Source of the DNA: Mucilaginibacter roseus
GTDB lineage: Bacteria > Bacteroidota > Bacteroidia > Sphingobacteriales > Sphingobacteriaceae
Direction: 5' to 3'
NCBI RefSeq assembly: GCF_021215455.1
Contig: NZ_JAJPWV010000001.1
Coordinates: 186,001-250,000 of the forward strand
Length of the DNA: 64,000 nucleotides
Below the pieces are notes generated by a model. That model searched no databases and was not told where the DNA came from. It saw nothing but the letters and a program-made list of their open reading frames with translations. This document shows positions 1 to 64,000 of the stretch, piece by piece. Every line of letters starts with the position of its first letter. Position 1 is the first letter of the stretch. The translations under genes and the position numbers were made by a program.

Positions 1-495
1 GAGCAACGCGTACATTGCTCTGAAGTTTTTGCTTCCGTCCTTAAAATGCGGGTCAAAAACAGATTGCAGTATTTCTTCGCCGGTGTTTTCGCGTTTTTGG
101 TCAACCTCTTTCAGCACAGGTGATTTGTCACTTAATCCCCAGGTAATAATCCGTCGCATTTCCTCGTTGCCAATAAGGCTGTTTAACTGATCTTCCAGTA
201 CGCCATAAGCCAGGCCCTTACCGGCGTCTTCTTTAGCCATTTGTATAATTCCGGCTACATGTTCAGGTTGTATTTTCCAGTAATCTTTACTGTTCAGGTA
301 CTCCTTAACCAAACCATCCAGATCGCCAAAGTAATCATATATCAGCCTGCGGTCAACCTGCGCCTCGTTAGCAATAGCGCTAACGCTGAGTCCTAAGAAA
401 CCGCTTTTTTTAAGCGTATTACCCAACGCCTCAATTAGTTTGGCTTTCGTTCGTTCCTTATTCCTGACGGGGCCATCAGTTATCTTCCTGGTCAT
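1..495 (-). CDS. TetR/AcrR family transcriptional regulator (3' end outside window)
   Basis: The reading frame opens at an ATG at 495 and stays open for 165 codons to the left edge, so the C-terminus is missing. Residues about 14-60 form a TetR-type helix-turn-helix: RTKAKLIEAL, then SVSAIANEAQVDRRLIYDYF with the recognition helix, then LDGLVKEYL. The rest is the variable ligand-binding region (visible: HVAGIIQMAKEDAG, NEEMRRIITWGL). TetR proteins usually repress a neighbouring transporter or enzyme gene in response to a small ligand; the target is not evident here. The next gene to the right is on the opposite strand, 366 bases away. The family call is secure; the ligand is unknown. Confidence 0.85.
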   Translation of the reverse strand, partial: MTRKITDGPVRNKERTKAKLIEALGNTLKKSGFLGLSVSAIANEAQVDRRLIYDYFGDLDGLVKEYLNSKDYWKIQPEHVAGIIQMAKEDAGKGLAYGVLEDQLNSLIGNEEMRRIITWGLSDKSPVLKEVDQKRENTGEEILQSVFDPHFKDGSKNFRAMYALL

Positions 496-861
496 TGCTC
501 ACTAAGTTTAGCGCAATTTGCGATGTTTTATATTATCTTCAAAGTATTATCCCGTAACATGCCTGACAAGCAATAATTTAGAGTATATTGGCGAAAGATT
601 TCACAATAAGTTAAAAAATAATTTATATCACGATATGGTGATATATTGGTATATTAGCGCAATTTAAACTACAACTGACTGTTAAACTGATTAAATGCAA
701 AAACGGAGAACGCTTTCTGATTTGCTCTTAAATGGCTTGCTAATAACAAGAGATTTTACGCTTTTTATTAGCAACTCGCAGGCGGTTTTGGCTTACAGGC
801 AACCACTAATACATTACTCATCGAGATCAAAGCATACAATACTTTATAACCTTATCACTGT
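496..861. other. Intergenic region without a recognised element
   Basis: This 366-base AT-rich stretch separates the divergent TetR gene and the DUF3667 gene. It presumably holds both promoters. No TAnnTTTG box, tRNA or terminator was seen. A 56-codon frame from 695 to 865 ends in an ATGA overlap with the next gene but has no recognisable protein features. Confidence 0.5.
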
Positions 862-1596
862 ATGACCTCAAAATGCCTCAATTGTGCAGCTGACGTTACG
901 CTGAACTATTGCCCGCAATGCGGACAAAAAGTTTCTACGCACCGTTATTCTATCAAGCACTTTGTGGAGCACGACCTAATACATGGCGTATGGCATGTTG
1001 ACAAGGGCGTTTTGTTTACCCTCAAGGAACTTTTCACGCGGCCCGGACATGGCGTACGTGAGTTCATTGAGGGTAAAAGGGTCAATTACTTTAGTTTTGT
1101 AACGTTGATTCTTCTTATTGTAACCATTTCTACCATGCTTGCGCCATACGTCCACGTAAAAATGGCTGATTTAATGCCGCAGCAAACCCGGGAAATGATG
1201 AACTCGGTTGAGAAATTCATGTCGGCCCACCCTAAACTGGTGCTCATTATTTCCATCCCGATATATTCGCTGTTCAGTTTTGCCTGGTTTAATAAGGCTC
1301 GGCTAAATTACTCTGAGCATCTTGTGCTTAACTCATACCGGATAATACCCGAAATGATATTCGGCCTGTTGGTGAGCATCGTTACCATTTTTTACACAAA
1401 CACCGCGGTGATCGCATTCTTGTACCTGGGTTTTATTACACTTTTCTCGTTTTTGTATAGCATCTATTTCTATTTTCAATTTTTCTCCGTTTACGGCTAC
1501 AGCAAAAGTGGATTGATATTCAGAAGTATAATGATGCCGATTTCATATATATTGTTATCATTTTTATCAGGCATTGCAATAGGCGTGGCCAAATAG
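862..1596 (+). CDS. DUF3667 family zinc-ribbon membrane protein
   Basis: This 244-residue protein starts with a four-cysteine zinc ribbon (CLNC at residues 5-8 and CPQC at 17-20). A basic stretch and about four to five hydrophobic segments follow (for example FVTLILLIVTISTML, LVLIISIPIYSLF, and the C-terminal SYILLSFLSGIAIG). This layout, with GVWHVDKGVLFTLKELFTRPG after the ribbon, matches DUF3667, a family common in Bacteroidota with no assigned function. It would sit in the inner membrane with the ribbon in the cytoplasm. It stands alone, convergent with the gene ending at 1622. No function is proposed. Confidence 0.8.
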   Translation: MTSKCLNCAADVTLNYCPQCGQKVSTHRYSIKHFVEHDLIHGVWHVDKGVLFTLKELFTRPGHGVREFIEGKRVNYFSFVTLILLIVTISTMLAPYVHVKMADLMPQQTREMMNSVEKFMSAHPKLVLIISIPIYSLFSFAWFNKARLNYSEHLVLNSYRIIPEMIFGLLVSIVTIFYTNTAVIAFLYLGFITLFSFLYSIYFYFQFFSVYGYSKSGLIFRSIMMPISYILLSFLSGIAIGVAK

Positions 1597-1621
1597 TTAT
1601 TTAAGCTGCATTAAACTGTAT

Positions 1622-2083
1622 TCACATCTCAAATAATCCTAAAATCAGCGCGATCATCGCAATAGTTAAAGCAATCGCCCGGTAGATAATTACACTATCC
1701 CAGCGTTGCTGCAGCTGTCTTATGTTGGTTGGCATTTGCTTATTTAAGGCCGCTTTAGACATTGTTTGGTTTATAGGTTTAGCTATGGTGAGATAGATAA
1801 CCAAATGCAAAATCAAAGAAACTGAGGCCAAGCCAGAATACATGGCGATATGTATATTATAATTTATTGCGGTAAGTATTAAGCAAGACAGAAGGCCGGT
1901 TGCGCCTATTATCGGCATTCGTTTGTCTGCAATCAAGTGTGTATGTCCGATAAGGTCGGCAATGGATTTGTCGCTGCTTAAGGTAGCAGCCTTTTTTACT
2001 ACGATAGCGTGAAAAACGTCGGTTCCGTACACAACGCCTACAGCCAATACGGCCAGCGTTGCCAGTATTTGATTAATTAGCAT
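1622..2083 (-). CDS. DUF1772-like (anthrone oxygenase-like) small membrane protein
   Basis: This 153-residue protein has four predicted membrane segments (LATLAVLAVGVVYGTDVF, PIIGATGLLSCLILTAI, YSGLASVSLILHLVIYLTI, AIALTIAMIALILGLF). A conserved-looking QQRWDSVIIYRA lies before the last helix. The pattern resembles the DUF1772/anthrone-oxygenase-like family. The start overlaps the end of the upstream gene by 7 bases, so the two are co-transcribed. Its substrate is unknown, and the family call is made from the sequence pattern only. Confidence 0.6.
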   Translation of the reverse strand: MLINQILATLAVLAVGVVYGTDVFHAIVVKKAATLSSDKSIADLIGHTHLIADKRMPIIGATGLLSCLILTAINYNIHIAMYSGLASVSLILHLVIYLTIAKPINQTMSKAALNKQMPTNIRQLQQRWDSVIIYRAIALTIAMIALILGLFEM

Positions 2084-2505
2084 ATGCTTGGTTTTTTATG
2101 GTTTTGTTTAAATAGCAGGATGCTGTTAACGATCATTACAAGGGCTGTAATTCCATGGATCAGGAGATGCTCCATATCTCCGGCGCCATTATTGGTTAAT
2201 ACAATAAGAAAATCAGCAACCGGAACTATAACTGCAGCGGAGAACACCCACGCTACAGCCCTCCGCATGCGCATAAATAATAAGGGCAATAATGCAATGC
2301 CTGTAAATATGTCGCGGATGCCCTTAATTTGCCCGTAAGCAGTATCTGAAGCGTTTTTAAAATTTATGCCATAGCCAGCCGCGCCAACATGCGGCAGCAT
2401 AATAAAGCGTAGGCCTATAAATATAATACCTGATGCTAAAATAAACGTGATCCAGAAAGATACCGAGCGGGCACCCCATGCGCTTTGTTTAATTTGTGTT
2501 TCCAT
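2077..2505 (-). CDS. DUF4267-like small membrane protein
   Basis: This is a 142-residue protein with four hydrophobic segments and the motif YGQIKGIRDIFTGIALLPLL between the first two. That motif is typical of the DUF4267 group. It lies 80 bases downstream of a Crp/Fnr-type regulator and overlaps the DUF1772-like gene by 7 bases, which suggests one transcript under that regulator. Pairs of such four-helix proteins are common in Bacteroidota next to regulators, but no reaction has been assigned. The gene is real given the tight coupling; the function is unknown. Confidence 0.6.
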   Translation of the reverse strand: METQIKQSAWGARSVSFWITFILASGIIFIGLRFIMLPHVGAAGYGINFKNASDTAYGQIKGIRDIFTGIALLPLLFMRMRRAVAWVFSAAVIVPVADFLIVLTNNGAGDMEHLLIHGITALVMIVNSILLFKQNHKKPSIC

Positions 2506-2585
2506 TTTTCATGATGATTAATGACACAAATTTCCTTAACCGAATGCCAGATTTCGTTCACCTGGGTTAACTAATGCAATGCGGC

Positions 2586-3164
2586 TTAATCTGCTTTTGA
2601 TACAAGTCTTTTTCGTATGCGGGATAGAGATTGCGGCTTAATACCTACATACGATGCGATGTAATACTGTGGTATGCGTTGGGCAAGCTCAGCGTACGCA
2701 TGCAGAAACTGCCGGTAACGCTCGGCAGGCGAATCACGGTAGAAAGACTTTAGCTGTTCCAGGCTGTTTACAAAGACGCTTTCAATGCCCAAGCGGCCCA
2801 GCTTTTCGCCTTCACGAACGGTAGCGTACAGGCGTTGCAAATTTTCAAAGCTGATTACCTGAAGGCTGGTGTCCTCTATAGCCTGTATATTGGTGTTTGA
2901 TGGGTTGCGCGGAAGAAAACTTTGATAATTGCTTACAAACTCGCCTTCCTTATTAAAATATAACGTTTTGTGGTTGCCGTCGTCATTCATGTAATAGCGC
3001 ACTAAGCCTTTCTCAATGAAGCCCACGTACCGGCAAACCTGTCCTTCCTCTACAAAAAAATCTCCCGCTTTTAATTCAAGCGGCTTAAACAAGCTTTTAA
3101 TTATAGCTTCTTCTTCCTCATCAATACTGATCAGATGTTTTATCGTAGCGATCAACTGGCTCAT
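2586..3164 (-). CDS. Crp/Fnr family transcriptional regulator
   Basis: The protein is 192 residues. An N-terminal cyclic-nucleotide-binding-like beta roll (PLELKAGDFFVEEGQVCRYV, then GLVRYYMNDDG and FVSNYQSFLPRNPSNTNIQA) is followed by a dimerisation helix. A short C-terminal helix-turn-helix (IPQYYIASYVGIKPQSLSRI) completes it. This is the usual Bacteroidota Crp/Fnr layout, in which the nucleotide-binding pocket is often not canonical. No Fnr-type cysteine cluster is seen, so iron-sulfur sensing is unlikely. It lies 18 bases after the exporter gene and 80 bases before two small membrane proteins, so it probably controls its own cluster. Confidence 0.88.
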   Translation of the reverse strand: MSQLIATIKHLISIDEEEEAIIKSLFKPLELKAGDFFVEEGQVCRYVGFIEKGLVRYYMNDDGNHKTLYFNKEGEFVSNYQSFLPRNPSNTNIQAIEDTSLQVISFENLQRLYATVREGEKLGRLGIESVFVNSLEQLKSFYRDSPAERYRQFLHAYAELAQRIPQYYIASYVGIKPQSLSRIRKRLVSKAD

Positions 3165-3182
3165 AGCGCTTGTTTCAGTTGT

Positions 3183-4121
3183 TTAAGTGTTCGCTTGTGC
3201 AGCCCGGTTACGGTTAAATGCCCCGGCGTTGAAAACGATTACAGCCATGAATATGAGTGCGTAAGCAAATATCTGCAAAGCTCCCAGCGGTTCATGGTAA
3301 ACCACGCCTGATAGTACAAAAGCGATTATGGGGTTTATATTTAATATCATGCCTACTTTAGATGAGCTGATGCCACTTAACGCGTACAGGTTTAAAAACA
3401 GTGGCACTATGGTGTAAAGCACCGCGATTATTTCCACGTAAAAATAAAATTTAAATTCCGTAGGTACAGGGCCTGCAAATGCCGGGAAAAAAGGCAGTAA
3501 AATCAGAGCTGATAACAGAATGTGAATGTTAAGTATCAAAAATTTATCAAACCCGCTGTTTTGGTTTTGGCTAATGAGGTAACCGGCATAGGTAAAGCCA
3601 ACAAACGTGCTAAAAAACATGTTAGTGAGGCTGGTGTAAGAAAGTAGTAAACAGCCGGCGCAACTTAGCGATACCGAAAGCCATTGCAGGCGGGTAAGTT
3701 TATCATGCAATATGAAATAGGCGAGCAAGGTAGTCAGGATAGGGCATACCAGGTAAGCTACAGAGGTAGCACGAACGCTAACATGATTCATGACGTAGAT
3801 GAATGAGAACCAATTAGCGGTTAAAAACAGGCTGCCACCTATGTTGAGCCACAAAACAGATCGGCGTTTTTTAGTGGGTAACGATTTGAACAGATTTAAA
3901 TTTTGACGGATTTTTTCGCGCTTAAATAGTATCGATATAACCGACATAATGACGGCACAACTGAACACACGGTAAAAAAGTATATCCAACGAGGCATACT
4001 CGTGCAGCGGTTTAAGTACCAGGCTAAAAAAGCCCCATATAGCAAAACCAAGCGAGGCGGCTAAATAGTATTTAAGTTGTTTCAAAATGAAAAGGCTGAT
4101 AGTGCGATAAACGTCGGCCAA
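3183..4121 (-). CDS. EamA/DMT family transporter (RarD-like)
   Basis: This 312-residue protein has about ten hydrophobic segments. It begins with YLAASLGFAIWGFFSLVLKP and LDILFYRVFS, close to the start of RarD-type permeases of the drug/metabolite superfamily. A second EamA half contains LNINPIIAFVLSGVVYHEPL. Such proteins export amino acids, metabolites or drugs across the inner membrane. It is the first gene of a minus-strand group that continues 18 bases later with a Crp/Fnr regulator. The substrate cannot be told from the sequence. Confidence 0.85.
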   Translation of the reverse strand: MADVYRTISLFILKQLKYYLAASLGFAIWGFFSLVLKPLHEYASLDILFYRVFSCAVIMSVISILFKREKIRQNLNLFKSLPTKKRRSVLWLNIGGSLFLTANWFSFIYVMNHVSVRATSVAYLVCPILTTLLAYFILHDKLTRLQWLSVSLSCAGCLLLSYTSLTNMFFSTFVGFTYAGYLISQNQNSGFDKFLILNIHILLSALILLPFFPAFAGPVPTEFKFYFYVEIIAVLYTIVPLFLNLYALSGISSSKVGMILNINPIIAFVLSGVVYHEPLGALQIFAYALIFMAVIVFNAGAFNRNRAAQANT

Positions 4122-4191
4122 AACTATGTTTTTCCCTCGCCATATTTATCATCTGCAAATCAGATGTTGAACATTCACGCTCTTTATTCCG

Positions 4192-4227
4192 AAAAAAAGC
4201 GCCCGTAGCTGAACTTACTACGGACGC
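4192..4227 (-). terminator. Rho-independent terminator after the phytase gene
   Basis: On the minus strand a 10-base-pair stem with one G-T pair (bases 4218-4227 with 4199-4208, nine-base loop) is followed by seven T residues. It lies 14 bases after the phytase stop codon. Confidence 0.8.
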
Positions 4228-4240
4228 TCAAATTAGAAGA

Positions 4241-5311
4241 TTATGGATTTACCTGCAGATCGTTACCTGCCAGATCTTCCCAGCGGTAAAACTGAAAAGT
4301 TCTGTCGTCGCTCATGGCAACAAATAATCCGTGTTTAAAATCGTTATTCAACGGTACAGATACCATGTCAGAGCCATCGCTGTTGCTGGTTGACACGCGG
4401 ATGCTTTTTACAAAAGCGTTATCGCCTTCGCGCTTGTACGCTTTGAACTGGCCAGCCGATTGATCAGACACCAGGATATAACCCGTGCCTTTCCCGGTTT
4501 TGTAAATGCTAATTCCCTCGTGGTCTTCCAAAAAACCTTCTTTGGCAAATATGTTAAGCTCCTCGTCGCCTTTAGCTGGGTCGGCATAATATTTACGTAC
4601 GCCGAACTGTTCGTCGGAGTAATAAATGTAGCCCATTTCGTTATCTACAGCAATGGATTCTATCTCCTTTTTACCGCTGTATTTACCAAACTTTCTCACC
4701 AGCGTAGCTTTTACCGTTCCGTTGCCTGCATCCTGCAGCAAATACTGCCATAGGTAATCGCCCTGTGTTGGTCCGGTTTTACGGCCTACTATGGCGTATA
4801 TTTTTTTATCAGGTGCGGTGTACAGGGCTATTCCCATCAGGTCACGAAAACCGCTGACTTCATTTTCGCCCTCAAAAACCGGTATGCCGCCACCATCAAC
4901 CGCTTTCATTTCCGGAACGGAAAATATGCGGAGTTTATGGGTAATGCGCTCGGTGGCGACGGCAATATCCGTCGGCTTTCCGTCAAGTATAAGGCCATAG
5001 GCTACGTCAACATTATTAGGCCTTTTTAACCCTTTAACTACTTTGTCCTTTATGATTTTACCTTTCAAATCAAAAACGTAAAGTGCGCCGTTGGCATCCT
5101 TATCCGTGCCTATAACCAATGATTTTGCCCGGTCTGCCGGGTTAACCCATATCGCCGGATCATCCGAGTCGAACGCCACCGGCTCACTAACATACAAGGG
5201 CTTTATTACAGTATCTTGCACACCAGTATTGCCGGTTTTACCATTAGGCTGCTGGCAGGCGCTCGCGACGAAGCATGCCGCTATAATGGATAATTTTAAC
5301 GCTTTACTCAT
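4241..5311 (-). CDS. Beta-propeller 3-phytase, lipoprotein
   Basis: The protein is 356 residues with a lipoprotein signal ending at Cys19 (ACFVASAC). The mature part matches beta-propeller phytases: FDSDDPAIWVNPADRAKSLV, GTDKDANGALYVFDLKG, KRPNNVDVAYG, GKKEIESIAVDNEMGYIYYS, DHEGISIY and VSDQSAGQFKAYKREG. The aspartate and glutamate residues in these blocks form calcium and phosphate sites in known members. These enzymes release phosphate from calcium-phytate. The lipid anchor suggests the outer membrane or cell surface. The ATG overlaps the preceding stop codon by one base (TAATG), so translation is coupled to the acidic lipoprotein. It is the last gene of the receptor-lipoprotein-phytase operon. 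Confidence 0.92.
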   Translation of the reverse strand: MSKALKLSIIAACFVASACQQPNGKTGNTGVQDTVIKPLYVSEPVAFDSDDPAIWVNPADRAKSLVIGTDKDANGALYVFDLKGKIIKDKVVKGLKRPNNVDVAYGLILDGKPTDIAVATERITHKLRIFSVPEMKAVDGGGIPVFEGENEVSGFRDLMGIALYTAPDKKIYAIVGRKTGPTQGDYLWQYLLQDAGNGTVKATLVRKFGKYSGKKEIESIAVDNEMGYIYYSDEQFGVRKYYADPAKGDEELNIFAKEGFLEDHEGISIYKTGKGTGYILVSDQSAGQFKAYKREGDNAFVKSIRVSTSNSDGSDMVSVPLNNDFKHGLFVAMSDDRTFQFYRWEDLAGNDLQVNP

Positions 5312-6345
5312 TACTTGTTCAGGTTTAAAGTGATCTCCTCGGTTTCATTGTCGTTGTACTCTCCCTTAAGCGTAAGTACCAGGTTTTTGCCATTTAAAGT
5401 AAATTCGCCTGAATATTTAAACTCAGCCTCCGTGCCGTCTTCCTGCTCAATATCATCCGCAAACTCAACAGCACCGGCAAGCGTTTTGGTGTCGAGTTCT
5501 TCAATGCCGCCTTCAATTTCAATCTCTTTGTTTACCTCTTCCATTTCGCCGCATTCTTCTACTTGTTCGGTTTCTTTAAGGGTTATCACAGCCTTGAATT
5601 CGTTATAGGCAAATTCAATCTTTATTTCTTCGACGTCTGCGGCCTTCAGGTTTTTTACATCCTCGTTTATCAGGCCAAACAGTTGTACGAAGCTGTTGAA
5701 TTGAGTGGCATTGTTTACATCAATTTCGTATTCACCAAAAACAGATTCGTCATCAAGTACCTCGTATTCAAATTTATTAGCCGTGTTTAACGTAACATTG
5801 GTGCCGGCATTATCTATTCCGGTTAACTGTATTTCAATTTTGCGGTCATCGGTATTCAGTACGTCGTCATCAAAAAGGGCATCGTTGGTTTCAAACTCTA
5901 TTTCAACCTCTTCAACACCAGCCGGAAACTCAAAACTTCCCTTGCCCGTGTTTACGTCAAAATTCAGCTTCAGGTCAATATCCTTATCTTCTGATGTAGT
6001 GCAATCATCTATCTCGTAAAACGCCTTGGCTTCTTTTATATAGTCAGATAGTTTATTGAACCCCTCAAAATGGGTTACCGCAAAATTTACCCTTACCGCT
6101 TTTTTTAAAGGTACTATTGCGCCTTCAAGGTTTTCTCCGCTCGGGTCAGCACGGTCAATCAGTCCCACTTTAAAACTAAACTTATCCTCGTCTTCCAGTC
6201 CACCATCGCCCTCGTCGGCTAAGTTTATAATCTGCGGAAATTTATCGCCAACGTTAGGTGTAACTACATTGTCGTTACGTTTGCTGCATGCGCTAACTGC
6301 TAAAAGCGCCAGCGCAGGCATCATAAAATGTCTTAATCTTTTCAT
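5311..6345 (-). CDS. Highly acidic lipoprotein with a Calx-beta-like domain
   Basis: The protein is 344 residues with a lipobox at Cys20 (LLAVSAC). Residues about 55-200 look like a Calx-beta fold: GKGSFEFPAGVEEVEIEFE, then an aspartate-rich turn NDALFDDDVLNTDDRKIEIQ, then FEYEVLDDES at the end. In Calx-beta domains such acidic loops bind calcium. A second acidic beta-rich region covers about 203-344. It sits 24 bases after a TonB-dependent receptor and is translationally coupled to a calcium-dependent phytase. I infer a surface partner that binds calcium or calcium-phytate. No close family was recognised, so the function remains inference. Confidence 0.7.
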   Translation of the reverse strand: MKRLRHFMMPALALLAVSACSKRNDNVVTPNVGDKFPQIINLADEGDGGLEDEDKFSFKVGLIDRADPSGENLEGAIVPLKKAVRVNFAVTHFEGFNKLSDYIKEAKAFYEIDDCTTSEDKDIDLKLNFDVNTGKGSFEFPAGVEEVEIEFETNDALFDDDVLNTDDRKIEIQLTGIDNAGTNVTLNTANKFEYEVLDDESVFGEYEIDVNNATQFNSFVQLFGLINEDVKNLKAADVEEIKIEFAYNEFKAVITLKETEQVEECGEMEEVNKEIEIEGGIEELDTKTLAGAVEFADDIEQEDGTEAEFKYSGEFTLNGKNLVLTLKGEYNDNETEEITLNLNK

Positions 6346-6369
6346 TTCAATACATTGAAAAATGGTCTG

Positions 6370-9078
6370 TTATAAATTGAACTTTACGCCAAAACGCATC
6401 CAGTAAGAGTAAAATTCACGCTGTATATATTGCGTTGAATTTCCCTGGTAAGCCTGCAAGGGTTGGTTGGTTAGGTTTAGCGCCTCTACAAACAGGCGGA
6501 ACTTGTTGTTGATAGCATACCCTGCGGTAGCATCAAGCTGCATACGGTTCTTTATAAAGATGTCTTCATCCTTAGTGCCGCCAAGTTCAGACAGGTAGCT
6601 GCCGTTAAAGTTGAGCGATAAACGGGCCGAAAACTTTTTGCCTTCATACGCTACAGACGCGTTACCCACATGGCTGGCTTGCCCTGGTAACCTGATCTCT
6701 TCAGTTGCGTTGGCATTGCCTTCGTTAGCCTGCCTGCTTTGTATACGTGCTTTAGAGTGGGTGTAGGTATAGTTCAGGTAAACGCTGAAATCATCCAGAA
6801 ACGGTATAAATGATAGGCGGCGCTGCAAAGCGATTTCCGCTCCCAGTACGTCTGCGTCATTACCGTTTTGCGATTGTGTGATATCAATACGCGGAATAAT
6901 TGGTGTACCGGTAGTAGGGTACGGTGAGTTAAAGATAGTACGGCGATAAATGAAGTTATCGAGCTTTTTATAAAATAAGCCTGCCGATGCTATACCTACT
7001 GAGCCGAAGTAATGCTCGGCCATTAAATCATAGTTAAGCGCTTTAACCGGTTTGAGGTTGGCGTTGCCAATAGTGGCAACCCGATCCTCACGGTTGATCT
7101 CCTGCGAGGGGATGATCTCTGAAAAGTTAGGGCGGGCATATGAGTAAGTTACTGCCGCACGCAGGTTACTGAATTTATCAAGTTCGTATTTCAAGTGCAG
7201 TTGAGGTAACACAAAATCATACACGCTGCTTCCGGTTACAGGGCGTATAGCTTCAAGATCGCCATTGGCGGCTATAATAACGTCTTTTGAGCTGTAGCTA
7301 ACCTTAGTGCGCTCGTAACGTACACCGCCTAAAATCATCAATTTTTTAATTTGCTGGCGACCCATCAGGTAACCGGCGTAAACATCTTCTGATGCTTCGA
7401 ATGATTCAAGCGCTTCGTCAGCCGCTTTATCCGCTATCTGGAGCTCAAATTGCGACGGGTTGGCGTTAAAGTAACGTATCAGGCTGCTCAAATCCAGTGG
7501 ATTGCCTAACTCATAACGGCCACCCATAAATTTATCTTTAACCGGCGAACCTGCAAACTGGTCAAGGTTAGGTACACCGCCCAGGTTTTCAAACGTGTTT
7601 TGGGTGATGTTATAGCTTTTGTTTTTTGAGCGAACCTTACCACCAAACTTTATTAAACCATCGCTGCTGTTTATTTTGTAAGGCACGCTAACATTTACCT
7701 TTGCTGTAAGGTTTTTATCCTTGGCGATAGTGTTGCCCATACCCAGTTCATTAAAACCGTAAAGCGAGTTGTTTTTATAATCCTCGTCTGTTGATATGGA
7801 AGGGTAGCGGGTATCGGCATAGTTTAGTACACTTGGTATACCGGCTACAAAAGCGGCCTCATTGTCGTAAGGGGTGTTTTGCTCGGCATAGCTGTACTGT
7901 GCTTCGTAATCAAGCAAAAAGCTTTTGAATGTGTGTTTAGCACCTGCATTCATTGATAGTACAGATTGCGCTTCAAAACGATCCTTAGTTAATTTTTCAA
8001 TCTCCTCATCAGATGGTTTAAAAACATAACGGCGGCGCCATTCGCGATCCGTAAAGCGTGAATAAAGCGTACGGAAATAAACCTCATGATGATTGTTAAA
8101 ACGATAATCTAACGCTGAGCTTAAACCAAGGCGTGTGCGGGTAAGTTCGTAATCGCGAGTTTCCAGTTCGTTATCATTAATAGCGCGCTCAATACCGTCT
8201 GATCCGAGGTTGTTTTGGTAATAATTGCTGTTAAGTAACAAGCCAAATTGTTCTTTATCACCAAAGCGCTGGCCATATTGTAATTGGCCCTGCACATTAC
8301 CTTTACGCATCAGGTTATTATAGCCGCCGCCAAGCGTACCGGATATGGTTGGCTTTTTGCTCTGGGCGCTACGGGTAATCAGGTTTATGGAGCCGCCTAT
8401 AGCGTCGCCATCCATATCGGGTGTTAGCGCTTTGCTTACTTCGATGGACGCCAGCTGATCTGACGGTATCGCATCGAGCGCTACATACCTTACGTCGGCC
8501 TCAGGTGAAGGTATTTGCTCGCCGTTAACGCTGGTATTGGTAAACTGGGGAGCCAAGCCTCTTAATGACACATACCGGCCTTCACCCTGGTCACGTTCAA
8601 TGGTTACGCCGGGCACACGCTGTAAAGCTTCGGCCGCGTTAGGATCCGGAAATTTGCCAATCTGATCTGCCGCGATAATGTTTTTTATGTTATCGGCATT
8701 CTTTTGTTGGTTAAGGGCTTTAGCCTGGCCTTCGGTGTAGCCGGTAATCACAACACCTTCTAATGCTGCCTGCCTGCTTTTCAGCGTAATATTGATCACC
8801 TTTAACTGCCCTGCGGTTAATGAAACATTTATGGTGGTGTCCCGGTAGCCGAGGTAGCGTACTGTTAAATTCAAATTACCGGGGTTTACGTAAAACTGGT
8901 AATCGCCATTCAGGTCAGCAGCCGTGCTTGAGGTAGTGCCGTTTACAAGCAATGTTGCACCTGCAAGCGGTTCATTTTGCTGACCGCTTATTTTACCTTT
9001 AATAATGCCGCGCTGGGCCATAGCAATGCCGCTGCCGCACATCAAAATAAAAAAGATAAGTAATTTTTTAAGTTCCAT
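6370..9078 (-). CDS. TonB-dependent receptor with carboxypeptidase-like N-domain (phytate locus)
   Basis: The protein is 902 residues. A signal peptide ends near AMAQ, then comes a carboxypeptidase-regulatory-like domain (residues 23-100: GIIKGKISGQQNEPLAGATL, YLGYRDTTINV). The plug follows (VVITGYTEGQAKALNQQ, AEALQRVPGVTIERDQGEG, SLRGLAPQFTNTSVNGEQI), and then a 22-strand-type barrel ending in aromatic FGVKFNL. The plug wording is that of the TIGR01782-type receptors rather than SusC, and no SusD partner is present. It would import a substrate across the outer membrane using TonB energy. Its operon partners, a phytase and an acidic lipoprotein, suggest a phytate-derived inositol phosphate or metal complex. 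Phased direct repeats lie upstream at 9141-9206. Confidence 0.92.
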   Translation of the reverse strand: MELKKLLIFFILMCGSGIAMAQRGIIKGKISGQQNEPLAGATLLVNGTTSSTAADLNGDYQFYVNPGNLNLTVRYLGYRDTTINVSLTAGQLKVINITLKSRQAALEGVVITGYTEGQAKALNQQKNADNIKNIIAADQIGKFPDPNAAEALQRVPGVTIERDQGEGRYVSLRGLAPQFTNTSVNGEQIPSPEADVRYVALDAIPSDQLASIEVSKALTPDMDGDAIGGSINLITRSAQSKKPTISGTLGGGYNNLMRKGNVQGQLQYGQRFGDKEQFGLLLNSNYYQNNLGSDGIERAINDNELETRDYELTRTRLGLSSALDYRFNNHHEVYFRTLYSRFTDREWRRRYVFKPSDEEIEKLTKDRFEAQSVLSMNAGAKHTFKSFLLDYEAQYSYAEQNTPYDNEAAFVAGIPSVLNYADTRYPSISTDEDYKNNSLYGFNELGMGNTIAKDKNLTAKVNVSVPYKINSSDGLIKFGGKVRSKNKSYNITQNTFENLGGVPNLDQFAGSPVKDKFMGGRYELGNPLDLSSLIRYFNANPSQFELQIADKAADEALESFEASEDVYAGYLMGRQQIKKLMILGGVRYERTKVSYSSKDVIIAANGDLEAIRPVTGSSVYDFVLPQLHLKYELDKFSNLRAAVTYSYARPNFSEIIPSQEINREDRVATIGNANLKPVKALNYDLMAEHYFGSVGIASAGLFYKKLDNFIYRRTIFNSPYPTTGTPIIPRIDITQSQNGNDADVLGAEIALQRRLSFIPFLDDFSVYLNYTYTHSKARIQSRQANEGNANATEEIRLPGQASHVGNASVAYEGKKFSARLSLNFNGSYLSELGGTKDEDIFIKNRMQLDATAGYAINNKFRLFVEALNLTNQPLQAYQGNSTQYIQREFYSYWMRFGVKFNL

Positions 9079-9140
9079 AAAAGTGACTTTGTTCTGTTTT
9101 GCACAAAGATTTATGGTAAACCGGCAGGCTGCCGCATAAT

Positions 9141-9206
9141 GGGGTGTTACAAAACGTATACAGGGTTGTTACAGGTGTAAACAAAGCGTTAGCAGGCGTA
9201 AACAAA
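9141..9206 (-). promoter_or_regulatory. Phased direct repeats upstream of the TonB receptor
   Basis: Reading toward the receptor gene, two 14-base words differ at one position (TTTGTTTACGCCTG at 9206-9193 and TTTGTTTACACCTG at 9185-9172), spaced exactly 21 bases. A third, weaker copy (TTTTGTAACACC, 9154-9143) lies 31 bases further on. Spacings of two and three helical turns are typical of activator sites. The start codon is at 9078. The only promoter-like box downstream is AATCTTTG, one mismatch from TAnnTTTG. Confidence 0.55.
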
Positions 9207-9296
9207 ATTATTTAAATAGCTGATTTGTAGTTTTTTGTATGATGGTAATTTAGCCATTAATTTTCTGTTAAGGGCGTGTTACGCTAAGCTTAATTG

Positions 9297-10889
9297 CTAT
9301 GCTGTTACGGTTTTAATAAAGGATTGCAGGGTCTCACCTTCATCCAGCCCCAGCTTTTTACGAAGCCGGTAACGTGCGATCCGCAGGCTATCTTGTGATA
9401 TACCGAGCATAGTTGCCATGTCTGCCGAGCCAAGGTTCATTTTGAGCAGTGCGAGTAATCGCATGTCAGAGGATGTTAATCCTGCAGGGTGTTCTTTCAG
9501 CGTATCAAAAAACTTGTCATGCACCTGTTCAAACACAATACGAAAATCCTCCCAGTTCTTATCCTGGTTACTGTTAAGCTGTATCATATTTAAAAGCTTA
9601 TGCAACTCGCGGCGCTGGTCGCGTTTATCGTCCTTAATCATGTTCTTGAGCTTCTCCTTAAGCTCATCAAGCAACTGGTTTTTGCGGATGATATGCAGCG
9701 TGTGGCTGGTAAGTTCCTTGCTTTTTATATCCAGGGCGTTTTTATAACTTAACTGACTTTGCTCATTAAGTTTTTGCTCATTACGCAGTTTAAGGCGTTG
9801 CCTGCTTATAAAGGTGGCAGCCAGTAATGCTATAAGGCAGGTAATCACCGTGGCGCCAATAGCAATAATGCGGTTAATTGTTTTTTCGCTTTTAAAGCGG
9901 TCAATAGCGCTGTTTTTTTGCTCTATCTCAAAAATGGTTTGTAACAGGGCCAGCTGTTTCTCGTTATCTTCCGTAAATATTTTTAGGAATATATCTCTAC
10001 TGGCCTCACTATAATAAAATGCGCTGTCGTTACGGTTGAGCAGGTGATAGGCTTTTGACAGATCGCGGTAAGCGCTGCCTAACTGATATTGATCTTTTAA
10101 TTTGCCGGCCAATGCTACCGCACGGTGTGTGTATACCAGCGATTGTTGGTATTTCCCCGATTTACGCAACACATCGCCCAGGTTATTTATCACCTCTATC
10201 TGGTCGGTTTCGTTATTGTTTTTAGCGTTGATCTGCTCGGCCAGCTTAAAATATTTAAGTGCCGAATCAAGTTGCAGCTTATCCTCATGTATACTGCCCA
10301 GGTTTTCATATATGTTGGCGATCTCTTTGGTGTTTTGTACCAAGATATACTCTTTCAACGCCAATTTTTGGTAATAGATGGCTTGCGGATAATTCCCTCT
10401 TTTTTCGTAGGTATGGCCTATAAAACCATAGTTGCCGGCAATGCCGTTACGGTTGTTATTAGAGCGATATATATTCAATGCTTCACGAAAGGCTTTCTCA
10501 GCAGCCGGGTATTGCCTAACCTGCAAATAGGTTTGGCCAATTTTATTAATATTAGCGGCCAGCTTTAGCGGTGTATTAAGATGACGGAGTAATTTATCCG
10601 CTTTAAAGAAATTATCAAGCGCTTGCGAGTAAGCGGTTTGCATGTATAACAGATCGCCCAACTCCTGATAGCATTGTGCCGCAATCTCATTATCTCCGCC
10701 CGCGATCGCTTTGTTTAAACGGTGCTTGGCGTTTATAAATACTTTTTGCGAATTGTTGGTATCGCCGGAGCTCCGGGCATTGGAGTAAGTTGTTTTTTGA
10801 GGATTGGACGGCTGACTGGCCTGAGTCGCTGCTATAAATAACAGCCCGGATAACAACCATATTAAAAAAGTAATTAAACAATAACGCAT
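9297..10889 (-). CDS. TPR-containing regulator with C-terminal LuxR-like helix-turn-helix
   Basis: The protein is 530 residues. An N-terminal membrane or signal segment (CLITFLIWLLSGLLFIAA) is followed by about six TPR units (residues 55-295, for example NIYENLGSIHEDKLQLDSAL). A membrane helix (AIGATVITCLIALLAATFIS) and a coiled coil come next. A C-terminal DNA-binding domain contains LALLKMNLGSADMATMLGIS and IARYRLRKKLG. This architecture is frequent in Bacteroidota next to outer-membrane uptake genes. TPRs would face the periplasm and the DNA-binding end the cytoplasm. It lies 218 bases upstream of the TonB receptor on the same strand, and the phased repeats in that gap are candidate targets. 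Confidence 0.82.
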   Translation of the reverse strand: MRYCLITFLIWLLSGLLFIAATQASQPSNPQKTTYSNARSSGDTNNSQKVFINAKHRLNKAIAGGDNEIAAQCYQELGDLLYMQTAYSQALDNFFKADKLLRHLNTPLKLAANINKIGQTYLQVRQYPAAEKAFREALNIYRSNNNRNGIAGNYGFIGHTYEKRGNYPQAIYYQKLALKEYILVQNTKEIANIYENLGSIHEDKLQLDSALKYFKLAEQINAKNNNETDQIEVINNLGDVLRKSGKYQQSLVYTHRAVALAGKLKDQYQLGSAYRDLSKAYHLLNRNDSAFYYSEASRDIFLKIFTEDNEKQLALLQTIFEIEQKNSAIDRFKSEKTINRIIAIGATVITCLIALLAATFISRQRLKLRNEQKLNEQSQLSYKNALDIKSKELTSHTLHIIRKNQLLDELKEKLKNMIKDDKRDQRRELHKLLNMIQLNSNQDKNWEDFRIVFEQVHDKFFDTLKEHPAGLTSSDMRLLALLKMNLGSADMATMLGISQDSLRIARYRLRKKLGLDEGETLQSFIKTVTA

Positions 10890-11095
10890 TCCTTCCGGTA
10901 TAAAGCGTTAAATATATTGAGCTATTATTAACTCAATGTTAATTGCAGGGTGCCGTTTGTTATCTGAGCGCGCGGTAAATCAATACAATTGAGTGGGTGT
11001 TTTTAGTAGGATACTTGTTACAATCTTGATGGCCTTATCCTTAAAAAAATAAACATATTTGCATGATGCAATATGGTGAAGCCGCTATTTAAAAG

Positions 11096-13426
11096 ATGTT
11101 TGTAAAGGTAAATAAATTAAAATATTGTCTCCTCTGTGCGCTATTAATAGTGGGCTGCCTTACCATTATTCAATGTGCAAGCCAAAAACCTTTAAATTCT
11201 GGTGCAGCGTCTGCCGTTAATCATGACACGGTAAAAGCGGTTGTTAATGCCGTAGACTATAGTAAATCGGACCTGTTAACTCCTCAGCAGTCAATGGCAC
11301 GTATGCAGTTGGAGCCTGGTTACGAAGTTAATCTGGTCGCGGCTGAGCCTTTGGTTGTTGCGCCTGTAGCCATTAACTTTGATAACGGCGGCAGGCTTTG
11401 GGCAGTCGAAATGACCGGCTACATGCCCGATACTGCCGGAAGAGGCGAAGACGCGCCTACAGGTAAAATTGTTATTTTGGATGACGATAATCGCGATGGA
11501 GTTTACGATAGGCGTACAGTTTTTATCGATTCGTTGAGGTTGCCGCGCGCACTTTGCTTCATAAACGGCGGCGTATTGGTTGCCGAGCCACCGAGGCTAT
11601 GGTTTTACCCGATTGAGAATGATAAGCCAGGAAAAAGAACGCTGGTTGACCCTAAATATACCGAGGATGGAAACGTAGAGCATCAGCCTAACGGTTTGCT
11701 GCGGGCGATAGACAATTGGATTTATAATGCCAAGTCATCAAAGCGCTACAGGTTTAAGGATGGCAAATGGTTGATTGAACGCACGCATTTTCGCGGACAA
11801 TGGGGCATAAGCCAGGATAATTATGGTCGTCTGTACTATAACGATAATTCCTCAAATGTAATAGGCGACTTTTTTTTGCCGGGCTTTGGTTATGGCAACT
11901 TAGATCAGCAAAATGTGGCTGGTTACTCCGAACGGATGGTAGCTGATAATCGCGTTTACCCGGCAAGGCCAACGCCAGGTGTTAACCGGGGATATACTAA
12001 AGGTACGCTGGACGAGAAATTGCGTTTGCGCAACTTTACGGCTGCCTGTGCACCATTGGTTTACAGGGGGGGCTTGTTGAAAGATAGCTTGCAAAGTGTT
12101 TTTGTAGCCGAGCCTTCGGCCAACTTGATAAAACGGAACCAGATCCAACCATCAGGTAACGTTACCAGGGGCAGGCAAGCTTATACCGGGCATGAGTTTT
12201 TGGCCAGCACCGACGAGCGCTTTCGCCCCGTAAACCTGAACGACGGGCCGGACGGTGCGCTTTACGTAACCGACATGTATCGCGGTATCATTCAGCATAA
12301 AACCTATCTGACCGAGTACTTGAAAAATGAAATAGTAAAACGCCAACTTTCGCAACCATTAAACTGTGGCCGTATTTATAAAGTAATACCTAAGAATTTT
12401 AACACCAAGGTTATATCTATACCTACCGAGCCGGATAAATTGGTTGAATTGTTGGGCAATGCCAATGGTTGGGTGCGAGACCGTGCGCAGCAAACCATAG
12501 TAGATCAAAAAATGCTCGCAGCCGTTCCCTACCTGCAACAGGCTTTGGCAGGGAGCGATCACTTGAAAACTATCCATGCGTTATGGACGCTTGAAGGACT
12601 TAACGCGCTAAATTCAGAACAGCTTATTCCTTTTTTAAGCAGTACCAACGCGTGGCTGCGTGTTGAAGCACTTGGCATTGTGCCTTCGGTTGTCAATAAA
12701 GCATCTTATAAAACTTATTCCAGCGTGTTGCAACGCATTGTGCAAAACCCAGATGAGGTAACCGCACCTTACATCGCTTACCTATATCCGGTATTATCCC
12801 GGTACGATAAGCCGGGAGCTAATAAATTATTGAAACAACTGGCAACTTTGTATCCTCAAAATAAATACGTAGCCGACGCTGTAATCAGTAACCTTTCTGG
12901 TCGCGAAGCGCAGTTTACTTCAGTACTAAACGATACTGCTGCGGTATTTGTAAAACGCTTAAACAAGGTAATAAATAACCGTAAGAGCCGCTTGCTTAAC
13001 AACGATCCGGTGAAGCTAAAAAAGGAGTTTCCGCGCGGCGCTGCCATATTCAGTACTACCTGCCAAACCTGCCACGGTGGCGATGGTAATGGTATTAAAG
13101 GACTCGCCCCGCCATTTAATAAATCGCAGTGGGTAACAGGCGATAAACGCAAACTGATCGGCATTGTGCTGAACGGGCTTACAGGGCCGGTTGAGGTGAA
13201 CGATCATCTGTACAAGGCGCCCGAAATAAACGGCGATATGCCAGGTATCGGTGGCTCTAAAGAAATAAGCGACGAAGATATCGCGCAACTGCTCAGCTTC
13301 CTGCGCCGGTCATGGCAAAATAAAGCCTCTGCTGTAACCGTAAAAGAAGTTAGCACTGTGCGCAGCCAGTTAAAGGAGCGCAGTTCAGCGTTTACAATTG
13401 AAGAACTTGAGAAGGTTTTTCCTTAA
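11096..13426 (+). CDS. Membrane-bound dehydrogenase-like lipoprotein with HEAT repeats and cytochrome c domain
   Basis: The protein is 776 residues with a lipoprotein signal (LLIVGC, Cys21). Residues about 60-430 are a beta-propeller of the PVC-type membrane-bound dehydrogenase family (DNGGRLWAVEMTGYMPDT, GKIVILDDDNRDGVYDRR, NDGPDGALYVTDMYRG). HEAT-like helices follow at about 440-630. A cytochrome c domain has CQTCH as the haem site and GDMPGIGG with the likely Met ligand. These proteins are thought to oxidise sugars or alcohols in the periplasm and pass electrons to the haem. The convergent neighbour is a DUF1080 lipoprotein, a family linked to glycosidic bond cleavage through 3-keto sugars. 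The substrate is unknown. Confidence 0.82.
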   Translation: MFVKVNKLKYCLLCALLIVGCLTIIQCASQKPLNSGAASAVNHDTVKAVVNAVDYSKSDLLTPQQSMARMQLEPGYEVNLVAAEPLVVAPVAINFDNGGRLWAVEMTGYMPDTAGRGEDAPTGKIVILDDDNRDGVYDRRTVFIDSLRLPRALCFINGGVLVAEPPRLWFYPIENDKPGKRTLVDPKYTEDGNVEHQPNGLLRAIDNWIYNAKSSKRYRFKDGKWLIERTHFRGQWGISQDNYGRLYYNDNSSNVIGDFFLPGFGYGNLDQQNVAGYSERMVADNRVYPARPTPGVNRGYTKGTLDEKLRLRNFTAACAPLVYRGGLLKDSLQSVFVAEPSANLIKRNQIQPSGNVTRGRQAYTGHEFLASTDERFRPVNLNDGPDGALYVTDMYRGIIQHKTYLTEYLKNEIVKRQLSQPLNCGRIYKVIPKNFNTKVISIPTEPDKLVELLGNANGWVRDRAQQTIVDQKMLAAVPYLQQALAGSDHLKTIHALWTLEGLNALNSEQLIPFLSSTNAWLRVEALGIVPSVVNKASYKTYSSVLQRIVQNPDEVTAPYIAYLYPVLSRYDKPGANKLLKQLATLYPQNKYVADAVISNLSGREAQFTSVLNDTAAVFVKRLNKVINNRKSRLLNNDPVKLKKEFPRGAAIFSTTCQTCHGGDGNGIKGLAPPFNKSQWVTGDKRKLIGIVLNGLTGPVEVNDHLYKAPEINGDMPGIGGSKEISDEDIAQLLSFLRRSWQNKASAVTVKEVSTVRSQLKERSSAFTIEELEKVFP

Positions 13427-13472
13427 TCAACGCTGGTCAATCGTTGGAATATATCTGGCATGGAATACCCGA

Positions 13473-14279
13473 TTACCTATTGCCCGGCAGCTCTTTAATT
13501 TCAATATTCCTGAAATCAACCGGCTGGCCTTCACTTTGCAAGGCGATAAAGCCGCTGCTTAATGGTGTGCCATCCTTTTTGTATTTTGGGTCGTAGCCAT
13601 TGGCAACGCCGCCACCAACTGTTGGTTTTGAGTATTGTAATACCGTATCACCGTTGATAACATGCTTTATAAGGTCGTTCCCCATCACAATAAGTTCTCC
13701 CTTAACCCATTGGTCGCCATCATAGGTTTTTGATGACGAACTAATGCAATGATCGCGTGATACTTCGCCCTTGTAAACCACATCGGTGCCGGGTGAGCAC
13801 ATGTTGCCAGTCGGCCGCGCTTTGCCGTCGCCCAGCCCGCCTAACAATTGCATTTCTACGGATATCGGCCAATCCTGGTCTTTAAGCATAGTGCGCGGAT
13901 CCTGCGAGTGAAACATTACACCGCTGTTTAGCAATGTATAATCAGGTGCGCCCTTTTGTAATTTACCTACAAAACGGTATTCAAATTTTAAATGATAGTG
14001 CGAGTAAGGCGTTTTGTAGTACAGGTGGCCAAACTGATCATTAAAGTCACCATATTGGTCGTATCTGATCTGGATAACGCCATCCTGCACACGAAAGGTA
14101 TTACCAAAATTTACCCCTGTTTCATGGTGATTTATCTTTACAAACCAGTCGTTAATATCCTTACCGTTAAAAAGTTTTTTCCAGCCTTTAGTAGTGCCGT
14201 TCAGTTTACTGCCGCCAGAGCAGCCCATTATACATATACAGAAAATACTTAAAGCGTAGGACAATTTTTTAACGGTCAT
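13473..14279 (-). CDS. DUF1080 (3-keto-disaccharide hydrolase-type) lipoprotein
   Basis: From the ATG at 14279 the protein is 268 residues and begins with a lipoprotein signal ending in CIMGC. An in-frame start at 14327 would add 16 residues that spoil the signal, so I chose 14279. The body matches DUF1080/LamG-like proteins: GWKKLFNGKDINDWFVKIN, HLYYKTPYSHYHLKFEYRF, NSGVMFHSQDP, ISVEMQLLGG and the ending PVDFRNIEIKEL. Members bind or cleave sugars, including 3-keto-disaccharides. It ends 46 bases from the end of the convergent dehydrogenase-like gene, so the two may act on the same periplasmic sugar. Confidence 0.85.
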   Translation of the reverse strand: MTVKKLSYALSIFCICIMGCSGGSKLNGTTKGWKKLFNGKDINDWFVKINHHETGVNFGNTFRVQDGVIQIRYDQYGDFNDQFGHLYYKTPYSHYHLKFEYRFVGKLQKGAPDYTLLNSGVMFHSQDPRTMLKDQDWPISVEMQLLGGLGDGKARPTGNMCSPGTDVVYKGEVSRDHCISSSSKTYDGDQWVKGELIVMGNDLIKHVINGDTVLQYSKPTVGGGVANGYDPKYKKDGTPLSSGFIALQSEGQPVDFRNIEIKELPGNR

Positions 14280-14602
14280 AATCGGTTTGTTTTGATGGAC
14301 TGGTAAATATAAGTGTTTAAAATACATTAAAGCATTTTGATTAATTTACTAAACGAGTTTTTGTTTAATTATTGATAGTGAATGTGTTGTTGTACGATAA
14401 AAAACCTTGCGAATTTTATATTCTTATTAGGAGTACTAAATGAGCTTGTTTTAACACTGTAGTTAAAACTTTCATTAGGATGAAACATTAATGTGTGTAT
14501 ATTCGGTCGGGCTTATTGATCTTTCCTATTATTTCAGATCATTCGCTATTTATTATACATCGCAACAAATCTTTTTTTATAGCACTTCCCTCTCTAATTA
14601 AC

Positions 14603-17600
14603 ATGCAGGAAACATTGATTGAAAGCACCGAGCAGTTCCTCTCGGGCGGCGGCGAAATGGGTAAGCTTATCCGTACTATGGACTGGTCAAAAACAGCCTT
14701 GGGACCGGTTGAAAGCTGGCCGCAAAGTTTAAGAACGTCTGTCAGTTTATGCCTGTCATCAACATTTCCGATACTGATTGCCTGGGGGCCTGAAACCATC
14801 CAGATTTATAATGACAGTTATCGCCCGATATGTGGTGCCAAGCATCCTGAATCAATGGGCCAGAATTTCCGTATCTGTTGGGAAACCGCCCTGCCCGTAG
14901 TTGGCGATGCGTTTAGTAGGGGAGAACAGGGTGAAGGTACCTATATTAACGATCAGCGGATGTTCCTGGATCGCTACGGTTACCTGGAAGAGTCATTCAT
15001 GACCTTTTCATTCGCACCTATTCGCGATGAGTCCGGCGGTGTAGGTGGCATATTTCACCCGATTACCGAAACTACCGTTAAAATGCTCAGCGGCCGCAGA
15101 ACACAGGTACTTCGTGACTTGGGTGCGGCATTGGGTAACGCAAAAAGCATTGATAATATTGGCGAAATAGCCACAGAGAAATACGCTGAATATGTGCTGG
15201 ATATTCCGTTCAAAATGATCTATCGTTTAAACCAGCAGAACAATACCGCAGAACTTATCAGCTGTGCAGGCCTTACTGCGGGAAGCAACCTGGCGCCGCT
15301 GACGATTAATCTGCTAAACAAACAACCTGATAACTGGAATTTAGAGGTGGTACGTACATCAGGCAAAATGCAGGAGGAAACCAACCTCATACAGCGTTTT
15401 GGTGAGTACTCCTGCGAACCATACCCTGAAGCGCCTCATACAGCCATGATACTTCCGCTCAAAATATCAGGCCAGGATGACGTGTTCGGATTTATCATTG
15501 CCGGCGTGAGCGTTTGCAGGGCGTTAGATAATGATTATTATAACTTTTACGATCAGTTATTAAACACCTACAATACGGCAGTATCAAACGTTTACGCTTA
15601 CGAGCAGGAGCAAAAGCGTGCCGAGGCTTTGGCAGAAATTGACCGTTCAAAAACAGCTTTTTTTAGCAATGTAAGCCATGAGTTTCGTACGCCGCTTACG
15701 CTGATGCTTGGGCCGCTTGAGGATTTATTGGGCACATCAACATTACCGCCAGATGTCAAAGAGCATATCGAATCAACACATCGTAACGCCCTGAGATTGT
15801 TGAAACTGGTAAACAACCTATTGGATTACAGTAGGGTAGAAGCAGGCCGGACGCAGGCAGCCTACCAGCAGATTGACCTGGCGGAGCTTACCGCCGACTT
15901 GGCCAGCAGCTTCAGGTCGATTATTGAAAAGGCAGGCATGCAACTGCTTGTAAACACACCAGAATTGCAAGGTACTATCTATGTAGACCGGCAGATGTGG
16001 GAAAAAATTGTTCTCAACCTGCTCTCAAACGCCTTTAAATATACACTTGAAGGTACCATCAGTGTAAACCTTGAAAAGGATGGCAATGTTGCTGTTTTAA
16101 AAGTGGCCGATACGGGTGTGGGCATCCCTGAAAAGGAACTGCCCCACATGTTTGAGCGTTTTCACCGGGTTGAAAATTCATCGGGCCGTACCCACGAGGG
16201 CAGCGGCATAGGCTTATCATTAGTGAACGAGCTGGTGCATTTGCACGGCGGCGAAATAAGTGTATCAAGTGTTGAAGGTAAGGGTAGTACGTTTACGGTA
16301 GAAATACCTTTTGGTAAGGCGCACCTGCCTGCCGAGCATGTGTTAGAAACCGCTAAAGAAACTGATTCAACCGCCTTGAAAGGGGCATTTATACAGGAAG
16401 CTATCAGCCTGTTACAGGAAGACGCGCAATTGCAGTACGAAGGAGCTGAAGTAAAAATGACGGGAGATGTTACCGTTCACCAGGATATCTCGGTAGATAA
16501 AGAAACCCGGATATTGATTGTGGATGATAACGCCGATATGCGCGCTTATTTAAAGCGTTTGCTCGATCCGTATTTTACCGCGTACGTAGCTAATAACGGT
16601 GCCGATGGTTTACAAAAGATACATGAATATCAGCCCGATTTGGTACTAAGCGATATTATGATGCCGGTTATGGATGGTAAAGCTATGCTGGAGTATTTGC
16701 GCCGTGCGCCGGAGACAGCTCGCTTGCCGGTAATATTCCTTTCGGCACGCGCGGGTGAAGAAGCCCGCATTGATGGCCTGGAAGCCGGGGCTGACGATTA
16801 CCTGGTTAAGCCCTTTTCGGCTGCCGAGTTGCTTACCAAGATCAGGGCGCAAATTAAGATTTCCAAAACGCGTACCCATGCAGAGCAGCAACTGCGCGAG
16901 CTGCTTACCGAAGCACCTGTGGCCATGGCCATATACCGTACCAAATGGCATGTAATTGAGTTTGCAAATAATCGTATGCTGCAATATTGGGGCCTGAATG
17001 CCAAGCAAGCATTCGGCAAACCAATGATTGAAGTGCTGCCCGATTTAAAGGGACAGGGCTTTGGCGAAATAATGGACCAGGTATTTAATACCGGAGAGCG
17101 TTTCGTATCAGGCGAGATACCGGTTGAGCTTACCAAGAATGGCGTAAAGGAGAAAAGCTATATCAACCTTACTATAGAGGCCCTGCGAAACGAGGATCAA
17201 CACGTAACCGGCATGATAGCCGTTGCCGCCGATGTTACCGAACAGGTAACAGCAAGGGAGGAACTTGAAAAAGTTACGGACACTTTGAAAATGGCGCTTG
17301 ATGCCGCTAACCTGGGTACCTGGCGCACGGATTGGGGCAGCGATAAACTATTTGTCTCCGATATTGCACGTCGAATACATGGGATACCTTTAGGAACCGA
17401 CCTATCATTCAATGAAACCTTGCAGATAATTGTTGATGAACATCGCGAACGTGTGTTACAGGCTATTGTTGCGGCGGTTGAAAGTAAAGGGCGTTTTAGC
17501 GAAGACTACCAGGTGCAGCCCGTTAATGGCAGCCCTAAAAAGTGGTTAAATACTACCGGCAAGGTTGAGCTTGACGAAAATGGAGAGGTAATTGGTGTTA

Positions 17601-18328
17601 TCGGTACTATATTAGACATTACTGAAAGCAAAGAAGACAGCCAGCGAAAGGACGATTTTATCGGCATGGTGAGCCATGAATTAAAAACACCGCTTACCAG
17701 TTTAAATGGTTACTCGCAATTGTTACAGATTCATGCCCGTAAAAACCAGGATGGCTTTGCGAAAGATAAGCTGGATAAGGTGACCGCACAGATCAGGAAA
17801 ATGACAACGCTGATAAACGGTTTCCTGAACGTTTCGCGTTTAGAGGCCGGTAAAATACAATTGAACAAAGAACCATTCGAGCTTAATAAGCTGATAGCCG
17901 AGACAATTGAAGATGCAAGCGCAGGTACGCTTACGCATAGCTTAATATTTGAACCAACGCAGGATATAACCGTTGCGGCGGATAGGGATAAGATCAACTC
18001 AGTTGTTTATAACCTGATAAGCAATGCTGTCAAGTATTCGCCCAACGCCAACGAGGTGAAAGTTAAGAGCTATGTAAACAATGATTCGGCAGTAGTGAGT
18101 ATAACGGACAAAGGTATGGGAGTTAAGCACGAAGACCAGGAAAAGCTCTTCGATCGCTACTACCGTGTAGAAGGTAATCACATGAAAAACATAGCAGGTT
18201 TTGGCATCGGCCTTTACTTAAGTGCCGAAATAGTTAAAAGGCACTGCGGAGAAATTTGGGTGCAAAGCGAGCCGGACATGGGGTCTACTTTTAGCTTTAG
18301 TTTGCCTTTGGCCGGCAACCAGCTTTAA
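14603..18328 (+). CDS. Hybrid sensor histidine kinase with two kinase cores
   Basis: From the ATG at 14603 the protein is 1241 residues; a GTG frame extension to 14495 is less likely. Domain order: PAS-like (about 10-180, SWPQSLRTSVSLCLSS), GAF-like (about 185-340), HisKA with SHEFRTPL (His near 360), ATPase (NLLSNAFKYT, DTGVGIPE, GSGIGLSL). A receiver follows (ILIVDDNADM, Asp near 683 in LSDIMMPVMDG, Lys in LVKPF), then two PAS domains. A second HisKA with SHELKTPL (near 1022) and a second ATPase (NLISNAVKYS, GFGIGLYLS) complete it. No membrane segment is seen, so it should be cytoplasmic. Two complete kinase cores around one receiver suggest an internal relay. It has no output domain. Its end is one base from the convergent GntR gene. 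Confidence 0.88.
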   Translation: MQETLIESTEQFLSGGGEMGKLIRTMDWSKTALGPVESWPQSLRTSVSLCLSSTFPILIAWGPETIQIYNDSYRPICGAKHPESMGQNFRICWETALPVVGDAFSRGEQGEGTYINDQRMFLDRYGYLEESFMTFSFAPIRDESGGVGGIFHPITETTVKMLSGRRTQVLRDLGAALGNAKSIDNIGEIATEKYAEYVLDIPFKMIYRLNQQNNTAELISCAGLTAGSNLAPLTINLLNKQPDNWNLEVVRTSGKMQEETNLIQRFGEYSCEPYPEAPHTAMILPLKISGQDDVFGFIIAGVSVCRALDNDYYNFYDQLLNTYNTAVSNVYAYEQEQKRAEALAEIDRSKTAFFSNVSHEFRTPLTLMLGPLEDLLGTSTLPPDVKEHIESTHRNALRLLKLVNNLLDYSRVEAGRTQAAYQQIDLAELTADLASSFRSIIEKAGMQLLVNTPELQGTIYVDRQMWEKIVLNLLSNAFKYTLEGTISVNLEKDGNVAVLKVADTGVGIPEKELPHMFERFHRVENSSGRTHEGSGIGLSLVNELVHLHGGEISVSSVEGKGSTFTVEIPFGKAHLPAEHVLETAKETDSTALKGAFIQEAISLLQEDAQLQYEGAEVKMTGDVTVHQDISVDKETRILIVDDNADMRAYLKRLLDPYFTAYVANNGADGLQKIHEYQPDLVLSDIMMPVMDGKAMLEYLRRAPETARLPVIFLSARAGEEARIDGLEAGADDYLVKPFSAAELLTKIRAQIKISKTRTHAEQQLRELLTEAPVAMAIYRTKWHVIEFANNRMLQYWGLNAKQAFGKPMIEVLPDLKGQGFGEIMDQVFNTGERFVSGEIPVELTKNGVKEKSYINLTIEALRNEDQHVTGMIAVAADVTEQVTAREELEKVTDTLKMALDAANLGTWRTDWGSDKLFVSDIARRIHGIPLGTDLSFNETLQIIVDEHRERVLQAIVAAVESKGRFSEDYQVQPVNGSPKKWLNTTGKVELDENGEVIGVIGTILDITESKEDSQRKDDFIGMVSHELKTPLTSLNGYSQLLQIHARKNQDGFAKDKLDKVTAQIRKMTTLINGFLNVSRLEAGKIQLNKEPFELNKLIAETIEDASAGTLTHSLIFEPTQDITVAADRDKINSVVYNLISNAVKYSPNANEVKVKSYVNNDSAVVSITDKGMGVKHEDQEKLFDRYYRVEGNHMKNIAGFGIGLYLSAEIVKRHCGEIWVQSEPDMGSTFSFSLPLAGNQL

Positions 18329-18329
18329 T

Positions 18330-19058
18330 TTAGCGGCGGCTTTCAACTGTGTAAACAAAACTTTCGGCTTTGTAATAACCAAGGTTGTATTCGATAGGGC
18401 GTTCGCCCTGGTCAAACACAAACCGCTTGCGAAATAGTACCGGGGCAGCTACATCTATATTCAATTTTTCTGCTATAAGTTTATCTGCTGTCATGGCGCT
18501 GATCTCTTCTTTTGATAATGATGCAATGGTGAAGTAATCCTGCTCTAATAGTTCGTATAACGGGCGTTTAAAATCTTCGTCGCCGGTTAAGCCTATGCGC
18601 GGGTGAAAGTAGGATATAAAGTAAACAAAAGGCCCGTCGGCCTGACCACGTACTCTTTCCATCTTCAAAATTTTTCTGTCGGGCTTTATCTCAAAAAAAT
18701 TGGCGAGCTGTTCGTCCGGGTAAACCCAGGTAACGTGCAACTCGAAATTCTTTATGGCAATACCTCGCAATTGCATCTCCTGAGAAAAGCTTAACCAGTT
18801 ATTTGATTTGGAGCTGATGGTTGAGTTGTTAACCTTGGTGCCTGAGCGTTTTTTACGGATCAATAAACCTTCAAATACAAGCTTGTTAATGGCTTGCCTG
18901 AGTGTACTGCGTGAAATAGCCAGCATTTTAGCGAGCTCAACTTCATTAGGCAATACCTTGCCGTTTTGGTATTCTTCTTCCGATATAAGTTTTCTGAGCA
19001 GCTCTTCGGCTTGCACATGCAACGGTATTGGGCTTTTATGATTGATGCTATACTTCAT
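18330..19058 (-). CDS. GntR/HutC family transcriptional regulator (UTRA ligand domain)
   Basis: The protein is 242 residues. An N-terminal winged helix (IPLHVQAEELLRKLI, LPNEVELAKMLAISRSTLRQ, LVFEGLLIRKKRSGT) is followed by a UTRA-type sensing domain (residues about 85-240: ILKMERVRGQADGPFVYFIS, RKRFVFDQGERPIEYNLGYY). HutC-type regulators usually repress a sugar or amino-acid pathway until a phosphorylated intermediate binds. It is divergent from a mannose-6-phosphate isomerase, sugar porter and GH92 operon, so I infer control of mannose use. Two near-identical 21-base sites in the 186-base gap are candidate operators; one abuts a promoter-like box (CATTTTTG, 19088-19081) for this gene itself. 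Confidence 0.88.
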   Translation of the reverse strand: MKYSINHKSPIPLHVQAEELLRKLISEEEYQNGKVLPNEVELAKMLAISRSTLRQAINKLVFEGLLIRKKRSGTKVNNSTISSKSNNWLSFSQEMQLRGIAIKNFELHVTWVYPDEQLANFFEIKPDRKILKMERVRGQADGPFVYFISYFHPRIGLTGDEDFKRPLYELLEQDYFTIASLSKEEISAMTADKLIAEKLNIDVAAPVLFRKRFVFDQGERPIEYNLGYYKAESFVYTVESRR

Positions 19059-19089
19059 GCGTTACTGGTGGCAAGTATACCAAAAATGC

Positions 19090-19110
19090 TTATTTGTCCA
19101 TACATAATAA
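19090..19110. promoter_or_regulatory. Operator-like site 1 for the GntR regulator
   Basis: The site has the form TTATTTGT-N4-ACATAATAA. It shares TTAT, TGT and the whole right arm TACATAATAAA with the site at 19155. GT...AC half-sites around a short spacer are typical for GntR/HutC proteins. Confidence 0.55.
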
Positions 19111-19154
19111 ATTACATCATGATTCTCAAAACTATTTGTATTTGTAAATTATGT

Positions 19155-19175
19155 TTATATGTTTGTACATAATAA
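19155..19175. promoter_or_regulatory. Operator-like site 2 for the GntR regulator
   Basis: The site has the form TTATATGT-N4-ACATAATAA, the same word as at 19090 and 65 bases away in the same orientation. It lies 70 bases before the isomerase start. A weaker half copy (CTATTTGT) is at 19132-19139. Confidence 0.55.
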
Positions 19176-19244
19176 ACAAACCAATTAAATTAATTATCCT
19201 GTTTAAAAATCGCACTGCGAATTTGAAATAGGAATCTATATGCA

Positions 19245-21044
19245 ATGCAAAATATATCCAACAAATTAAACGTACTTCCTGATTGCCAACTTCGCAAAAC
19301 GCAACAATATTTAATGCCGCCACAATTGGATGCTGATGCTATAGCGCAAGGAGTTTACAATATTTACCCATCAGCACATTTGGGCAGTGGTAAAATATTT
19401 AATGGTTTTGAATCTTTAGCGACTTATATAGTTGACAATAAAACGGTTTTAATTGACGGGTACGGCGGTGTGTTCTGGGCGCAGATCAAGGAGGGCTTAC
19501 AACAACATTTTGATAGATTAAATATTTCAGTGAACTGGATTGAAATGGCCGGTTACCTGAAAAATGAAGCAGAGATAGAGGAGATGGTAAGTCCGTTTCT
19601 TGGTGAAGCTTCATCGGTTTGGGGTACTAAAACCAAGTTGGTTTTGAGCGATCTGTTTAACGATTTATCTGCCATCCGTAAGGATAATACTTGCAGTCTT
19701 AACGTTGTAATAGGCACAGGGGCAGCTTTATGCGATTGGGATGAACCTGTTATATACTTTGATATCCCCAAGAACGAGATCCAGTTCCGCATGCGGGCCG
19801 GAAGTGTTACCAATCTTGGCAGCTCAAAAACTGCTGAGCCTGCTCAAATGTACAAGCGCTTTTATTTTGTTGACTGGGTAATGCTTAATCAGCATAAAAA
19901 ACAAATACTTAACCGTATTGCTGTTATAGCCGATGCGCAATGGCCCGATACTATTAACTGGATGTATCAGACAGACCTGTCGGAAGTTCTACAAAAATTA
20001 AGTCAATCGGTATTCAGGGTACGCCCGTGGTTTGAGCCTGGTGCTTGGGGCGGGCAATGGATGAAGCAGCACATTCCAAACCTTAATACGGATGTAGTTA
20101 ATTTGGCTTGGTCGTTTGAGCTTATTGTGCCGGAGAACGGGCTGGTTTTTGAAAGCGACGGCAATTTGCTTGAAGTATCTTTTGATACATTGATGTTCAG
20201 TAATAACCAGAATGTTTTAGGTAAACACGCCGATAAGTTTGGTGATGAGTTTCCTATTCGTTTCGATTTTCTGGACACTTACCAGGGCGGCAATTTATCT
20301 ATACAATGCCACCCGCGGTTGAAATATATACGGGAGAATTTTGGCGAAACTATAACGCAGGATGAAACTTATTACATTTTAGATTGCGACGATAAGGCGA
20401 GCGTATATCTTGGTTTTCAAGATGATATTGATCCTGATAAGTTCAAAACTACATTATACGATAGCCAAGCTACCGGTAAAGCCATTGATATTGAAAAATA
20501 TGTTCAGGTTCATCACGCCCAAAAGCACGATCTGTATTTAATACCCAACGGCACCGTACATAGTGCAGGCGCGGGTAACCTGGTGCTGGAGATAAGCGCC
20601 ACCCCATATATTTTTACGTTCAAGATGTATGATTGGGTGCGCCTTGACTTAGACGGCAAACCCCGTCCTATAAACATCGATCATGCCTTTAACAACCTCG
20701 ACTTCGATCGCAAAGGTGAGCGCGTTCAGCAAGAATTGATATCCAAACCTAAAATTATTGGAGGAGATCAGCATTATCAATTAATCCATTTACCCACCCA
20801 TACCGACCATTTTTATGATGTGCACCGGATAGAGTTTGATGATACTATAAAAGTAGAAACTGATGAAAGCTGCCATGTGCTCATGTTGGTTGAAGGACAA
20901 TCTGTAAGTATAGAAACTGCCGATGGCTCAACACAAACGTTCGCTTATGCGGAGACTTTTGTTGTGCCCGCGGCGGCTAAATCATACCGGTTGAAAAATA
21001 GGGGTAACGGCCGCGCAAAAGTGATCAAAGCATTTTTAAAATAA
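19245..21044 (+). CDS. Class I mannose-6-phosphate isomerase with N-terminal degenerate P-loop domain
   Basis: The protein is 599 residues, about twice the length of a minimal isomerase. The C-terminal part (about 270-599) has the zinc-site blocks GGNLSIQCHP (Gln and His near 353-355) and IPNGTVHSAGAG (His near 438), and a terminal cupin-like region. Such enzymes interconvert mannose-6-phosphate and fructose-6-phosphate. The first 260 residues look like a uridine-kinase-type P-loop fold (KTVLIDGYGGVFWAQIKEGL at 66-85, then NWIEMAGYLK, VVIGTGAALCDWDEPVIYFD, MRAGSVTNLGSS). However, the Walker A Lys-Ser/Thr is missing. It heads an operon with a sugar porter (18 bases later) and a GH92. No sugar kinase gene accompanies it. 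Confidence 0.82.
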   Translation: MQNISNKLNVLPDCQLRKTQQYLMPPQLDADAIAQGVYNIYPSAHLGSGKIFNGFESLATYIVDNKTVLIDGYGGVFWAQIKEGLQQHFDRLNISVNWIEMAGYLKNEAEIEEMVSPFLGEASSVWGTKTKLVLSDLFNDLSAIRKDNTCSLNVVIGTGAALCDWDEPVIYFDIPKNEIQFRMRAGSVTNLGSSKTAEPAQMYKRFYFVDWVMLNQHKKQILNRIAVIADAQWPDTINWMYQTDLSEVLQKLSQSVFRVRPWFEPGAWGGQWMKQHIPNLNTDVVNLAWSFELIVPENGLVFESDGNLLEVSFDTLMFSNNQNVLGKHADKFGDEFPIRFDFLDTYQGGNLSIQCHPRLKYIRENFGETITQDETYYILDCDDKASVYLGFQDDIDPDKFKTTLYDSQATGKAIDIEKYVQVHHAQKHDLYLIPNGTVHSAGAGNLVLEISATPYIFTFKMYDWVRLDLDGKPRPINIDHAFNNLDFDRKGERVQQELISKPKIIGGDQHYQLIHLPTHTDHFYDVHRIEFDDTIKVETDESCHVLMLVEGQSVSIETADGSTQTFAYAETFVVPAAAKSYRLKNRGNGRAKVIKAFLK

Positions 21045-21062
21045 ACTTGAGCCTTAATAATA

Positions 21063-22460
21063 ATGCAAACAGCAATTAAAAAAAATAGTACCTACCTATA
21101 CCTGGTTTGCTTGGTAGCGGCGCTTGGCGGCTTTCTATTCGGATTTGATACTGCCGTAATATCAGGCACAGTTGGTTTTGTAAAAAATGATTACGGTTTG
21201 GATGCTGCCGGCGAAGGCTGGTTTGTGAGCTGCGCTTTGCTGGGTTGTATTGCGGGGGTAGTATTTTCGGGTAAGCTGAGTGACAAGTACGGCCGCAAAA
21301 TAGTAATGATCATCTCGGCTGTTTTATTCCTGGCTTCGGCCTTGGGTTGTATGTTCGCCGGATCATTCACGGCACTCATTATATTCAGGCTGATAGGCGG
21401 TTTGGGTATAGGCGTTGCGTCTATGGTATCGCCGCTTTACATCTCCGAGTTTTCGCCATCGCGCTACCGGGGTACAATGGTATCGTTATATCAACTGGCT
21501 TTAACCATAGGTATTGTTGTGGCATATTTTTCAAACGCTTACCTGGTAAGCCACGCTAATGATGTTTACAATGATAGTGCTTTAAATAATATATTTTTCG
21601 CACAAGTTTGGCGAGCAATGTTGGGGTTGGGCGCGCTACCGGCAGCCATATTTCTGTTTTCACTGTTCGTAGTGCCGGAGTCGCCGCGTTGGTTATTGTT
21701 GAAAGGCAATCAGGCAAGGGCAAGCGAAATCCTCATAAAAATTGATGGTTCAGAAGCGGCGGAGCGAGAGATAAAGGCAATTAAAGAACAAGGCACCGAA
21801 GATCAAACATCCTTACGCGAGTTATTTAAACCGGTTTATCGTAAAGCGTTGCTTATTGGCTTGTTGCTGCCATTTCTATCGCAGGTGTGCGGAATAAACG
21901 CGGTTATTTATTATGGGCCCCGCATACTGGAACAGGCAGGTTTTACCTTAAACAACGCACTTGGCGGGCAGGTTACCATCGGCCTGGTAAATGTGGTATT
22001 CACTTTTGTAGCTATTTTCACTATTGATAAATGGGGCCGCAAGCCGCTGTTATTTGCCGGGATAGGCGGAGCGGTTGCTGCCTTATTAGTAATAGGTGTA
22101 TTGTTCTTCCTCAATATTACATCCGGCCCGTGGATATTGATTTTTATACTGGTGTTTATAGCCTGTTTTGCTTTTTCATTCGGGCCGGTATGCTGGGTCA
22201 TCGTAGGTGAAATATTCCCGAACGGGGTACGCGGTGTCGCCATGTCATTAGCCACCTTATCACTATGGATAGGTAATTTCCTGGTGGGGCAATTAACGCC
22301 CGCTATGCTCGAACACTTAGGCTCGTCATGGACCTTTTGGTTATTCGCAATTTGCTGTTCGCCGGCACTTTGGCTAACCTGGAAACTCATTCCCGAAACA
22401 AAAGGCCGTTCGCTTGAAGATATTGAGCAACATTGGAAGTTAACTCAATCTCAAAATTAA
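21063..22460 (+). CDS. MFS sugar porter (XylE/GLUT-like)
   Basis: The protein is 465 residues with twelve predicted membrane helices and the sugar-porter signatures: GGFLFGFDTAVISG in helix 1, KYGRKIVMI between helices 2 and 3, and PESPRWLLLKGN after helix 6. QVCGINAVIYYGPRI lies in helix 7, DKWGRKPLLF between helices 8 and 9, and PETKGRSLEDIE after helix 12. It would import a hexose by proton symport or facilitated diffusion through the inner membrane. The gene lies between the isomerase and the alpha-mannosidase with short gaps (18 and 27 bases), so mannose is the likely substrate. This family does not phosphorylate its substrate, so a separate kinase is needed. Confidence 0.9.
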   Translation: MQTAIKKNSTYLYLVCLVAALGGFLFGFDTAVISGTVGFVKNDYGLDAAGEGWFVSCALLGCIAGVVFSGKLSDKYGRKIVMIISAVLFLASALGCMFAGSFTALIIFRLIGGLGIGVASMVSPLYISEFSPSRYRGTMVSLYQLALTIGIVVAYFSNAYLVSHANDVYNDSALNNIFFAQVWRAMLGLGALPAAIFLFSLFVVPESPRWLLLKGNQARASEILIKIDGSEAAEREIKAIKEQGTEDQTSLRELFKPVYRKALLIGLLLPFLSQVCGINAVIYYGPRILEQAGFTLNNALGGQVTIGLVNVVFTFVAIFTIDKWGRKPLLFAGIGGAVAALLVIGVLFFLNITSGPWILIFILVFIACFAFSFGPVCWVIVGEIFPNGVRGVAMSLATLSLWIGNFLVGQLTPAMLEHLGSSWTFWLFAICCSPALWLTWKLIPETKGRSLEDIEQHWKLTQSQN

Positions 22461-22487
22461 AATTATCATTACATCAACCCACAACTA

Positions 22488-24854
22488 ATGAAAACCAAAA
22501 TACGTGCAAGTGTAATTGTTTGTTTGTTAGCGCTGATGAGCTGCAGTACCCGCCGCGAAAGCGTTTTAAAATATGTAGATCCAAATATAGGTACCGCGCA
22601 TAGCCGCTGGTTTTTTTATACGCCTGCTGCGGTTCCTTATGGTATGGCCAAACTGGCGCCATCAACAAACGGGCATTATGGCAATCCATCGGGATGGGAA
22701 GCCGTGGGTTACGACACCCGGCAAAATTCCATTGAAGGTTTTGTGCATTTTCACGAGTGGCAGGTAGGGGGTATCAGCTACATGCCCACTACAGGCAAGT
22801 TAATCACCGTGCCCGGAGGCCTTGAACGCGAACAACCCGGCTATCGTTCAGCCTTTAATCGCAAAAACCAGATTGCCCAGCCGGGATACTACAAGGTGCT
22901 ATTGGATGATTATCAGGTTACGGCAGAGCTGACTGCTACAAAAAGGGTGGGCTTTCAACGTTATACCTTCCCGCAGAATAATCAGTCGCACATTATACTT
23001 GATATTGGTAATAGGCAGGGAGAGAGCGATATAGTGACCAAGGCCTCTATCAAAATGACGGATGAAACCCATTTTGAAGGATTTGTTTACACCTATCCCA
23101 AGTATGTAAAAATATACGACCCGGAAGGCACGGTGAATATGTATATATATGGAGAACTGAGCAAAAAGCCACAAAGTACAACCGCCTTTAACAGCGAAAA
23201 AGTACATGATAACAAGCGCGAAGCAACCGGCGCAGGCGCAGGTTTGGTACTTAACTACAGTACCACGAAAGGCGAAACCATTGAAGTAAAAACAGGCTTA
23301 TCGTACACTTCAATTGCCAACGCTAAACAAAATTTTACGGCCGAAGCTAAAAATCTATCATTTGATGAGGCCAGGAAAACAGCCCAGCAAATATGGGAGC
23401 AGGAGTTGGAGAAAATTTATGTTGAGGATGCCGATACCATCAATAAAAAGAAGTTTTACACCGGGCTCTTTCATGCGCTGCTGGGCAGGGGTATAGCCAG
23501 TGATGTTAATGGCGATTACCCCAAACACGGTGGCAAAACAGGCAGCTTACCGGCACAAAATAATAAAGACCTAAAAGCTGAATTTATAAATACTGATGCC
23601 ATTTGGGGCGGGTTTTGGAATATAACTCAACTATGGTCACTCTCATACCCAGAATGGTACGGCAGCTTTGTGAATACTCAACTACAGCTTTATAAAGACC
23701 GGGGCTGGTTTGGAGATGGTATTGCCAATAGTGAGTTTGTATCGGGCGTGGGTACCAATTATGTCGGGTTAGCTGTGGTTGGCGCTTACAATACGGGCAT
23801 CCGTAATTATGATGTAAAGCTCGCGTACGAGGCTGTGCGTGCTAACGAGTTGGCATATAAAGGCCGTCCGCTTGGAGCAGGAAAACTGGACACCAAAGCA
23901 TTTGTAGACTATGGCTATGTGCCATTTTTTGACCAAACCGGGCGCGATTTTGTGACAGACTCAACCGGATCAAACTTTGCCGGATCGCACACGCTTGAGT
24001 ATAGTTACAGCGCCTTTGCTGCCGCGCAAATGGCCAAGGCGATGGGTAAACAGGCTGATTACCAGCAGTTCATCAAGTTGTCCAACGGATGGAAACAAAT
24101 TTTCAATCCAACCAGTAAACTTATGCAGCCTAAACGTGCTAACGGCAAGTTTATCGACAAGTTTGATCCCTACCAACCGTGGCGCGGTTTTCAGGAAGGA
24201 AATGCGGTGCAGTATACCTTTTATGTTCCGCATAACCCGGCAGGTTTGATAGCGGCAATCGGTAAAGACAATTTTAATAATCGGCTGGACAGTATTTTCA
24301 CGGTATCAGAAAAGCAAGGCTTTGGCGGTGGTAAAACCATCGATGCCTTTGCTGGTATAAATTCAATTTACAATCATGGCAATCAGCCCAACCTGCATAT
24401 CAGCTGGCTGTTCAATTTCTCGGGCAAGCCATGGTTAACACAAAAATGGACGCGGCTTATTGGTAATGATTTTTATGGCCATGAGGAAATACATGGCTAT
24501 GGTTACGGGCAGGATGAAGATCAGGGTCAGCTTGGCTCGTGGTATGTGCTTAACAGCCTGGGCTTGTTTGATGTTAAGGGCTTTACAGATTCAAAACCCA
24601 TCATACAATTCGGTAGTCCTTTATTTGCTTTAGCTGATGTTAAGTTAGGCAATGGTAAAATGTTAACTATAAAAACGATCAATAACTCCGCCGCGAACAT
24701 GTACATCCAGTCAGCCGAGTTTAACGGTAAGCCGCTTGATAATTGCTGGAAATATTTTGATGAACTGATAAAAGGCGGCGAGCTGAAGTTTGTAATGGGG
24801 CCGGAGCCTAACACAACCTGGGGCGTAAAAACGCCTCCGCCATCAGATCAATGA
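22488..24854 (+). CDS. GH92 family alpha-mannosidase, lipoprotein (mannose operon)
   Basis: The protein is 788 residues with a lipoprotein signal (LLALMSC, Cys19). The GH92 pattern is present. VLKYVDPNIGTAHSRWFFYT and AAVPYGMAKLAP form the N-terminal beta domain. In the helical barrel lie DAIWGGFWNITQLWSLSYPE, FQEGNAVQYTFYVPHN, and the acidic catalytic-site block GQDEDQGQLGSWYVLNSLGL. GH92 enzymes are calcium-dependent exo-alpha-mannosidases that release mannose from N-glycans or yeast mannan. It would act in the periplasm or at the surface and feed the sugar porter and isomerase encoded just upstream. The linkage specificity cannot be read from the sequence. It ends 14 bases from the convergent regulator gene. 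Confidence 0.9.
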   Translation: MKTKIRASVIVCLLALMSCSTRRESVLKYVDPNIGTAHSRWFFYTPAAVPYGMAKLAPSTNGHYGNPSGWEAVGYDTRQNSIEGFVHFHEWQVGGISYMPTTGKLITVPGGLEREQPGYRSAFNRKNQIAQPGYYKVLLDDYQVTAELTATKRVGFQRYTFPQNNQSHIILDIGNRQGESDIVTKASIKMTDETHFEGFVYTYPKYVKIYDPEGTVNMYIYGELSKKPQSTTAFNSEKVHDNKREATGAGAGLVLNYSTTKGETIEVKTGLSYTSIANAKQNFTAEAKNLSFDEARKTAQQIWEQELEKIYVEDADTINKKKFYTGLFHALLGRGIASDVNGDYPKHGGKTGSLPAQNNKDLKAEFINTDAIWGGFWNITQLWSLSYPEWYGSFVNTQLQLYKDRGWFGDGIANSEFVSGVGTNYVGLAVVGAYNTGIRNYDVKLAYEAVRANELAYKGRPLGAGKLDTKAFVDYGYVPFFDQTGRDFVTDSTGSNFAGSHTLEYSYSAFAAAQMAKAMGKQADYQQFIKLSNGWKQIFNPTSKLMQPKRANGKFIDKFDPYQPWRGFQEGNAVQYTFYVPHNPAGLIAAIGKDNFNNRLDSIFTVSEKQGFGGGKTIDAFAGINSIYNHGNQPNLHISWLFNFSGKPWLTQKWTRLIGNDFYGHEEIHGYGYGQDEDQGQLGSWYVLNSLGLFDVKGFTDSKPIIQFGSPLFALADVKLGNGKMLTIKTINNSAANMYIQSAEFNGKPLDNCWKYFDELIKGGELKFVMGPEPNTTWGVKTPPPSDQ

Positions 24855-24868
24855 TCCTTTTGCGAAGA

Positions 24869-26854
24869 TTACTGATCGGGTGTGTCTTTATTAGGTTCGT
24901 TGTCGATGCCGGTTTGTTCGGCCATCATTCCTTTTTCAAGGGAGTGAATAAACTGGTCAAGGTTATCATCCTTTTCCAGCTTAAGCTTTTGTTTAAGCCG
25001 GTAACGCGCCATTCGGATGCTCTTGGGTTCAACTCCGAGTCGGCCGGCAATCTCTTTTGTATCGAGCCCCATTAAGATATAGGCGCAATATTTCAGGTCG
25101 AGCCGTGTAAGTGAATTAGCCGCGCGCTCCTGTAAAGTGCTAAAAAAACCGGGGTGAATGAGGTTAAGCGCCTGTTGTTCGCTCATGTTTTTGTCCATGC
25201 GCAAATTTTGATCAATCATACGGCTGATCTGACGGGTGACTTTCGGGTCAGCATCGCGCGATTTCTCTTTTAGCGAACTAAGTATAGCGTTCTTTTCCTC
25301 CAGTTTAAGCGTCCCGGCCAGCAGCTCTTTTTCCAGCCAATCGGTGCGGTCTTGCAACAATTCCTGCTGTGCCTGTAGTTTGGCGCCTTCTTCTTCCTTC
25401 AATGATATTTGTAGCTCTGCTTCCTGCTTTTCCAATTCAAGCCGGTCAGCCTCGGCTTTTTGCAGGCGTATCAATAATTCAGCTTCCTGTGTTTTTTGTT
25501 CGGACAGTTGCTTTTGTTTTTGCGCGGCTTTTAGCTTATAGTGATAGGAGCTGAGCAACAAACCCAGCAATACAACACTTACCGTACCTATTGCTATGTA
25601 AAGCCAGTTTAAGCGGGAGTTATAATCAGCCCGTTCCCGCAGTCTCAGTATTTCCGTGGCCTGCTGCTGGGCATGGTATTGTTCTTCCAGCCGTTGCACT
25701 ATGGCGAGTTTTTGGCCATCAAATACCTTTTTATAGTAGTCGAGATATTGCTTGTAATAAGCCAGCGCTTTTTTACTGTCCCCGCTTTTTTCGGCTAAGG
25801 TAGCCAGGCCAAGCACCATTCTTGAGCGTGTGATATCCGCAGCAGACGATGCGGTTGACAGTTCGGTCAATCCGGTCAACAAATACTGCTCCGCCTTTTT
25901 AAAATCTTTCGCTCTCAATGCATATTCACTCAGCATACCATAGCAATTAGCAATTACCTCGTGCCCGTTGGTGCGGCGCGCTATATCCAATGCAATGTTT
26001 ATAAAGTGCTGGGCACTGTCTCTGTAGGTAACCGGGTAATATTTAAAATAACTGTTGGCAATGTTCAATGCTGTGGCCGAGGCGTTGCTTTGGATAAATA
26101 TCCGATCGCGGCTGTGCAGGTAATAATCCATCGACCGGTGATAGTAGGCCATTGACGAATCAAGCAAGCTGTGCTTTGTAGTATCCCGCTCAAAAGCAGA
26201 GAAAAAACTATGCCCAACCGTCATATAACCGATCTGCATGTCGTCGCCCAGGGTACTTTTACGGGCGTTTTGCAAGCTTAGTATAGCGTATTTATGTTGT
26301 TTAAGGGTGTCGCTGCCATAAGCATAAATGCTGGCTATGTAATGATTGATTAATGAACGATAGCTGTAAGCCCGCTTTTCCGGCACACTTTGAATAAATA
26401 GATCTGCTTTAAGCAATTCAGCTATCGCCTTTTGATTATCGCCTTTCACCAATTCAAGCCAGCCTTTGCGTAGCCATGCGTAAGCCTTGAAGGTTTTGTC
26501 GTTACTGTTTTGTGCACATTTCAGGGCGCTATCAATGTAGGCAGTAGCTTTTGTCTCCTGTTCCTTACGCATTAGTATGTGCCCGGCAGTGGCGTAACAA
26601 AAGCTTTTATGTCCCGCATCATCATATTTTTTCGCTTCTGATAAAGCTTTTAACGCAGTAGCAAGTGCTTTATCCGGATCACTCTCATTCATCGCGCGGG
26701 CCAACTCAGCCATGATAACTGGCTTATCCTCGCCCTTTGCTTTATTAATCGCATTCTCTAACGAATCAATAATCAGTTTTTGCGCATCGGCTTCATTGCT
26801 TAGAAAGGAAGTAAACAGGCAGGTTATAATAATTAGTATCTTCTTTAACTGCAT
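24869..26854 (-). CDS. TPR-containing regulator with C-terminal LuxR-like helix-turn-helix
   Basis: The protein is 661 residues. A signal peptide (IIITCLFTSFLSNEADAQ) is followed by TPR-like repeats (residues 30-400). A membrane helix comes at about 415-435 (LYIAIGTVSVVLLGLLLSSY). A long Gln/Glu-rich coiled coil (about 440-510) leads to a DNA-binding end (LKYCAYILMGLDTKEIAGRL, PKSIRMARYRLKQKL). It has the same plan as the protein at 9297-10889 but is longer. It would sense a periplasmic or envelope signal and regulate DNA from the membrane. It is convergent with the mannose operon and divergent from a DUF4870-like gene, with a phased GTAGAC repeat array in the gap. It could serve either neighbour. 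Confidence 0.82.
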   Translation of the reverse strand: MQLKKILIIITCLFTSFLSNEADAQKLIIDSLENAINKAKGEDKPVIMAELARAMNESDPDKALATALKALSEAKKYDDAGHKSFCYATAGHILMRKEQETKATAYIDSALKCAQNSNDKTFKAYAWLRKGWLELVKGDNQKAIAELLKADLFIQSVPEKRAYSYRSLINHYIASIYAYGSDTLKQHKYAILSLQNARKSTLGDDMQIGYMTVGHSFFSAFERDTTKHSLLDSSMAYYHRSMDYYLHSRDRIFIQSNASATALNIANSYFKYYPVTYRDSAQHFINIALDIARRTNGHEVIANCYGMLSEYALRAKDFKKAEQYLLTGLTELSTASSAADITRSRMVLGLATLAEKSGDSKKALAYYKQYLDYYKKVFDGQKLAIVQRLEEQYHAQQQATEILRLRERADYNSRLNWLYIAIGTVSVVLLGLLLSSYHYKLKAAQKQKQLSEQKTQEAELLIRLQKAEADRLELEKQEAELQISLKEEEGAKLQAQQELLQDRTDWLEKELLAGTLKLEEKNAILSSLKEKSRDADPKVTRQISRMIDQNLRMDKNMSEQQALNLIHPGFFSTLQERAANSLTRLDLKYCAYILMGLDTKEIAGRLGVEPKSIRMARYRLKQKLKLEKDDNLDQFIHSLEKGMMAEQTGIDNEPNKDTPDQ

Positions 26855-26945
26855 CGGCTTAAGGTAATTAAGCTATTAAATGCAATTGATAATAAGCGCA
26901 ATTGCACAATAGCAATATTGTAACATAGCAAGTTATGAAATTGTT

Positions 26946-26995
26946 GTAGACGATTTGTAGACATCGTAGACGCGGCTTGTAGACGACTTGTAGCC
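26946..26995 (+). repeat. Phased GTAGAC direct repeat array
   Basis: The words GTAGAC, GTAGAC, GTAGAC, GTAGAC and GTAGCC start at 26946, 26957, 26966, 26979 and 26990. Four of the five are spaced by multiples of 11 bases (11, 22, 11), with TTGTAGAC as the fuller word. The array ends 9 bases before the -33-like TTTG of the 27029 promoter, the position expected for activator sites. Confidence 0.7.
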
Positions 26996-27003
26996 GCCCA
27001 TTA

Positions 27004-27036
27004 TTTGGATGCCGCTTTTACAAGCTCATACCTTTG
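27004..27036 (+). promoter_or_regulatory. Bacteroidota-type promoter of the DUF4870-like gene
   Basis: The -7 box is TACCTTTG (27029-27036), a full match to TAnnTTTG. TTTG at 27004-27007, 21 bases upstream, can serve as the -33 element. Transcription would start near 27043, giving a leader of about 35 bases to the ATG at 27078. Confidence 0.7.
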
Positions 27037-27077
27037 TGTCAACATCATTCATTAATAACCTTTAAAAACAAAAAGCT

Positions 27078-27410
27078 ATGTCAAACAAAACAAAAGCCAT
27101 TGTGGCCTACATCACCATCATCGGATGGATCATCGCTTACTTAGATTACAAAAAAAGCACAGACAAAAGTCCATTGGTTAATTACCACTTGGGGCAATCA
27201 CTTGGTCTGATCATTCTTTCATTTGTGCTTGGTATCGTTGTTACCATATTGGTATCCATCGTGCCGTCACTTTATTTTCTGTCGATGATCGTTAGTCTGG
27301 TATCACTCGTGTTGTTGCTATTAGGCATCATAACCGCTAATAACGAAACCATTAAACCATTACCGATAGTAGGTAAGCTGTTTGAAGGTAAATTCAACTT
27401 TGCCTCCTAA
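27078..27410 (+). CDS. DUF4870-like small membrane protein
   Basis: The protein is 110 residues with three hydrophobic segments: IVAYITIIGWIIAYLDY, LGLIILSFVLGIVVTILVSI and FLSMIVSLVSLVLLLLGIIT. PLVNYHLGQSLGL lies between the first two. This matches DUF4870/TIC20-like small membrane proteins found widely in bacteria without a settled role. It is monocistronic: a clear promoter lies upstream and a terminator follows at 27428. The phased repeat array directly upstream suggests tight control, perhaps by the divergent TPR regulator. No function is proposed. Confidence 0.75.
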   Translation: MSNKTKAIVAYITIIGWIIAYLDYKKSTDKSPLVNYHLGQSLGLIILSFVLGIVVTILVSIVPSLYFLSMIVSLVSLVLLLLGIITANNETIKPLPIVGKLFEGKFNFAS

Positions 27411-27427
27411 ACCCGTCATGCGGAAAG

Positions 27428-27459
27428 GCGGGGAGCGTGTAGCTTCCCGCTTTCTGTTT
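27428..27459 (+). terminator. Rho-independent terminator
   Basis: A nine-base-pair stem (27428-27436 with 27442-27450, five-base loop, one G-T pair) is followed by TTTCTGTTT. It separates the DUF4870-like gene from the ankyrin operon. Confidence 0.75.
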
Positions 27460-27488
27460 AACCCGATTGTTCACCTAATAAGCAGGCC

Positions 27489-28196
27489 ATGAACATCCGT
27501 AAAATAATAGCACATGTTGGCATTTACTTAATGGTGCAAATATCACTATTGAGTTGCGTGCAGCGGAACGATCCTGATGAAGATACATTCAAATTGCCTG
27601 ACGTGCCTCTGATTTTCGCGCTTGACAGTAATTACTTAAATCCAGATTCGACCGACGTGGTAACCAGGCTTGATAGCGCTGGCCCGCGGCTAAGTATAAA
27701 AATACATACGCTTACAAAAGCCGATTATGATTCGCTGCATGTAGATACCATGCGCTTTAAGCACAAAAACTACTACAGCGATTGGGACGGACAAAAACGT
27801 GGATATTACTGGCTCATACAAGGGCTCACTTTTTCGCCGGCTACAAACCGCGACAAGGACGGCAGGGAAACAGAAGTGTATGATCGCATCGATGAGAATT
27901 TTATGCTTCAACCTGTAAAGCAGCCCGCAAAGGGAGAGCAGTATCCTACTGTTAATTACGATGTAATGGACGAGTATTGGTCATCATTAAGAGCCGATGC
28001 CGTAGGCGTTACCAGTGTAAAAGAGAACGAATTAATTGTGATGGCTCATCCTATACGAAAAAAGCTTCGCGGGCCCGACTATCATTATAAACTCCTGTCA
28101 TCAAAAGATAGTGTAGCGGTACCTGCCTATTACGATAAGGTTGACTCGGGTAAACTCATCTGCCTGCAGGTACAAATCAAGGAATTGAAAAAATAA
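27489..28196 (+). CDS. Lipoprotein of unknown function (ankyrin operon, gene 1)
   Basis: The protein is 235 residues with a lipobox at Cys23 (QISLLSC). The mature part is mixed charged and aromatic. Blocks such as LSIKIHTLTKADYDSL, YYSDWDGQKRGYYWLIQGL and YDVMDEYWSSLRAD match no family that I know. It would be anchored in the outer membrane or periplasm. The next gene starts 12 bases later, and three more follow closely on the same strand, so it is the first gene of an operon whose later products appear cytoplasmic. No promoter box was found in the 29 bases between the terminator and the ATG. Confidence 0.65.
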   Translation: MNIRKIIAHVGIYLMVQISLLSCVQRNDPDEDTFKLPDVPLIFALDSNYLNPDSTDVVTRLDSAGPRLSIKIHTLTKADYDSLHVDTMRFKHKNYYSDWDGQKRGYYWLIQGLTFSPATNRDKDGRETEVYDRIDENFMLQPVKQPAKGEQYPTVNYDVMDEYWSSLRADAVGVTSVKENELIVMAHPIRKKLRGPDYHYKLLSSKDSVAVPAYYDKVDSGKLICLQVQIKELKK

Positions 28197-28208
28197 TCTT
28201 AAGAGACT

Positions 28209-28709
28209 ATGCTATTGGGCGCAGATAATAGTTCCAACAAAATACGCCAAAACAGCGAGGGTGAGCTTATTTGCCAATTAATAAACGCGGCATGTTTTGC
28301 TGACGCTTATTTGCTGTTGCAAGCAGAACCACCTGATTGGCCGGCAACCCAATATAACCTGGCACTGTGCTACTACTCGGCCGCACATTACCATGAGGCG
28401 TTAGCATGTGTTGAAAAAGCAAGGATGCTGTTGCCGGTGTTTCAATCCAAACTAAACCGGGATAATGATAGTTTTTATAAAACCATGCGCGGTAAGCAAA
28501 ATCAACTTGACGATTATAAGCAAGCGCTCAACGCAAAGCGTATAGAGTTGTTGCCCGTTCAGGTTGCTGACGCCATTGTGCGGCTAAAAACTGATTGCTG
28601 GCTGCAACTGAAGGATTATGCGCGGGTAATTGAAGCAGCAACCCCCATGGCATACAAAAACTACCTTAATATAACCGAGGCTTTAAATGTAGCCCGAAAT
28701 AATAGCTAA
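28209..28709 (+). CDS. TPR-like protein (ankyrin operon, gene 2)
   Basis: The protein is 166 residues without a signal peptide or membrane segment. At residues about 45-80, WPATQYNLALCYYSAAHYHE followed by ALACVEKARMLLP is a TPR unit, and WLQLKDYARVIEAATPM near 135-150 may be another. TPRs bind protein partners. It starts 12 bases after the lipoprotein gene and ends 3 bases before the first ankyrin gene. This suggests that it works with the ankyrin proteins in the cytoplasm. There is no recognised family beyond the repeat. Confidence 0.65.
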   Translation: MLLGADNSSNKIRQNSEGELICQLINAACFADAYLLLQAEPPDWPATQYNLALCYYSAAHYHEALACVEKARMLLPVFQSKLNRDNDSFYKTMRGKQNQLDDYKQALNAKRIELLPVQVADAIVRLKTDCWLQLKDYARVIEAATPMAYKNYLNITEALNVARNNS

Positions 28710-28712
28710 CCT

Positions 28713-30149
28713 ATGAACAACGAATTTAATAAAATAAGAGACACATACCACCGCAATATGTTCGCACAGCCTGCAGAACGTACGGATGTTACGGCCTTAT
28801 ACCGCGAGCTTGCCGACCTAAATATTACCGGCGATGGCGAAGAAGGCCTTTACCATTTGGCGGCACGTTTTACTGATACCGATGCTATACGATTGTTAAA
28901 TGATGCCGGTATTAAACCTCGTCCGGCTAAGTATGGTGATACGCCTTTACATGCATTAGCCACAACAAAGTTTGATTTAAGCAGCGCGGACTTAGCGGAA
29001 AAAGCCACACGTGTATACAATACTACTGCCCTGCTGCTCGAAATAGGTGTTAACGCCAAGAAAAAGAATGACTCGGGCAAGCTTGGTTATTTTGATGCCG
29101 GCCTGGTTTACCTGTACCCAATGCTTGACGCATTGGGAGATGCCGGAATTAAGATGGACGTTACAGATAGCGAGGGTAAAAACCTGCTGCATTTAATATG
29201 CGAAAAATTGGTTCACCGAAAAACTATACCCGGTGCCATTAAAGCGGCGGCTAAAACAGTACAGGTATTGGTTGAAAAAGGCGGCATTGATTTAGAAGAT
29301 AAGGATGTTTACGGCACAACGCCTTTAACTTATGCACAACGGAGTGGTGTAAAAGAGGTAGCGGCAATAATATCTGGCGATGAAGAAGCCAATACTACCG
29401 GCGGAATGACGCTGCATGAGGCTGTATTGAACCGCGATGTTGAAGCTGTTGATGCTCTGATCAAAAACGGCGCGGATTTGAATGAACTGTCTGACCAATA
29501 TCGCAGTACCCCATTAATGCTGGCTTGTGAGTATCCATCTTTGCCGATGGTGCAATTATTGGTAAAAGCCGGTGCCGATGTAAATTACAGTACAGGCAAC
29601 GGGCAGACCGCCGTGATGCAACTGATTACCAAATCGGTAAGTAACATGGGTAGGGGCATGAGTCAGGATACAAGGGATATTGTGAAGATGCTGCGTGTGT
29701 TGATAGATGGTGGCCTTGATTTGGATGCAGCGGTGAACAATGAGGGCGACACCGCGTTAAACATGGTATGCCAGGCCGGTTATATGGCCGATTTAAATAC
29801 CGCTTTAGCCGAAGAATTGATTGACGCTGGTTGCGATATTAATAAACCTAACACCTATGGCAAAACGCCGCTAATGAGCTTTGCGCAACGTGGCAACGAA
29901 ATTAAATACGGCATAGCCGAACTTTTGCTGGATAATAATGCGGATACAGGTTATACTGATAAAACGGGTAACACGGCACTTACGTACGCTGCATCTAACA
30001 GCGACCATATGTCGGCAAAAAAGATCGTGTCGTTATTGCTTGATGCGGGAGTTGATAATATAGAAAAGGTTAACAATGCCGGCCAAACCGCTATGGATAT
30101 TGCCGTGCAAAATAATAACGAAGCGGTAGTGAAATTACTGCTGGTTTAA
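28713..30149 (+). CDS. Ankyrin repeat protein (ankyrin operon, gene 3)
   Basis: The protein is 478 residues. It consists of ankyrin repeats from about residue 45 to the end, perhaps eleven, some degenerate. Good examples are KYGDTPLHALA (about 71), MTLHEAVLNRDVEAVDALIK (about 232), STPLMLACEYPSLPMVQLLV (about 266) and NTALTYAASN. No signal peptide, membrane segment or enzymatic domain is seen. The first 40 residues are helical and unique. Ankyrin stacks bind other proteins; in bacteria they occur as inhibitors, immunity proteins and scaffolds. It lies 12 bases from a second ankyrin gene. The binding partner is unknown. Confidence 0.82.
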   Translation: MNNEFNKIRDTYHRNMFAQPAERTDVTALYRELADLNITGDGEEGLYHLAARFTDTDAIRLLNDAGIKPRPAKYGDTPLHALATTKFDLSSADLAEKATRVYNTTALLLEIGVNAKKKNDSGKLGYFDAGLVYLYPMLDALGDAGIKMDVTDSEGKNLLHLICEKLVHRKTIPGAIKAAAKTVQVLVEKGGIDLEDKDVYGTTPLTYAQRSGVKEVAAIISGDEEANTTGGMTLHEAVLNRDVEAVDALIKNGADLNELSDQYRSTPLMLACEYPSLPMVQLLVKAGADVNYSTGNGQTAVMQLITKSVSNMGRGMSQDTRDIVKMLRVLIDGGLDLDAAVNNEGDTALNMVCQAGYMADLNTALAEELIDAGCDINKPNTYGKTPLMSFAQRGNEIKYGIAELLLDNNADTGYTDKTGNTALTYAASNSDHMSAKKIVSLLLDAGVDNIEKVNNAGQTAMDIAVQNNNEAVVKLLLV

Positions 30150-30161
30150 GCATACAGAACT

Positions 30162-31136
30162 ATGGATAACATGTTTTTGAACGCATGTAAAAATGCGCAG
30201 AAAGGAATAGTACAGGCCTTTTTAAAAAAGGGCGGAATAAATATAGATAAGCGCGATGCTACAGGCAACACGCCGCTTTATTACGTGGCCGCGAAAGGCG
30301 CCAAGGATATTGTTAAAATGCTGATTGATGCGGGCGCTGATGTAAACCTTGCCAACAACACCAGCGAAACACCCTTGCATTGTGCCGCACGTATTGGCAG
30401 CAAGGATATCATTAAGCAATTAACTGATGCCGGTGCCGACGTAAACGCGGCTAACAATTACGGGCAAACGCCGGTGTTTTATGCGGTACTGGCCAACAAA
30501 ACAGAAACCGCGCTCTACCTGATTTCTTTAGGCGCCGATACTGAGGTTAAAGACAATGGCGGGTATAACATCTACGATCATGCAACGGCAAACGGTATGC
30601 GCGATCTTGTGACTGCATTATCAACCTCTAATGCCACCCAAAAGGATGATCATGGTAACACGCCACTGCATCAGGCTGTTTATAACAATCAAAGCGAAAC
30701 AGTCCATGCGCTGTTGCGCACCGGTACCTTAAACCTGAACGAGCTAAACAACAACGGTGTAAGCGCGCTTATACTGGCGGTAGATAACTCCAATATCCAT
30801 TTAACCGAACTGCTTATAAAAAGTGGTGCTGATGTAAACCTCCACGTGCTCAATGGTAACTCGGCGTTGCATTACGCGGCGGGAATGGGTAATCATCATA
30901 TAGGCAAGGTATTGCTAAATGCTGGTGCCGATGTTAACTCACGTAACAGCTTTAGCGAAACCCCGCTTATTGTAGCCGCGCAGTGCGGGTTTAATGATTT
31001 TACAGCGCTGTTAATTGAGCAAGGCGCCGATGTTAACGCGGTTGACAATAACAGCCGAGGTGCGATGGACTTTGCCAGCGAACGCGGGTATACCGAAATT
31101 GTGGAGCAATTGCTTATGGCCGGTGCCGGTAGTTAA
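30162..31136 (+). CDS. Ankyrin repeat protein (ankyrin operon, gene 4)
   Basis: The protein is 324 residues and is almost entirely ankyrin repeats, about nine: TPLYYVAAKGAKDIVKMLID, TPLHCAARIGSKDIIKQLTD, TPVFYAVLANKTETALYLIS, TPLHQAVYNNQSETVHALLR, SALHYAAGMGNHHIGKVLLN and others. The inter-repeat GADVN turns are canonical. The repeats are closer to consensus than in the neighbouring 478-residue protein. It has no signal peptide. It is the last gene of the operon; a terminator follows at 31167. The two ankyrin genes probably arose by duplication and divergence. Confidence 0.85.
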   Translation: MDNMFLNACKNAQKGIVQAFLKKGGINIDKRDATGNTPLYYVAAKGAKDIVKMLIDAGADVNLANNTSETPLHCAARIGSKDIIKQLTDAGADVNAANNYGQTPVFYAVLANKTETALYLISLGADTEVKDNGGYNIYDHATANGMRDLVTALSTSNATQKDDHGNTPLHQAVYNNQSETVHALLRTGTLNLNELNNNGVSALILAVDNSNIHLTELLIKSGADVNLHVLNGNSALHYAAGMGNHHIGKVLLNAGADVNSRNSFSETPLIVAAQCGFNDFTALLIEQGADVNAVDNNSRGAMDFASERGYTEIVEQLLMAGAGS

Positions 31137-31166
31137 CAACATCCATTATAATTTACCATAAACAAG

Positions 31167-31196
31167 AGTGCATATCTAAGGGTATGCGCTTTTTTG
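31167..31196 (+). terminator. Terminator of the ankyrin operon
   Basis: An eight-base-pair stem with one G-T pair (31167-31174 with 31183-31190) is followed by TTTTTTG. The T-run also lies where the -33 element of the next promoter (31214) would be. Confidence 0.7.
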
Positions 31197-31213
31197 CTTA
31201 TAATCAAAATAAG

Positions 31214-31221
31214 TAAATTTG
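31214..31221 (+). promoter_or_regulatory. -7 box of the AraC gene
   Basis: TAAATTTG fully matches TAnnTTTG. Transcription would begin near 31227, after the in-frame TTG at 31219 and ATG at 31225. The true start is therefore the ATG at 31237 or 31249. Confidence 0.6.
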
Positions 31222-31236
31222 TTTATGGATGGATCT

Positions 31237-32169
31237 ATGATACCACGCATGGAGCTGGAAAAGTTTGCGCAGGATGAATACAAGGTGCCGCTGCTTAACC
31301 TGGAGCATTATCCGCTTGACTCGAAATACTTCGTTATACAAAACCGGGATAATTACCCGGTTAAGGATTACATATCGCCGCATCGGCGTAAGTTTTACAA
31401 GATATTCCACATGACGGCCGGAACGGGTATCCTTACCATCGGCTTGCACCGCTATGAGATGGGCCGGAATGAAATCGCCTTCCTTCATCCCGATGAGATC
31501 ATGTCGTGGCAAACCACCTCGGCAGAAACAGGCGGGCATTTTTGCCTGATACACCCTGCATACTTTGAACGCGATGCTGACCACGTGCTGCACCTGCTGC
31601 GCCAGTACCCGTATTTTAAACCGACGAATTGTGTTATTCAGTTAACCGAAGCGCAATCGGCCAACATTAACAATTATTTTGAGTTGATGCTGAACGAGGA
31701 TCGGGGCAGCAATGAGGATAAAAAGCAGGCCATTTTGTTGCAGTTACAAATGCTGCTGCTGGAAAGTCAGCGTGCCGGGCGTACACGACCGGAAACTCCG
31801 GTAACCGAAGGGTATGGTTATATCTATCGCTTTCTTTCGTTACTGGAATCGGCCTTTATGGTACAGCAGCGTGACAGTATGGTAAAGCTGAAAACCGCCG
31901 CCGAATTTGCTGATGAATTGCATGTGCATCCCAACTACCTTAACTCACTTGTAAAAAATCACACGGGCAAAACCCTGCGCGAACATATACAGGACAGGCT
32001 GCTATACGAAGCAAAATCGCTACTGTTACAAACCGACTGGGACATCAGCGAGATAAGCGACGGCCTCGGCTTTTCCGGACAGGCGGCATTTACCTCATTT
32101 TTCAGGAAGAAGGCTAATTTATCGCCATCAGTGTTTAGGAAAAGTACGCTTTCTCCCGCCAATATTTGA
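31237..32169 (+). CDS. AraC family transcriptional regulator
   Basis: The protein is 310 residues from the ATG at 31237; the ATG at 31249 is equally possible given the -7 box at 31214-31221. The N-terminal half is a cupin-like sensing domain (YISPHRRKFYKIFHMTAG, GRNEIAFLHPDEIMSWQTTS, GGHFCLIHP). The C-terminal 100 residues carry the two helix-turn-helix units of AraC/XylS proteins (TAAEFADELHVHPNYLNSLV and DISEISDGLGFSGQAAFTSF with FFRKKANLSPSVFRK). It lies 86 bases upstream of a short-chain dehydrogenase on the same strand, its likely target. The inducer is unknown. Confidence 0.88.
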   Translation: MIPRMELEKFAQDEYKVPLLNLEHYPLDSKYFVIQNRDNYPVKDYISPHRRKFYKIFHMTAGTGILTIGLHRYEMGRNEIAFLHPDEIMSWQTTSAETGGHFCLIHPAYFERDADHVLHLLRQYPYFKPTNCVIQLTEAQSANINNYFELMLNEDRGSNEDKKQAILLQLQMLLLESQRAGRTRPETPVTEGYGYIYRFLSLLESAFMVQQRDSMVKLKTAAEFADELHVHPNYLNSLVKNHTGKTLREHIQDRLLYEAKSLLLQTDWDISEISDGLGFSGQAAFTSFFRKKANLSPSVFRKSTLSPANI

Positions 32170-32255
32170 AACTCACAAATATCCCTATGATCTGAATAAG
32201 TGCTTGCCGGGCCTTTGTAGCCACCTTTGTATCATACAATTAAATAATCATTGTC

Positions 32256-33101
32256 ATGAAAACACAAAAAGTATGGTTCGTTACAGGAGCTTCAAAAGGT
32301 TTAGGTTTAACACTTGTAAAACGTTTGCTAAATGAGGGCTATAAGGTAGCCGCCACATCACGCGATGCTAAGGCGCTAAGCGAAGAAGTAAGCTACGCCG
32401 GCCCCGATTTTTTACCCCTGCAAATGGATATTGCCAATAACGATAGCATGGCCAAAGCCATTGCGCAAATTATAGCCACCCTTGGCGGTATTGATGTTGT
32501 GGTTAATAACGCGGGCTATGGTCAGTTGGGTACATTGGAAGAACTGACCGATGCCGAGGCTCGTCAGAATTTTGATGTTAACGTGTTCGGCTCGCTGAAT
32601 GTCGTCCGCAATGTAATGCCTCATTTCCGTGCAAAAAAATCAGGCGCGTTCTTCAACATTTCATCTATCGCGGGCTTTTTGGGCACATTCCCGGGTTGGG
32701 GCGTTTACAACGCTACTAAATTTGCTGTAGCTGGTTTTACCGAGGCATTATCGGCAGAGGTAAAATCAATGGGCATTAGTGCTACCATTGTTTATCCGGG
32801 ATATTTCAAAACCAATTTCCTGCTGCAAGGTTCATTACGCACCGCTGCCAGCCCTATAGCTGATTACAAAGAAGCCCGCGATTTGGAAGTGATACATAAC
32901 GAGCAGATCATCGGTAACCAGCCCGGAGATCCTGAGAATGCCGCCGCGGCGTTCATCAAAGTAGCCGAGATGAAAGACCGCCCGCTGCATTTGTTTCTTG
33001 GTTCTGACTCATTCGGTATGGCGAATTCAAAAATCGAAGCTGTTCAACATGATCTGGCCGCTTTTGAAAGCATCAGCAAATCAACTGATTTTCAAAAGTA
33101 A
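32256..33101 (+). CDS. Short-chain dehydrogenase/reductase
   Basis: The protein is 281 residues with a classical Rossmann fold: VTGASKGLGL at residues 9-18 binds NAD(P)H, NNAGYGQ lies near 88, NISSIAG near 133 supplies the catalytic Ser region, and YNATKFAVAG holds the catalytic Tyr and Lys. The length and the later PGYFKTNFLLQGS fit the group of oxidoreductases commonly found beside AraC regulators in Bacteroidota. The substrate is a carbonyl or alcohol that cannot be specified. A near-consensus -7 box (CACCTTTG) lies about 25 bases before the ATG. A strong bidirectional terminator follows. Confidence 0.88.
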   Translation: MKTQKVWFVTGASKGLGLTLVKRLLNEGYKVAATSRDAKALSEEVSYAGPDFLPLQMDIANNDSMAKAIAQIIATLGGIDVVVNNAGYGQLGTLEELTDAEARQNFDVNVFGSLNVVRNVMPHFRAKKSGAFFNISSIAGFLGTFPGWGVYNATKFAVAGFTEALSAEVKSMGISATIVYPGYFKTNFLLQGSLRTAASPIADYKEARDLEVIHNEQIIGNQPGDPENAAAAFIKVAEMKDRPLHLFLGSDSFGMANSKIEAVQHDLAAFESISKSTDFQK

Positions 33102-33121
33102 TAACAGCCCTGTAAGCAGCG

Positions 33122-33166
33122 AATAAAATGAGGCGGCGGATTGTTATTCTGTCGCCTCATTTTATG
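33122..33166. terminator. Bidirectional terminator
   Basis: A stem of about 13 base pairs (ATAAAATGAGGCG and its complement, 33123-33135 with 33153-33165) separates two convergent genes. The stop codon of the minus-strand kinase gene lies inside the stem. The flanking A and T runs allow use in both directions. Confidence 0.7.
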
Positions 33167-34916
33167 AAATGGCAGGTAACAAAAAGTAAAACCGGCTGCC
33201 CTCACCCAAAGCGCTTTCCAAACCGATTCGGCCTTGCTGCACCTCAATAAAATCCTTAGAGATAGCCAGTCCTAAGCCGGAGCCTGACTTGTTTTGCCCA
33301 TCGGTAGGTACCTGAAAATAACGGTCGAACAGGCGTTTTTGAAATTGCTCGTCAATACCTTTGCCCATATCCTTTACCGAAAATTCAACCCATTGCCCGT
33401 GTTTAGTTACCCTGATAATGACCTTTGATTTCTCCGGACTATACCGCAGCGCGTTCGATAAAAAGTTGACCAACACCCAGGCGGTCTTTTCCATATCCAC
33501 ACGTACCTTGGGCAGGTTAGCATCGGTCAGCACTTCAAGAGCTACACCCTTTTGCTCAGCCTGGAATTTTACTGAGTCTATCGCGTAATCTACTATCTGC
33601 GCCGGTTCGGCCGGTACAAAGTTGAGTTGAATGTTACCCGTTTCAACCTGCGACAGTTCAAGCAGTTCGCTGGTTATTTTAAGCAGGCGGTTGGTGTCTT
33701 CCTCAATATGATGTACCAGTTGGCGCTGCTCCTCATTCACAGGGCCAATGCGCTGATCGTTTAATAATTTAAGGCTTAGCCTGATAGATGATATAGGCGT
33801 TTTCAACTCGTGCGATATGGTGGCGATAAAGTTAGTTTTAGCCTCGTCGCGCTCCTTAAACTCGGTGATGTTTTCGAGGATGTATACTTTACCTGCCGGG
33901 GTGTTAGCCAGGTTAATGCCGTCGGTTACCGCGGGCTTCATATTCGGTACGCTTATTTTACGGGTTTGCAACTGGAAGTGTGACTCCTTGCCATCCACCA
34001 CAATTTTAAAAGGTTTGGCTTTTACCTGCTCATTAATGATAGATCGCAGCAGGTCATTTTGCCGGGTAAGTTCGCTGATGAGTTTTCCCTCGGGGCGATC
34101 ATCCTGTAAACTCAGTATTTTTTTAGCCGCGGTGTTAATGAATAGTATCTCCTGCTTTTCATTCACCCCGATAATGGCATTCTGCATCTGCTCAATAATA
34201 GCCTCAATGCGTCGCTTTTCAGAGAGTACTGTGGCCAGGTTACTGTTCTCCCACTCGCGAAGGCGGGTGGCCATATTGTTAAAAGCTTGAGCAACATCAG
34301 CAAATTCATCATCCTGCCTAAAATCCAGTCGGGTAGCGTAATTTTTTTTGCTGATCTCGGATATACCTTCCTGTAACTTACGCAGCGGACCCGAAATAAA
34401 GCTCGGAAAATTTACGCTGAAACTGAACAGTATCAGAAAGGTAATGGTACCCGCGAAGCCCAGCAAAACGGTTGTTTTTTGTACCGATGCCTGGGCGGCG
34501 GCGTGTTTGCGCACAATAGCACGCATGTTTACATCCTCAATATCCATCAGGGTAGCACGGATCTGCCTTTCCGTTGCCTCCAATTGGGTGGCTGTTGTAC
34601 CGGGAATTGTGATTTTACTAAACGCGGCGGTTAAACGCTCCACCGCTTCCCGTTCGCCGGTTTCAGTAATGTTATTTCGTTCCTTTAATAAGGATTGGCC
34701 GAATTTATCTGCCGATGCCTTATTCAGAGGAAGGGATTGCTCATCCAACACACGCCGCATCTCGCGGATGTAGCGCAGGGTTTCATAATTATCTTTTAAT
34801 ATTACCTGCGAGCTTTTTGCTATCTCGTTGATGTAAAATAACGAAAGCGCTCCAAAAAATATCACTACGGCAAATAAAAAGCCGAAGCCCAGCCGCAATT
34901 TGGTCTTTATCTTCAT
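33162..34916 (-). CDS. Sensor histidine kinase of the kdp operon (membrane, HAMP, PAS)
   Basis: The protein is 584 residues. Membrane helix 1 (FGFLFAVVIFFGALSLFYI), a periplasmic helical region (about 30-145) and membrane helix 2 (LLGFAGTITFLILFSFSV) come first. A HAMP (about 172-225), a PAS domain (about 240-350, AIIGVNEKQEILFINTAAKK) and HisKA with SHELKTPI (His near 375) follow. The HATPase has NFLSNALRYSP, DMGKGIDE and GSGLGLAI. It overlaps the KdpD-like sensor gene by four bases (ATGA). In Proteobacteria these functions are one KdpD protein; here the sensing and kinase halves are separate. The expected KdpE response regulator is not adjacent, so the phosphate acceptor must be encoded elsewhere. 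Confidence 0.88.
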   Translation of the reverse strand: MKIKTKLRLGFGFLFAVVIFFGALSLFYINEIAKSSQVILKDNYETLRYIREMRRVLDEQSLPLNKASADKFGQSLLKERNNITETGEREAVERLTAAFSKITIPGTTATQLEATERQIRATLMDIEDVNMRAIVRKHAAAQASVQKTTVLLGFAGTITFLILFSFSVNFPSFISGPLRKLQEGISEISKKNYATRLDFRQDDEFADVAQAFNNMATRLREWENSNLATVLSEKRRIEAIIEQMQNAIIGVNEKQEILFINTAAKKILSLQDDRPEGKLISELTRQNDLLRSIINEQVKAKPFKIVVDGKESHFQLQTRKISVPNMKPAVTDGINLANTPAGKVYILENITEFKERDEAKTNFIATISHELKTPISSIRLSLKLLNDQRIGPVNEEQRQLVHHIEEDTNRLLKITSELLELSQVETGNIQLNFVPAEPAQIVDYAIDSVKFQAEQKGVALEVLTDANLPKVRVDMEKTAWVLVNFLSNALRYSPEKSKVIIRVTKHGQWVEFSVKDMGKGIDEQFQKRLFDRYFQVPTDGQNKSGSGLGLAISKDFIEVQQGRIGLESALGEGSRFYFLLPAIS

Positions 34917-36049
34917 GACAGTATAACTAAGTCGGTTTCAGTAGTGGCTATCTTGTTCAACAACTGGTTAAATACGGTGGTACGCCATATCACCTGGAAA
35001 AGGCTGAGGTGGGGTTTGCCAATGCAAATGGTGGTAATCTCACGATCCTCGGCTACCTGCATAATGGTTTGGGTGATCTGGTCGCTTTTTATTTTCATCA
35101 ATTCGGCACCCAGTTGGGTAGCCAGGTTAAAGTTATTGATCAGGTGGCGTTGTTTATCCAGTTTAATACGCTCCATGCTTTCGCCGCTGCTTTGCACATA
35201 TAAAACTATCCACGGCGAACGGTAGTAGGATGCCAGCCTTGCCGTTTTACGTATCACCACCTTAGCGGTTTCGTGGTTTGATGATATGCAGGCCAAAAAG
35301 CGCTCGGGCCGCAGCTTGATCTGCTTGGGTACCTCAATATCAATCTTCCGCTCCAGGTGATGGGCAACCTCCTTCAGCGCCAGCTCCCGCAACTGCAATA
35401 TCTTATCACTCCTGAAAAAGTTTTGCAGCGCCCGTTCTATCTTGCTTTTATCGTATATTTTACCGGCACGCAGGCGTTCAATCAACTCGTTGGCGGTAAG
35501 GTCAATATTTACTATTTCATCAGCCAGTTCCAAAACTTTGTCGGGTATGCGCTCGGTTATGGCAATGCCGGTAATGTCCTCGGCTTCCTCATTCAAACTC
35601 TCCAAGTGCTGAATATTTACTGCCGTTATCACGCTGATGCCGGCTTCTAAAATATCCATTACATCCTGCCAGCGCTTGCTGTTTTTGCTGCCCTCAATGT
35701 TGCTATGTGCCAGTTCATCTACAATAACCACCTCCGGGTGGCGGTTCAGTATGGCCTGCACGTCCATCTCGTCCAGCTCTTTACCCTTGTAAAAGGTATT
35801 ACGGCGGGCAATCATCGGCAAGCCATCCAGCAGGGCATGGGTTTCGGCGCGGTTATGCGTTTCAATGTAACCAATTTGTATATCGATGCCGTTTTTTAGC
35901 AGCGCATGGGCTTCCTGAAGCATCCGGTAGGTTTTGCCCACACCGGCGCTCATGCCAATGTACACCTTTAGCTTGCCCCGCCTCGAGCGTTTTACCAGCT
36001 CGATGAATTCTTTTACCGAATTGTCGCTGTTTTGGTTATTACCGGCCAT
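34913..36049 (-). CDS. kdpD: KdpD N-terminal sensor protein (KdpD domain plus USP domain, no kinase)
   Basis: From the ATG at 36049 the protein is 378 residues; an ATG at 36091 adds 14 residues unlike the family. Residues about 20-230 are the KdpD domain with Walker A (GMSAGVGKTY) and Walker B (VVIVDELAHSN). Residues about 245-378 are a universal-stress-protein-like domain. This is the cytoplasmic half of E. coli KdpD, but the membrane and kinase parts are missing and a separate kinase follows with an ATGA overlap. Together they would respond to low potassium and control kdp transcription. Split KdpD forms are known in Bacteroidota. Confidence 0.9.
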   Translation of the reverse strand: MAGNNQNSDNSVKEFIELVKRSRRGKLKVYIGMSAGVGKTYRMLQEAHALLKNGIDIQIGYIETHNRAETHALLDGLPMIARRNTFYKGKELDEMDVQAILNRHPEVVIVDELAHSNIEGSKNSKRWQDVMDILEAGISVITAVNIQHLESLNEEAEDITGIAITERIPDKVLELADEIVNIDLTANELIERLRAGKIYDKSKIERALQNFFRSDKILQLRELALKEVAHHLERKIDIEVPKQIKLRPERFLACISSNHETAKVVIRKTARLASYYRSPWIVLYVQSSGESMERIKLDKQRHLINNFNLATQLGAELMKIKSDQITQTIMQVAEDREITTICIGKPHLSLFQVIWRTTVFNQLLNKIATTETDLVILS

Positions 36050-36123
36050 TACTATAGTTAACTGTTGTAAAAGTAAGCACCGGCAAGCCATTTTTAGCTT
36101 ACCGGAGCATAAGTATTATGGTA

Positions 36124-37206
36124 TTAAAATGATACCGCGAAGCTGGCCGTTACCAGTGAATTGTAGTTCACCAGTGCATCCTGCCGCGCAAAAATTTTGT
36201 CCTGGCTGCTATATACCTTTCCTTCAAGCCTGATAAGCGCGTTGGCTACCGGTGCATAATCAAAGTTCAGCGAGTAGCCGGTGGTTTTAAAGCCGTTTGG
36301 TGTGCCGGTGCTTATCAGCATTCCGTTTTTATCCTGGTAATATTCTACCCGCCCCGCAACGGCATATTTACCTGCAAACTGGTAACGTGCTATAGCTACC
36401 GGCGATATTACATGATTATAATCGTTACTTCCCTTTGCGGCTTGCTGTGTGCCATAATCAAACCCGGCGGTTATGCCGAATGCATTAGTAAGCTGGAATA
36501 TGCCATAAAAATTATGGTAAAAGCGGCGTACCCTTACCGAGTCGGCACCTTCGGTACCCAGGTAGTTACTGTAATTCAGCGTGATTTTGTCGGTTGGTTT
36601 GTAATAAACCTGCACACCGCCGGCGGGTTTGCCATTGCCGTTTTGCCTGTTTATGCGTTGCCAGCCATTGAGGTATAAACCGGTAAGGGTAAGCTTACCA
36701 CCGTTGGTGGTGTAGGTGAGTTTAGCGCCCGATTCATAATAAGGTGTATTTTCTGATGATATATTTCGGGTAAGCACCCAGCAATCTTTTGATATGGCAC
36801 TTTCAAAACCGATGTGCGATAAAAAGATACCGCCATCAATCCACAGGTTAGCCGTTTTTGATAGTTTGATACCGGCATTCGCTTCAAATACATTCTTCAA
36901 AACGCCTTGCTCGGCGGCAAGATTGGCATTAGCATAAGTGCCCGCCATCAGGGCTATGTTGGCGCGCATGCTGCCATTATCATAATTCGCCTTAATAAAA
37001 CCAAGGTTCAGGTTGGCCTCGTTATGGCGATTGTGCGAGTACACAAAACCCGGACGGTTATTATCGGCAGGTTTGTTAAAATCAAACCCGTAGTAAAGTT
37101 CTGCATAGCCGCTGATCGTAAGGTTGCTCGACTTTTTAACCGTGTCCTGAGCTTGTGCGGTTGCAACGCTGCCCAATAGACCGGCAGCAATCAATAAATT
37201 TTTCAT
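36124..37206 (-). CDS. Outer-membrane beta-barrel porin of the kdp operon
   Basis: From the ATG at 37206 the protein is 360 residues, with a signal peptide (LLIAAGLLGSVATAQAQ). An alternating beta-strand barrel follows, from NLTISGYAELYYGFDF to the C-terminal ASFAVSF with a terminal Phe. The pattern fits the beta-barrel porin-2/OmpL-like family. It lies between kdpC and the kdpD-like gene. I infer that it lets potassium or small solutes through the outer membrane under potassium limitation. A terminator-like hairpin between kdpC and this gene (37229-37265) may reduce its expression relative to kdpFABC. Confidence 0.78.
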   Translation of the reverse strand: MKNLLIAAGLLGSVATAQAQDTVKKSSNLTISGYAELYYGFDFNKPADNNRPGFVYSHNRHNEANLNLGFIKANYDNGSMRANIALMAGTYANANLAAEQGVLKNVFEANAGIKLSKTANLWIDGGIFLSHIGFESAISKDCWVLTRNISSENTPYYESGAKLTYTTNGGKLTLTGLYLNGWQRINRQNGNGKPAGGVQVYYKPTDKITLNYSNYLGTEGADSVRVRRFYHNFYGIFQLTNAFGITAGFDYGTQQAAKGSNDYNHVISPVAIARYQFAGKYAVAGRVEYYQDKNGMLISTGTPNGFKTTGYSLNFDYAPVANALIRLEGKVYSSQDKIFARQDALVNYNSLVTASFAVSF

Positions 37207-37228
37207 GTACATAAAAAAAAATGGGTGT

Positions 37229-37265
37229 AAAAAGCCGCAGGGCAGGCAGGCACCTGCCTTGCAGC
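37229..37265 (-). terminator. Attenuator-like hairpin between kdpC and the porin gene
   Basis: On the minus strand, bases 37265-37253 pair with 37246-37234 in a 13-position stem with one mismatch and one G-T pair. The loop is six bases, and five T residues follow. It lies inside the operon, so partial termination is plausible. Confidence 0.55.
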
Positions 37266-37292
37266 CGGATTATGTTTGGAGATGTAAGGCCC

Positions 37293-37850
37293 TTATTTTT
37301 TAAGTTGATCTAACGCTACGTTAAGTTTAAGCACATTTACAGTAGCCGGGCCGAATATGTGCTTTTCAGTATGCTGGTTAACCAACCGGGTTACTTGCTC
37401 TGCATTTAAACCACGGTTTTGAGCCACACGTTTTATTTGGATAGCGGCACCTTCAGGAGAGATGTCCGGGTCCAGGCCACTGCCTGAAGCGGTTACCATA
37501 TCAGCAGGAATATCACCTTTTTTAAGGTAAGAGTGATATTTCAGTAGGGTATCCACACGGTCGCTTACCTGTTTCAGGTAGTCGGGGTTGGTTGGGCCTT
37601 TGTTTGAGCCTGCCGAACCGGCAGCATTGTAATCAACCGCCGACGGGCGGCCCCAAAAGTATTGAGGCTGATCGAATTTTTGACCTACGTTGGCATAGCC
37701 AACCACTTTTCCATTCACGGTAATGGTTTCGCCATTGCCCTTGCCTGCCGAAAATTTACTGACAAAGGCCACCAGCAACGGATATATTACGCAAAGCAAT
37801 ACAGTTAGCACAACGGTTAAGCGTATTGACTGTATGATGTATTTTTTCAT
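37293..37850 (-). CDS. kdpC: Potassium-transporting ATPase subunit C
   Basis: The protein is 185 residues with one N-terminal membrane helix (LTVVLTVLLCVIYPLLVAFV). The KdpC blocks follow: FDQPQYFWGRPSAVDYNA, GSNKGPTNPDYL, SGSGLDPDISPEGAAIQIKR and NVLKLNVALDQL. KdpC is the periplasmic subunit needed for assembly and potassium affinity of the KdpFABC pump. It follows kdpB after 82 bases that contain a GC-rich repeat element. The length is normal. Confidence 0.96.
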   Translation of the reverse strand: MKKYIIQSIRLTVVLTVLLCVIYPLLVAFVSKFSAGKGNGETITVNGKVVGYANVGQKFDQPQYFWGRPSAVDYNAAGSAGSNKGPTNPDYLKQVSDRVDTLLKYHSYLKKGDIPADMVTASGSGLDPDISPEGAAIQIKRVAQNRGLNAEQVTRLVNQHTEKHIFGPATVNVLKLNVALDQLKK

Positions 37851-37894
37851 CTTGAATGAGATTTGAACTTTTTAGTTTTTTTTAGCTTGATATT

Positions 37895-37935
37895 AAAAGC
37901 CTCCCCCTCGGGGAGGTTTGGAGGGGTGGGGTTTA
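37895..37935 (-). repeat. REP-like GC-rich element between kdpB and kdpC
   Basis: The element contains a perfect inverted repeat (CCTCCCC-CTC-GGGGAGG on the plus strand) followed by a G-rich tail, and ends at the stop codon of kdpB. A diverged copy sits at the same position relative to kdpA (40029-40062). Similar sequences recur between genes in related genomes, as far as I recall. Confidence 0.65.
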
Positions 37936-39966
37936 GATAAACAGCCCGATCACCAGGTCAATCAGTTTAATCCCGATGAACGGTGCAACCACACCACCAA
38001 GTCCATAGATGAGCAGGTTGCGGCGCAGCAACGCGCTGGCACCAATCGGCTTATATTCCACACCCTTTAAAGCCAGTGGAATAAGCAGCGGGATAATGAT
38101 CGCGTTAAAAATTACTGCCGATAGTATCGCGCTCTCCGGGCTGTGCAATTGCATAATATTAATGCTTTGCAATGCAGGTATCGAGGCGATGAATAAGGCC
38201 GGAACTATGGCGAAATACTTAGCTACGTCATTAGCTATGGAGAAGGTAGTAAGCGTACCGCGGGTGATCAGCAATTGCTTGCCTATCTCCACAATCTCGA
38301 TCAGCTTGGTTGGGTCATTATCCAGGTCGACCATGTTACCGGCTTCTTTGGCGGCCTGGGTGCCGCTGTTCATGGCTACGCCAACATCAGCCTGGGCAAG
38401 GGCAGGGGCATCGTTTGTACCGTCGCCCATCATGGCTACAAGGCGGCCCTCCTGTTGCTCATGTTTAATGTAGTTCATTTTATCCTCTGGCTTGGCCTCG
38501 GCAATAAAATCATCCACACCGGCTTTCTCGGCAATAAATTTTGCCGTAAGCGGATTATCACCGGTTACCATTACCGTTTTAATACCCATTTTACGCAGGC
38601 GCTCAAACCGCTCGGCAATGCCGGTTTTAATAATATCCTGCAATTCAATAGTGCCCAGTATGCGGCCGTTTTGAGCGACTACAAGCGGCGTACCACCATT
38701 TGATGATACGGTTTTCACTCTTTCTTCAACATCCGCAGGTACCTTGTTGCCTGTGCGCTGTGCCATGTTACGCATGGAGTCAAACGCGCCTTTGCGTATC
38801 TCTAAACCATCAGGTGTGTTGATGCCGCTTGAGCGGGTTTCGGCTGTAAACTTGATGAACTCAGAATGCTCCGGCGCTTTAAGCGATATGCTCACTTTGC
38901 TTTGCGCCGCCAGTTCGACGATTGATTTACCCTCGGGCGTTTCATCAGCTAATGATGATAGTACAGCCGCTTTAATCAGGTCATCAGGCAATACATCAAT
39001 GGCCGGCCAAAAGTGTGTAGCCTTACGGTTACCGATGGTGATGGTGCCTGTTTTATCCAGCAGTAATACGTCAATATCACCGGCTGTTTCAACCGCACGG
39101 CCCGATTTGGTGATCACGTTAGCACGCAACGCCCTGTCCATACCGGCAATGCCGATAGCTGATAGCAAACCACCAATGGTAGTCGGTATCAAACACACGA
39201 ACAGCGATATCAGCGCGGCGATGGTGATAGGCGTGTTGGCATAGTTGGCAAAGGGTTTCAGCGTAACGCAAACGATGATAAATATCAGCGTAAAGCTGGC
39301 CAGCAAAATAGTAAGCGCTATTTCGTTAGGTGTTTTTTGGCGTGATGCGCCTTCAACCAGCGCGATCATCTTATCCAGAAAACTCTCACCCGGCTCGGTG
39401 GTTACGATCGCCTTTATCTTGTCAGACAGTACCTTAGTACCACCGGTAACAGATGATTTATCACCGCCAGCCTCACGGATAACCGGAGCAGACTCACCTG
39501 TGATGGCCGATTCGTCAATAGTCGCTAAGCCTTCAACTATCTCACCATCAGTCGGGATGGTGTCGCCCGGTTCGCAAACAAACAGGTCGCCTTTGCGCAG
39601 TTCGTTTGATGATTTGGTTGTTATCGAGCCATCTTTAGCTAAAACTTTAGCCGGAGTTTCCTCGCGGGTTTTACGCAGGCTGTCAGCCTGTGCCTTGCCG
39701 CGTGCTTCGGCAATGGCCTCGGCAAAGTTGGCAAACAGCAGGGTAAGCAGTAATATAATAAAGATGATAAAGTTGTAGGTGAACGAGCCCTGGTCGGTAT
39801 GCGTAAAGCTGTAAAAGCTCATGTATGCCATAATCAAAGTGCCCACTTCAACAGTAAACATAACCGGATTGCGCAGCATGGCCTTCGGGTTAAGTTTTAT
39901 AAAGGATTGTTTGAGGGCGGTTTGCACCAGCGCCGGCTCAAATAATTTATTGGATTGTGATTTCAT
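37933..39966 (-). CDS. kdpB: Potassium-transporting ATPase subunit B (P-type ATPase)
   Basis: The protein is 677 residues, the normal KdpB length. It has the TGES loop of the actuator domain ([17 protein letters not shown]), the phosphorylation motif DKTGTIT in [19 protein letters not shown], and the hinge [20 protein letters not shown]. KdpB hydrolyses ATP to power potassium uptake through KdpA. The family's nucleotide-binding blocks ([34 protein letters not shown]) are intact. It lies 93 bases after kdpA, and its stop codon TAA is part of the downstream repeat element. Confidence 0.97.
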
Positions 39967-40028
39967 TTTATCTCCTTTAAATCTCCTCCTAAAGACGAGA
40001 CTTTAAATATGAATTGAGTTTTGTTTTT

Positions 40029-40062
40029 AAAAGCTTCCCCATTGGGAGGTTGGTGGGGTTTA
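40029..40062 (-). repeat. REP-like element between kdpA and kdpB (diverged copy)
   Basis: Starting with AAAAGC and ending GGTGGGGTTTA, the element matches the one at 37895-37935 in both ends and in the inverted CCCC/GGG core, but is seven bases shorter. Its last bases include the kdpA stop codon, as in the other copy. Confidence 0.6.
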
Positions 40063-41778
40063 TTTGATCATCGAAAAGTATTCGGCAATTGGGCCAAGAG
40101 CCAGCGCCGGGAAGTACGACAGGGCATTAAGTACCAGTATAACAGCCAAGGTCATCAGGCCAAAGGTTACGGTATCTATTTTAAGTGTGCCGGCCGACTC
40201 AGGGATATATTTCTTTTTACCCAGTAAGCCTGCAATAGCCAGCGGGCCAATAATCGGCAAAAACCTGCCCAGGATCAGCACAAAGCCTGTCGCCACGTTC
40301 CAGAATATGTTGTTATCGCCCAAGCCCTCAAAGCCTGAACCATTGTTGGCATTGGCTGAGGTAAACTCGTACAGCATTTCTGAAAAGCCGTGGTAGCCGG
40401 GGTTGTTCAGCCAGTTGGCCGGTTTAACCGCCCAGTCGGCATCGCCATGATTATTAAATACGTAGGCTGCAATAGCTGTACCCGCCATTATCAGGAAAGG
40501 ACTTAGCAAGGTAATCAGCGCGGCTATTTTTACTTCGCGTGCTTCAACCTTATGGCCCAAAAACTCAGGCGTACGTCCAACCATCAACCCGGAGATAAAT
40601 ACGGCTATTATCAGGTAGATAAAGTAGTTGAGTATGCCCACACCGCAACCTCCGAAGAAACCGTTGATCATCATGCCCAGCAACTGCCATGCGCCGGTAA
40701 GCGGCATGGTACTATCGTGCATACCATTTACTGATCCGGTTGATACGATGGTGGTCAGCGTGCTCCAGTAACCGGTAGCTAAGGGGCCAATGCGCACCTC
40801 CTTGCCTTCCATAGCGCCGGTGGCTTGTGTTATACCCATTTTGGTTAAGTTGGGATTGCCACCAAGTTCGCTGCTGATGGTCGGTATCATCAGCATAAAC
40901 ATGCCTGCCGTCATCACACCAAATATTATCCAACCCAATTTTTTACGGCGGATAAAGTAACCGAATGCCAGTATCATCGCCATCGGGATGATCATTTGCG
41001 ATATGATCTCCGTCATGTTGGTGATGTAACTCGGGTTTTCCAGCGGGTGTGCCGAGTTGGCGCCATACCAGCCGCCACCGTTAGTACCCAGGTGTTTTAT
41101 GGCGATCATTTGCGCTGCCGGGCCACGTGATACATTTAGAGTATCGCCCTGTAGGGATATAAACTGATCCTTACCCTCATAACTGGCGGTTGTGCCGTTA
41201 AAGGCTAAAACAATAGCCACTATAAAGGAAAGGGGTAATAATAAACGGGTGATGGATTTTATAAAAAACTCCCAAAAATTACCCAGGTTGGTAGTGGTTT
41301 TATCGCGAAACGCTTTAAATAGGCCAACTGCTGCCGCAATGCCTGTAGCAGCGCTGGTAAACATCAAAAACATTATGATGATCTGTTGGGTAAGGTAAGT
41401 TACACCGCTCTCGCCCGAGTAGTGCTGCAAATCGCAGTTTACCACAAAGCTAATGATAGTGTTAAAGGCGAGGTCAGGTGTCATGCCGGGGTTACCGTCG
41501 GGGTTAAAGGGGAGCTTGTCCTGAAACATCAGCACAAAAAAGCCATACACCAGCCATAGCAGGTTAATGGTAAGCATGGCCTTTAAAAACTGTTTCCAGT
41601 CCATTGGCTCACCGGGCCTGATGCCTGCTAACTTGAATAATCCGTTTTCGAGTGGTTTTAAAAAGTCAGTCCACACACGCTCGCCCGCGAACATTTTAGC
41701 CAGGTATTTACCCAGCGGTATCGCTATCAGCAGGGTGATCAAAAAGGAGGCGACAACGCCTAAAATTTCAGAGTTCAT
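40060..41778 (-). CDS. kdpA: Potassium-transporting ATPase subunit A
   Basis: The protein is 572 residues with about ten membrane helices. The four selectivity-filter-like loops of KdpA are recognisable: SFVVNCDLQHYSGESGVTYL, HLGTNGGGWYGANSAHPLEN, NGFFGGCGVGILNYFIYLI and TSANANNGSGFEGLGDN. KdpA forms the potassium-conducting channel of the pump. It is preceded by kdpF (10 bases upstream) and followed by kdpB. The length is normal and all filter blocks are intact. Confidence 0.97.
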   Translation of the reverse strand: MNSEILGVVASFLITLLIAIPLGKYLAKMFAGERVWTDFLKPLENGLFKLAGIRPGEPMDWKQFLKAMLTINLLWLVYGFFVLMFQDKLPFNPDGNPGMTPDLAFNTIISFVVNCDLQHYSGESGVTYLTQQIIIMFLMFTSAATGIAAAVGLFKAFRDKTTTNLGNFWEFFIKSITRLLLPLSFIVAIVLAFNGTTASYEGKDQFISLQGDTLNVSRGPAAQMIAIKHLGTNGGGWYGANSAHPLENPSYITNMTEIISQMIIPMAMILAFGYFIRRKKLGWIIFGVMTAGMFMLMIPTISSELGGNPNLTKMGITQATGAMEGKEVRIGPLATGYWSTLTTIVSTGSVNGMHDSTMPLTGAWQLLGMMINGFFGGCGVGILNYFIYLIIAVFISGLMVGRTPEFLGHKVEAREVKIAALITLLSPFLIMAGTAIAAYVFNNHGDADWAVKPANWLNNPGYHGFSEMLYEFTSANANNGSGFEGLGDNNIFWNVATGFVLILGRFLPIIGPLAIAGLLGKKKYIPESAGTLKIDTVTFGLMTLAVILVLNALSYFPALALGPIAEYFSMIK

Positions 41779-41788
41779 TTTTTGTCAG

Positions 41789-41866
41789 TTAAAATTTTTC
41801 GGGTTTCAGCAGCACGTATATCATGTAAATGAATACGGCAATGGAAATGATGAATAATGCGATCAT
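41789..41866 (-). CDS. kdpF: Potassium-transporting ATPase subunit F
   Basis: This 25-codon frame begins at the ATG at 41866 and translates to MIALFIISIAVFVYMIYVLL followed by KPEKF. A single membrane helix with the KPEKF end is the hallmark of KdpF, the small stabilising subunit of the Kdp pump. It lies 10 bases before kdpA and 5 bases after another mini-gene. Its size is typical for the family. Confidence 0.9.
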   Translation of the reverse strand: MIALFIISIAVFIYMIYVLLKPEKF

Positions 41867-41871
41867 AGTTT

Positions 41872-41955
41872 TCAGATTTTTTCGAACCAGTCAATTGATT
41901 TGTAGAATAGCCACATGCAAACAATCAGGGCTAACACGAGTAAAATGGGCATCAT
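41872..41955 (-). CDS. 27-residue single-helix membrane peptide upstream of kdpF
   Basis: The frame from the ATG at 41955 encodes 27 residues: one hydrophobic helix (MMPILLVLALIVCMWLFY) and a charged end (KSIDWFEKI). It stops 5 bases before the kdpF start and is the first gene of the operon. It is not KdpF, which is intact downstream, but has the same plan of a helix plus a short amphipathic tail. I infer a second small accessory subunit of the Kdp pump or its regulator. A second ATG at 41952 is also possible. Confidence 0.6.
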   Translation of the reverse strand: MMPILLVLALIVCMWLFYKSIDWFEKI

Positions 41956-41983
41956 AGCTTTTTATGTTATTTGAAAGGCTATA

Positions 41984-41999
41984 GCCAAAGCGGATGCCA
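41984..41999 (-). promoter_or_regulatory. Possible sigma-54-like promoter of the kdp operon
   Basis: On the minus strand, TGGCATC-N4-TTGGC resembles TGGCACG-N4-TTGCA with the -24 GG intact, but the -12 GC is GG. It lies 29 bases before the first ATG at 41955. No TAnnTTTG box was found between here and the biotin genes. The assignment is tentative. Confidence 0.3.
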
Positions 42000-42065
42000 T
42001 CGGAGAAGAATTTATATTAATATATTGATTTTCAACATTTTGATTAATTATCGAAAAATTGCCCA

Positions 42066-42093
42066 CAAAAAAACCCTTCCAAAATGGAAGGGT
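42066..42093 (-). terminator. Terminator after bioD
   Basis: A perfect nine-base-pair stem (42085-42093 with 42073-42081, three-base loop) is followed on the minus strand by seven T residues. It separates the biotin genes from the kdp operon. Confidence 0.8.
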
Positions 42094-42168
42094 CATTTTC
42101 AAAATGAAAGAGTAATAAAGCGTTAATTGAGCTGATAATTCCGCCGGATGATGCCTTTATGCGGGTAA

Positions 42169-42786
42169 TTAAAAGCTTAGATAGGCTCCAGCCTTTGCTA
42201 TCCCATCTGGGTCAAACGCTGTTAACTGCGGTATGCGCCCAAGTAGTTTTGCACCGGTATAATTGAGTATATAATCTTCGGACGAACTATCACTATCGCC
42301 ATTAAATATAATACCCTCTATGGCGATATCATATTGCTTTAGTAAGGATATGGATAGCAGTGTATGGTTTATACTTCCCAGGTAATTTTGTGATACCAGT
42401 ATAACCTTTGCATCAAGATGCTTAATCAGGTCGACAATTAAGTGATCTGCATTCAGCGGAACCATTAACCCGCCTGCACCTTCAATAACCAACTGATTGG
42501 TAGTTTGCGGTAGGAAAAATTTTTCTATGTCGATGGTTACATTATCCAGCGCGGCAGATTTATGCGGTGAATAGGGCTGTGTCAATCTATAAACTTCCGG
42601 GTGAAAAACGGTTATAGGGTTGCTAACCATTGCCTGCACTTTTAGGGTATCGCCGTCATCCAGGTCGCCGGATTGTATGGGTTTCCAGTAATCGGCTTTA
42701 AGCTTTTCAACCACAACGGCCGATGTGATGGTTTTGCCGATGCCGGTACCAATGCCGGTAATAAATAGGGGTTGCTTATCGCTCAT
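42169..42786 (-). CDS. bioD: Dethiobiotin synthase
   Basis: The protein is 205 residues. The P-loop GIGTGIGKTITSAV is at residues 10-23, and YWKPIQSGDLDDGDT with the substrate Lys follows. VIEGAGGLMVPLN and LVSQNYLGSINHTLLSI complete the family pattern. BioD makes dethiobiotin from diaminopelargonate, CO2 and ATP in the cytoplasm. Its start overlaps the end of bioF by 11 bases, so the two are co-translated. The other biotin genes (bioA, bioB) are not in this window. Confidence 0.95.
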   Translation of the reverse strand: MSDKQPLFITGIGTGIGKTITSAVVVEKLKADYWKPIQSGDLDDGDTLKVQAMVSNPITVFHPEVYRLTQPYSPHKSAALDNVTIDIEKFFLPQTTNQLVIEGAGGLMVPLNADHLIVDLIKHLDAKVILVSQNYLGSINHTLLSISLLKQYDIAIEGIIFNGDSDSSSEDYILNYTGAKLLGRIPQLTAFDPDGIAKAGAYLSF

Positions 42787-43906
42787 GCAGAAATTTATTT
42801 ATGGTGTCGGTAAGTAATAATATCTCATCCGGCGTATTGTAACTATGCAGACATATCCTGATACGTTCGCTGCCTTGTGGAACGGTGGGGCTCAAAATCG
42901 GGCGTACATCAATACCTTTTTGCTGCAGGACAGAGGCTATCTGCTTCGCCTTTTCGTTGCTTTTTAAGATGATGCACTGTATGGCGCTTTCACTCTCTAT
43001 TAGTGGGAAAGCTTCATGCTTACTAATATTGTTTTTAAAGAGGGCTATATTATTCTGTAATGCAGATATAGCCACATCTGCATCGCCCAAAAACACATAA
43101 GCCATTTTTGTAGATGCCACCTGGTGGAAGGATGCCGCCGTTGTATAAATAAATGATCGCGCGAAGTTAATGAGATATCTACGCAGATCATCGCTCCCTA
43201 AAACTATGGCACCGTGGCAGCCCATGGCCTTACCAAAGGTGATCACCCTTGCAAACACCCGTTGATGTAAGCCAAGCTGCTGCACCAAACCTGTTTTATA
43301 TAAGCCGATGGCATGAGCCTCGTCAACAATCACAGCAGCGTTATAAACATCTGCCAAATCAAGTATTTCAGTAATTGGCGCGGCATCGCCATCCATCGAG
43401 TAAATACTTTCGATACCGATAAATATAGTGCCTTTTGCTGCCTTGAGTTTGTTTTCTAAACTTTTTAGGTCGTTATGCTTAAAGGTATAACGGTTGGCGT
43501 TGCTTAGTCGTGCGCCGTCGATGATGGAGGCGTGCGCCAGTTCATCTAAAATAATGGTATCACCGCGTTGTGGGAGGGAAGAGAACAGCCCGATATTGGC
43601 ATCATACCCCGAATTGAATAGCAACCCGGCCTCAGCTTCATGATACCCGGCTATGCTTGCCTCCAGTTGCTCCGTATATTCCAGGTTACCGGCTAACAAA
43701 CGTGAGCCTGCGGAGCCGTTGTGGCTTTCGGGGTACGCTGCAATTTCTTCGGCTATTTTCTGTTTCAGTTTTGGCGACCGGGCAAAACCCAGGTAATCGT
43801 TCGAGCAAAAGTCGATCAGGTCATTTTCGGGTTTCAGGGTACGGTAGTTACCGGCCTGTTGCCTGTCCGCCAATCGTTGTTGTATAAAATCTGCCGCCGG
43901 TTTCAA
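42776..43906 (-). CDS. bioF: 8-amino-7-oxononanoate synthase
   Basis: The family sequence starts around FIQQRLADRQQAGNYRTLKP and continues with FCSNDYLGFARSPKL, GSRLLAGN, HASIIDGARLS, DEAHAIGLY and the PLP lysine in VITFGKAMGCHGAIVLGS. The enzyme condenses pimeloyl-ACP or -CoA with alanine. An ATG at 43999 gives 407 residues, but that extension reads through the terminator hairpin of the upstream gene and is unlike BioF. I prefer the TTG at 43906, giving 376 residues, close to the usual length. A -7-like box (TATTTTTG, 43932-43925) lies 18 bases upstream, inside the T-tail of that terminator. Confidence 0.85.
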   Translation of the reverse strand: MKPAADFIQQRLADRQQAGNYRTLKPENDLIDFCSNDYLGFARSPKLKQKIAEEIAAYPESHNGSAGSRLLAGNLEYTEQLEASIAGYHEAEAGLLFNSGYDANIGLFSSLPQRGDTIILDELAHASIIDGARLSNANRYTFKHNDLKSLENKLKAAKGTIFIGIESIYSMDGDAAPITEILDLADVYNAAVIVDEAHAIGLYKTGLVQQLGLHQRVFARVITFGKAMGCHGAIVLGSDDLRRYLINFARSFIYTTAASFHQVASTKMAYVFLGDADVAISALQNNIALFKNNISKHEAFPLIESESAIQCIILKSNEKAKQIASVLQQKGIDVRPILSPTVPQGSERIRICLHSYNTPDEILLLTDTINKFLHER

Positions 43907-43924
43907 AATACAATGATGTTTGGG

Positions 43925-43956
43925 CAAAAATAAAAAAAGCGGCCGATAGCCGCTTT
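43925..43956 (-). terminator. Terminator whose T-tail contains a promoter-like box
   Basis: The stem (43949-43956 with 43936-43943) is followed by seven T residues and then TATTTTTG, which fits TAnnTTTG. It ends the LTxxQ-like gene and may start bioF transcription. The same tail, CTTTTTTTATTTTTGC, occurs at 62806-62821. Confidence 0.7.
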
Positions 43957-43982
43957 CGTATTTCTGTAATAAAATGGCAAGC

Positions 43983-44333
43983 TTACTTGCCGCCGCCATT
44001 TTGGCGCATACGGTTCATGCGTTCCTGCTGCATTTTGTCAAACTCGGCAGCTTGCTCGGTAGTTAACACCGCTTTAACCTGCTTGTTGGTTGAGTCCATT
44101 AACGGGCGCATTGAGCTGCGGAAATCGCCACCGGCTTTGCGGATGCTATCCATTTTGGTAAACTGTGTTTTATAGATGGCCGTTACCTTGGCAGTTTGGT
44201 CATCGTTCAGTTTTAGCTGGGTTTGCAATTGCTTCGCCCTGTCTTCCGGATTAAACCTTCTGCCGCCGCCCTGGGCGTGGCTCACTGCTGCTATTCCTAA
44301 GAACAGGCAGCACATTAACAAAAATTTTTTCAT
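43983..44333 (-). CDS. Small periplasmic LTxxQ/Spy-like protein
   Basis: The protein is 116 residues with a signal peptide (LLMCCLFLGIAAVSHAQ). An alpha-helical, charged body follows: EDRAKQLQTQLKLNDDQTAK and VKAVLTTEQAAEFDKMQQER. The LxLNDDQ and LTTEQ words resemble the LTxxQ repeats of Spy/CpxP-type periplasmic chaperones and related Bacteroidota proteins. A glycine-rich stretch follows the signal (QGGGRRFNPEDR). A chaperone or envelope-stress role is the family-based guess. The gene is monocistronic, with a terminator right after the stop codon. Confidence 0.7.
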   Translation of the reverse strand: MKKFLLMCCLFLGIAAVSHAQGGGRRFNPEDRAKQLQTQLKLNDDQTAKVTAIYKTQFTKMDSIRKAGGDFRSSMRPLMDSTNKQVKAVLTTEQAAEFDKMQQERMNRMRQNGGGK

Positions 44334-44402
44334 CGTTTTTAAGTTGTGTTACAGATGCTTGGATAAATGTAGCTCCAAATAGTTTAGTTGCATCCGTGTA
44401 AC

Positions 44403-45176
44403 TTAATTGTTGCCTTGCAGCTTTGAAATGGAGCGCTGCATCTGCGCCATCATGCTGGTCAGGCTCTCCATAGTAGGCTCGGGTGTTGGCTGCGGCAGTT
44501 GGGTTGATATGTAACCTTTGGCCATCCAAATTTCCAGCACATCCTCACCGCTTATTTCGTACGGCTCATAAACGGGGTTGTCTGATATCAATTTCAGCTT
44601 TTTGTTATCCCTAAATTTATTGCCGATTCGTTTATAAACCACGCCATCGTTTTTAGAGATCACTACGTAAGTTTCGCCAGGTTTAACCTCAGCCCAGTTA
44701 TCAACATACTGACCTATAATAATAGCGCCTGATGGCAAAGGCAGCATGGAATCGCCTTTGATCTCAAACGCACGGTAAGTGCCCTGGTTAAACATCGGCA
44801 GGTAGAACTTGGGTAATTGTGCGACATATTCCGGATCGGCATAACCATTTAAATAACCCGCGCTGGCTTTCATCGGTACCAGTTCGATGTTCTCGTTGTC
44901 ATCCTTATCAACCGATATGCTAAGCACCCTCAAATTGGCCGGGTTGCCCTTTGGTTTTGGCGCCCATTTGTCATCAATTGTTTCATTTATAAAATCATCA
45001 ATACTAATCTCAAAAAATGATGCTATAGTTTTTAGCAAATCGTATTTTGGTTCGGCACGCTGCTCCTCATACGCGCCGACCAGCGAGCGTTTTATACCTA
45101 TTTGATCTGCAAACTGTTGCTGTGTAAGACCTTTCTTTTTTCGGAGGTATTTAATATTTGATGAAATAATTGACAT
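44403..45176 (-). CDS. XRE-type repressor with S24 (LexA-like) self-cleaving domain
   Basis: From the ATG at 45176 the protein is 257 residues; an ATG at 45218 would place the start inside the operator repeats. Residues 5-60 are an XRE helix-turn-helix (NIKYLRKKKGLTQQQFADQI). Residues about 100-225 are an S24 peptidase: the Ala-Gly cleavage site lies in KASAGYLNG, the nucleophile Ser in KGDSMLP, and the general-base Lys in YVVISKNDGVVYKR. Such repressors cut themselves when bound to RecA filaments, linking their target to DNA damage. A C-terminal helical tail (SLTSMMAQMQRSISKL) is extra. It is divergent from a GIY-YIG-like gene. Confidence 0.85.
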   Translation of the reverse strand: MSIISSNIKYLRKKKGLTQQQFADQIGIKRSLVGAYEEQRAEPKYDLLKTIASFFEISIDDFINETIDDKWAPKPKGNPANLRVLSISVDKDDNENIELVPMKASAGYLNGYADPEYVAQLPKFYLPMFNQGTYRAFEIKGDSMLPLPSGAIIIGQYVDNWAEVKPGETYVVISKNDGVVYKRIGNKFRDNKKLKLISDNPVYEPYEISGEDVLEIWMAKGYISTQLPQPTPEPTMESLTSMMAQMQRSISKLQGNN

Positions 45177-45188
45177 AAAATTTGGATT

Positions 45189-45228
45189 TACTAAAATTGT
45201 TAGTATTTTTATGCTCATAAAATTAGTA
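45189..45228. promoter_or_regulatory. Operator-like inverted repeat of the S24 repressor
   Basis: TACTAA (45189-45194) and TTAGTA (45200-45205) form a perfect inverted repeat with a five-base spacer. A further TTAGTA lies at 45223-45228. The sites sit between the divergent repressor and GIY-YIG-like genes. Confidence 0.6.
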
Positions 45229-45258
45229 ATTATTTTTTAAACAGCAAATTTTATTCTC

Positions 45259-45618
45259 ATGAAACGCTATATTTATATAATAACCGACCGTAACCGCAAC
45301 AATCTACACGTAGGCCTTTGTGCTGATTTGCTAAAAACACTGGATTTTTACAAACAGATGCCAACCCTGTTTTTTGACAGCGCACAGCAGTTAAGCCGCC
45401 TGGTTTATTTTGAGGAGATCAATTCAGAGGAACAGGCTATGGAACGGTTTAAATATGTAAGCACTTTTACCCGCCCGCAAAAAGAGAAGATGATAAGAGC
45501 GGTAAATAAGGAGTGGATTGACTTGACAATCGGCCTGAACCTGGAGCATAATATGCGCCAAAGGCCGCAAATGCGTCCATCGTTAGGTAGCTCACGCCGT
45601 TCGGCCGTTACCTTTTAA
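45259..45618 (+). CDS. Degenerate GIY-YIG domain protein
   Basis: The protein is 119 residues. It keeps the GIY-YIG frame: YIYIITD then LHVGLCADLLK in place of GIY and YIG, and SRLVYFEEINSEEQAMERFK corresponding to the usual LVYFEE...A.RE block. However, the YIG tyrosine is His, the position of the catalytic Arg eight residues after the Gly is Thr, and the Glu region is shifted (ERFK instead of REKQ). It is probably not an active nuclease. It is divergent from an S24-type repressor across operator-like repeats, so it may be SOS-controlled. The short basic tail (MRQRPQMRPSLGSSRRS) could bind nucleic acid. Confidence 0.72.
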   Translation: MKRYIYIITDRNRNNLHVGLCADLLKTLDFYKQMPTLFFDSAQQLSRLVYFEEINSEEQAMERFKYVSTFTRPQKEKMIRAVNKEWIDLTIGLNLEHNMRQRPQMRPSLGSSRRSAVTF

Positions 45619-45641
45619 TATATACCAAACCGCTCAGCTTG

Positions 45642-46229
45642 CTATTTAATAGCATTTAGCGAAATAGGTAAGCTTACAGATAAAGCAGCTGTAAGCGTAT
45701 GAAGCACCCCGTTGCTGGTTAAAATATCATATCTGCTGATAATGGTTTGCAAACCGTAAGTGTCAGTAAGTACAACGTTACGGTTGGTGTTTACCTTCGC
45801 ATATAGTGTGATTGGCGCTATGGTAGTTAATTTAGCCTGCCCATTACCCGCATTTATCAACCTTGAAATATTTGCTGAGGTAAGTTTTCCTTGCATTATA
45901 TAACCTTTGACGTAATTAACAAGCGCAGCCTTGTTTTCGGGCTTGCGCAATGTATCCAATATCCCGGCAGCTAAACCATCAAAAGCCTTATTAGTAGGCG
46001 CCAAAACTGTTAACGGGTTAGTAGCGGAAAAACTGTTTTTCAACCCCGCGGCATCTATCAAACTAACAAATACCGAAAAATTGGCCGCGCCTTTTAAATT
46101 ATCGTAAGCGTTTTTGTTGGATGCCATCACGCTACCTTCAACGCTTTTTGACGTAATTGCAGGTGTTTGCGCCCGGGTAGCTTGTAACGAAACAAATACT
46201 AATAAAAAAGAGAGCAGTTTAAACCGCAT
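45642..46229 (-). CDS. Fasciclin (FAS1) domain secreted protein
   Basis: From the ATG at 46229 the protein is 195 residues with a signal peptide (LLSFLLVFVSLQATRAQ); an ATG at 46247 adds six residues. Residues about 40-190 are one FAS1 domain, with NFSVFVSLIDAAGL, the H1 box LTVLAPTNKAFDGL, LVNYVKGYIMQGKL and the H2-like NGVLHTLTAAL. FAS1 domains mediate adhesion or binding in the envelope. It begins 30 bases after the end of the large peptidase-barrel gene on the same strand, so the two may be co-transcribed. Confidence 0.85.
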   Translation of the reverse strand: MRFKLLSFLLVFVSLQATRAQTPAITSKSVEGSVMASNKNAYDNLKGAANFSVFVSLIDAAGLKNSFSATNPLTVLAPTNKAFDGLAAGILDTLRKPENKAALVNYVKGYIMQGKLTSANISRLINAGNGQAKLTTIAPITLYAKVNTNRNVVLTDTYGLQTIISRYDILTSNGVLHTLTAALSVSLPISLNAIK

Positions 46230-46258
46230 AAATAATAAGCTATACATACACTTAATAA

Positions 46259-49200
46259 CTACCAGCCCGGTGTAAAGTTGAAACCAAACACGGGTTTTTT
46301 AACATCGGTACGGTTAAACGGTATTGCAAAATAAGGCTCCAGTATCAGCGCGCCAAAAAGGTTTACACGTAGCGATATCCCCGCACTTAATGCCGGCACG
46401 CGCTGGTTGTTATTATACAAAGGCGCGTTTAGGTCCTGATAGGTGTTTCCGTTAGGATCAAGCACCGGTTGGCCTGCTTCATCCCTTAAAACATCGTATC
46501 CTAAAAAGTCAGGGCCCTTTTGAAACTTGATCTGGTTCCCCGCGTTCCAGGCCAAACCGGCATCAAAAAACAGGTTGAGATCAGTAAATAGGAAGTTGGA
46601 TTTAATCTGTGCCAATTTTTCCGGACCGGTAAATGGCAGTCTTATCTCAAAATTAGCCACCGCTATACGGCTACCCGAAAGCTGATTAAACCCGAAACCG
46701 TTGCTCGGCAGCCTGTCGGCATTGTAAAAGCTCTGCGATTCGTAACCACGTATCAGGAATGGATAACCTACATACAACGGATATAAATTATTTTCACCAA
46801 AGCGGCCTGTGCCGTATAAACGACCGGCGAAGGTAACCGGTGCTATCCGGATGTATTTACGTAGATCAATAGTAGGAGCGAAGAACTTGTAGGTACCAAA
46901 CACATATTGCGCCTCGATGTGGTATCTAAATCCGTTTAACGGAGCGGTTACACCAAAAAATGAATTGTCGCCAATCAGCGCCACGCTTGAGTTTACAAGT
47001 GCAAAAGAGTTAAGGTTAAATCCAAAATTTAAGTTATCAACCTCAGAATTTGGGACTTTTTTACGGTTAAAATCGTAATAATATAGTTGAGACGTAGCAG
47101 TATCAATTACATAAGTATTGCGGTAGCGGTCAGTACGATAGGTATTGTACGAGGCACCTAAACCAAACTGAACACGGTTTATACGTGAAATAGGGTATGA
47201 GGTGAAAAGGTTAACCGCATCCTCAAAGTTGCGGATGATATAACTGTCCTCGTTATAAACTCTTTCTTGCCTGCCATTTATTTCCTGTGTGCCTACTGAT
47301 GTATTGTAGAAACCAAACTGGTAAGGTATATGCGATACGCTGATGCCTTTATCCCAACGCCCTTTTTGGTTAATGTAAGCTACCTGCGCACCAAAATCGT
47401 AAATCTGGCCATTTACCGAGGCCGCCGCGTATAACTGGTTTTGCCCCAGTATATCACTAAATACACCCTGTATGCCGCTTGAAAGGCCGGTGCCATAAAA
47501 ACTGTTTACACCTATGCCTACGCCGCTGCTGGCTAACGCATCCAGTTTGAACATTGGTTTGTAAGGCGCACTCTTAATAGAATCAGTACGCAGACGCGGA
47601 TAGGCCAAAAAGTTATTAAGATTTGAGTTAATCAGGTCAACACCTACTGAGCGTGGCGGTGGTAACATACCTGCCGTAAAGTCTACTGTACCGCTTTGTA
47701 CCGTTTCGGGCTTAAAGTCGGTAGCCTTGGCGTTATATAAGGTATACTTTTGCGCGCGATAGTACGAGTAAACAATATCGTCATCATTAGACACACTCAG
47801 CGCAGGCGAAAATTCGGTAATGCCGCTGATTCCGGTAAAATAATTGGTAAGTCGCTCGGTTTTGCCGGTAGCCAACTCATAGCTGTACAGGTTGCGAAAA
47901 CCATCCTGATTTGACAGGAAGTAGATTTTGCTGCCATCAGCCGAGTATTGCGGATTCAGATTGTTAGCCCCATCAAATACTTTAATATCTGTTACCTTAC
48001 CGGTGGCCAGGTCAAGTTCAGCCAGGTTGAAAGGAATATCCTGCGCGGTACGTTTGTCGTAAGTGGTACGGTCGCTACTAAAGATGATCTTCTTGCCGTC
48101 CTTAGAGTAGCTTGGCTGATAGTCGGAATATTTATCGTTTGTGAGCTGCGTTACTTTTTTAGTATCAAAATTATAAGAATACAAGTCGCCCTGGCCCTCA
48201 TACAATCCCTGAAAAACTACGTTTTTGCCATCCGGTGACCATGACAGGTTACTGAATTGCTCCGCTTTGCCCATCGGGATGTTATGCCGCATGCGTCCGC
48301 TTGGCACATCTATTACCACCATTTGGTTATGGCCTTTATTAAATACGCTGAACGCGAACTGCTTGCCATCCGGCGACCATGCGCCTGCCGACTCTATAAA
48401 GTTAAATTCATCAATGTGTGTGTTCGATATTTTGCTCGTTAGCTTCTTGATGATCTTACCCGTCTTGGCATCAGCTAAAAAGAGGTCGATACTGAACAGA
48501 TCCTTTGATGAAAGGAAGGTGATATATTTGCCATCCGGACTAACACTTGGCGCAACATTCATTTCGCTGCCATTCTTATTGTCAATCACCTTAAAACCAA
48601 TAGTCTTTTGAGCGGTGTCTTTCAACATTGGTTTATAGGTCGACTCAATAGAATTTTTCCACAAGGTGGAAAGCGTTTTGTCATCATACCCAAATGTTCG
48701 CCTGATGCCATACTGCAAGCCAAAACGTGCCGTGTTTTTAAAGAAAGGCACGATCACCGTATCGCCATAAGTAGAGCCAATGAACGACCAGAATGCCTCG
48801 CCATACCGGTAAGGGAAGTATTTGTTGCTCTCGGTCAGATCTTTTACCGTCGGGATGTCTTTATTCAGGTAAGCATCGCGCATCCACATAGCAGTGTAAG
48901 CGTCTTTTTTACCAATTGAAAGATATTCTGCCATACCCTCGATCATCCACAGCGGTATATTGTTCAGGTTTTCATAGCTGGTTGAATCCTTGCCTAACAA
49001 AATATGGTATTGAAACGCGTGCACCAGCTCATGGCCTAAAACGTGGCGCGTGGTGTGGTTGGTTTCCATGATAGGCATTACCACGCGGTTTTTTAAACCT
49101 TCGGTGACACCGCCGGTACCCACACTTATTTCGCCATCAATAGCAGTAGTTTGTTGAAAATCAGGGTGATTATTATAAATGATTATCGGGTTAGGGCGGT

Positions 49201-49480
49201 TGAACGTATCTCTGAAAACCTGCTGGTGAAGCGTATACCAAAGCTCATTCTCCTGCGCAAAACGGCGTATCAGGCTATCATTCTTCATGTAATAGTAGAT
49301 ATCAAAGTGCGGCGTTTTGTACACCTTGAAATCGAGCTTTTTGTAACGCACTTTATTTTGACCGAAGTACTGCGCCTTGCTTTGCTGCGGGTTTAATAGT
49401 GCTATAGTTAACACACCTAAAAGCGCGAATATATATCTGGCTGATTTGCCGGTGAAAATGCAAGTGTAAAGTTTGTTCAT
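46259..49480 (-). CDS. Metallopeptidase / TolB-like propeller / Omp85-like barrel fusion
   Basis: The protein is 1073 residues with a signal peptide (IFALLGVLTIALLNPQQSKA). Residues about 45-290 are an MA-clan peptidase with HELVH (150-154) and a downstream Glu in WMIEGMAEYL as third zinc ligand. Residues about 300-600 contain PD40/TolB-type propeller repeats (SVSPDGKYITFLSS, WSPDGKQFAFSV, YSKDGKKIIFSSDRT). The last 400 residues are beta-barrel-like and end with LIRGYESQ (near 907), ANFEIRLPF and FDAGLAW, the pattern of Omp85/BamA barrels, and a terminal aromatic. Proteins of this size are often named only TolB-like or PD40. The fusion suggests a surface or periplasmic protease tethered by its own barrel. 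It is 49 bases downstream of nothing co-oriented except the penicillin-binding protein at 49542. Confidence 0.8.
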   Translation of the reverse strand: MNKLYTCIFTGKSARYIFALLGVLTIALLNPQQSKAQYFGQNKVRYKKLDFKVYKTPHFDIYYYMKNDSLIRRFAQENELWYTLHQQVFRDTFNRPNPIIIYNNHPDFQQTTAIDGEISVGTGGVTEGLKNRVVMPIMETNHTTRHVLGHELVHAFQYHILLGKDSTSYENLNNIPLWMIEGMAEYLSIGKKDAYTAMWMRDAYLNKDIPTVKDLTESNKYFPYRYGEAFWSFIGSTYGDTVIVPFFKNTARFGLQYGIRRTFGYDDKTLSTLWKNSIESTYKPMLKDTAQKTIGFKVIDNKNGSEMNVAPSVSPDGKYITFLSSKDLFSIDLFLADAKTGKIIKKLTSKISNTHIDEFNFIESAGAWSPDGKQFAFSVFNKGHNQMVVIDVPSGRMRHNIPMGKAEQFSNLSWSPDGKNVVFQGLYEGQGDLYSYNFDTKKVTQLTNDKYSDYQPSYSKDGKKIIFSSDRTTYDKRTAQDIPFNLAELDLATGKVTDIKVFDGANNLNPQYSADGSKIYFLSNQDGFRNLYSYELATGKTERLTNYFTGISGITEFSPALSVSNDDDIVYSYYRAQKYTLYNAKATDFKPETVQSGTVDFTAGMLPPPRSVGVDLINSNLNNFLAYPRLRTDSIKSAPYKPMFKLDALASSGVGIGVNSFYGTGLSSGIQGVFSDILGQNQLYAAASVNGQIYDFGAQVAYINQKGRWDKGISVSHIPYQFGFYNTSVGTQEINGRQERVYNEDSYIIRNFEDAVNLFTSYPISRINRVQFGLGASYNTYRTDRYRNTYVIDTATSQLYYYDFNRKKVPNSEVDNLNFGFNLNSFALVNSSVALIGDNSFFGVTAPLNGFRYHIEAQYVFGTYKFFAPTIDLRKYIRIAPVTFAGRLYGTGRFGENNLYPLYVGYPFLIRGYESQSFYNADRLPSNGFGFNQLSGSRIAVANFEIRLPFTGPEKLAQIKSNFLFTDLNLFFDAGLAWNAGNQIKFQKGPDFLGYDVLRDEAGQPVLDPNGNTYQDLNAPLYNNNQRVPALSAGISLRVNLFGALILEPYFAIPFNRTDVKKPVFGFNFTPGW

Positions 49481-49541
49481 AAATGCTGTGATAGAATGAA
49501 GCTAATTTACTCAAATTAAGGTTTAAGCGTATGCAATAATA

Positions 49542-51869
49542 TTATTGGCCCGGAGGCGGCGTTTCACCACCTTCAGGGTTATCAGGCAGGGTAAGTGTTG
49601 GCTCTGTGGCTGTGCTATCAGTGCTTACTTCTGTACTGTCGGTAGCCGCGGTATCAACCCTTATCCGTGGCGACGGGCACATGTATTGCTTGGTGATTTT
49701 AACCCATGGTTTTGGGAACGGACCTTCGGTATAACCTGATTTCGGATCGGCGTAAACCATCTCCATAAACTTGCCGAAAATTGGCAGCGCCGTGCGCGAG
49801 CCTTCGCCGGTTTCTGATGTTTTAAAGTGTACGCTACGGTCATCAGCGCCTACCCAAACACCGGTAACCAGGTCTTTGGTGATGCCCATATACCAGCCGT
49901 CCACATAGTCTGACGAGGTGCCGGTTTTGCCGCCAATCTGGTTGTTCTTTTTCCATAGATCGTACTCCCAAAGCGCCTGTGATGTACCGCCCGGTTCTTC
50001 CATACCACCCCTGAACATATAGAGCATCAGCCAAGCGGTTTCTTCGCTTATAACGCGTTCTTTTTTCAGTTCAAATTCTTCAATAACATTCCCTTGGTGA
50101 TCGGTAATGCGGGTTACCAGCAGCGGATCAAGTTTTTCGCCTTTGTTTAAAAACGTACTGTAGGCACGTACCATTTCATATACTGATACATCGTTTGATC
50201 CTAATGACACCGACGGTACTGATTTCAGATAGCTTTCAATACCGCATTTGTGCGCGTACTCAACTACCTTGTCCCAACCAACTTCCTCGGTTAACTGCGC
50301 GGTGATAGAGTTTACAGATTTACCCATAGCCCAGCGTAACGACATTTCGCGATACGAGAAATTAAAGTCGGCGTTGTTAGGCGACCATTCTTCGTCTTTG
50401 CCCTCATCCTTATAACGAATGGTAACCGGTTTATCGGTAAACTTATCGCAAGGCGTAAAGCCATTATCCAAAGCGGTTAGGTAAGCGAAAGGCTTAAAGG
50501 TTGAGCCGGCCTGGCGTTTAGCCTGTTTTACGTGATCGTAATTAAAGTATTTATAATCTATACCGCCCACCCAAACTTTTATTTTGCCGGTTGCCGGTTC
50601 AAGCGACATCATGCCGGTATTCAATATCCGGGCATAATATTTTATGGAGTCGATGCTTGAAAAGGTGGTATCCTGATCGCCTTTCCAAGTAAAAACACGC
50701 ATCCTTTTCTTCGTGTTAAAGTATTCCTGAATTTTGGTGGTATCACCATTATATTTCTTTTTCAGGATGCTGTAAATAGGGAGGCGTTGTTCAGATTTCA
50801 GTATAAAATCCTTGATCTCGTTGCCTTTCGAATCGCGCCAGGGGTTTTGTTTACCCCACACGTTATTAAAGCGGCGCTGTAACGATTTCATTTTATCAGC
50901 CACCGCTTCTTCGGCATATTTTTGCAGGCGCGAGTCGATGGTAGTGTATATTTTCAAGCCATCCTCGTACAGATTGTAGTCGTTATCCTTACACCATTTA
51001 TCCAGCCATTTTTCAACCGCGCGTCGCAGGTAAGAGTCGCCATGCGAATCCTGATCAACATAACTCAAATCAAGTTTCATCGGCTCTTTGCTGTAACGCT
51101 GCTGCTCGGCCTCGCTGATGAAATTATTTTTGCGCATCTGGCTCAATACCACGTTACGGCGCTCGGTTGATTTCTCAGGGTTACGTATCGGGTTGTAGGT
51201 TGATGTTGCCTTAAGCATACCGATCAAGGTAGCTGCCTGAGCAGGGTTAACATCATCCGGCTGCTCATTAAAATATTTCAAGGTAGCCGTTTTTATACCG
51301 AAGGAATTGTTACCGAAGGGTACGGTATTAAAATACATGGTAAGTATTTGCTGCTTGGTATACAGGTGCTCTATCTTGTAAGCGGTAAGCCACTCCTTAA
51401 ATTTATAAATAACGGTACCCAGGCCCGGAACGCGGCTCAATACGCCCCGCGCTTTCTTTTTACGGGTGCTGAACAGGTTTTTTGCCAACTGCTGCGTAAT
51501 GGTACTGCCGCCGCGACGATCACCTTGAGCTGTTGATACCATACTGCTGAAAAATGACAGAAAATCGACACCGCCATGGCTGTAAAAACGTGAATCCTCG
51601 GTAGCTACAAGTGCATTGATCAGGTTAGGGGAGATGTTCTTATAGTCGACAGGCGAGCGGTTCTCTTTGTAAAACTGACCGATGAGTTTACCATCAGCCG
51701 TATAAACTTCTGATCCTACCGAAAGCACAGGGGTTTTTATGTCCTCCATGTCAGGCGAATAGCCAAACAGCCACAAAAAGTTAAGTTCGATGGCGCAGAA
51801 AAAGATAATTACAAAATATATAAATATAACAAGATAGCGCAGGACGCGGTACTTAATGCGTTTGAACAT
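49542..51869 (-). CDS. Class A penicillin-binding protein (PBP1A-type)
   Basis: The protein is 775 residues. An N-terminal membrane anchor (YLVIFIYFVIIFFCAIELNF) is followed by a GT51 glycosyltransferase (ATEDSRFYSHGGVDF, GGSTITQQLAKNLF). The transpeptidase has its Ser nucleophile in GSTFKPFAYL (near 458), SVN in GKSVNSITAQL, and KTG in GGKTGTSSDYVDGW (near 646). It polymerises and cross-links peptidoglycan in the periplasm. The last 40 residues are a Thr/Glu/Pro-rich tail ending in GGETPPPGQ. It lies 61 bases upstream of the peptidase-barrel gene on the same strand. Confidence 0.95.
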   Translation of the reverse strand: MFKRIKYRVLRYLVIFIYFVIIFFCAIELNFLWLFGYSPDMEDIKTPVLSVGSEVYTADGKLIGQFYKENRSPVDYKNISPNLINALVATEDSRFYSHGGVDFLSFFSSMVSTAQGDRRGGSTITQQLAKNLFSTRKKKARGVLSRVPGLGTVIYKFKEWLTAYKIEHLYTKQQILTMYFNTVPFGNNSFGIKTATLKYFNEQPDDVNPAQAATLIGMLKATSTYNPIRNPEKSTERRNVVLSQMRKNNFISEAEQQRYSKEPMKLDLSYVDQDSHGDSYLRRAVEKWLDKWCKDNDYNLYEDGLKIYTTIDSRLQKYAEEAVADKMKSLQRRFNNVWGKQNPWRDSKGNEIKDFILKSEQRLPIYSILKKKYNGDTTKIQEYFNTKKRMRVFTWKGDQDTTFSSIDSIKYYARILNTGMMSLEPATGKIKVWVGGIDYKYFNYDHVKQAKRQAGSTFKPFAYLTALDNGFTPCDKFTDKPVTIRYKDEGKDEEWSPNNADFNFSYREMSLRWAMGKSVNSITAQLTEEVGWDKVVEYAHKCGIESYLKSVPSVSLGSNDVSVYEMVRAYSTFLNKGEKLDPLLVTRITDHQGNVIEEFELKKERVISEETAWLMLYMFRGGMEEPGGTSQALWEYDLWKKNNQIGGKTGTSSDYVDGWYMGITKDLVTGVWVGADDRSVHFKTSETGEGSRTALPIFGKFMEMVYADPKSGYTEGPFPKPWVKITKQYMCPSPRIRVDTAATDSTEVSTDSTATEPTLTLPDNPEGGETPPPGQ

Positions 51870-51961
51870 TTGGTAAAGATGTAAAATTATGAAGCTAAAT
51901 CATAACGGGATAACAAAATTTAACAACGTAAACCCAGGCGGTAAATTTTATAAAATGCAAT

Positions 51962-54205
51962 TTATTTTTGTGGCGAAACGCTTGTTTGCAGTTGTTTTGA
52001 TGTAGGTTTTTCCAGATCCTGCATAAAAAGTTTATTGGCCATTACGCCCGTAAACACTTCAAAATCGTCGCCTTTAGCTATATCGCTATAGGTAAGATAT
52101 AACTTGTTGTAGCCGCTCTTGTCGAGGTTCATGCCTTGTAGGTAAAAGTTCTTACGGGTAATAGCCGTACCGCCGTTTACAACGCTGAATTGTTTGCCGT
52201 TAGGCAGGCTGATGGTTGCTTTATCAAATTGAGGCAAACCAATAAAATATTGTCCGCCAGGCACCACGCTGTAAAAACCGAGGCTATTGGTAATATACCA
52301 AGCCGATATCTGGCCATTATAATCGTTACCGCTCAGGCCCGATGCTTCAGGTGCATAAAGCTGATTAATGATACGATTGATGTAGCTCTGCGTTTTTTGA
52401 GAGTTATCAGTAAAAGCGTACAGGTAGGGGATAAAATTATTGTACAGGTAAGCCACGCTGTACTGCCCTGTAAAACCTTCAATATACACAGGGTGCTCCG
52501 TCAATGTGCCAAAAAAACCGTCAAGCTTTTCCTCAAAAGCATCTTTGCCCCCCATCATTTCTAAAAGCGCTTCCTCATCATGAGGTGCCATAAAAAGGTA
52601 TTGCCAGGCATTGCCGCGCTCATAGGCAACGGTGTCAACCGGCTTAAAGGGTTCCTGAAATTTATTGCCCGTTTTAGCCTGAAAGAAACCCGTTTTAGAA
52701 TTGAACAGATTTTTCCATGATGAAGCCAATTTATAGTGCTCATCAGTTTCTAGGCTTTTATTCAAAGCTTTAGCCATTTGCGCTGCAAGCCAGTTATAAT
52801 AACTGTAAAATAATGTTTTACTTACCGATAAAGGCTTGTCGCCCTGTATAAATCCCTGTTGCTTTAGGCCCTCATTATTTAACGCGTTGAGCGATGAACG
52901 AAGCTTTTGGTATGCACGATCTGCATCGAAACCTTTAATGCCTTTTGCAGTAGCATCTACAATAAGCTCGTTAAAAGCGAGGTTGGTGTTGTTGCCGCTC
53001 CCGTCAAGATAACTCTTGATAAAATCAACGGTGCGCTTCGGGTCTGTAAGCGTTATTAACTGGTAGCGCGAACCAAAGGTGTTTATAGGAGTAACATCAT
53101 AATAGGTATAGCCCTCGCTTTTAGCGGTTTTATTATCAGTAGTAATGTAGGTACCATCAGCATCACCTGCTACATTTGGCGTAAGCATGGTGTGATACAT
53201 AGCCGTGTAAAATACATTTTGCTTTAAAGCCGCAAAATCGGGGAGCTTTACCACCTTAGGCGATGGCCTGCCATATGGATTGTACGTTGCGGGCGCTGCG
53301 TCTTCCACGCGTGGTACTGGTGGAGCGCCGCCCGTTACTTCCATTTTACTGAGTTCTTCTGTCCATGTGGATTTGGCCGCTTTTTGTATCTTACGATAAT
53401 CAAAATCAGGTATTTCTGCATCCAGATTTTTTAAAGCACCGGCCGTGCTAACATGCGATAGTCCCGTGCGGATAGCTACTTCTCCCGGATCGTCAAATTG
53501 CACATAGAGTTTCACATCAGTACCTGATGCTTTTTTCTGCCCGGCCTGTAATGCGCCGTTTAGGGCGATACCATAAGTTTTAAAGGGCTTTGAAAATTTG
53601 GCGTAGAAATATGTGTTTCTTTTATTACCATCCGTGCCTGATGTGCGTAACCCACGCAGTTCATGGTCGTTTATAATTTCAACTTCACTGTTGATTATGT
53701 TACCACCATACTGTAGGTCAATAATCACGTTGGCCTTCGGCGCAGCAGGGAAATCATACACCTGTAAGCCGGCTCGGGTAGTAGCGGTGAGTTCAACCTC
53801 TGTTTTATTATTAAAAGTAACGTTGTAATAACCTACAGAAGCCTTTTCATATTTTTTTTTGAAAGACGCTCCTCGCTTGACCTGACTCAGTTCGGGGGCG
53901 CCAATTGTAGGCATAAATAATATCTCGCTATGAGGAATTCCTGATGCATCCGCGTAAACGGCATGAGTAAAGCCGTGTATGGTACTGTCGGTATAAAGGT
54001 AGCCATCCGGCGCCGTACCGGTTACCGGGGTGAGTAGCACCATACCATAAGGTGTTGCCGCGCCAGGATAGGAGTGACCGCTGCCGGCCGTCCCGATAAA
54101 TGTATTTACTAAAGGTGCATGATCCTTCTTTTTTTGTGCCGATGCATTTACGGTTATAAAATATAACATCGCCATCAGGCATGCACTGCTGTATATAAAC
54201 TTCAT
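51962..54205 (-). CDS. GH92 family alpha-mannosidase (second copy)
   Basis: From the ATG at 54205 the protein is 747 residues with a plain signal peptide (LMAMLYFITVNASAQ), unlike the lipoprotein copy at 22488. GH92 blocks are VNTFIGTAGSGHSYPGAATP, YGMVLLTPVTG, ADGTYITTDNKTAKSEGYTY, ERGNAWQYLFMAPHDEE and the catalytic GNDYNGQISAWYITNSLGFY. In the typical family the last block is GNDD or GNED; here Tyr-Asn follows GND. It should release alpha-linked mannose in the periplasm. It stands alone. A perfect 21-base palindrome lies 36 bases before the ATG. Confidence 0.9.
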   Translation of the reverse strand: MKFIYSSACLMAMLYFITVNASAQKKKDHAPLVNTFIGTAGSGHSYPGAATPYGMVLLTPVTGTAPDGYLYTDSTIHGFTHAVYADASGIPHSEILFMPTIGAPELSQVKRGASFKKKYEKASVGYYNVTFNNKTEVELTATTRAGLQVYDFPAAPKANVIIDLQYGGNIINSEVEIINDHELRGLRTSGTDGNKRNTYFYAKFSKPFKTYGIALNGALQAGQKKASGTDVKLYVQFDDPGEVAIRTGLSHVSTAGALKNLDAEIPDFDYRKIQKAAKSTWTEELSKMEVTGGAPPVPRVEDAAPATYNPYGRPSPKVVKLPDFAALKQNVFYTAMYHTMLTPNVAGDADGTYITTDNKTAKSEGYTYYDVTPINTFGSRYQLITLTDPKRTVDFIKSYLDGSGNNTNLAFNELIVDATAKGIKGFDADRAYQKLRSSLNALNNEGLKQQGFIQGDKPLSVSKTLFYSYYNWLAAQMAKALNKSLETDEHYKLASSWKNLFNSKTGFFQAKTGNKFQEPFKPVDTVAYERGNAWQYLFMAPHDEEALLEMMGGKDAFEEKLDGFFGTLTEHPVYIEGFTGQYSVAYLYNNFIPYLYAFTDNSQKTQSYINRIINQLYAPEASGLSGNDYNGQISAWYITNSLGFYSVVPGGQYFIGLPQFDKATISLPNGKQFSVVNGGTAITRKNFYLQGMNLDKSGYNKLYLTYSDIAKGDDFEVFTGVMANKLFMQDLEKPTSKQLQTSVSPQK

Positions 54206-54240
54206 GAAGATTGTTGTAGAATTTACCGTTCTAATCAACG

Positions 54241-54261
54241 CAAAATAAAGCGTTTATTTTG
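54241..54261. promoter_or_regulatory. Perfect palindrome upstream of the second GH92
   Basis: CAAAATAAA-GCG-TTTATTTTG has nine-base arms and a three-base spacer. It lies between the end of the hydrolase gene and the GH92 start. It may be an operator or a weak terminator; it lacks a long T-run. Confidence 0.4.
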
Positions 54262-54324
54262 TTGATACGTAAATAAAAACAGTTTACGCTACACTATTGA
54301 CGAAAGTTTTATTAGTGCTGCTAT

Positions 54325-55101
54325 TTAGTTAATAGTAAAACTATCCGCATCCTTTAAAAATGGTAAAGCACGGCGAGTTTTCTCCAGTTCAATAGCGGCA
54401 ATGGTGAAGGTATAAAGATCTTCTTCGTCGCGTTTGTAATAAATAACCTTTCCGTTCGGGTCAATACAGGTTGAATCGCCTGAATGGTACACTTCATTAC
54501 CATCATGTCCAACACGGTTAACGGCCACTACATAGCTTTGGTTCTCCACCGCGCGGGCCGGTATAAGCGTGCGCCAATGTAAAGCGCGGCGTTCGGGCCA
54601 GTTGGCTACAATCAACAGCAAATCATACTCGCCGTTAACATTACGCTGCCATACCGGGAAACGCAGGTCGTAGCAAATCATCGGGCAAACGTTCCAGCCC
54701 TTAAGTTCAACTATCAGGCGTTTATTGCCGGCGGTAAATTTTTCGTGTTCTTTGCCAAGTGCAAACAAGTGGCGCTTATCATAATGCTCATGGCTGCCGT
54801 CCGGGCGCATCCATATCAGGCGGTTGTAGTACTTGCCGTCTTCCTTAATAATCAGGCTGCCGGTTATCACACAATCAAACTTTTTGGCTGTTGCCGCCAT
54901 CCACTGCATGGTTTTACCTTCCATTTCTTCTGCCAGCGGCTCAACGTTCATGGTAAACCCGGTGTTGAACATCTCGGGCAGCACAATCAGGTCCGTTTTT
55001 TCACGTATGTTTGATAATCGCAAACTGATGTTCTGCAAATTTTTATCGGCGTTTTCCCAAAAAAGGTATCCTTGGAATACAGTGATCTTCAGATTATCCA
55101 T
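54325..55101 (-). CDS. Carbon-nitrogen hydrolase, omega-amidase type
   Basis: From the ATG at 55101 the protein is 258 residues; an ATG at 55107 is also possible. The nitrilase triad is visible: Glu in LIVLPEMFNTGFTM, Lys in YDKRHLFALG, and Cys in CPMICYDLRFPVW. The GFTM and HLFALG words are those of the YafV/omega-amidase group, which hydrolyses alpha-ketoglutaramate and alpha-keto-gamma-methylthiobutyramide analogues. The upstream gene, 56 bases away on the same strand, is a methionine aminotransferase. Together they fit transamination in methionine salvage with glutamine as donor, followed by clean-up of the keto-amide. Confidence 0.88.
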   Translation of the reverse strand: MDNLKITVFQGYLFWENADKNLQNISLRLSNIREKTDLIVLPEMFNTGFTMNVEPLAEEMEGKTMQWMAATAKKFDCVITGSLIIKEDGKYYNRLIWMRPDGSHEHYDKRHLFALGKEHEKFTAGNKRLIVELKGWNVCPMICYDLRFPVWQRNVNGEYDLLLIVANWPERRALHWRTLIPARAVENQSYVVAVNRVGHDGNEVYHSGDSTCIDPNGKVIYYKRDEEDLYTFTIAAIELEKTRRALPFLKDADSFTIN

Positions 55102-55157
55102 AGGCAAGTATAGCTTAGCTCAAAGGCTAAATATTATTGCAATGTGTTAAAATTTAT

Positions 55158-56306
55158 TTAAACTTTAATTAACCTATCAACGGCTTTATCTAAAGTTTCT
55201 TGTGTTTTGGCGAAACAAAAGCGAATCACCTTAAAGTCGGTGCCTTTGCTGTAAAAGGCAGAAGTAGGTATGGCCGCTACCCCGAATTCACGGGTTAAAC
55301 GGATCACGAAATCCGTATCTTTTTCGTCGCTTATCGCATCATAAAATGCTGACTGAAAGTACGATCCCTCGCAAGGCAATAGCTTAAACCTACTTTGCTC
55401 CAGCCCGGCGCGGAAATGATCGCGCTTTTGCTGAAAAAACCCCGGCAAATAATTGTAATGCTCTTCGTTTTTCAAATACTCGGCCGCTGCAAATTGCATT
55501 GGCGTATTTACGCTGAATACCAAAAACTGGTGTATCTTCCTGAATTCACGCATCAAATAGGCCGGGGCAATACAATAACCCAGCTTCCAACCGGTAACAT
55601 GAAATGTTTTGCCCAGCGATGCCACGATAAAGCTACGATCGCGCAATTCGGCATAGCGTGCCATGCTTTCATGGGTGCGTCCGTCAAATATTAAATGCTC
55701 ATAAACTTCATCACTTAAAATAAAAATATCCCGGCTGTTAATGATACTGATGAGTTGATCAATATCTTCCTTACGCAGCATGGTAGCGGTAGGATTATGC
55801 GGCGAGTTGAGGATGATCATCCTTGTGCGGTTGGTGATCAGTCTTTTTACCATTTCCCAGTTTATGCGGTAATCAGGTGGTTCAAGTTGTAATGATTTCA
55901 CCAATCCGCCCATCATGCGTACTGCCGGGGCGTAAGCATCATAAGCCGGTTCGAAAATAATTACCTCATCATTGGGGTTTACCACGGTACTTATAGCGGT
56001 GTAAATGGCTTGTGTGCCGCCCGCGGTTACGGTGATTTCGGTTTCAGGGTCGTAAACAGCACCGTAAAGTTTTTCAGTCTTGTCGGCAATTACCTCACGC
56101 AAGCTCATTAAACCAGCCATCGGGGCGTACTGGTTGTGGCCATGCTGCATAGCCTGGCTAACCAACTCTTTCAATTCGGCAGGGCAATCATAGTCCGGAA
56201 AGCCTTGCGACAAATTAATAGCGCCCAACTCGGCAGCCAATGCCGACATGGTAGTAAATATAGTAGTGCCCGTTTGCGGTAGTTTTGATATTATAGGTAT
56301 CATCAA
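55158..56306 (-). CDS. Methionine aminotransferase (YbdL-type)
   Basis: The protein is 382 residues of the class I PLP aminotransferase fold: INLSQGFPDYDCPAEL, HNQYAPMAGLMSLREVIADK, TAGGTQAIYTAISTVVNPND, NSPHNPTATMLRKEDI. The PLP lysine is in SLGKTFHVTGWKLGY. The NQYAPM and KTFHVTGWKLGY words match YbdL-type enzymes, which prefer methionine and aromatic keto acids. The omega-amidase-like gene directly downstream supports a glutamine- or methionine-dependent role. It is divergent from the ABC importer operon. Confidence 0.9.
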   Translation of the reverse strand: MMIPIISKLPQTGTTIFTTMSALAAELGAINLSQGFPDYDCPAELKELVSQAMQHGHNQYAPMAGLMSLREVIADKTEKLYGAVYDPETEITVTAGGTQAIYTAISTVVNPNDEVIIFEPAYDAYAPAVRMMGGLVKSLQLEPPDYRINWEMVKRLITNRTRMIILNSPHNPTATMLRKEDIDQLISIINSRDIFILSDEVYEHLIFDGRTHESMARYAELRDRSFIVASLGKTFHVTGWKLGYCIAPAYLMREFRKIHQFLVFSVNTPMQFAAAEYLKNEEHYNYLPGFFQQKRDHFRAGLEQSRFKLLPCEGSYFQSAFYDAISDEKDTDFVIRLTREFGVAAIPTSAFYSKGTDFKVIRFCFAKTQETLDKAVDRLIKV

Positions 56307-56469
56307 GGGCTAAAATACCGCAATAAGTAATTTGTTTACTATTTGTTGAAAAATAGGGTGTTTATTTTACACACACCCGCTGGTCAATTTAAGCCGTAAT
56401 AAGCAAATTGCCGCTGCAACATACCCGGGGAATATTTCAGCTTTAATGTTTAATAACTACTTTAGTGGT

Positions 56470-57447
56470 ATGAAGTATGTTAAACTTTTAGCAGCCGTTG
56501 CCATGGCTGCAATCATTATATCATGCCAGCAAAAGGGCAAAAAAAACGATGTGCCCGTTGTTGGTTTTGTTGATGCTTTTGAGGATGCTACTATAGCGCA
56601 GGCGCGTACCGGTTTTACCGATGCACTTAAAAAGGGTGGCTTTAGTGAAGATGCCCATACCCTGAAAATAGAATATCGGAATGCACAGAATGATATACCA
56701 CAGTTAACGCAAATTGTAAATTATTTTGTTAGCGAACCTGTGGATGTGCTGGCGACCTCAACCACGCTGTCAACCGTAACAGCTTTGCAAAAAAGCAAAA
56801 CCATCCCGGTATTTGCCATGGTTTCACCTGTGCCTGAGCGCATGAAGGTGCTTGATGCGAGTGGAAAAGCGCCGGCAAACCTGTTCGGCGCGTTGGAAGA
56901 TCTGAATTATATCGACACTTCATTTTCCATCATCCCGCACATACTAAAACCTAAAACAGGAGCGAAGCTGGTTGTCGGCATGATCTATAACCAATCCGAA
57001 CCGCAATCGGCAGATGCAATGGAGCGCATAAAAGGGCTGGCTACTAAACTAAATGTTAATTTAGTGGCGTTGCCGCTCAATAATTCGTCGGAAGCATCGC
57101 TGGTAACACAATCATTGCTGGCTAAAAATATCGACGCTTTCTTTGCAAACCCGGATAATACAGTATTTGCTGCATTCGAGACTATAAAAAAGAATTGCGA
57201 TGCCAAAAATGTACCGATATTTACCAGCGAGGCTGGTTTAGTACAACGCGGCGCGGTAGCAGCTTTCGGGGCCGATATTTACCAATGGGGATACCAGGCA
57301 GGTGAGCAGGCCGTACAATACCTTAAAACACATAAAACCGATGGTCTGAAACCAGAATTGGTGAAAGTCAGGAAACGGGTGTATAATGCCGAAGTAACCG
57401 CAAAGTATAAACTAACGCTACCATCAAATTTCGAAGCAATAAAATAA
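56470..57447 (+). CDS. ABC transporter substrate-binding lipoprotein (TrpX-type)
   Basis: From the ATG at 56470 the protein is 325 residues, with a lipobox at AAIIISC; a start at 56446 adds eight residues before the signal. The mature part (VPVVGFVDAFEDATIAQART, VDVLATSTTLSTVTALQ, IPVFAMVSPVPERM, FGADIYQWGYQAGEQAVQYL) matches the ABC_sub_bind family, which includes putative tryptophan/tyrosine binders. The next gene, a permease, overlaps it by one base. It would deliver an aromatic amino acid or similar ligand to the inner-membrane complex. A lipid anchor for such a protein is more usual in Gram-positives but occurs in Bacteroidota. Confidence 0.86.
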   Translation: MKYVKLLAAVAMAAIIISCQQKGKKNDVPVVGFVDAFEDATIAQARTGFTDALKKGGFSEDAHTLKIEYRNAQNDIPQLTQIVNYFVSEPVDVLATSTTLSTVTALQKSKTIPVFAMVSPVPERMKVLDASGKAPANLFGALEDLNYIDTSFSIIPHILKPKTGAKLVVGMIYNQSEPQSADAMERIKGLATKLNVNLVALPLNNSSEASLVTQSLLAKNIDAFFANPDNTVFAAFETIKKNCDAKNVPIFTSEAGLVQRGAVAAFGADIYQWGYQAGEQAVQYLKTHKTDGLKPELVKVRKRVYNAEVTAKYKLTLPSNFEAIK

Positions 57448-58316
57448 TGGACTTTTACCTTACCGCTTTATTACAGGGTTTGTGTTTTGCGGGTATTGCG
57501 CTGGGTATCTACATCTCCATGAAGATATTTAACATACCGGATATCACTACAGACGGTAGTTATACCCTCGGCGGTGTGGTTACGGCGTTGCTATTAACCC
57601 ATCAGCAACCGGTGTATATTGTTTTACCTGCGGTGATATTGGCCGGAGCTTTAGCCGGTGCCATAACTGGATTGATACATACACGTTTGAAGGTGCATCC
57701 ACTGTTATCTGGTATATTGGTAACCTATTCACTTTATTCAATAAATCTAACCTTAATGGGGCGATCAAACATTCCATTAATAGGCGTTAAAAGCTTATTT
57801 GATAAGTTGCATTTGATGGTCGATCCTAATCAAAACACAGGCGTTATATTGTTGCTGATTGTGTTGTTGATCACCTTACTGATCGGTTATTTGCTAAAAA
57901 CAGATTTTGGTTTAGCTATGCGCGCCACAGGTAATAGCGAAACCATGATACGCGCACTTGGCGTAAATACTAATAATATGAAGATTGCCGGGCTTGCGCT
58001 GGCTAACGGACTGATTGCTCTCAGCGGCTACCTCATGACCCAGTTTCAGGGTTTTGCAGATATTAATATGGGTATAGGCATTGTAATAACAGGGCTTGGT
58101 TCTGTCATCATAGCCGAAACAATTATCAATTGGCTGCGCATTACTTCGGCATGGTTGAGTCTGGTGTTGGTAATAGCCGGTGCAATCGCTTTCCAAATGG
58201 TGTTGGCCATTACGCTTAGTATTGGCGTTGACGCCAATCTGCTCAAATTAGTTACCGCTGTATTCGTATTATTAATAGTAAGCCTGCCCCGTTTATCTTT
58301 TAGCAGAAATTCATGA
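57447..58316 (+). CDS. ABC transporter permease (TrpY-type)
   Basis: The protein is 289 residues with about eight to nine membrane segments. FNIPDITTDGSYTLGGVVTA near residue 28 and IRALGVNTNNMKIAGLALAN near 172 match permeases partnered with ABC_sub_bind proteins, related to the branched-chain amino-acid family. It overlaps the binding-protein gene by one base and the ATPase gene by four bases, so the three are translated together. It would import the ligand through the inner membrane. Confidence 0.88.
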   Translation: MDFYLTALLQGLCFAGIALGIYISMKIFNIPDITTDGSYTLGGVVTALLLTHQQPVYIVLPAVILAGALAGAITGLIHTRLKVHPLLSGILVTYSLYSINLTLMGRSNIPLIGVKSLFDKLHLMVDPNQNTGVILLLIVLLITLLIGYLLKTDFGLAMRATGNSETMIRALGVNTNNMKIAGLALANGLIALSGYLMTQFQGFADINMGIGIVITGLGSVIIAETIINWLRITSAWLSLVLVIAGAIAFQMVLAITLSIGVDANLLKLVTAVFVLLIVSLPRLSFSRNS

Positions 58317-59062
58317 TAGCGCTTAATTCAGTACATAAAATTTTTAACAAGGGTAAGGCGAGTGCGGTAACTGCTATTAACAATTTGTCGCTTAACATAA
58401 ACTCGGGCGAGTTTGTAATTATTATTGGGGCTAACGGTTCAGGCAAAACTACCTTGCTCAACCTGGTGGCCGGCAGTATTTATGCCGATGAGGGTACTAT
58501 ACAAATTGGCGGCAATGATGTTACCCGCATGGCAGACCATCAGCGCAGTAAGTGGGTAGCACGCGTTTTCCAAAACCCGCTGAGTGGTACTGCACCCGAT
58601 CTAAGTATAATAGATAATTTCCGACTGGCTGCCATTCGTACCAAGCATAAGAGATTTTCAGTCGGCGTAAATGCGGATTTCAGGGAAAAAGTAAAAGAAC
58701 ACATCACTACTTTAGGCATGGGGCTTGAAAATAAATTAGAGCAACCTATGGGCACACTCTCCGGGGGCCAGCGCCAGGCGCTTACTTTGTTGATGAGCGT
58801 TATGGACAGCTGCAAGGTATTATTGCTGGATGAACCCACGGCGGCGCTTGACCCACGATCAGCAGAGGTGGTTATGCGCACGGCTGATAAGCTTATCCAT
58901 GATTTCAATCTCACTGCAATACTGATCACGCATAATTTAAAGGACGCTTTCCAGTACGGTACCAGGCTTATTCAGATGAATGAGGGCAATACTTTACGTG
59001 ATATTTCAGCAGAGGATAAGAAGGCGCTAACTCAAAACGACATATTTAACTGGTTTTCGTAA
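58313..59062 (+). CDS. ABC transporter ATP-binding protein (TrpZ-type)
   Basis: The protein is 249 residues with Walker A (GANGSGKTTLLN, residues 39-50), Q-loop (VFQNPLSG), signature (LSGGQRQAL), Walker B (VLLLDEPTAALD) and H-loop (ILITHN). All catalytic residues are intact. The FQNPLSGTAPDLSIIDN stretch is typical of ATPases paired with ABC_sub_bind importers. It is the last gene of the three-gene importer. The gene at 59106 lies 43 bases further on and may or may not be in the same transcript. Confidence 0.93.
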   Translation: MIALNSVHKIFNKGKASAVTAINNLSLNINSGEFVIIIGANGSGKTTLLNLVAGSIYADEGTIQIGGNDVTRMADHQRSKWVARVFQNPLSGTAPDLSIIDNFRLAAIRTKHKRFSVGVNADFREKVKEHITTLGMGLENKLEQPMGTLSGGQRQALTLLMSVMDSCKVLLLDEPTAALDPRSAEVVMRTADKLIHDFNLTAILITHNLKDAFQYGTRLIQMNEGNTLRDISAEDKKALTQNDIFNWFS

Positions 59063-59105
59063 GCGTTAAAAAATTTGGCAAAGTTATTGTATCTGTCTGA
59101 TTGCT

Positions 59106-59405
59106 ATGAAGAACAATGATTTTGTAACGATAAACGACGCTTACCAGCTGGTAAAAGGCGCAAAGATAAAAGGCAAAAAACAGGATGAGGTTTTTGAGCT
59201 AGGCCATTACGATCCGAACAAACGTAGCTACACCGTTTACCCTTTTGAAGAAGGGGTTATGTATAAGGATTTTAGCGTGATGGTATCTGAAAATGAGCTT
59301 AAAAATAATTACCTGATAGAAGCGGTTAAAAGTAAAGCGATTGATGCAGGTATAGTAAATACTGCTGAATTGTTTGCGGATATAAATAATCTTAAGAGTG
59401 CCTGA
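59106..59405 (+). CDS. Small protein of unknown function
   Basis: The protein is 99 residues with no signal peptide or membrane segment. It contains blocks such as FVTINDAYQLVKGAKIKGKK, VFELGHYDPNKRSYTVYP and an acidic helix near the end (VNTAELFADINNLK). I do not recognise a family. It follows the ABC importer operon by 43 bases on the same strand. A weak promoter-like box (AAAATTTG, about 59070) could give it its own transcript. Translated length and codon use look normal, so the gene is probably real. Confidence 0.55.
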   Translation: MKNNDFVTINDAYQLVKGAKIKGKKQDEVFELGHYDPNKRSYTVYPFEEGVMYKDFSVMVSENELKNNYLIEAVKSKAIDAGIVNTAELFADINNLKSA

Positions 59406-59426
59406 TTTTTCAGCACTTTAAAAGTT

Positions 59427-59506
59427 TGTCACCCGGTGCTGTTGCCGGACGGTGTTTGTTGAGAGCGTGTTGTGATTGAGGGATGATCCGGCAAGCGCTG
59501 GTGACA
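59427..59506. ncRNA. Candidate structured RNA element (long imperfect hairpin)
   Basis: Bases 59427-59433, 59436-59440 and 59443-59449 pair in order with 59500-59506, 59494-59498 and 59487-59493. They form about 19 base pairs in three blocks around a 37-base loop. The element lies in a 266-base gap with no gene. It could be a small RNA, a decayed mobile-element end or a processing site. No promoter was identified. Confidence 0.35.
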
Positions 59507-59615
59507 TTGTAACTGTTTGCGATTGTTGAATGCGATAACGAGGGGAGAGAGCAGGTGAGGTTGATAAATGTAGATGATTATGAGGATATGCTGATAAGTA
59601 AATCGCAAACCATAA

Positions 59616-59643
59616 GAAAAGGCGCCCAATGGAGCGCCTTTTC
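59616..59643. terminator. Bidirectional terminator
   Basis: A perfect ten-base-pair stem (GAAAAGGCGC with GCGCCTTTTC, eight-base loop) has A and T runs on both sides. It serves the end of iscA on the minus strand and the transcripts coming from the left. Confidence 0.8.
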
Positions 59644-59671
59644 AATATCATATAATGTCGAATAAACTACC

Positions 59672-59998
59672 TTAAACCGAAAAGCTTTCGCCACAACCGC
59701 AGGTGCGGGTAGCATTAGGATTATGGAAGTTGAAACCTTTTCCGTTCAAGCCGTCCGAAAAATCAAGTTCAGTACCGGCCAGGTATAAAAACGATTTCAT
59801 ATCCAGGGCCATGCGTACTCCCTTATCTTCAAAAAACTGATCGCCCTTTTTCTCTTCGTTATCAAAATCAAGGTTATATGACAGGCCTGAGCAGCCGCCA
59901 CCCTGAACCGATACACGCAGGAAATACGAAGCATCAAGCCCGGCATCCTGCATCAGGTTATCAATTTTGCTTTTAGCTTTATCTGTTACGGTTACCAT
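59672..59998 (-). CDS. iscA: Iron-sulfur cluster assembly A-type protein (HesB/IscA)
   Basis: The protein is 108 residues. The three conserved cysteines are in GGGCSGLSYNLDF (residues about 32-44) and CGCGESF at the C-terminus. A-type carriers take clusters from the scaffold to target enzymes. It follows iscU after about 98 bases on the minus strand and is the last gene of the isc group. Its length is normal. Confidence 0.93.
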   Translation of the reverse strand: MVTVTDKAKSKIDNLMQDAGLDASYFLRVSVQGGGCSGLSYNLDFDNEEKKGDQFFEDKGVRMALDMKSFLYLAGTELDFSDGLNGKGFNFHNPNATRTCGCGESFSV

Positions 59999-60002
59999 AG
60001 TC

Positions 60003-60096
60003 AGTTGTTAGTAGTCAACAGTGAGTTTGTCACATAATTCGAATAGCGAAAGGTTTAGTATTGCTACTCACCATTCACTATCCACCACTCACTCAA
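60003..60096. repeat. Degenerate short tandem repeats between iscU and iscA
   Basis: The region contains near-repeats such as ACTCACCATTCACTATCC, then ACCACTCACTCA, and a GTTAGTAGTCAACAGTGAGT region with the complementary sense. It reads as low-complexity variants of TCACTATTCACC. No coding function is seen. Confidence 0.45.
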
Positions 60097-60510
60097 TTAG
60101 TGGTGTGATTTTTCTAATTCAATTGGCTCTAAGCCGTTTTTAACGCGGTAATCATTAATAGCGGCTTTAATAGCGTCCTCAGCCAAAACTGAGCAGTGAA
60201 TTTTTACCGGTGGCAGGGCGAGTTCTTCAACAATATCCATATTGTCAATAGCCATAGCATCATCAATGCTTTTGCCTTTTAGCCATTCAGTAGCTAATGA
60301 TGATGAAGCGATAGCCGAACCGCAACCAAAGGTTTTAAATTTAGCGTCGGTAATAACGTTGTTATCGTCGACTTCAATCTGCAGGCGCATAACGTCACCG
60401 CACTCAGGGGCACCTACAAGGCCGGTACCTACTTTATGGCTGCTTTTATCTAATGTACCCACGTTGCGCGGGTTGGTGTAATGATCAATTACTTTATCTG
60501 AATATGCCAT
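60097..60510 (-). CDS. iscU: Iron-sulfur cluster scaffold protein IscU
   Basis: The protein is 137 residues. The scaffold cysteines are in GAPECGDVMRLQIEVDD, FKTFGCGSAIASSSLATEW and LPPVKIHCSVLAEDAI. LPPVK is the IscU site recognised by the HscA chaperone. IscU receives sulfur from IscS and assembles the cluster. Intergenic spacers on both sides carry degenerate repeats. The Asp/Cys pattern and length are those of IscU rather than SufU. Confidence 0.95.
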   Translation of the reverse strand: MAYSDKVIDHYTNPRNVGTLDKSSHKVGTGLVGAPECGDVMRLQIEVDDNNVITDAKFKTFGCGSAIASSSLATEWLKGKSIDDAMAIDNMDIVEELALPPVKIHCSVLAEDAIKAAINDYRVKNGLEPIELEKSHH

Positions 60511-60524
60511 TGTCTTATAGCTTT

Positions 60525-60592
60525 TAAATTCTAAATTCTAATATCTAAATCCTAACAGTAAAAACCGAAATCCAAAATTCGAATTCCGAAAT
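60525..60592. repeat. Degenerate short tandem repeats between iscS and iscU
   Basis: The stretch reads as variants of two words: AAATTCTAAATTCTAATATC with CTAAATCCTAA, then GAAATCCAAAATTCGAATTC with CGAAATT. The units are about seven to nine bases and never quite identical. Such sloppy repeats are known to me from intergenic regions of Bacteroidota, without a defined role. Confidence 0.5.
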
Positions 60593-60596
60593 TTTC

Positions 60597-61808
60597 TTAG
60601 TGTTCTGCCCACTCAATTGAGTTAAGGTCGATGCCTTCTTTAAACATTTCCCATAGTGGAGAAAGTTCGCGAAGGTGCGTTACCGCTTTTTTAGTTACCT
60701 CGATTGCGTAATCTACTTCCTCGTCGGTTGTAAAGCGGCCTAAACCAAAACGTATCGAAGAGTGTGCCAAATCGTCAGACAAACCTAAGCTTTTCAACAC
60801 GTATGATGGCTCAAGTGATGCCGAAGTACAGGCCGAACCTGATGATACAGCCAAATCTTTCATGGCCATCATCAAACCCTCGCCCTCAACATATTTAAAG
60901 GAGATGTTAGCTACGTGCGGTAAACGGTGTTGTACGTTACCATTTACATAGCTTTCTTCCAATTCACTCAATGATGCCTCTAACCTGTCGCGCATAGCTG
61001 AAAGGCGTTGCGCTTCAGAATCCATTTCCAAACGGGCAATTTCGCAGGCTTTACCCAAACCAACGATACCCGGTACGTTCAAAGTACCTGAACGCATACC
61101 GCGCTCGTGGCCGCCGCCGTCCATTTGTGCAGTTACTTTAACACGCGGACCTTTACGGCGTACATACAAAGCGCCTACACCCTTAGGGCCATACATTTTA
61201 TGGGCCGAAAGAGCCAGCAGGTCAATACCATCAGCGTTTACGTCAACCGGTATTTTACCTACGGCTTGTGTAGCGTCTGTCATGAACAGGGCGCCATGTT
61301 TGTGGGCAATAGCTGCAATTTCTTTTATTGGTTGTATAACACCGATTTCGTTGTTACCGTACATAATTGATACCAGGATGGTTTCTGGCGTAATGCTTTG
61401 CTCAAGCAATTCCAGATCAACCAGGCCGTCCTCTTTAACGGGTAGATAAGTAACCTTGCCGCCCAGTTTCTCAACGTGTTTACAAGCGTCAAGCACGGCT
61501 TTATGTTCAGTAACCGCGGTAATAATGTGGTTACCTTTATCTTTATACATTTCAAAAACACCCTTAATAGCCAGATTGTCTGACTCTGTAGCGCCTGAAG
61601 TAAAGATAATCTCTTTCTCGGTAGCGCCAATTAATTTGGCAACCTGCTCACGTGCGTAATCAACAGCCTCTTCGGCTACCCAGCCAAAGTGGTGGTTACG
61701 GCTTGCGGCATTACCAAATTTTTGGGTAAAATATGGTATCATAGCTTCAAGCACCCGTGGATCCATGGGCGTTGTAGCATTGTTATCTAAATAAATTGGT
61801 AAGTTCAT
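60597..61808 (-). CDS. iscS: Cysteine desulfurase IscS
   Basis: The protein is 403 residues. It begins [20 protein letters not shown]. The PLP lysine is in [19 protein letters not shown] and the active-site cysteine in [17 protein letters not shown]. IscS transfers sulfur from cysteine to IscU. It is the first gene of the isc group, with a full-consensus -7 box at 61827-61834 and a short leader of about 12 bases. Length and motifs are normal. Confidence 0.96.
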
Positions 61809-61826
61809 TGTATCAGTTTAACAATA

Positions 61827-61834
61827 CAAAGATA
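61827..61834 (-). promoter_or_regulatory. -7 box of the iscS promoter
   Basis: On the minus strand TATCTTTG fully matches TAnnTTTG, and transcription would start about 12 bases before the iscS ATG. No IscR-type binding palindrome was recognised around it. Confidence 0.7.
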
Positions 61835-61954
61835 TACAAATAATTTATTTAAAATTGTTCGCCCACTGTCATAAACGAGTGGTTAGGTAGACGATTTTTG
61901 AACTTAATAAGGTTCTCTGCCGAATTATTATTTTGATTGAACGACATATTAAAA

Positions 61955-62422
61955 ATGAAACCAAACCTTATCCTGCTGTATCTTACTCTCATAGCTTTGT
62001 TTATTGCAGGCTGTCGCCCGGTTTTTTGTGTATGGGACATGGGTTTTCAAGCTGCCGATATAAAAGATAAAGTTGAGGTTGTAGGCACTTATAGGCTAAC
62101 AGATCACTCTAAAAAGATAATGCAGTATGAAGGTGATTATGTCGATATTCCCGAAAGCTATTTGATAATTTATCGTAACGGAACTTATAAATTAAATAAT
62201 GCACCCGATTGGATCATGGATGATTGGGGTAAATCAAACAAAAGTTATATTGATCATACAGAGAAATGGAGTATATCTTTCGATGATAACGGACATTGTA
62301 TATTTGAACTTAACGATATTAGCGCCGGGGATATTTTGCAAAAAAAGGATGGCAAATTAAATGTTTTATTAACAGTAGGCGTTCCCGATAATTGCCAGGG
62401 TATGGTGTATGAGGAGCAATGA
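61955..62422 (+). CDS. Lipoprotein of unknown function
   Basis: From the ATG at 61955 the protein is 155 residues with a lipoprotein signal (LLYLTLIALFIAGC, Cys20); an ATG at 61937 adds six residues. The mature part contains VEVVGTYRLTDHSKKIMQYE, YLIIYRNGTYKLNNAPDW and KWSISFDDNGHCIFELND. This looks like a beta-rich lipocalin-type or copper-resistance-like small fold, but no family is certain. A TTATTTTG box (one mismatch to TAnnTTTG) lies just before the start. It is divergent from iscS and precedes rpmE2. Confidence 0.6.
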   Translation: MKPNLILLYLTLIALFIAGCRPVFCVWDMGFQAADIKDKVEVVGTYRLTDHSKKIMQYEGDYVDIPESYLIIYRNGTYKLNNAPDWIMDDWGKSNKSYIDHTEKWSISFDDNGHCIFELNDISAGDILQKKDGKLNVLLTVGVPDNCQGMVYEEQ

Positions 62423-62478
62423 GAACTAAAACGTGGAAAACTTTTTCCCCTAATGTTTTATAATAAAAATAAGTTAAC

Positions 62479-62486
62479 TATATTTG
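62479..62486 (+). promoter_or_regulatory. -7 box of the rpmE2 promoter
   Basis: TATATTTG fully matches TAnnTTTG. Transcription would start near 62492. This excludes the in-frame ATG at 62453 and supports the ATG at 62513. Confidence 0.75.
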
Positions 62487-62512
62487 CGCCTCTTTTAGAA
62501 AGTATATTAGTA

Positions 62513-62761
62513 ATGAAAAAAGATCTGCATCCTTCAAATTATAGATTAGTGGTTTTTAAAGATATGTCTAACGACTACTCTTTCATCACTAAATCATGCA
62601 TCGATACCCGTGAAACAGTTCAGTGGGAAGATGGTAACGAGTATCCATTGGTTAAATTAGAGATCTCACACACTTCACACCCTTTTTATACCGGTAAAAT
62701 GAAGTTGGTGGATACCGCTGGTCGTATCGATAAATTTCGTAGCCGTTACAACAAAAAGTAA
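62513..62761 (+). CDS. rpmE2: 50S ribosomal protein L31, type B
   Basis: From the ATG at 62513 the protein is 82 residues: [20 protein letters not shown], then [40 protein letters not shown] and the basic end FRSRYNKK. It lacks the zinc-binding CxxC of type A L31, so it is the zinc-independent form. It is a component of the large ribosomal subunit. A strong promoter box at 62479 and a terminator at 62783 make it a single-gene unit. Confidence 0.95.
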
Positions 62762-62782
62762 TCGCTTACTTAAAATATTTAT

Positions 62783-62820
62783 AAGTCCCGGCTTAGCAGT
62801 CGGGACTTTTTTTATTTTTG
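62783..62820 (+). terminator. Terminator of rpmE2 overlapping the next promoter
   Basis: The eight-base-pair stem AAGTCCCG (62783-62790) with CGGGACTT (62801-62808) is followed by a T-run that ends in TATTTTTG (62813-62820), a full TAnnTTTG match. The ATG of the next gene comes four bases later. Confidence 0.75.
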
Positions 62821-62824
62821 CGCC

Positions 62825-64000
62825 ATGGCAATTATCCTGTTTGACGATAACGCACAAAGTACCTTATTACCATTAACCTTTACACGCCCTGTAGCCAACT
62901 TGCGCACGGGTATACTCACTATCGACGAAAAGTGGGGTAAATATCTTAATAGTACTTTTTCATACCTTACGCGCGATTACCTGCAGGCTAAGTTTCCGCT
63001 TGAAATTCAAAGCGATAATACATTTATAAATGGCTCCATTTGCCCGGATGAAAACCTGGCTGAATCTATTGATAAACTGACCGAAGGCGAAGCCTTAAAG
63101 GCAGGACACTTGCTAATTGCAGTAAAGCTGAAAGAAGCCGACGCGAAAAACTTTGCGCTAAACGGTACATTTGATAAGATTACAGAATACACCGAGCGAT
63201 TCAATTTCATCAAACACCCCGAAGATATTTTCAGGAACAATGCTTCAGAACTAAAAAAGGATTTCGCATTGTTAACCAAGGGCCGTACCTCGGCCGCTAT
63301 CAGTGCCACCAATACCATTATCGGCAATAGCGATCAGTTTTTTGCCGAAGAAGGAGCCGTTGCCGAATGCGCTACCTTTAATACGAATAACGGGCCCATT
63401 TACCTGGCGGCCGATACCGAGGTTTGGGAAGGCACTAATATACGCGGCGGCTTTGCATTATGCAGCCACTCGCAGGTTAAAATGGGTACCAAAGTGTACG
63501 GTGCAACTACTATCGGGCCGCACTCGCGTGTGGGTGGCGAGATCAATAATTCTGTAGTTTGGGGATATACCTCAAAAGGACACGAGGGCTATTTAGGTAA
63601 CTCGGTACTTGGTGAGTGGTGCAACATCGGTGCTGACTCCAATAACTCTAACCTCAAAAATAACTATGCCGAGGTAAAGTTATGGGATTATAACAGCCAG
63701 CGTTTCCGTAAAACCGGATTGCAGTTTTGTGGCTTGATGATGGGCGATCATTCTAAATGCGGCATCAACACCATGTTTAATACCGGTACAGTAGTAGGCG
63801 TTAGCGCCAACGTGTTCGGTGCCGGTTATCCGCGTAACTTTGTAGCTGATTTTTCGTGGGGCGGGGCACAGGGCTTTGAAACCTATGGGTTGAAGAAAGT
63901 TTTTGAAACCGCCGAAAAGGTGTTTGAACGTAAAGAAGGACGAGACTTTAATCAGATTGAAAAGGATATACTAACAAACGTTTTTGAACTAACCGAACAG
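62825..64000 (+). CDS. GlmU-like sugar nucleotidyltransferase with left-handed beta helix (3' end outside window)
   Basis: The frame runs 392 codons to the right edge without a stop. The start ILFDDNAQSTLLPLTFTRPV with TIDEKWGKYL is that of the GlmU-like NTP_transf_4 family. From about residue 170 hexapeptide-like turns form a left-handed beta helix (GPIYLAADTEVWEGTNIRGG, TTIGPHSRVGGEINNSVVWG, NSVLGEWCNIGADSNNSN, NTMFNTGTVVGVSANVFGAG). The family is thought to transfer nucleotidyl or acetyl groups in UDP-sugar synthesis; the exact reaction is unknown. The putative -7 box ends only four bases before the ATG, so the mRNA may be leaderless. Confidence 0.85.
   Translation, partial: MAIILFDDNAQSTLLPLTFTRPVANLRTGILTIDEKWGKYLNSTFSYLTRDYLQAKFPLEIQSDNTFINGSICPDENLAESIDKLTEGEALKAGHLLIAVKLKEADAKNFALNGTFDKITEYTERFNFIKHPEDIFRNNASELKKDFALLTKGRTSAAISATNTIIGNSDQFFAEEGAVAECATFNTNNGPIYLAADTEVWEGTNIRGGFALCSHSQVKMGTKVYGATTIGPHSRVGGEINNSVVWGYTSKGHEGYLGNSVLGEWCNIGADSNNSNLKNNYAEVKLWDYNSQRFRKTGLQFCGLMMGDHSKCGINTMFNTGTVVGVSANVFGAGYPRNFVADFSWGGAQGFETYGLKKVFETAEKVFERKEGRDFNQIEKDILTNVFELTEQ

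Follow-up and report, generated by a model that had tools for sequence, protein, structure and literature searches.

WD40-Omp85 proteins, as described in the article text of Heinz & Lithgow (2014), combine an Omp85 barrel with a TolB-like propeller, an arrangement that was likened to a fusion of BamA with BamB (PMC4104836). They are given as not well characterised by Hanson et al. (2024), who also revealed that the patatin domain of PlpD stays in the periplasm (PMC11116518). A 'Metallo' subfamily of Omp85 proteins, which is called Omp85-metalloprotease, is defined in the text of the 2014 article by the presence of PF00149 (PMC4104836). The M48 zinc peptidase BepA (YfgC) is located in the periplasm, where it probably works at BAM (PMC8423444), and LpoA and LpoB, which are confined to gammaproteobacteria, control PBP1A/B of E. 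coli from the outer membrane (PMC3060616).

The window analysed here, a stretch of 64,000 nucleotides from Mucilaginibacter roseus, contains a gene whose product carries a zinc-peptidase domain, followed in the same chain by a TolB-like propeller and a barrel of the Omp85 type. This order of domains had been proposed by a sequence-only reading and is confirmed by the combined results of Pfam, hhalign and AlphaFold/Foldseek; the conservation of the zinc site and the assignment of the barrel to Omp85 are likewise established, and the architecture as a whole is well supported. From these features we infer the location, activity, clients and role of the protein: there is about an even chance that it is a periplasmic zinc peptidase, which is anchored in the outer membrane and either processes envelope proteins or controls their quality.

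Architecture of the fusion protein

The open reading frame is uninterrupted between the ATG at 49480 and the stop codon ending at 46259 (minus strand) and encodes a protein of 1073 amino acids (Table 1), for which the full-chain AlphaFold model reaches a pLDDT of 83.0. The signal peptide was recognized by inspection from basic residues at its start, the hydrophobic core that follows and the AXA-type end; in the model, a helix spanning residues 12-29 is followed by a low-confidence stretch in this region. No lipobox is visible in the signal sequence. The source genome contains one copy of the fusion gene, and all other matches in this genome are to the propeller repeats only.

Table 1. Features of the fusion gene and its direct neighbours; positions refer to the 64,000-nucleotide window.
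Feature	Residues	Position	Strand	Remarks
Whole gene	1073 aa	46259..49480	(-)	signal peptide, zinc peptidase, TolB-like propeller, Omp85-like barrel
Signal peptide	1-36	49373..49480	(-)	likely signal peptidase I site SKA/Q (cut before Q)
Zinc-peptidase domain, Peptidase_MA-type (gluzincin)	46-285	48626..49345	(-)	Pfam PF13485
HELVH	150-154	49019..49033	(-)	H150, E151, H154; putative zinc ligands and catalytic Glu
EGMAE	181-185	48926..48940	(-)	E181 probable third zinc ligand; E185 probable His partner
TolB-like six-bladed beta-propeller	290-595	47696..48613	(-)	PD40, Foldseek, model strands
Short linker	596-644	47549..47695	(-)	49 residues, low conservation
Omp85-type 16-stranded barrel	645-1073	46262..47548	(-)	C-terminus PGW; model, Foldseek, hhalign
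IRGY	910-913	46742..46753	(-)	counterpart of the Omp85 VRGF/Y motif, loop 6
EIRLP	945-949	46634..46648	(-)	barrel strand 12
FFDAGLAW	971-978	46547..46570	(-)	barrel strand 13
Upstream neighbour, class A penicillin-binding protein		49542..51869	(-)	Transgly and Transpeptidase (PF00912, PF00905); 61 bp away
Downstream neighbour, secreted fasciclin-domain protein		45642..46247	(-)	PF02469, 68.4 bits; 11 bp past the stop

The zinc-peptidase domain

Residues 94-279 match the Pfam family Peptidase_MA_2 (PF13485) with 32.9 bits, which is barely over the cut-off of 32.4; relatives of the fusion protein score up to 56 bits. The HELVH motif and the downstream glutamate, which were pointed out in the sequence-only reading, could be located at residues 150-154 and at E181 (with E185, within EGMAE), and the numbering of E151 given there is correct. 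The protein thus carries the HExxH motif and the downstream Glu ligand that characterize the gluzincin or Peptidase MA superfamily. Thermolysin has an HExxH and an NExxxD pattern, with E166 and D170 in the latter. The pattern of the fusion protein resembles both, and we take E181 and E185 to have the roles of thermolysin E166 and D170, respectively. In an alignment of 38 sequences, which reaches down to 25% identity, residues H150, E151, H154, E181, G182 and E185 are invariant, and the HExxH motif occurs in every one of the 122 relatives examined, members of two deeply split clades included. A sequence search of the peptidase profile against solved structures found no relative.

Judged by the alignment, conservation is highest in the peptidase: 23% of its columns are near-invariant, compared with 10% each for the propeller and the barrel (odds ratio of 2.6 and p of 3e-6 for the peptidase versus the other domains, a statistic that ignores relatedness). 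This degree of conservation suggests that selection maintains catalysis.

The propeller and the linker

Several PD40 repeats had been noticed in the central part of the protein, and Pfam indeed assigns PD40 to four to five stretches with 92.6 bits; a match to DPPIV_N (39 bits) was found as well. The NCBIfam model for TolB, TIGR02800, matches partially with 116 bits, far under its equivalog cut-off of 343, and the propeller is therefore TolB-like and not TolB. TolB is also the best Foldseek match of the propeller (E 9e-13), which consists of about 25 strands in the AlphaFold model. The propeller ends near residue 595 and does not reach the C-terminus. The linker that follows comprises merely 49 residues, and a POTRA domain was not matched by Pfam anywhere in the 1073 amino acids. 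As a side observation, TolB_N has no match in the source genome (G000); classical TolB thus seems absent from a genome in which a TolB-like propeller is present in the fusion.

The barrel

The motifs LIRGYESQ, FEIRLPF and FDAGLAW, on which the assignment to the Omp85 type had originally been based, are all present, at about residues 909-916, 944-950 and 972-978, and their key residues are invariant across the 38 aligned sequences, which again reach down to 25% identity: R911, E945, R947, P949, F971 and D973 do not vary, and G912 and G975 are near-invariant. Structure prediction of the C-terminal barrel, the check that had been set beforehand, gave an AlphaFold (AF2) model with a pLDDT of 83.7, in which 16 strands were found by our own count and in which the loop bearing IRGY (residues 893-937) sits between strands 11 and 12. 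Loop 6 of BamA and other Omp85 proteins lies between the same two strands. The top 50 Foldseek matches of the barrel were all BamA or SAM, with E-values down to 2e-11, and an Omp85 relationship is thereby favoured over a TonB or porin barrel, as had been supposed. In terms of TM-score, these matches are moderate (0.39-0.48 by query and no more than 0.60 by target, at an rmsd of about 9-18 A), and the structural evidence is therefore at the level of the fold. A TonB-receptor or porin barrel was considered as a candidate and rejected, with none of these among the top 50 matches.

Profile comparison points in the same direction. When the alignment of 38 barrels was compared with Bacteroidota BamA-type barrels using hhalign, a probability of 97.3% (P 2.4e-11) was obtained, and a control with a reversed profile yielded 0.1%. 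In this comparison, IRGY is placed on the LRGF of BamA, FFDAGLAW on FVDAGNIW and EIRLP on the corresponding region of BamA. In its barrel, the source ORF matches no Pfam model, PF01103 included, and the families listed for the 37 sequences aligned with it do not include PF01103 either. Two more distant homologues exceed the PF01103 cut-off of 24, L157 with 47.1 bits and L160 with 30 bits, and both contain Peptidase_MA_2, PD40 and Omp85 in one chain, all over the Pfam cut-offs; L157 also matches the BamA model TIGR03303 with 1.2e-9, which is under the cut-off of that model. A sequence search of the barrel profile against solved structures found no relative. The barrel is Omp85-type according to profile comparison, predicted structure and intermediate relatives, and it shows features that mark Omp85/TpsB proteins, namely the 16-stranded BamA/Sam50 fold, the loop-6 motif, the conserved Glu in strand 12 and the conserved Asp in strand 13.

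An Omp85 barrel that retains the motif residues R911, E945 and D973 could itself be an assembly or translocation factor of the BamA or TamA kind, in which the propeller would replace POTRA or BamB and the peptidase would be secondary or regulatory; the likeness to a BamA-BamB fusion that the article text of Heinz & Lithgow proposed for WD40-Omp85 (PMC4104836) agrees with this idea. However, the most conserved part of the protein is the peptidase rather than the barrel, and a search of the source genome with PF01103 identified seven other Omp85 matches, the fusion ORF not being among them, so that such a role seems improbable. Two Omp85-matching ORFs of the source genome outside the window, of 1226 and 860 amino acids (L107, C1:19713-20366, and L108, C1:24691-25368), are located about 5 kb apart.

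Predicted orientation in the outer membrane

In outer-membrane barrels, the outer loops are usually long and the periplasmic turns short. In the barrel model, the side facing away from the N-terminus has eight connections with 153 residues in all, among them loops of 33, 45 and 51 residues; the seven connections on the N-terminal side add up to 39 residues. Because the long connections lie opposite the N-terminus, the peptidase and the propeller are predicted to face the periplasm and not the cell surface. This model-based placement disagrees with the earlier suggestion that the peptidase might act at the cell surface. The idea that patatin-Omp85 fusions expose their enzyme, which had been offered as a precedent, does not hold for PlpD, whose patatin domain is periplasmic (PMC11116518).

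Surface exposure would be expected if the protein worked by type V-like secretion, with the barrel moving the peptidase and the propeller to the surface, where external proteins would be digested. Protein translocation is indeed carried out by Omp85/TpsB relatives such as FhaC and was first proposed for PlpD as well, according to the text of the 2014 article (PMC4104836). Such a mechanism is nevertheless highly improbable here: the enzyme domain of PlpD was later found in the periplasm (PMC11116518), and the soluble part of the fusion protein comprises about 560 residues, which are attached to the N-terminus of the barrel on the side of the short turns. Neither of the two features that define type Vd, a patatin-like domain and one POTRA domain, was matched by Pfam.

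Distribution and relatives

The closest relatives of the fusion protein, at 94-95% protein identity, are found in Mucilaginibacter sp. JRF and UR6-1. More than 90 full-length relatives share the entire chain at 36-95% identity, and the architecture is therefore not due to chance. In its own family, the Sphingobacteriaceae, a match is present in 137 of 151 genomes and is nearly always single, which fits a housekeeping role. In the sample of the phylum, 212 of 296 genomes have a match at 1e-10, a number that is presumably higher than the count of orthologues because the weaker matches may cover the propeller only.

The tree consists of two clades. Members of the clade of the source protein mostly end in PGW and those of the other mostly in DF, a canonical terminus of outer-membrane proteins. 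The second clade (L157-L162 and L164-L178, from other genomes of the phylum) has the same order of peptidase, propeller and barrel and aligns at only 26-33% identity; both clades occur together in several genomes. One relative is known from outside Bacteroidota, in Candidatus Aminicenantes (25% identity), and its placement on a long branch is uncertain. In three genomes, the gene is broken, either by frameshifts or by assembly errors: into three consecutive frames in G440 (C2:276435-279699) and into two frames in G363 and G413.

Gene neighbourhood

As had been pointed out previously, the gene adjoins that of a cell-wall synthase, the class A penicillin-binding protein (PBP) encoded 61 bp upstream, and this adjacency turned out to be conserved across Sphingobacteriaceae. 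The PBP is the same-strand upstream neighbour in all 69 loci that extend far enough, with a gap of 17-275 bp, and in 7/7 further loci of the family, some of which are perhaps from the same species as earlier ones. In the Sphingobacteriaceae loci checked (L001-L070, L076-L082), the pair of fusion gene and PBP gene stays together while the other flanking genes change. The fasciclin-domain neighbour is less conserved, with a match in 38 of 71 loci. Genes for BAM, Lpt or chaperones were not found among the genomic neighbours examined, which speaks against a role in quality control; the neighbouring PBP hints at the cell wall instead.

It is therefore possible, if rather unlikely, that the protein is the outer-membrane partner of the upstream PBP, with the barrel as an anchor and the propeller binding PBP1 or the cell wall. 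With the same reservation, the peptidase might trim PBP1, a hydrolase or crosslinks, and wall growth might be coordinated as by LpoA/LpoB, the precedent for outer-membrane proteins that control PBP1A/B (PMC3060616). The constancy of the pair in 69/69 and 7/7 loci despite varying flanks makes a regulator of PBP1 the chief, albeit tentative, rival to a role in proteolysis. However, the PBP is absent from the vicinity of the gene in all more distant loci that were inspected, namely 22 full-length loci with 1.5 kb of flank and 20 loci with longer flanks, which partly overlap with the 22; the link is thus specific to one family and cannot serve to define what the protein family as a whole does. The source genome has five transglycosylase matches, and a neighbourhood by itself is no proof of interaction. 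The conserved adjacency is a real lead toward a possible wall-related role, which is limited to one family.

When ten neighbours of the distant loci were scanned, no shared partner was found; they are mostly unrelated housekeeping genes, repeated only pairwise, and include genes for a cation-chloride transporter, RelA/SpoT, dihydroorotate dehydrogenase and an RNase R-like protein. In the second clade, the gene is directly preceded by a gene for a metallo-beta-lactamase-fold protein in two loci (L158:7384-8298 and L159:4656-5594, both members of f26) and by an RNase R-like gene in two others (L161:3530-5746 and L162:3389-5497, families f21 and f34).

Proposed function

For the proposed role in proteolysis at the outer membrane, the following mechanism can be envisaged. 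The signal peptide would export the chain, and the last approximately 430 residues would form a 16-stranded barrel of the Omp85/BamA type in the outer membrane. The propeller and the peptidase would hang into the periplasm from the N-terminus of the barrel, at the place that is taken by POTRA domains in other Omp85 proteins. A partner or client might be bound or presented by the propeller, and envelope proteins would then be cut or processed by the peptidase on the periplasmic face of the outer membrane. In this way, BepA-like proteolysis would be joined to a BamA-like barrel and would serve quality control or maturation. The idea of periplasmic proteolysis is supported by two precedents, BepA (PMC8423444) and the periplasmic PlpD (PMC11116518). 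A more specific version, in which the protein would be a one-chain machine whose Omp85 barrel captures outer-membrane clients that are degraded or matured by the fused, active zinc peptidase, with the propeller resembling BamB, is unlikely.

Should the peptidase prove active on the inner side of the outer membrane, the protein would represent an Omp85 barrel with a built-in protease. A functional link to PBP1, on the other hand, would make it a regulator that acts on wall synthesis from the outer membrane, in a group beyond the range reported for LpoA/LpoB.

Comparison with known systems

LpoA and LpoB are anchored in the outer membrane and act on class A PBPs, which is the role that the fusion protein would have as a partner of PBP1; however, they are lipoproteins and not barrels, and no search revealed a relation to the fusion protein. 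TolB of the Tol-Pal system shares the six-bladed PD40 propeller, but it has an N-terminal TolB_N domain and lacks a barrel. BepA is, like the domain described here, a zinc peptidase at an Omp85 protein and located in the periplasm, a location that is predicted for the fusion; unlike the latter, it is a separate, unfused protein and belongs to another peptidase family. In PlpD, an enzyme domain is likewise located N-terminal to an Omp85 barrel and was shown to be periplasmic (PMC11116518); however, PlpD has a phospholipase-type domain and one POTRA domain, whereas the fusion protein has a zinc peptidase and a propeller and lacks POTRA.

The 'Metallo' group of Omp85 proteins is comparable by its name, Omp85-metalloprotease. 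The analysis confirmed that PF00149 is Metallophos, a phosphoesterase family, and it is not among the Pfam matches of the fusion ORF. Since the group rests on this phosphoesterase family, it is not the same as the peptidase fusion. As far as the article text goes, the name Omp85-metalloprotease appears to be a mislabel, which has been repeated by later papers. A naming trap is thereby exposed: the published 'metalloprotease-Omp85' group is based on the phosphoesterase family PF00149, and a real HExxH peptidase fusion is the one found here.

The closest known kind of protein is WD40-Omp85, which has been catalogued since 2014 and beside which the fusion protein is set by the published description, as far as the article text extends. 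In the article texts of the open-licence literature, the three-domain architecture leads only to Heinz & Lithgow (2014) and later mentions, and no mention of a peptidase domain in the WD40-Omp85 group was found there; the domain string of the fusion protein may already be visible in domain databases. WD40-Omp85 has been named but unstudied since 2014, and the invariant zinc-peptidase site offers a concrete and testable activity. As in WD40-Omp85, the propeller of the fusion protein is located directly N-terminal to the Omp85 barrel, without POTRA (as given in the text of PMC4104836). The description in that text mentions no peptidase, whereas in the fusion protein and all relatives tested the propeller is preceded by an intact zinc-peptidase motif.
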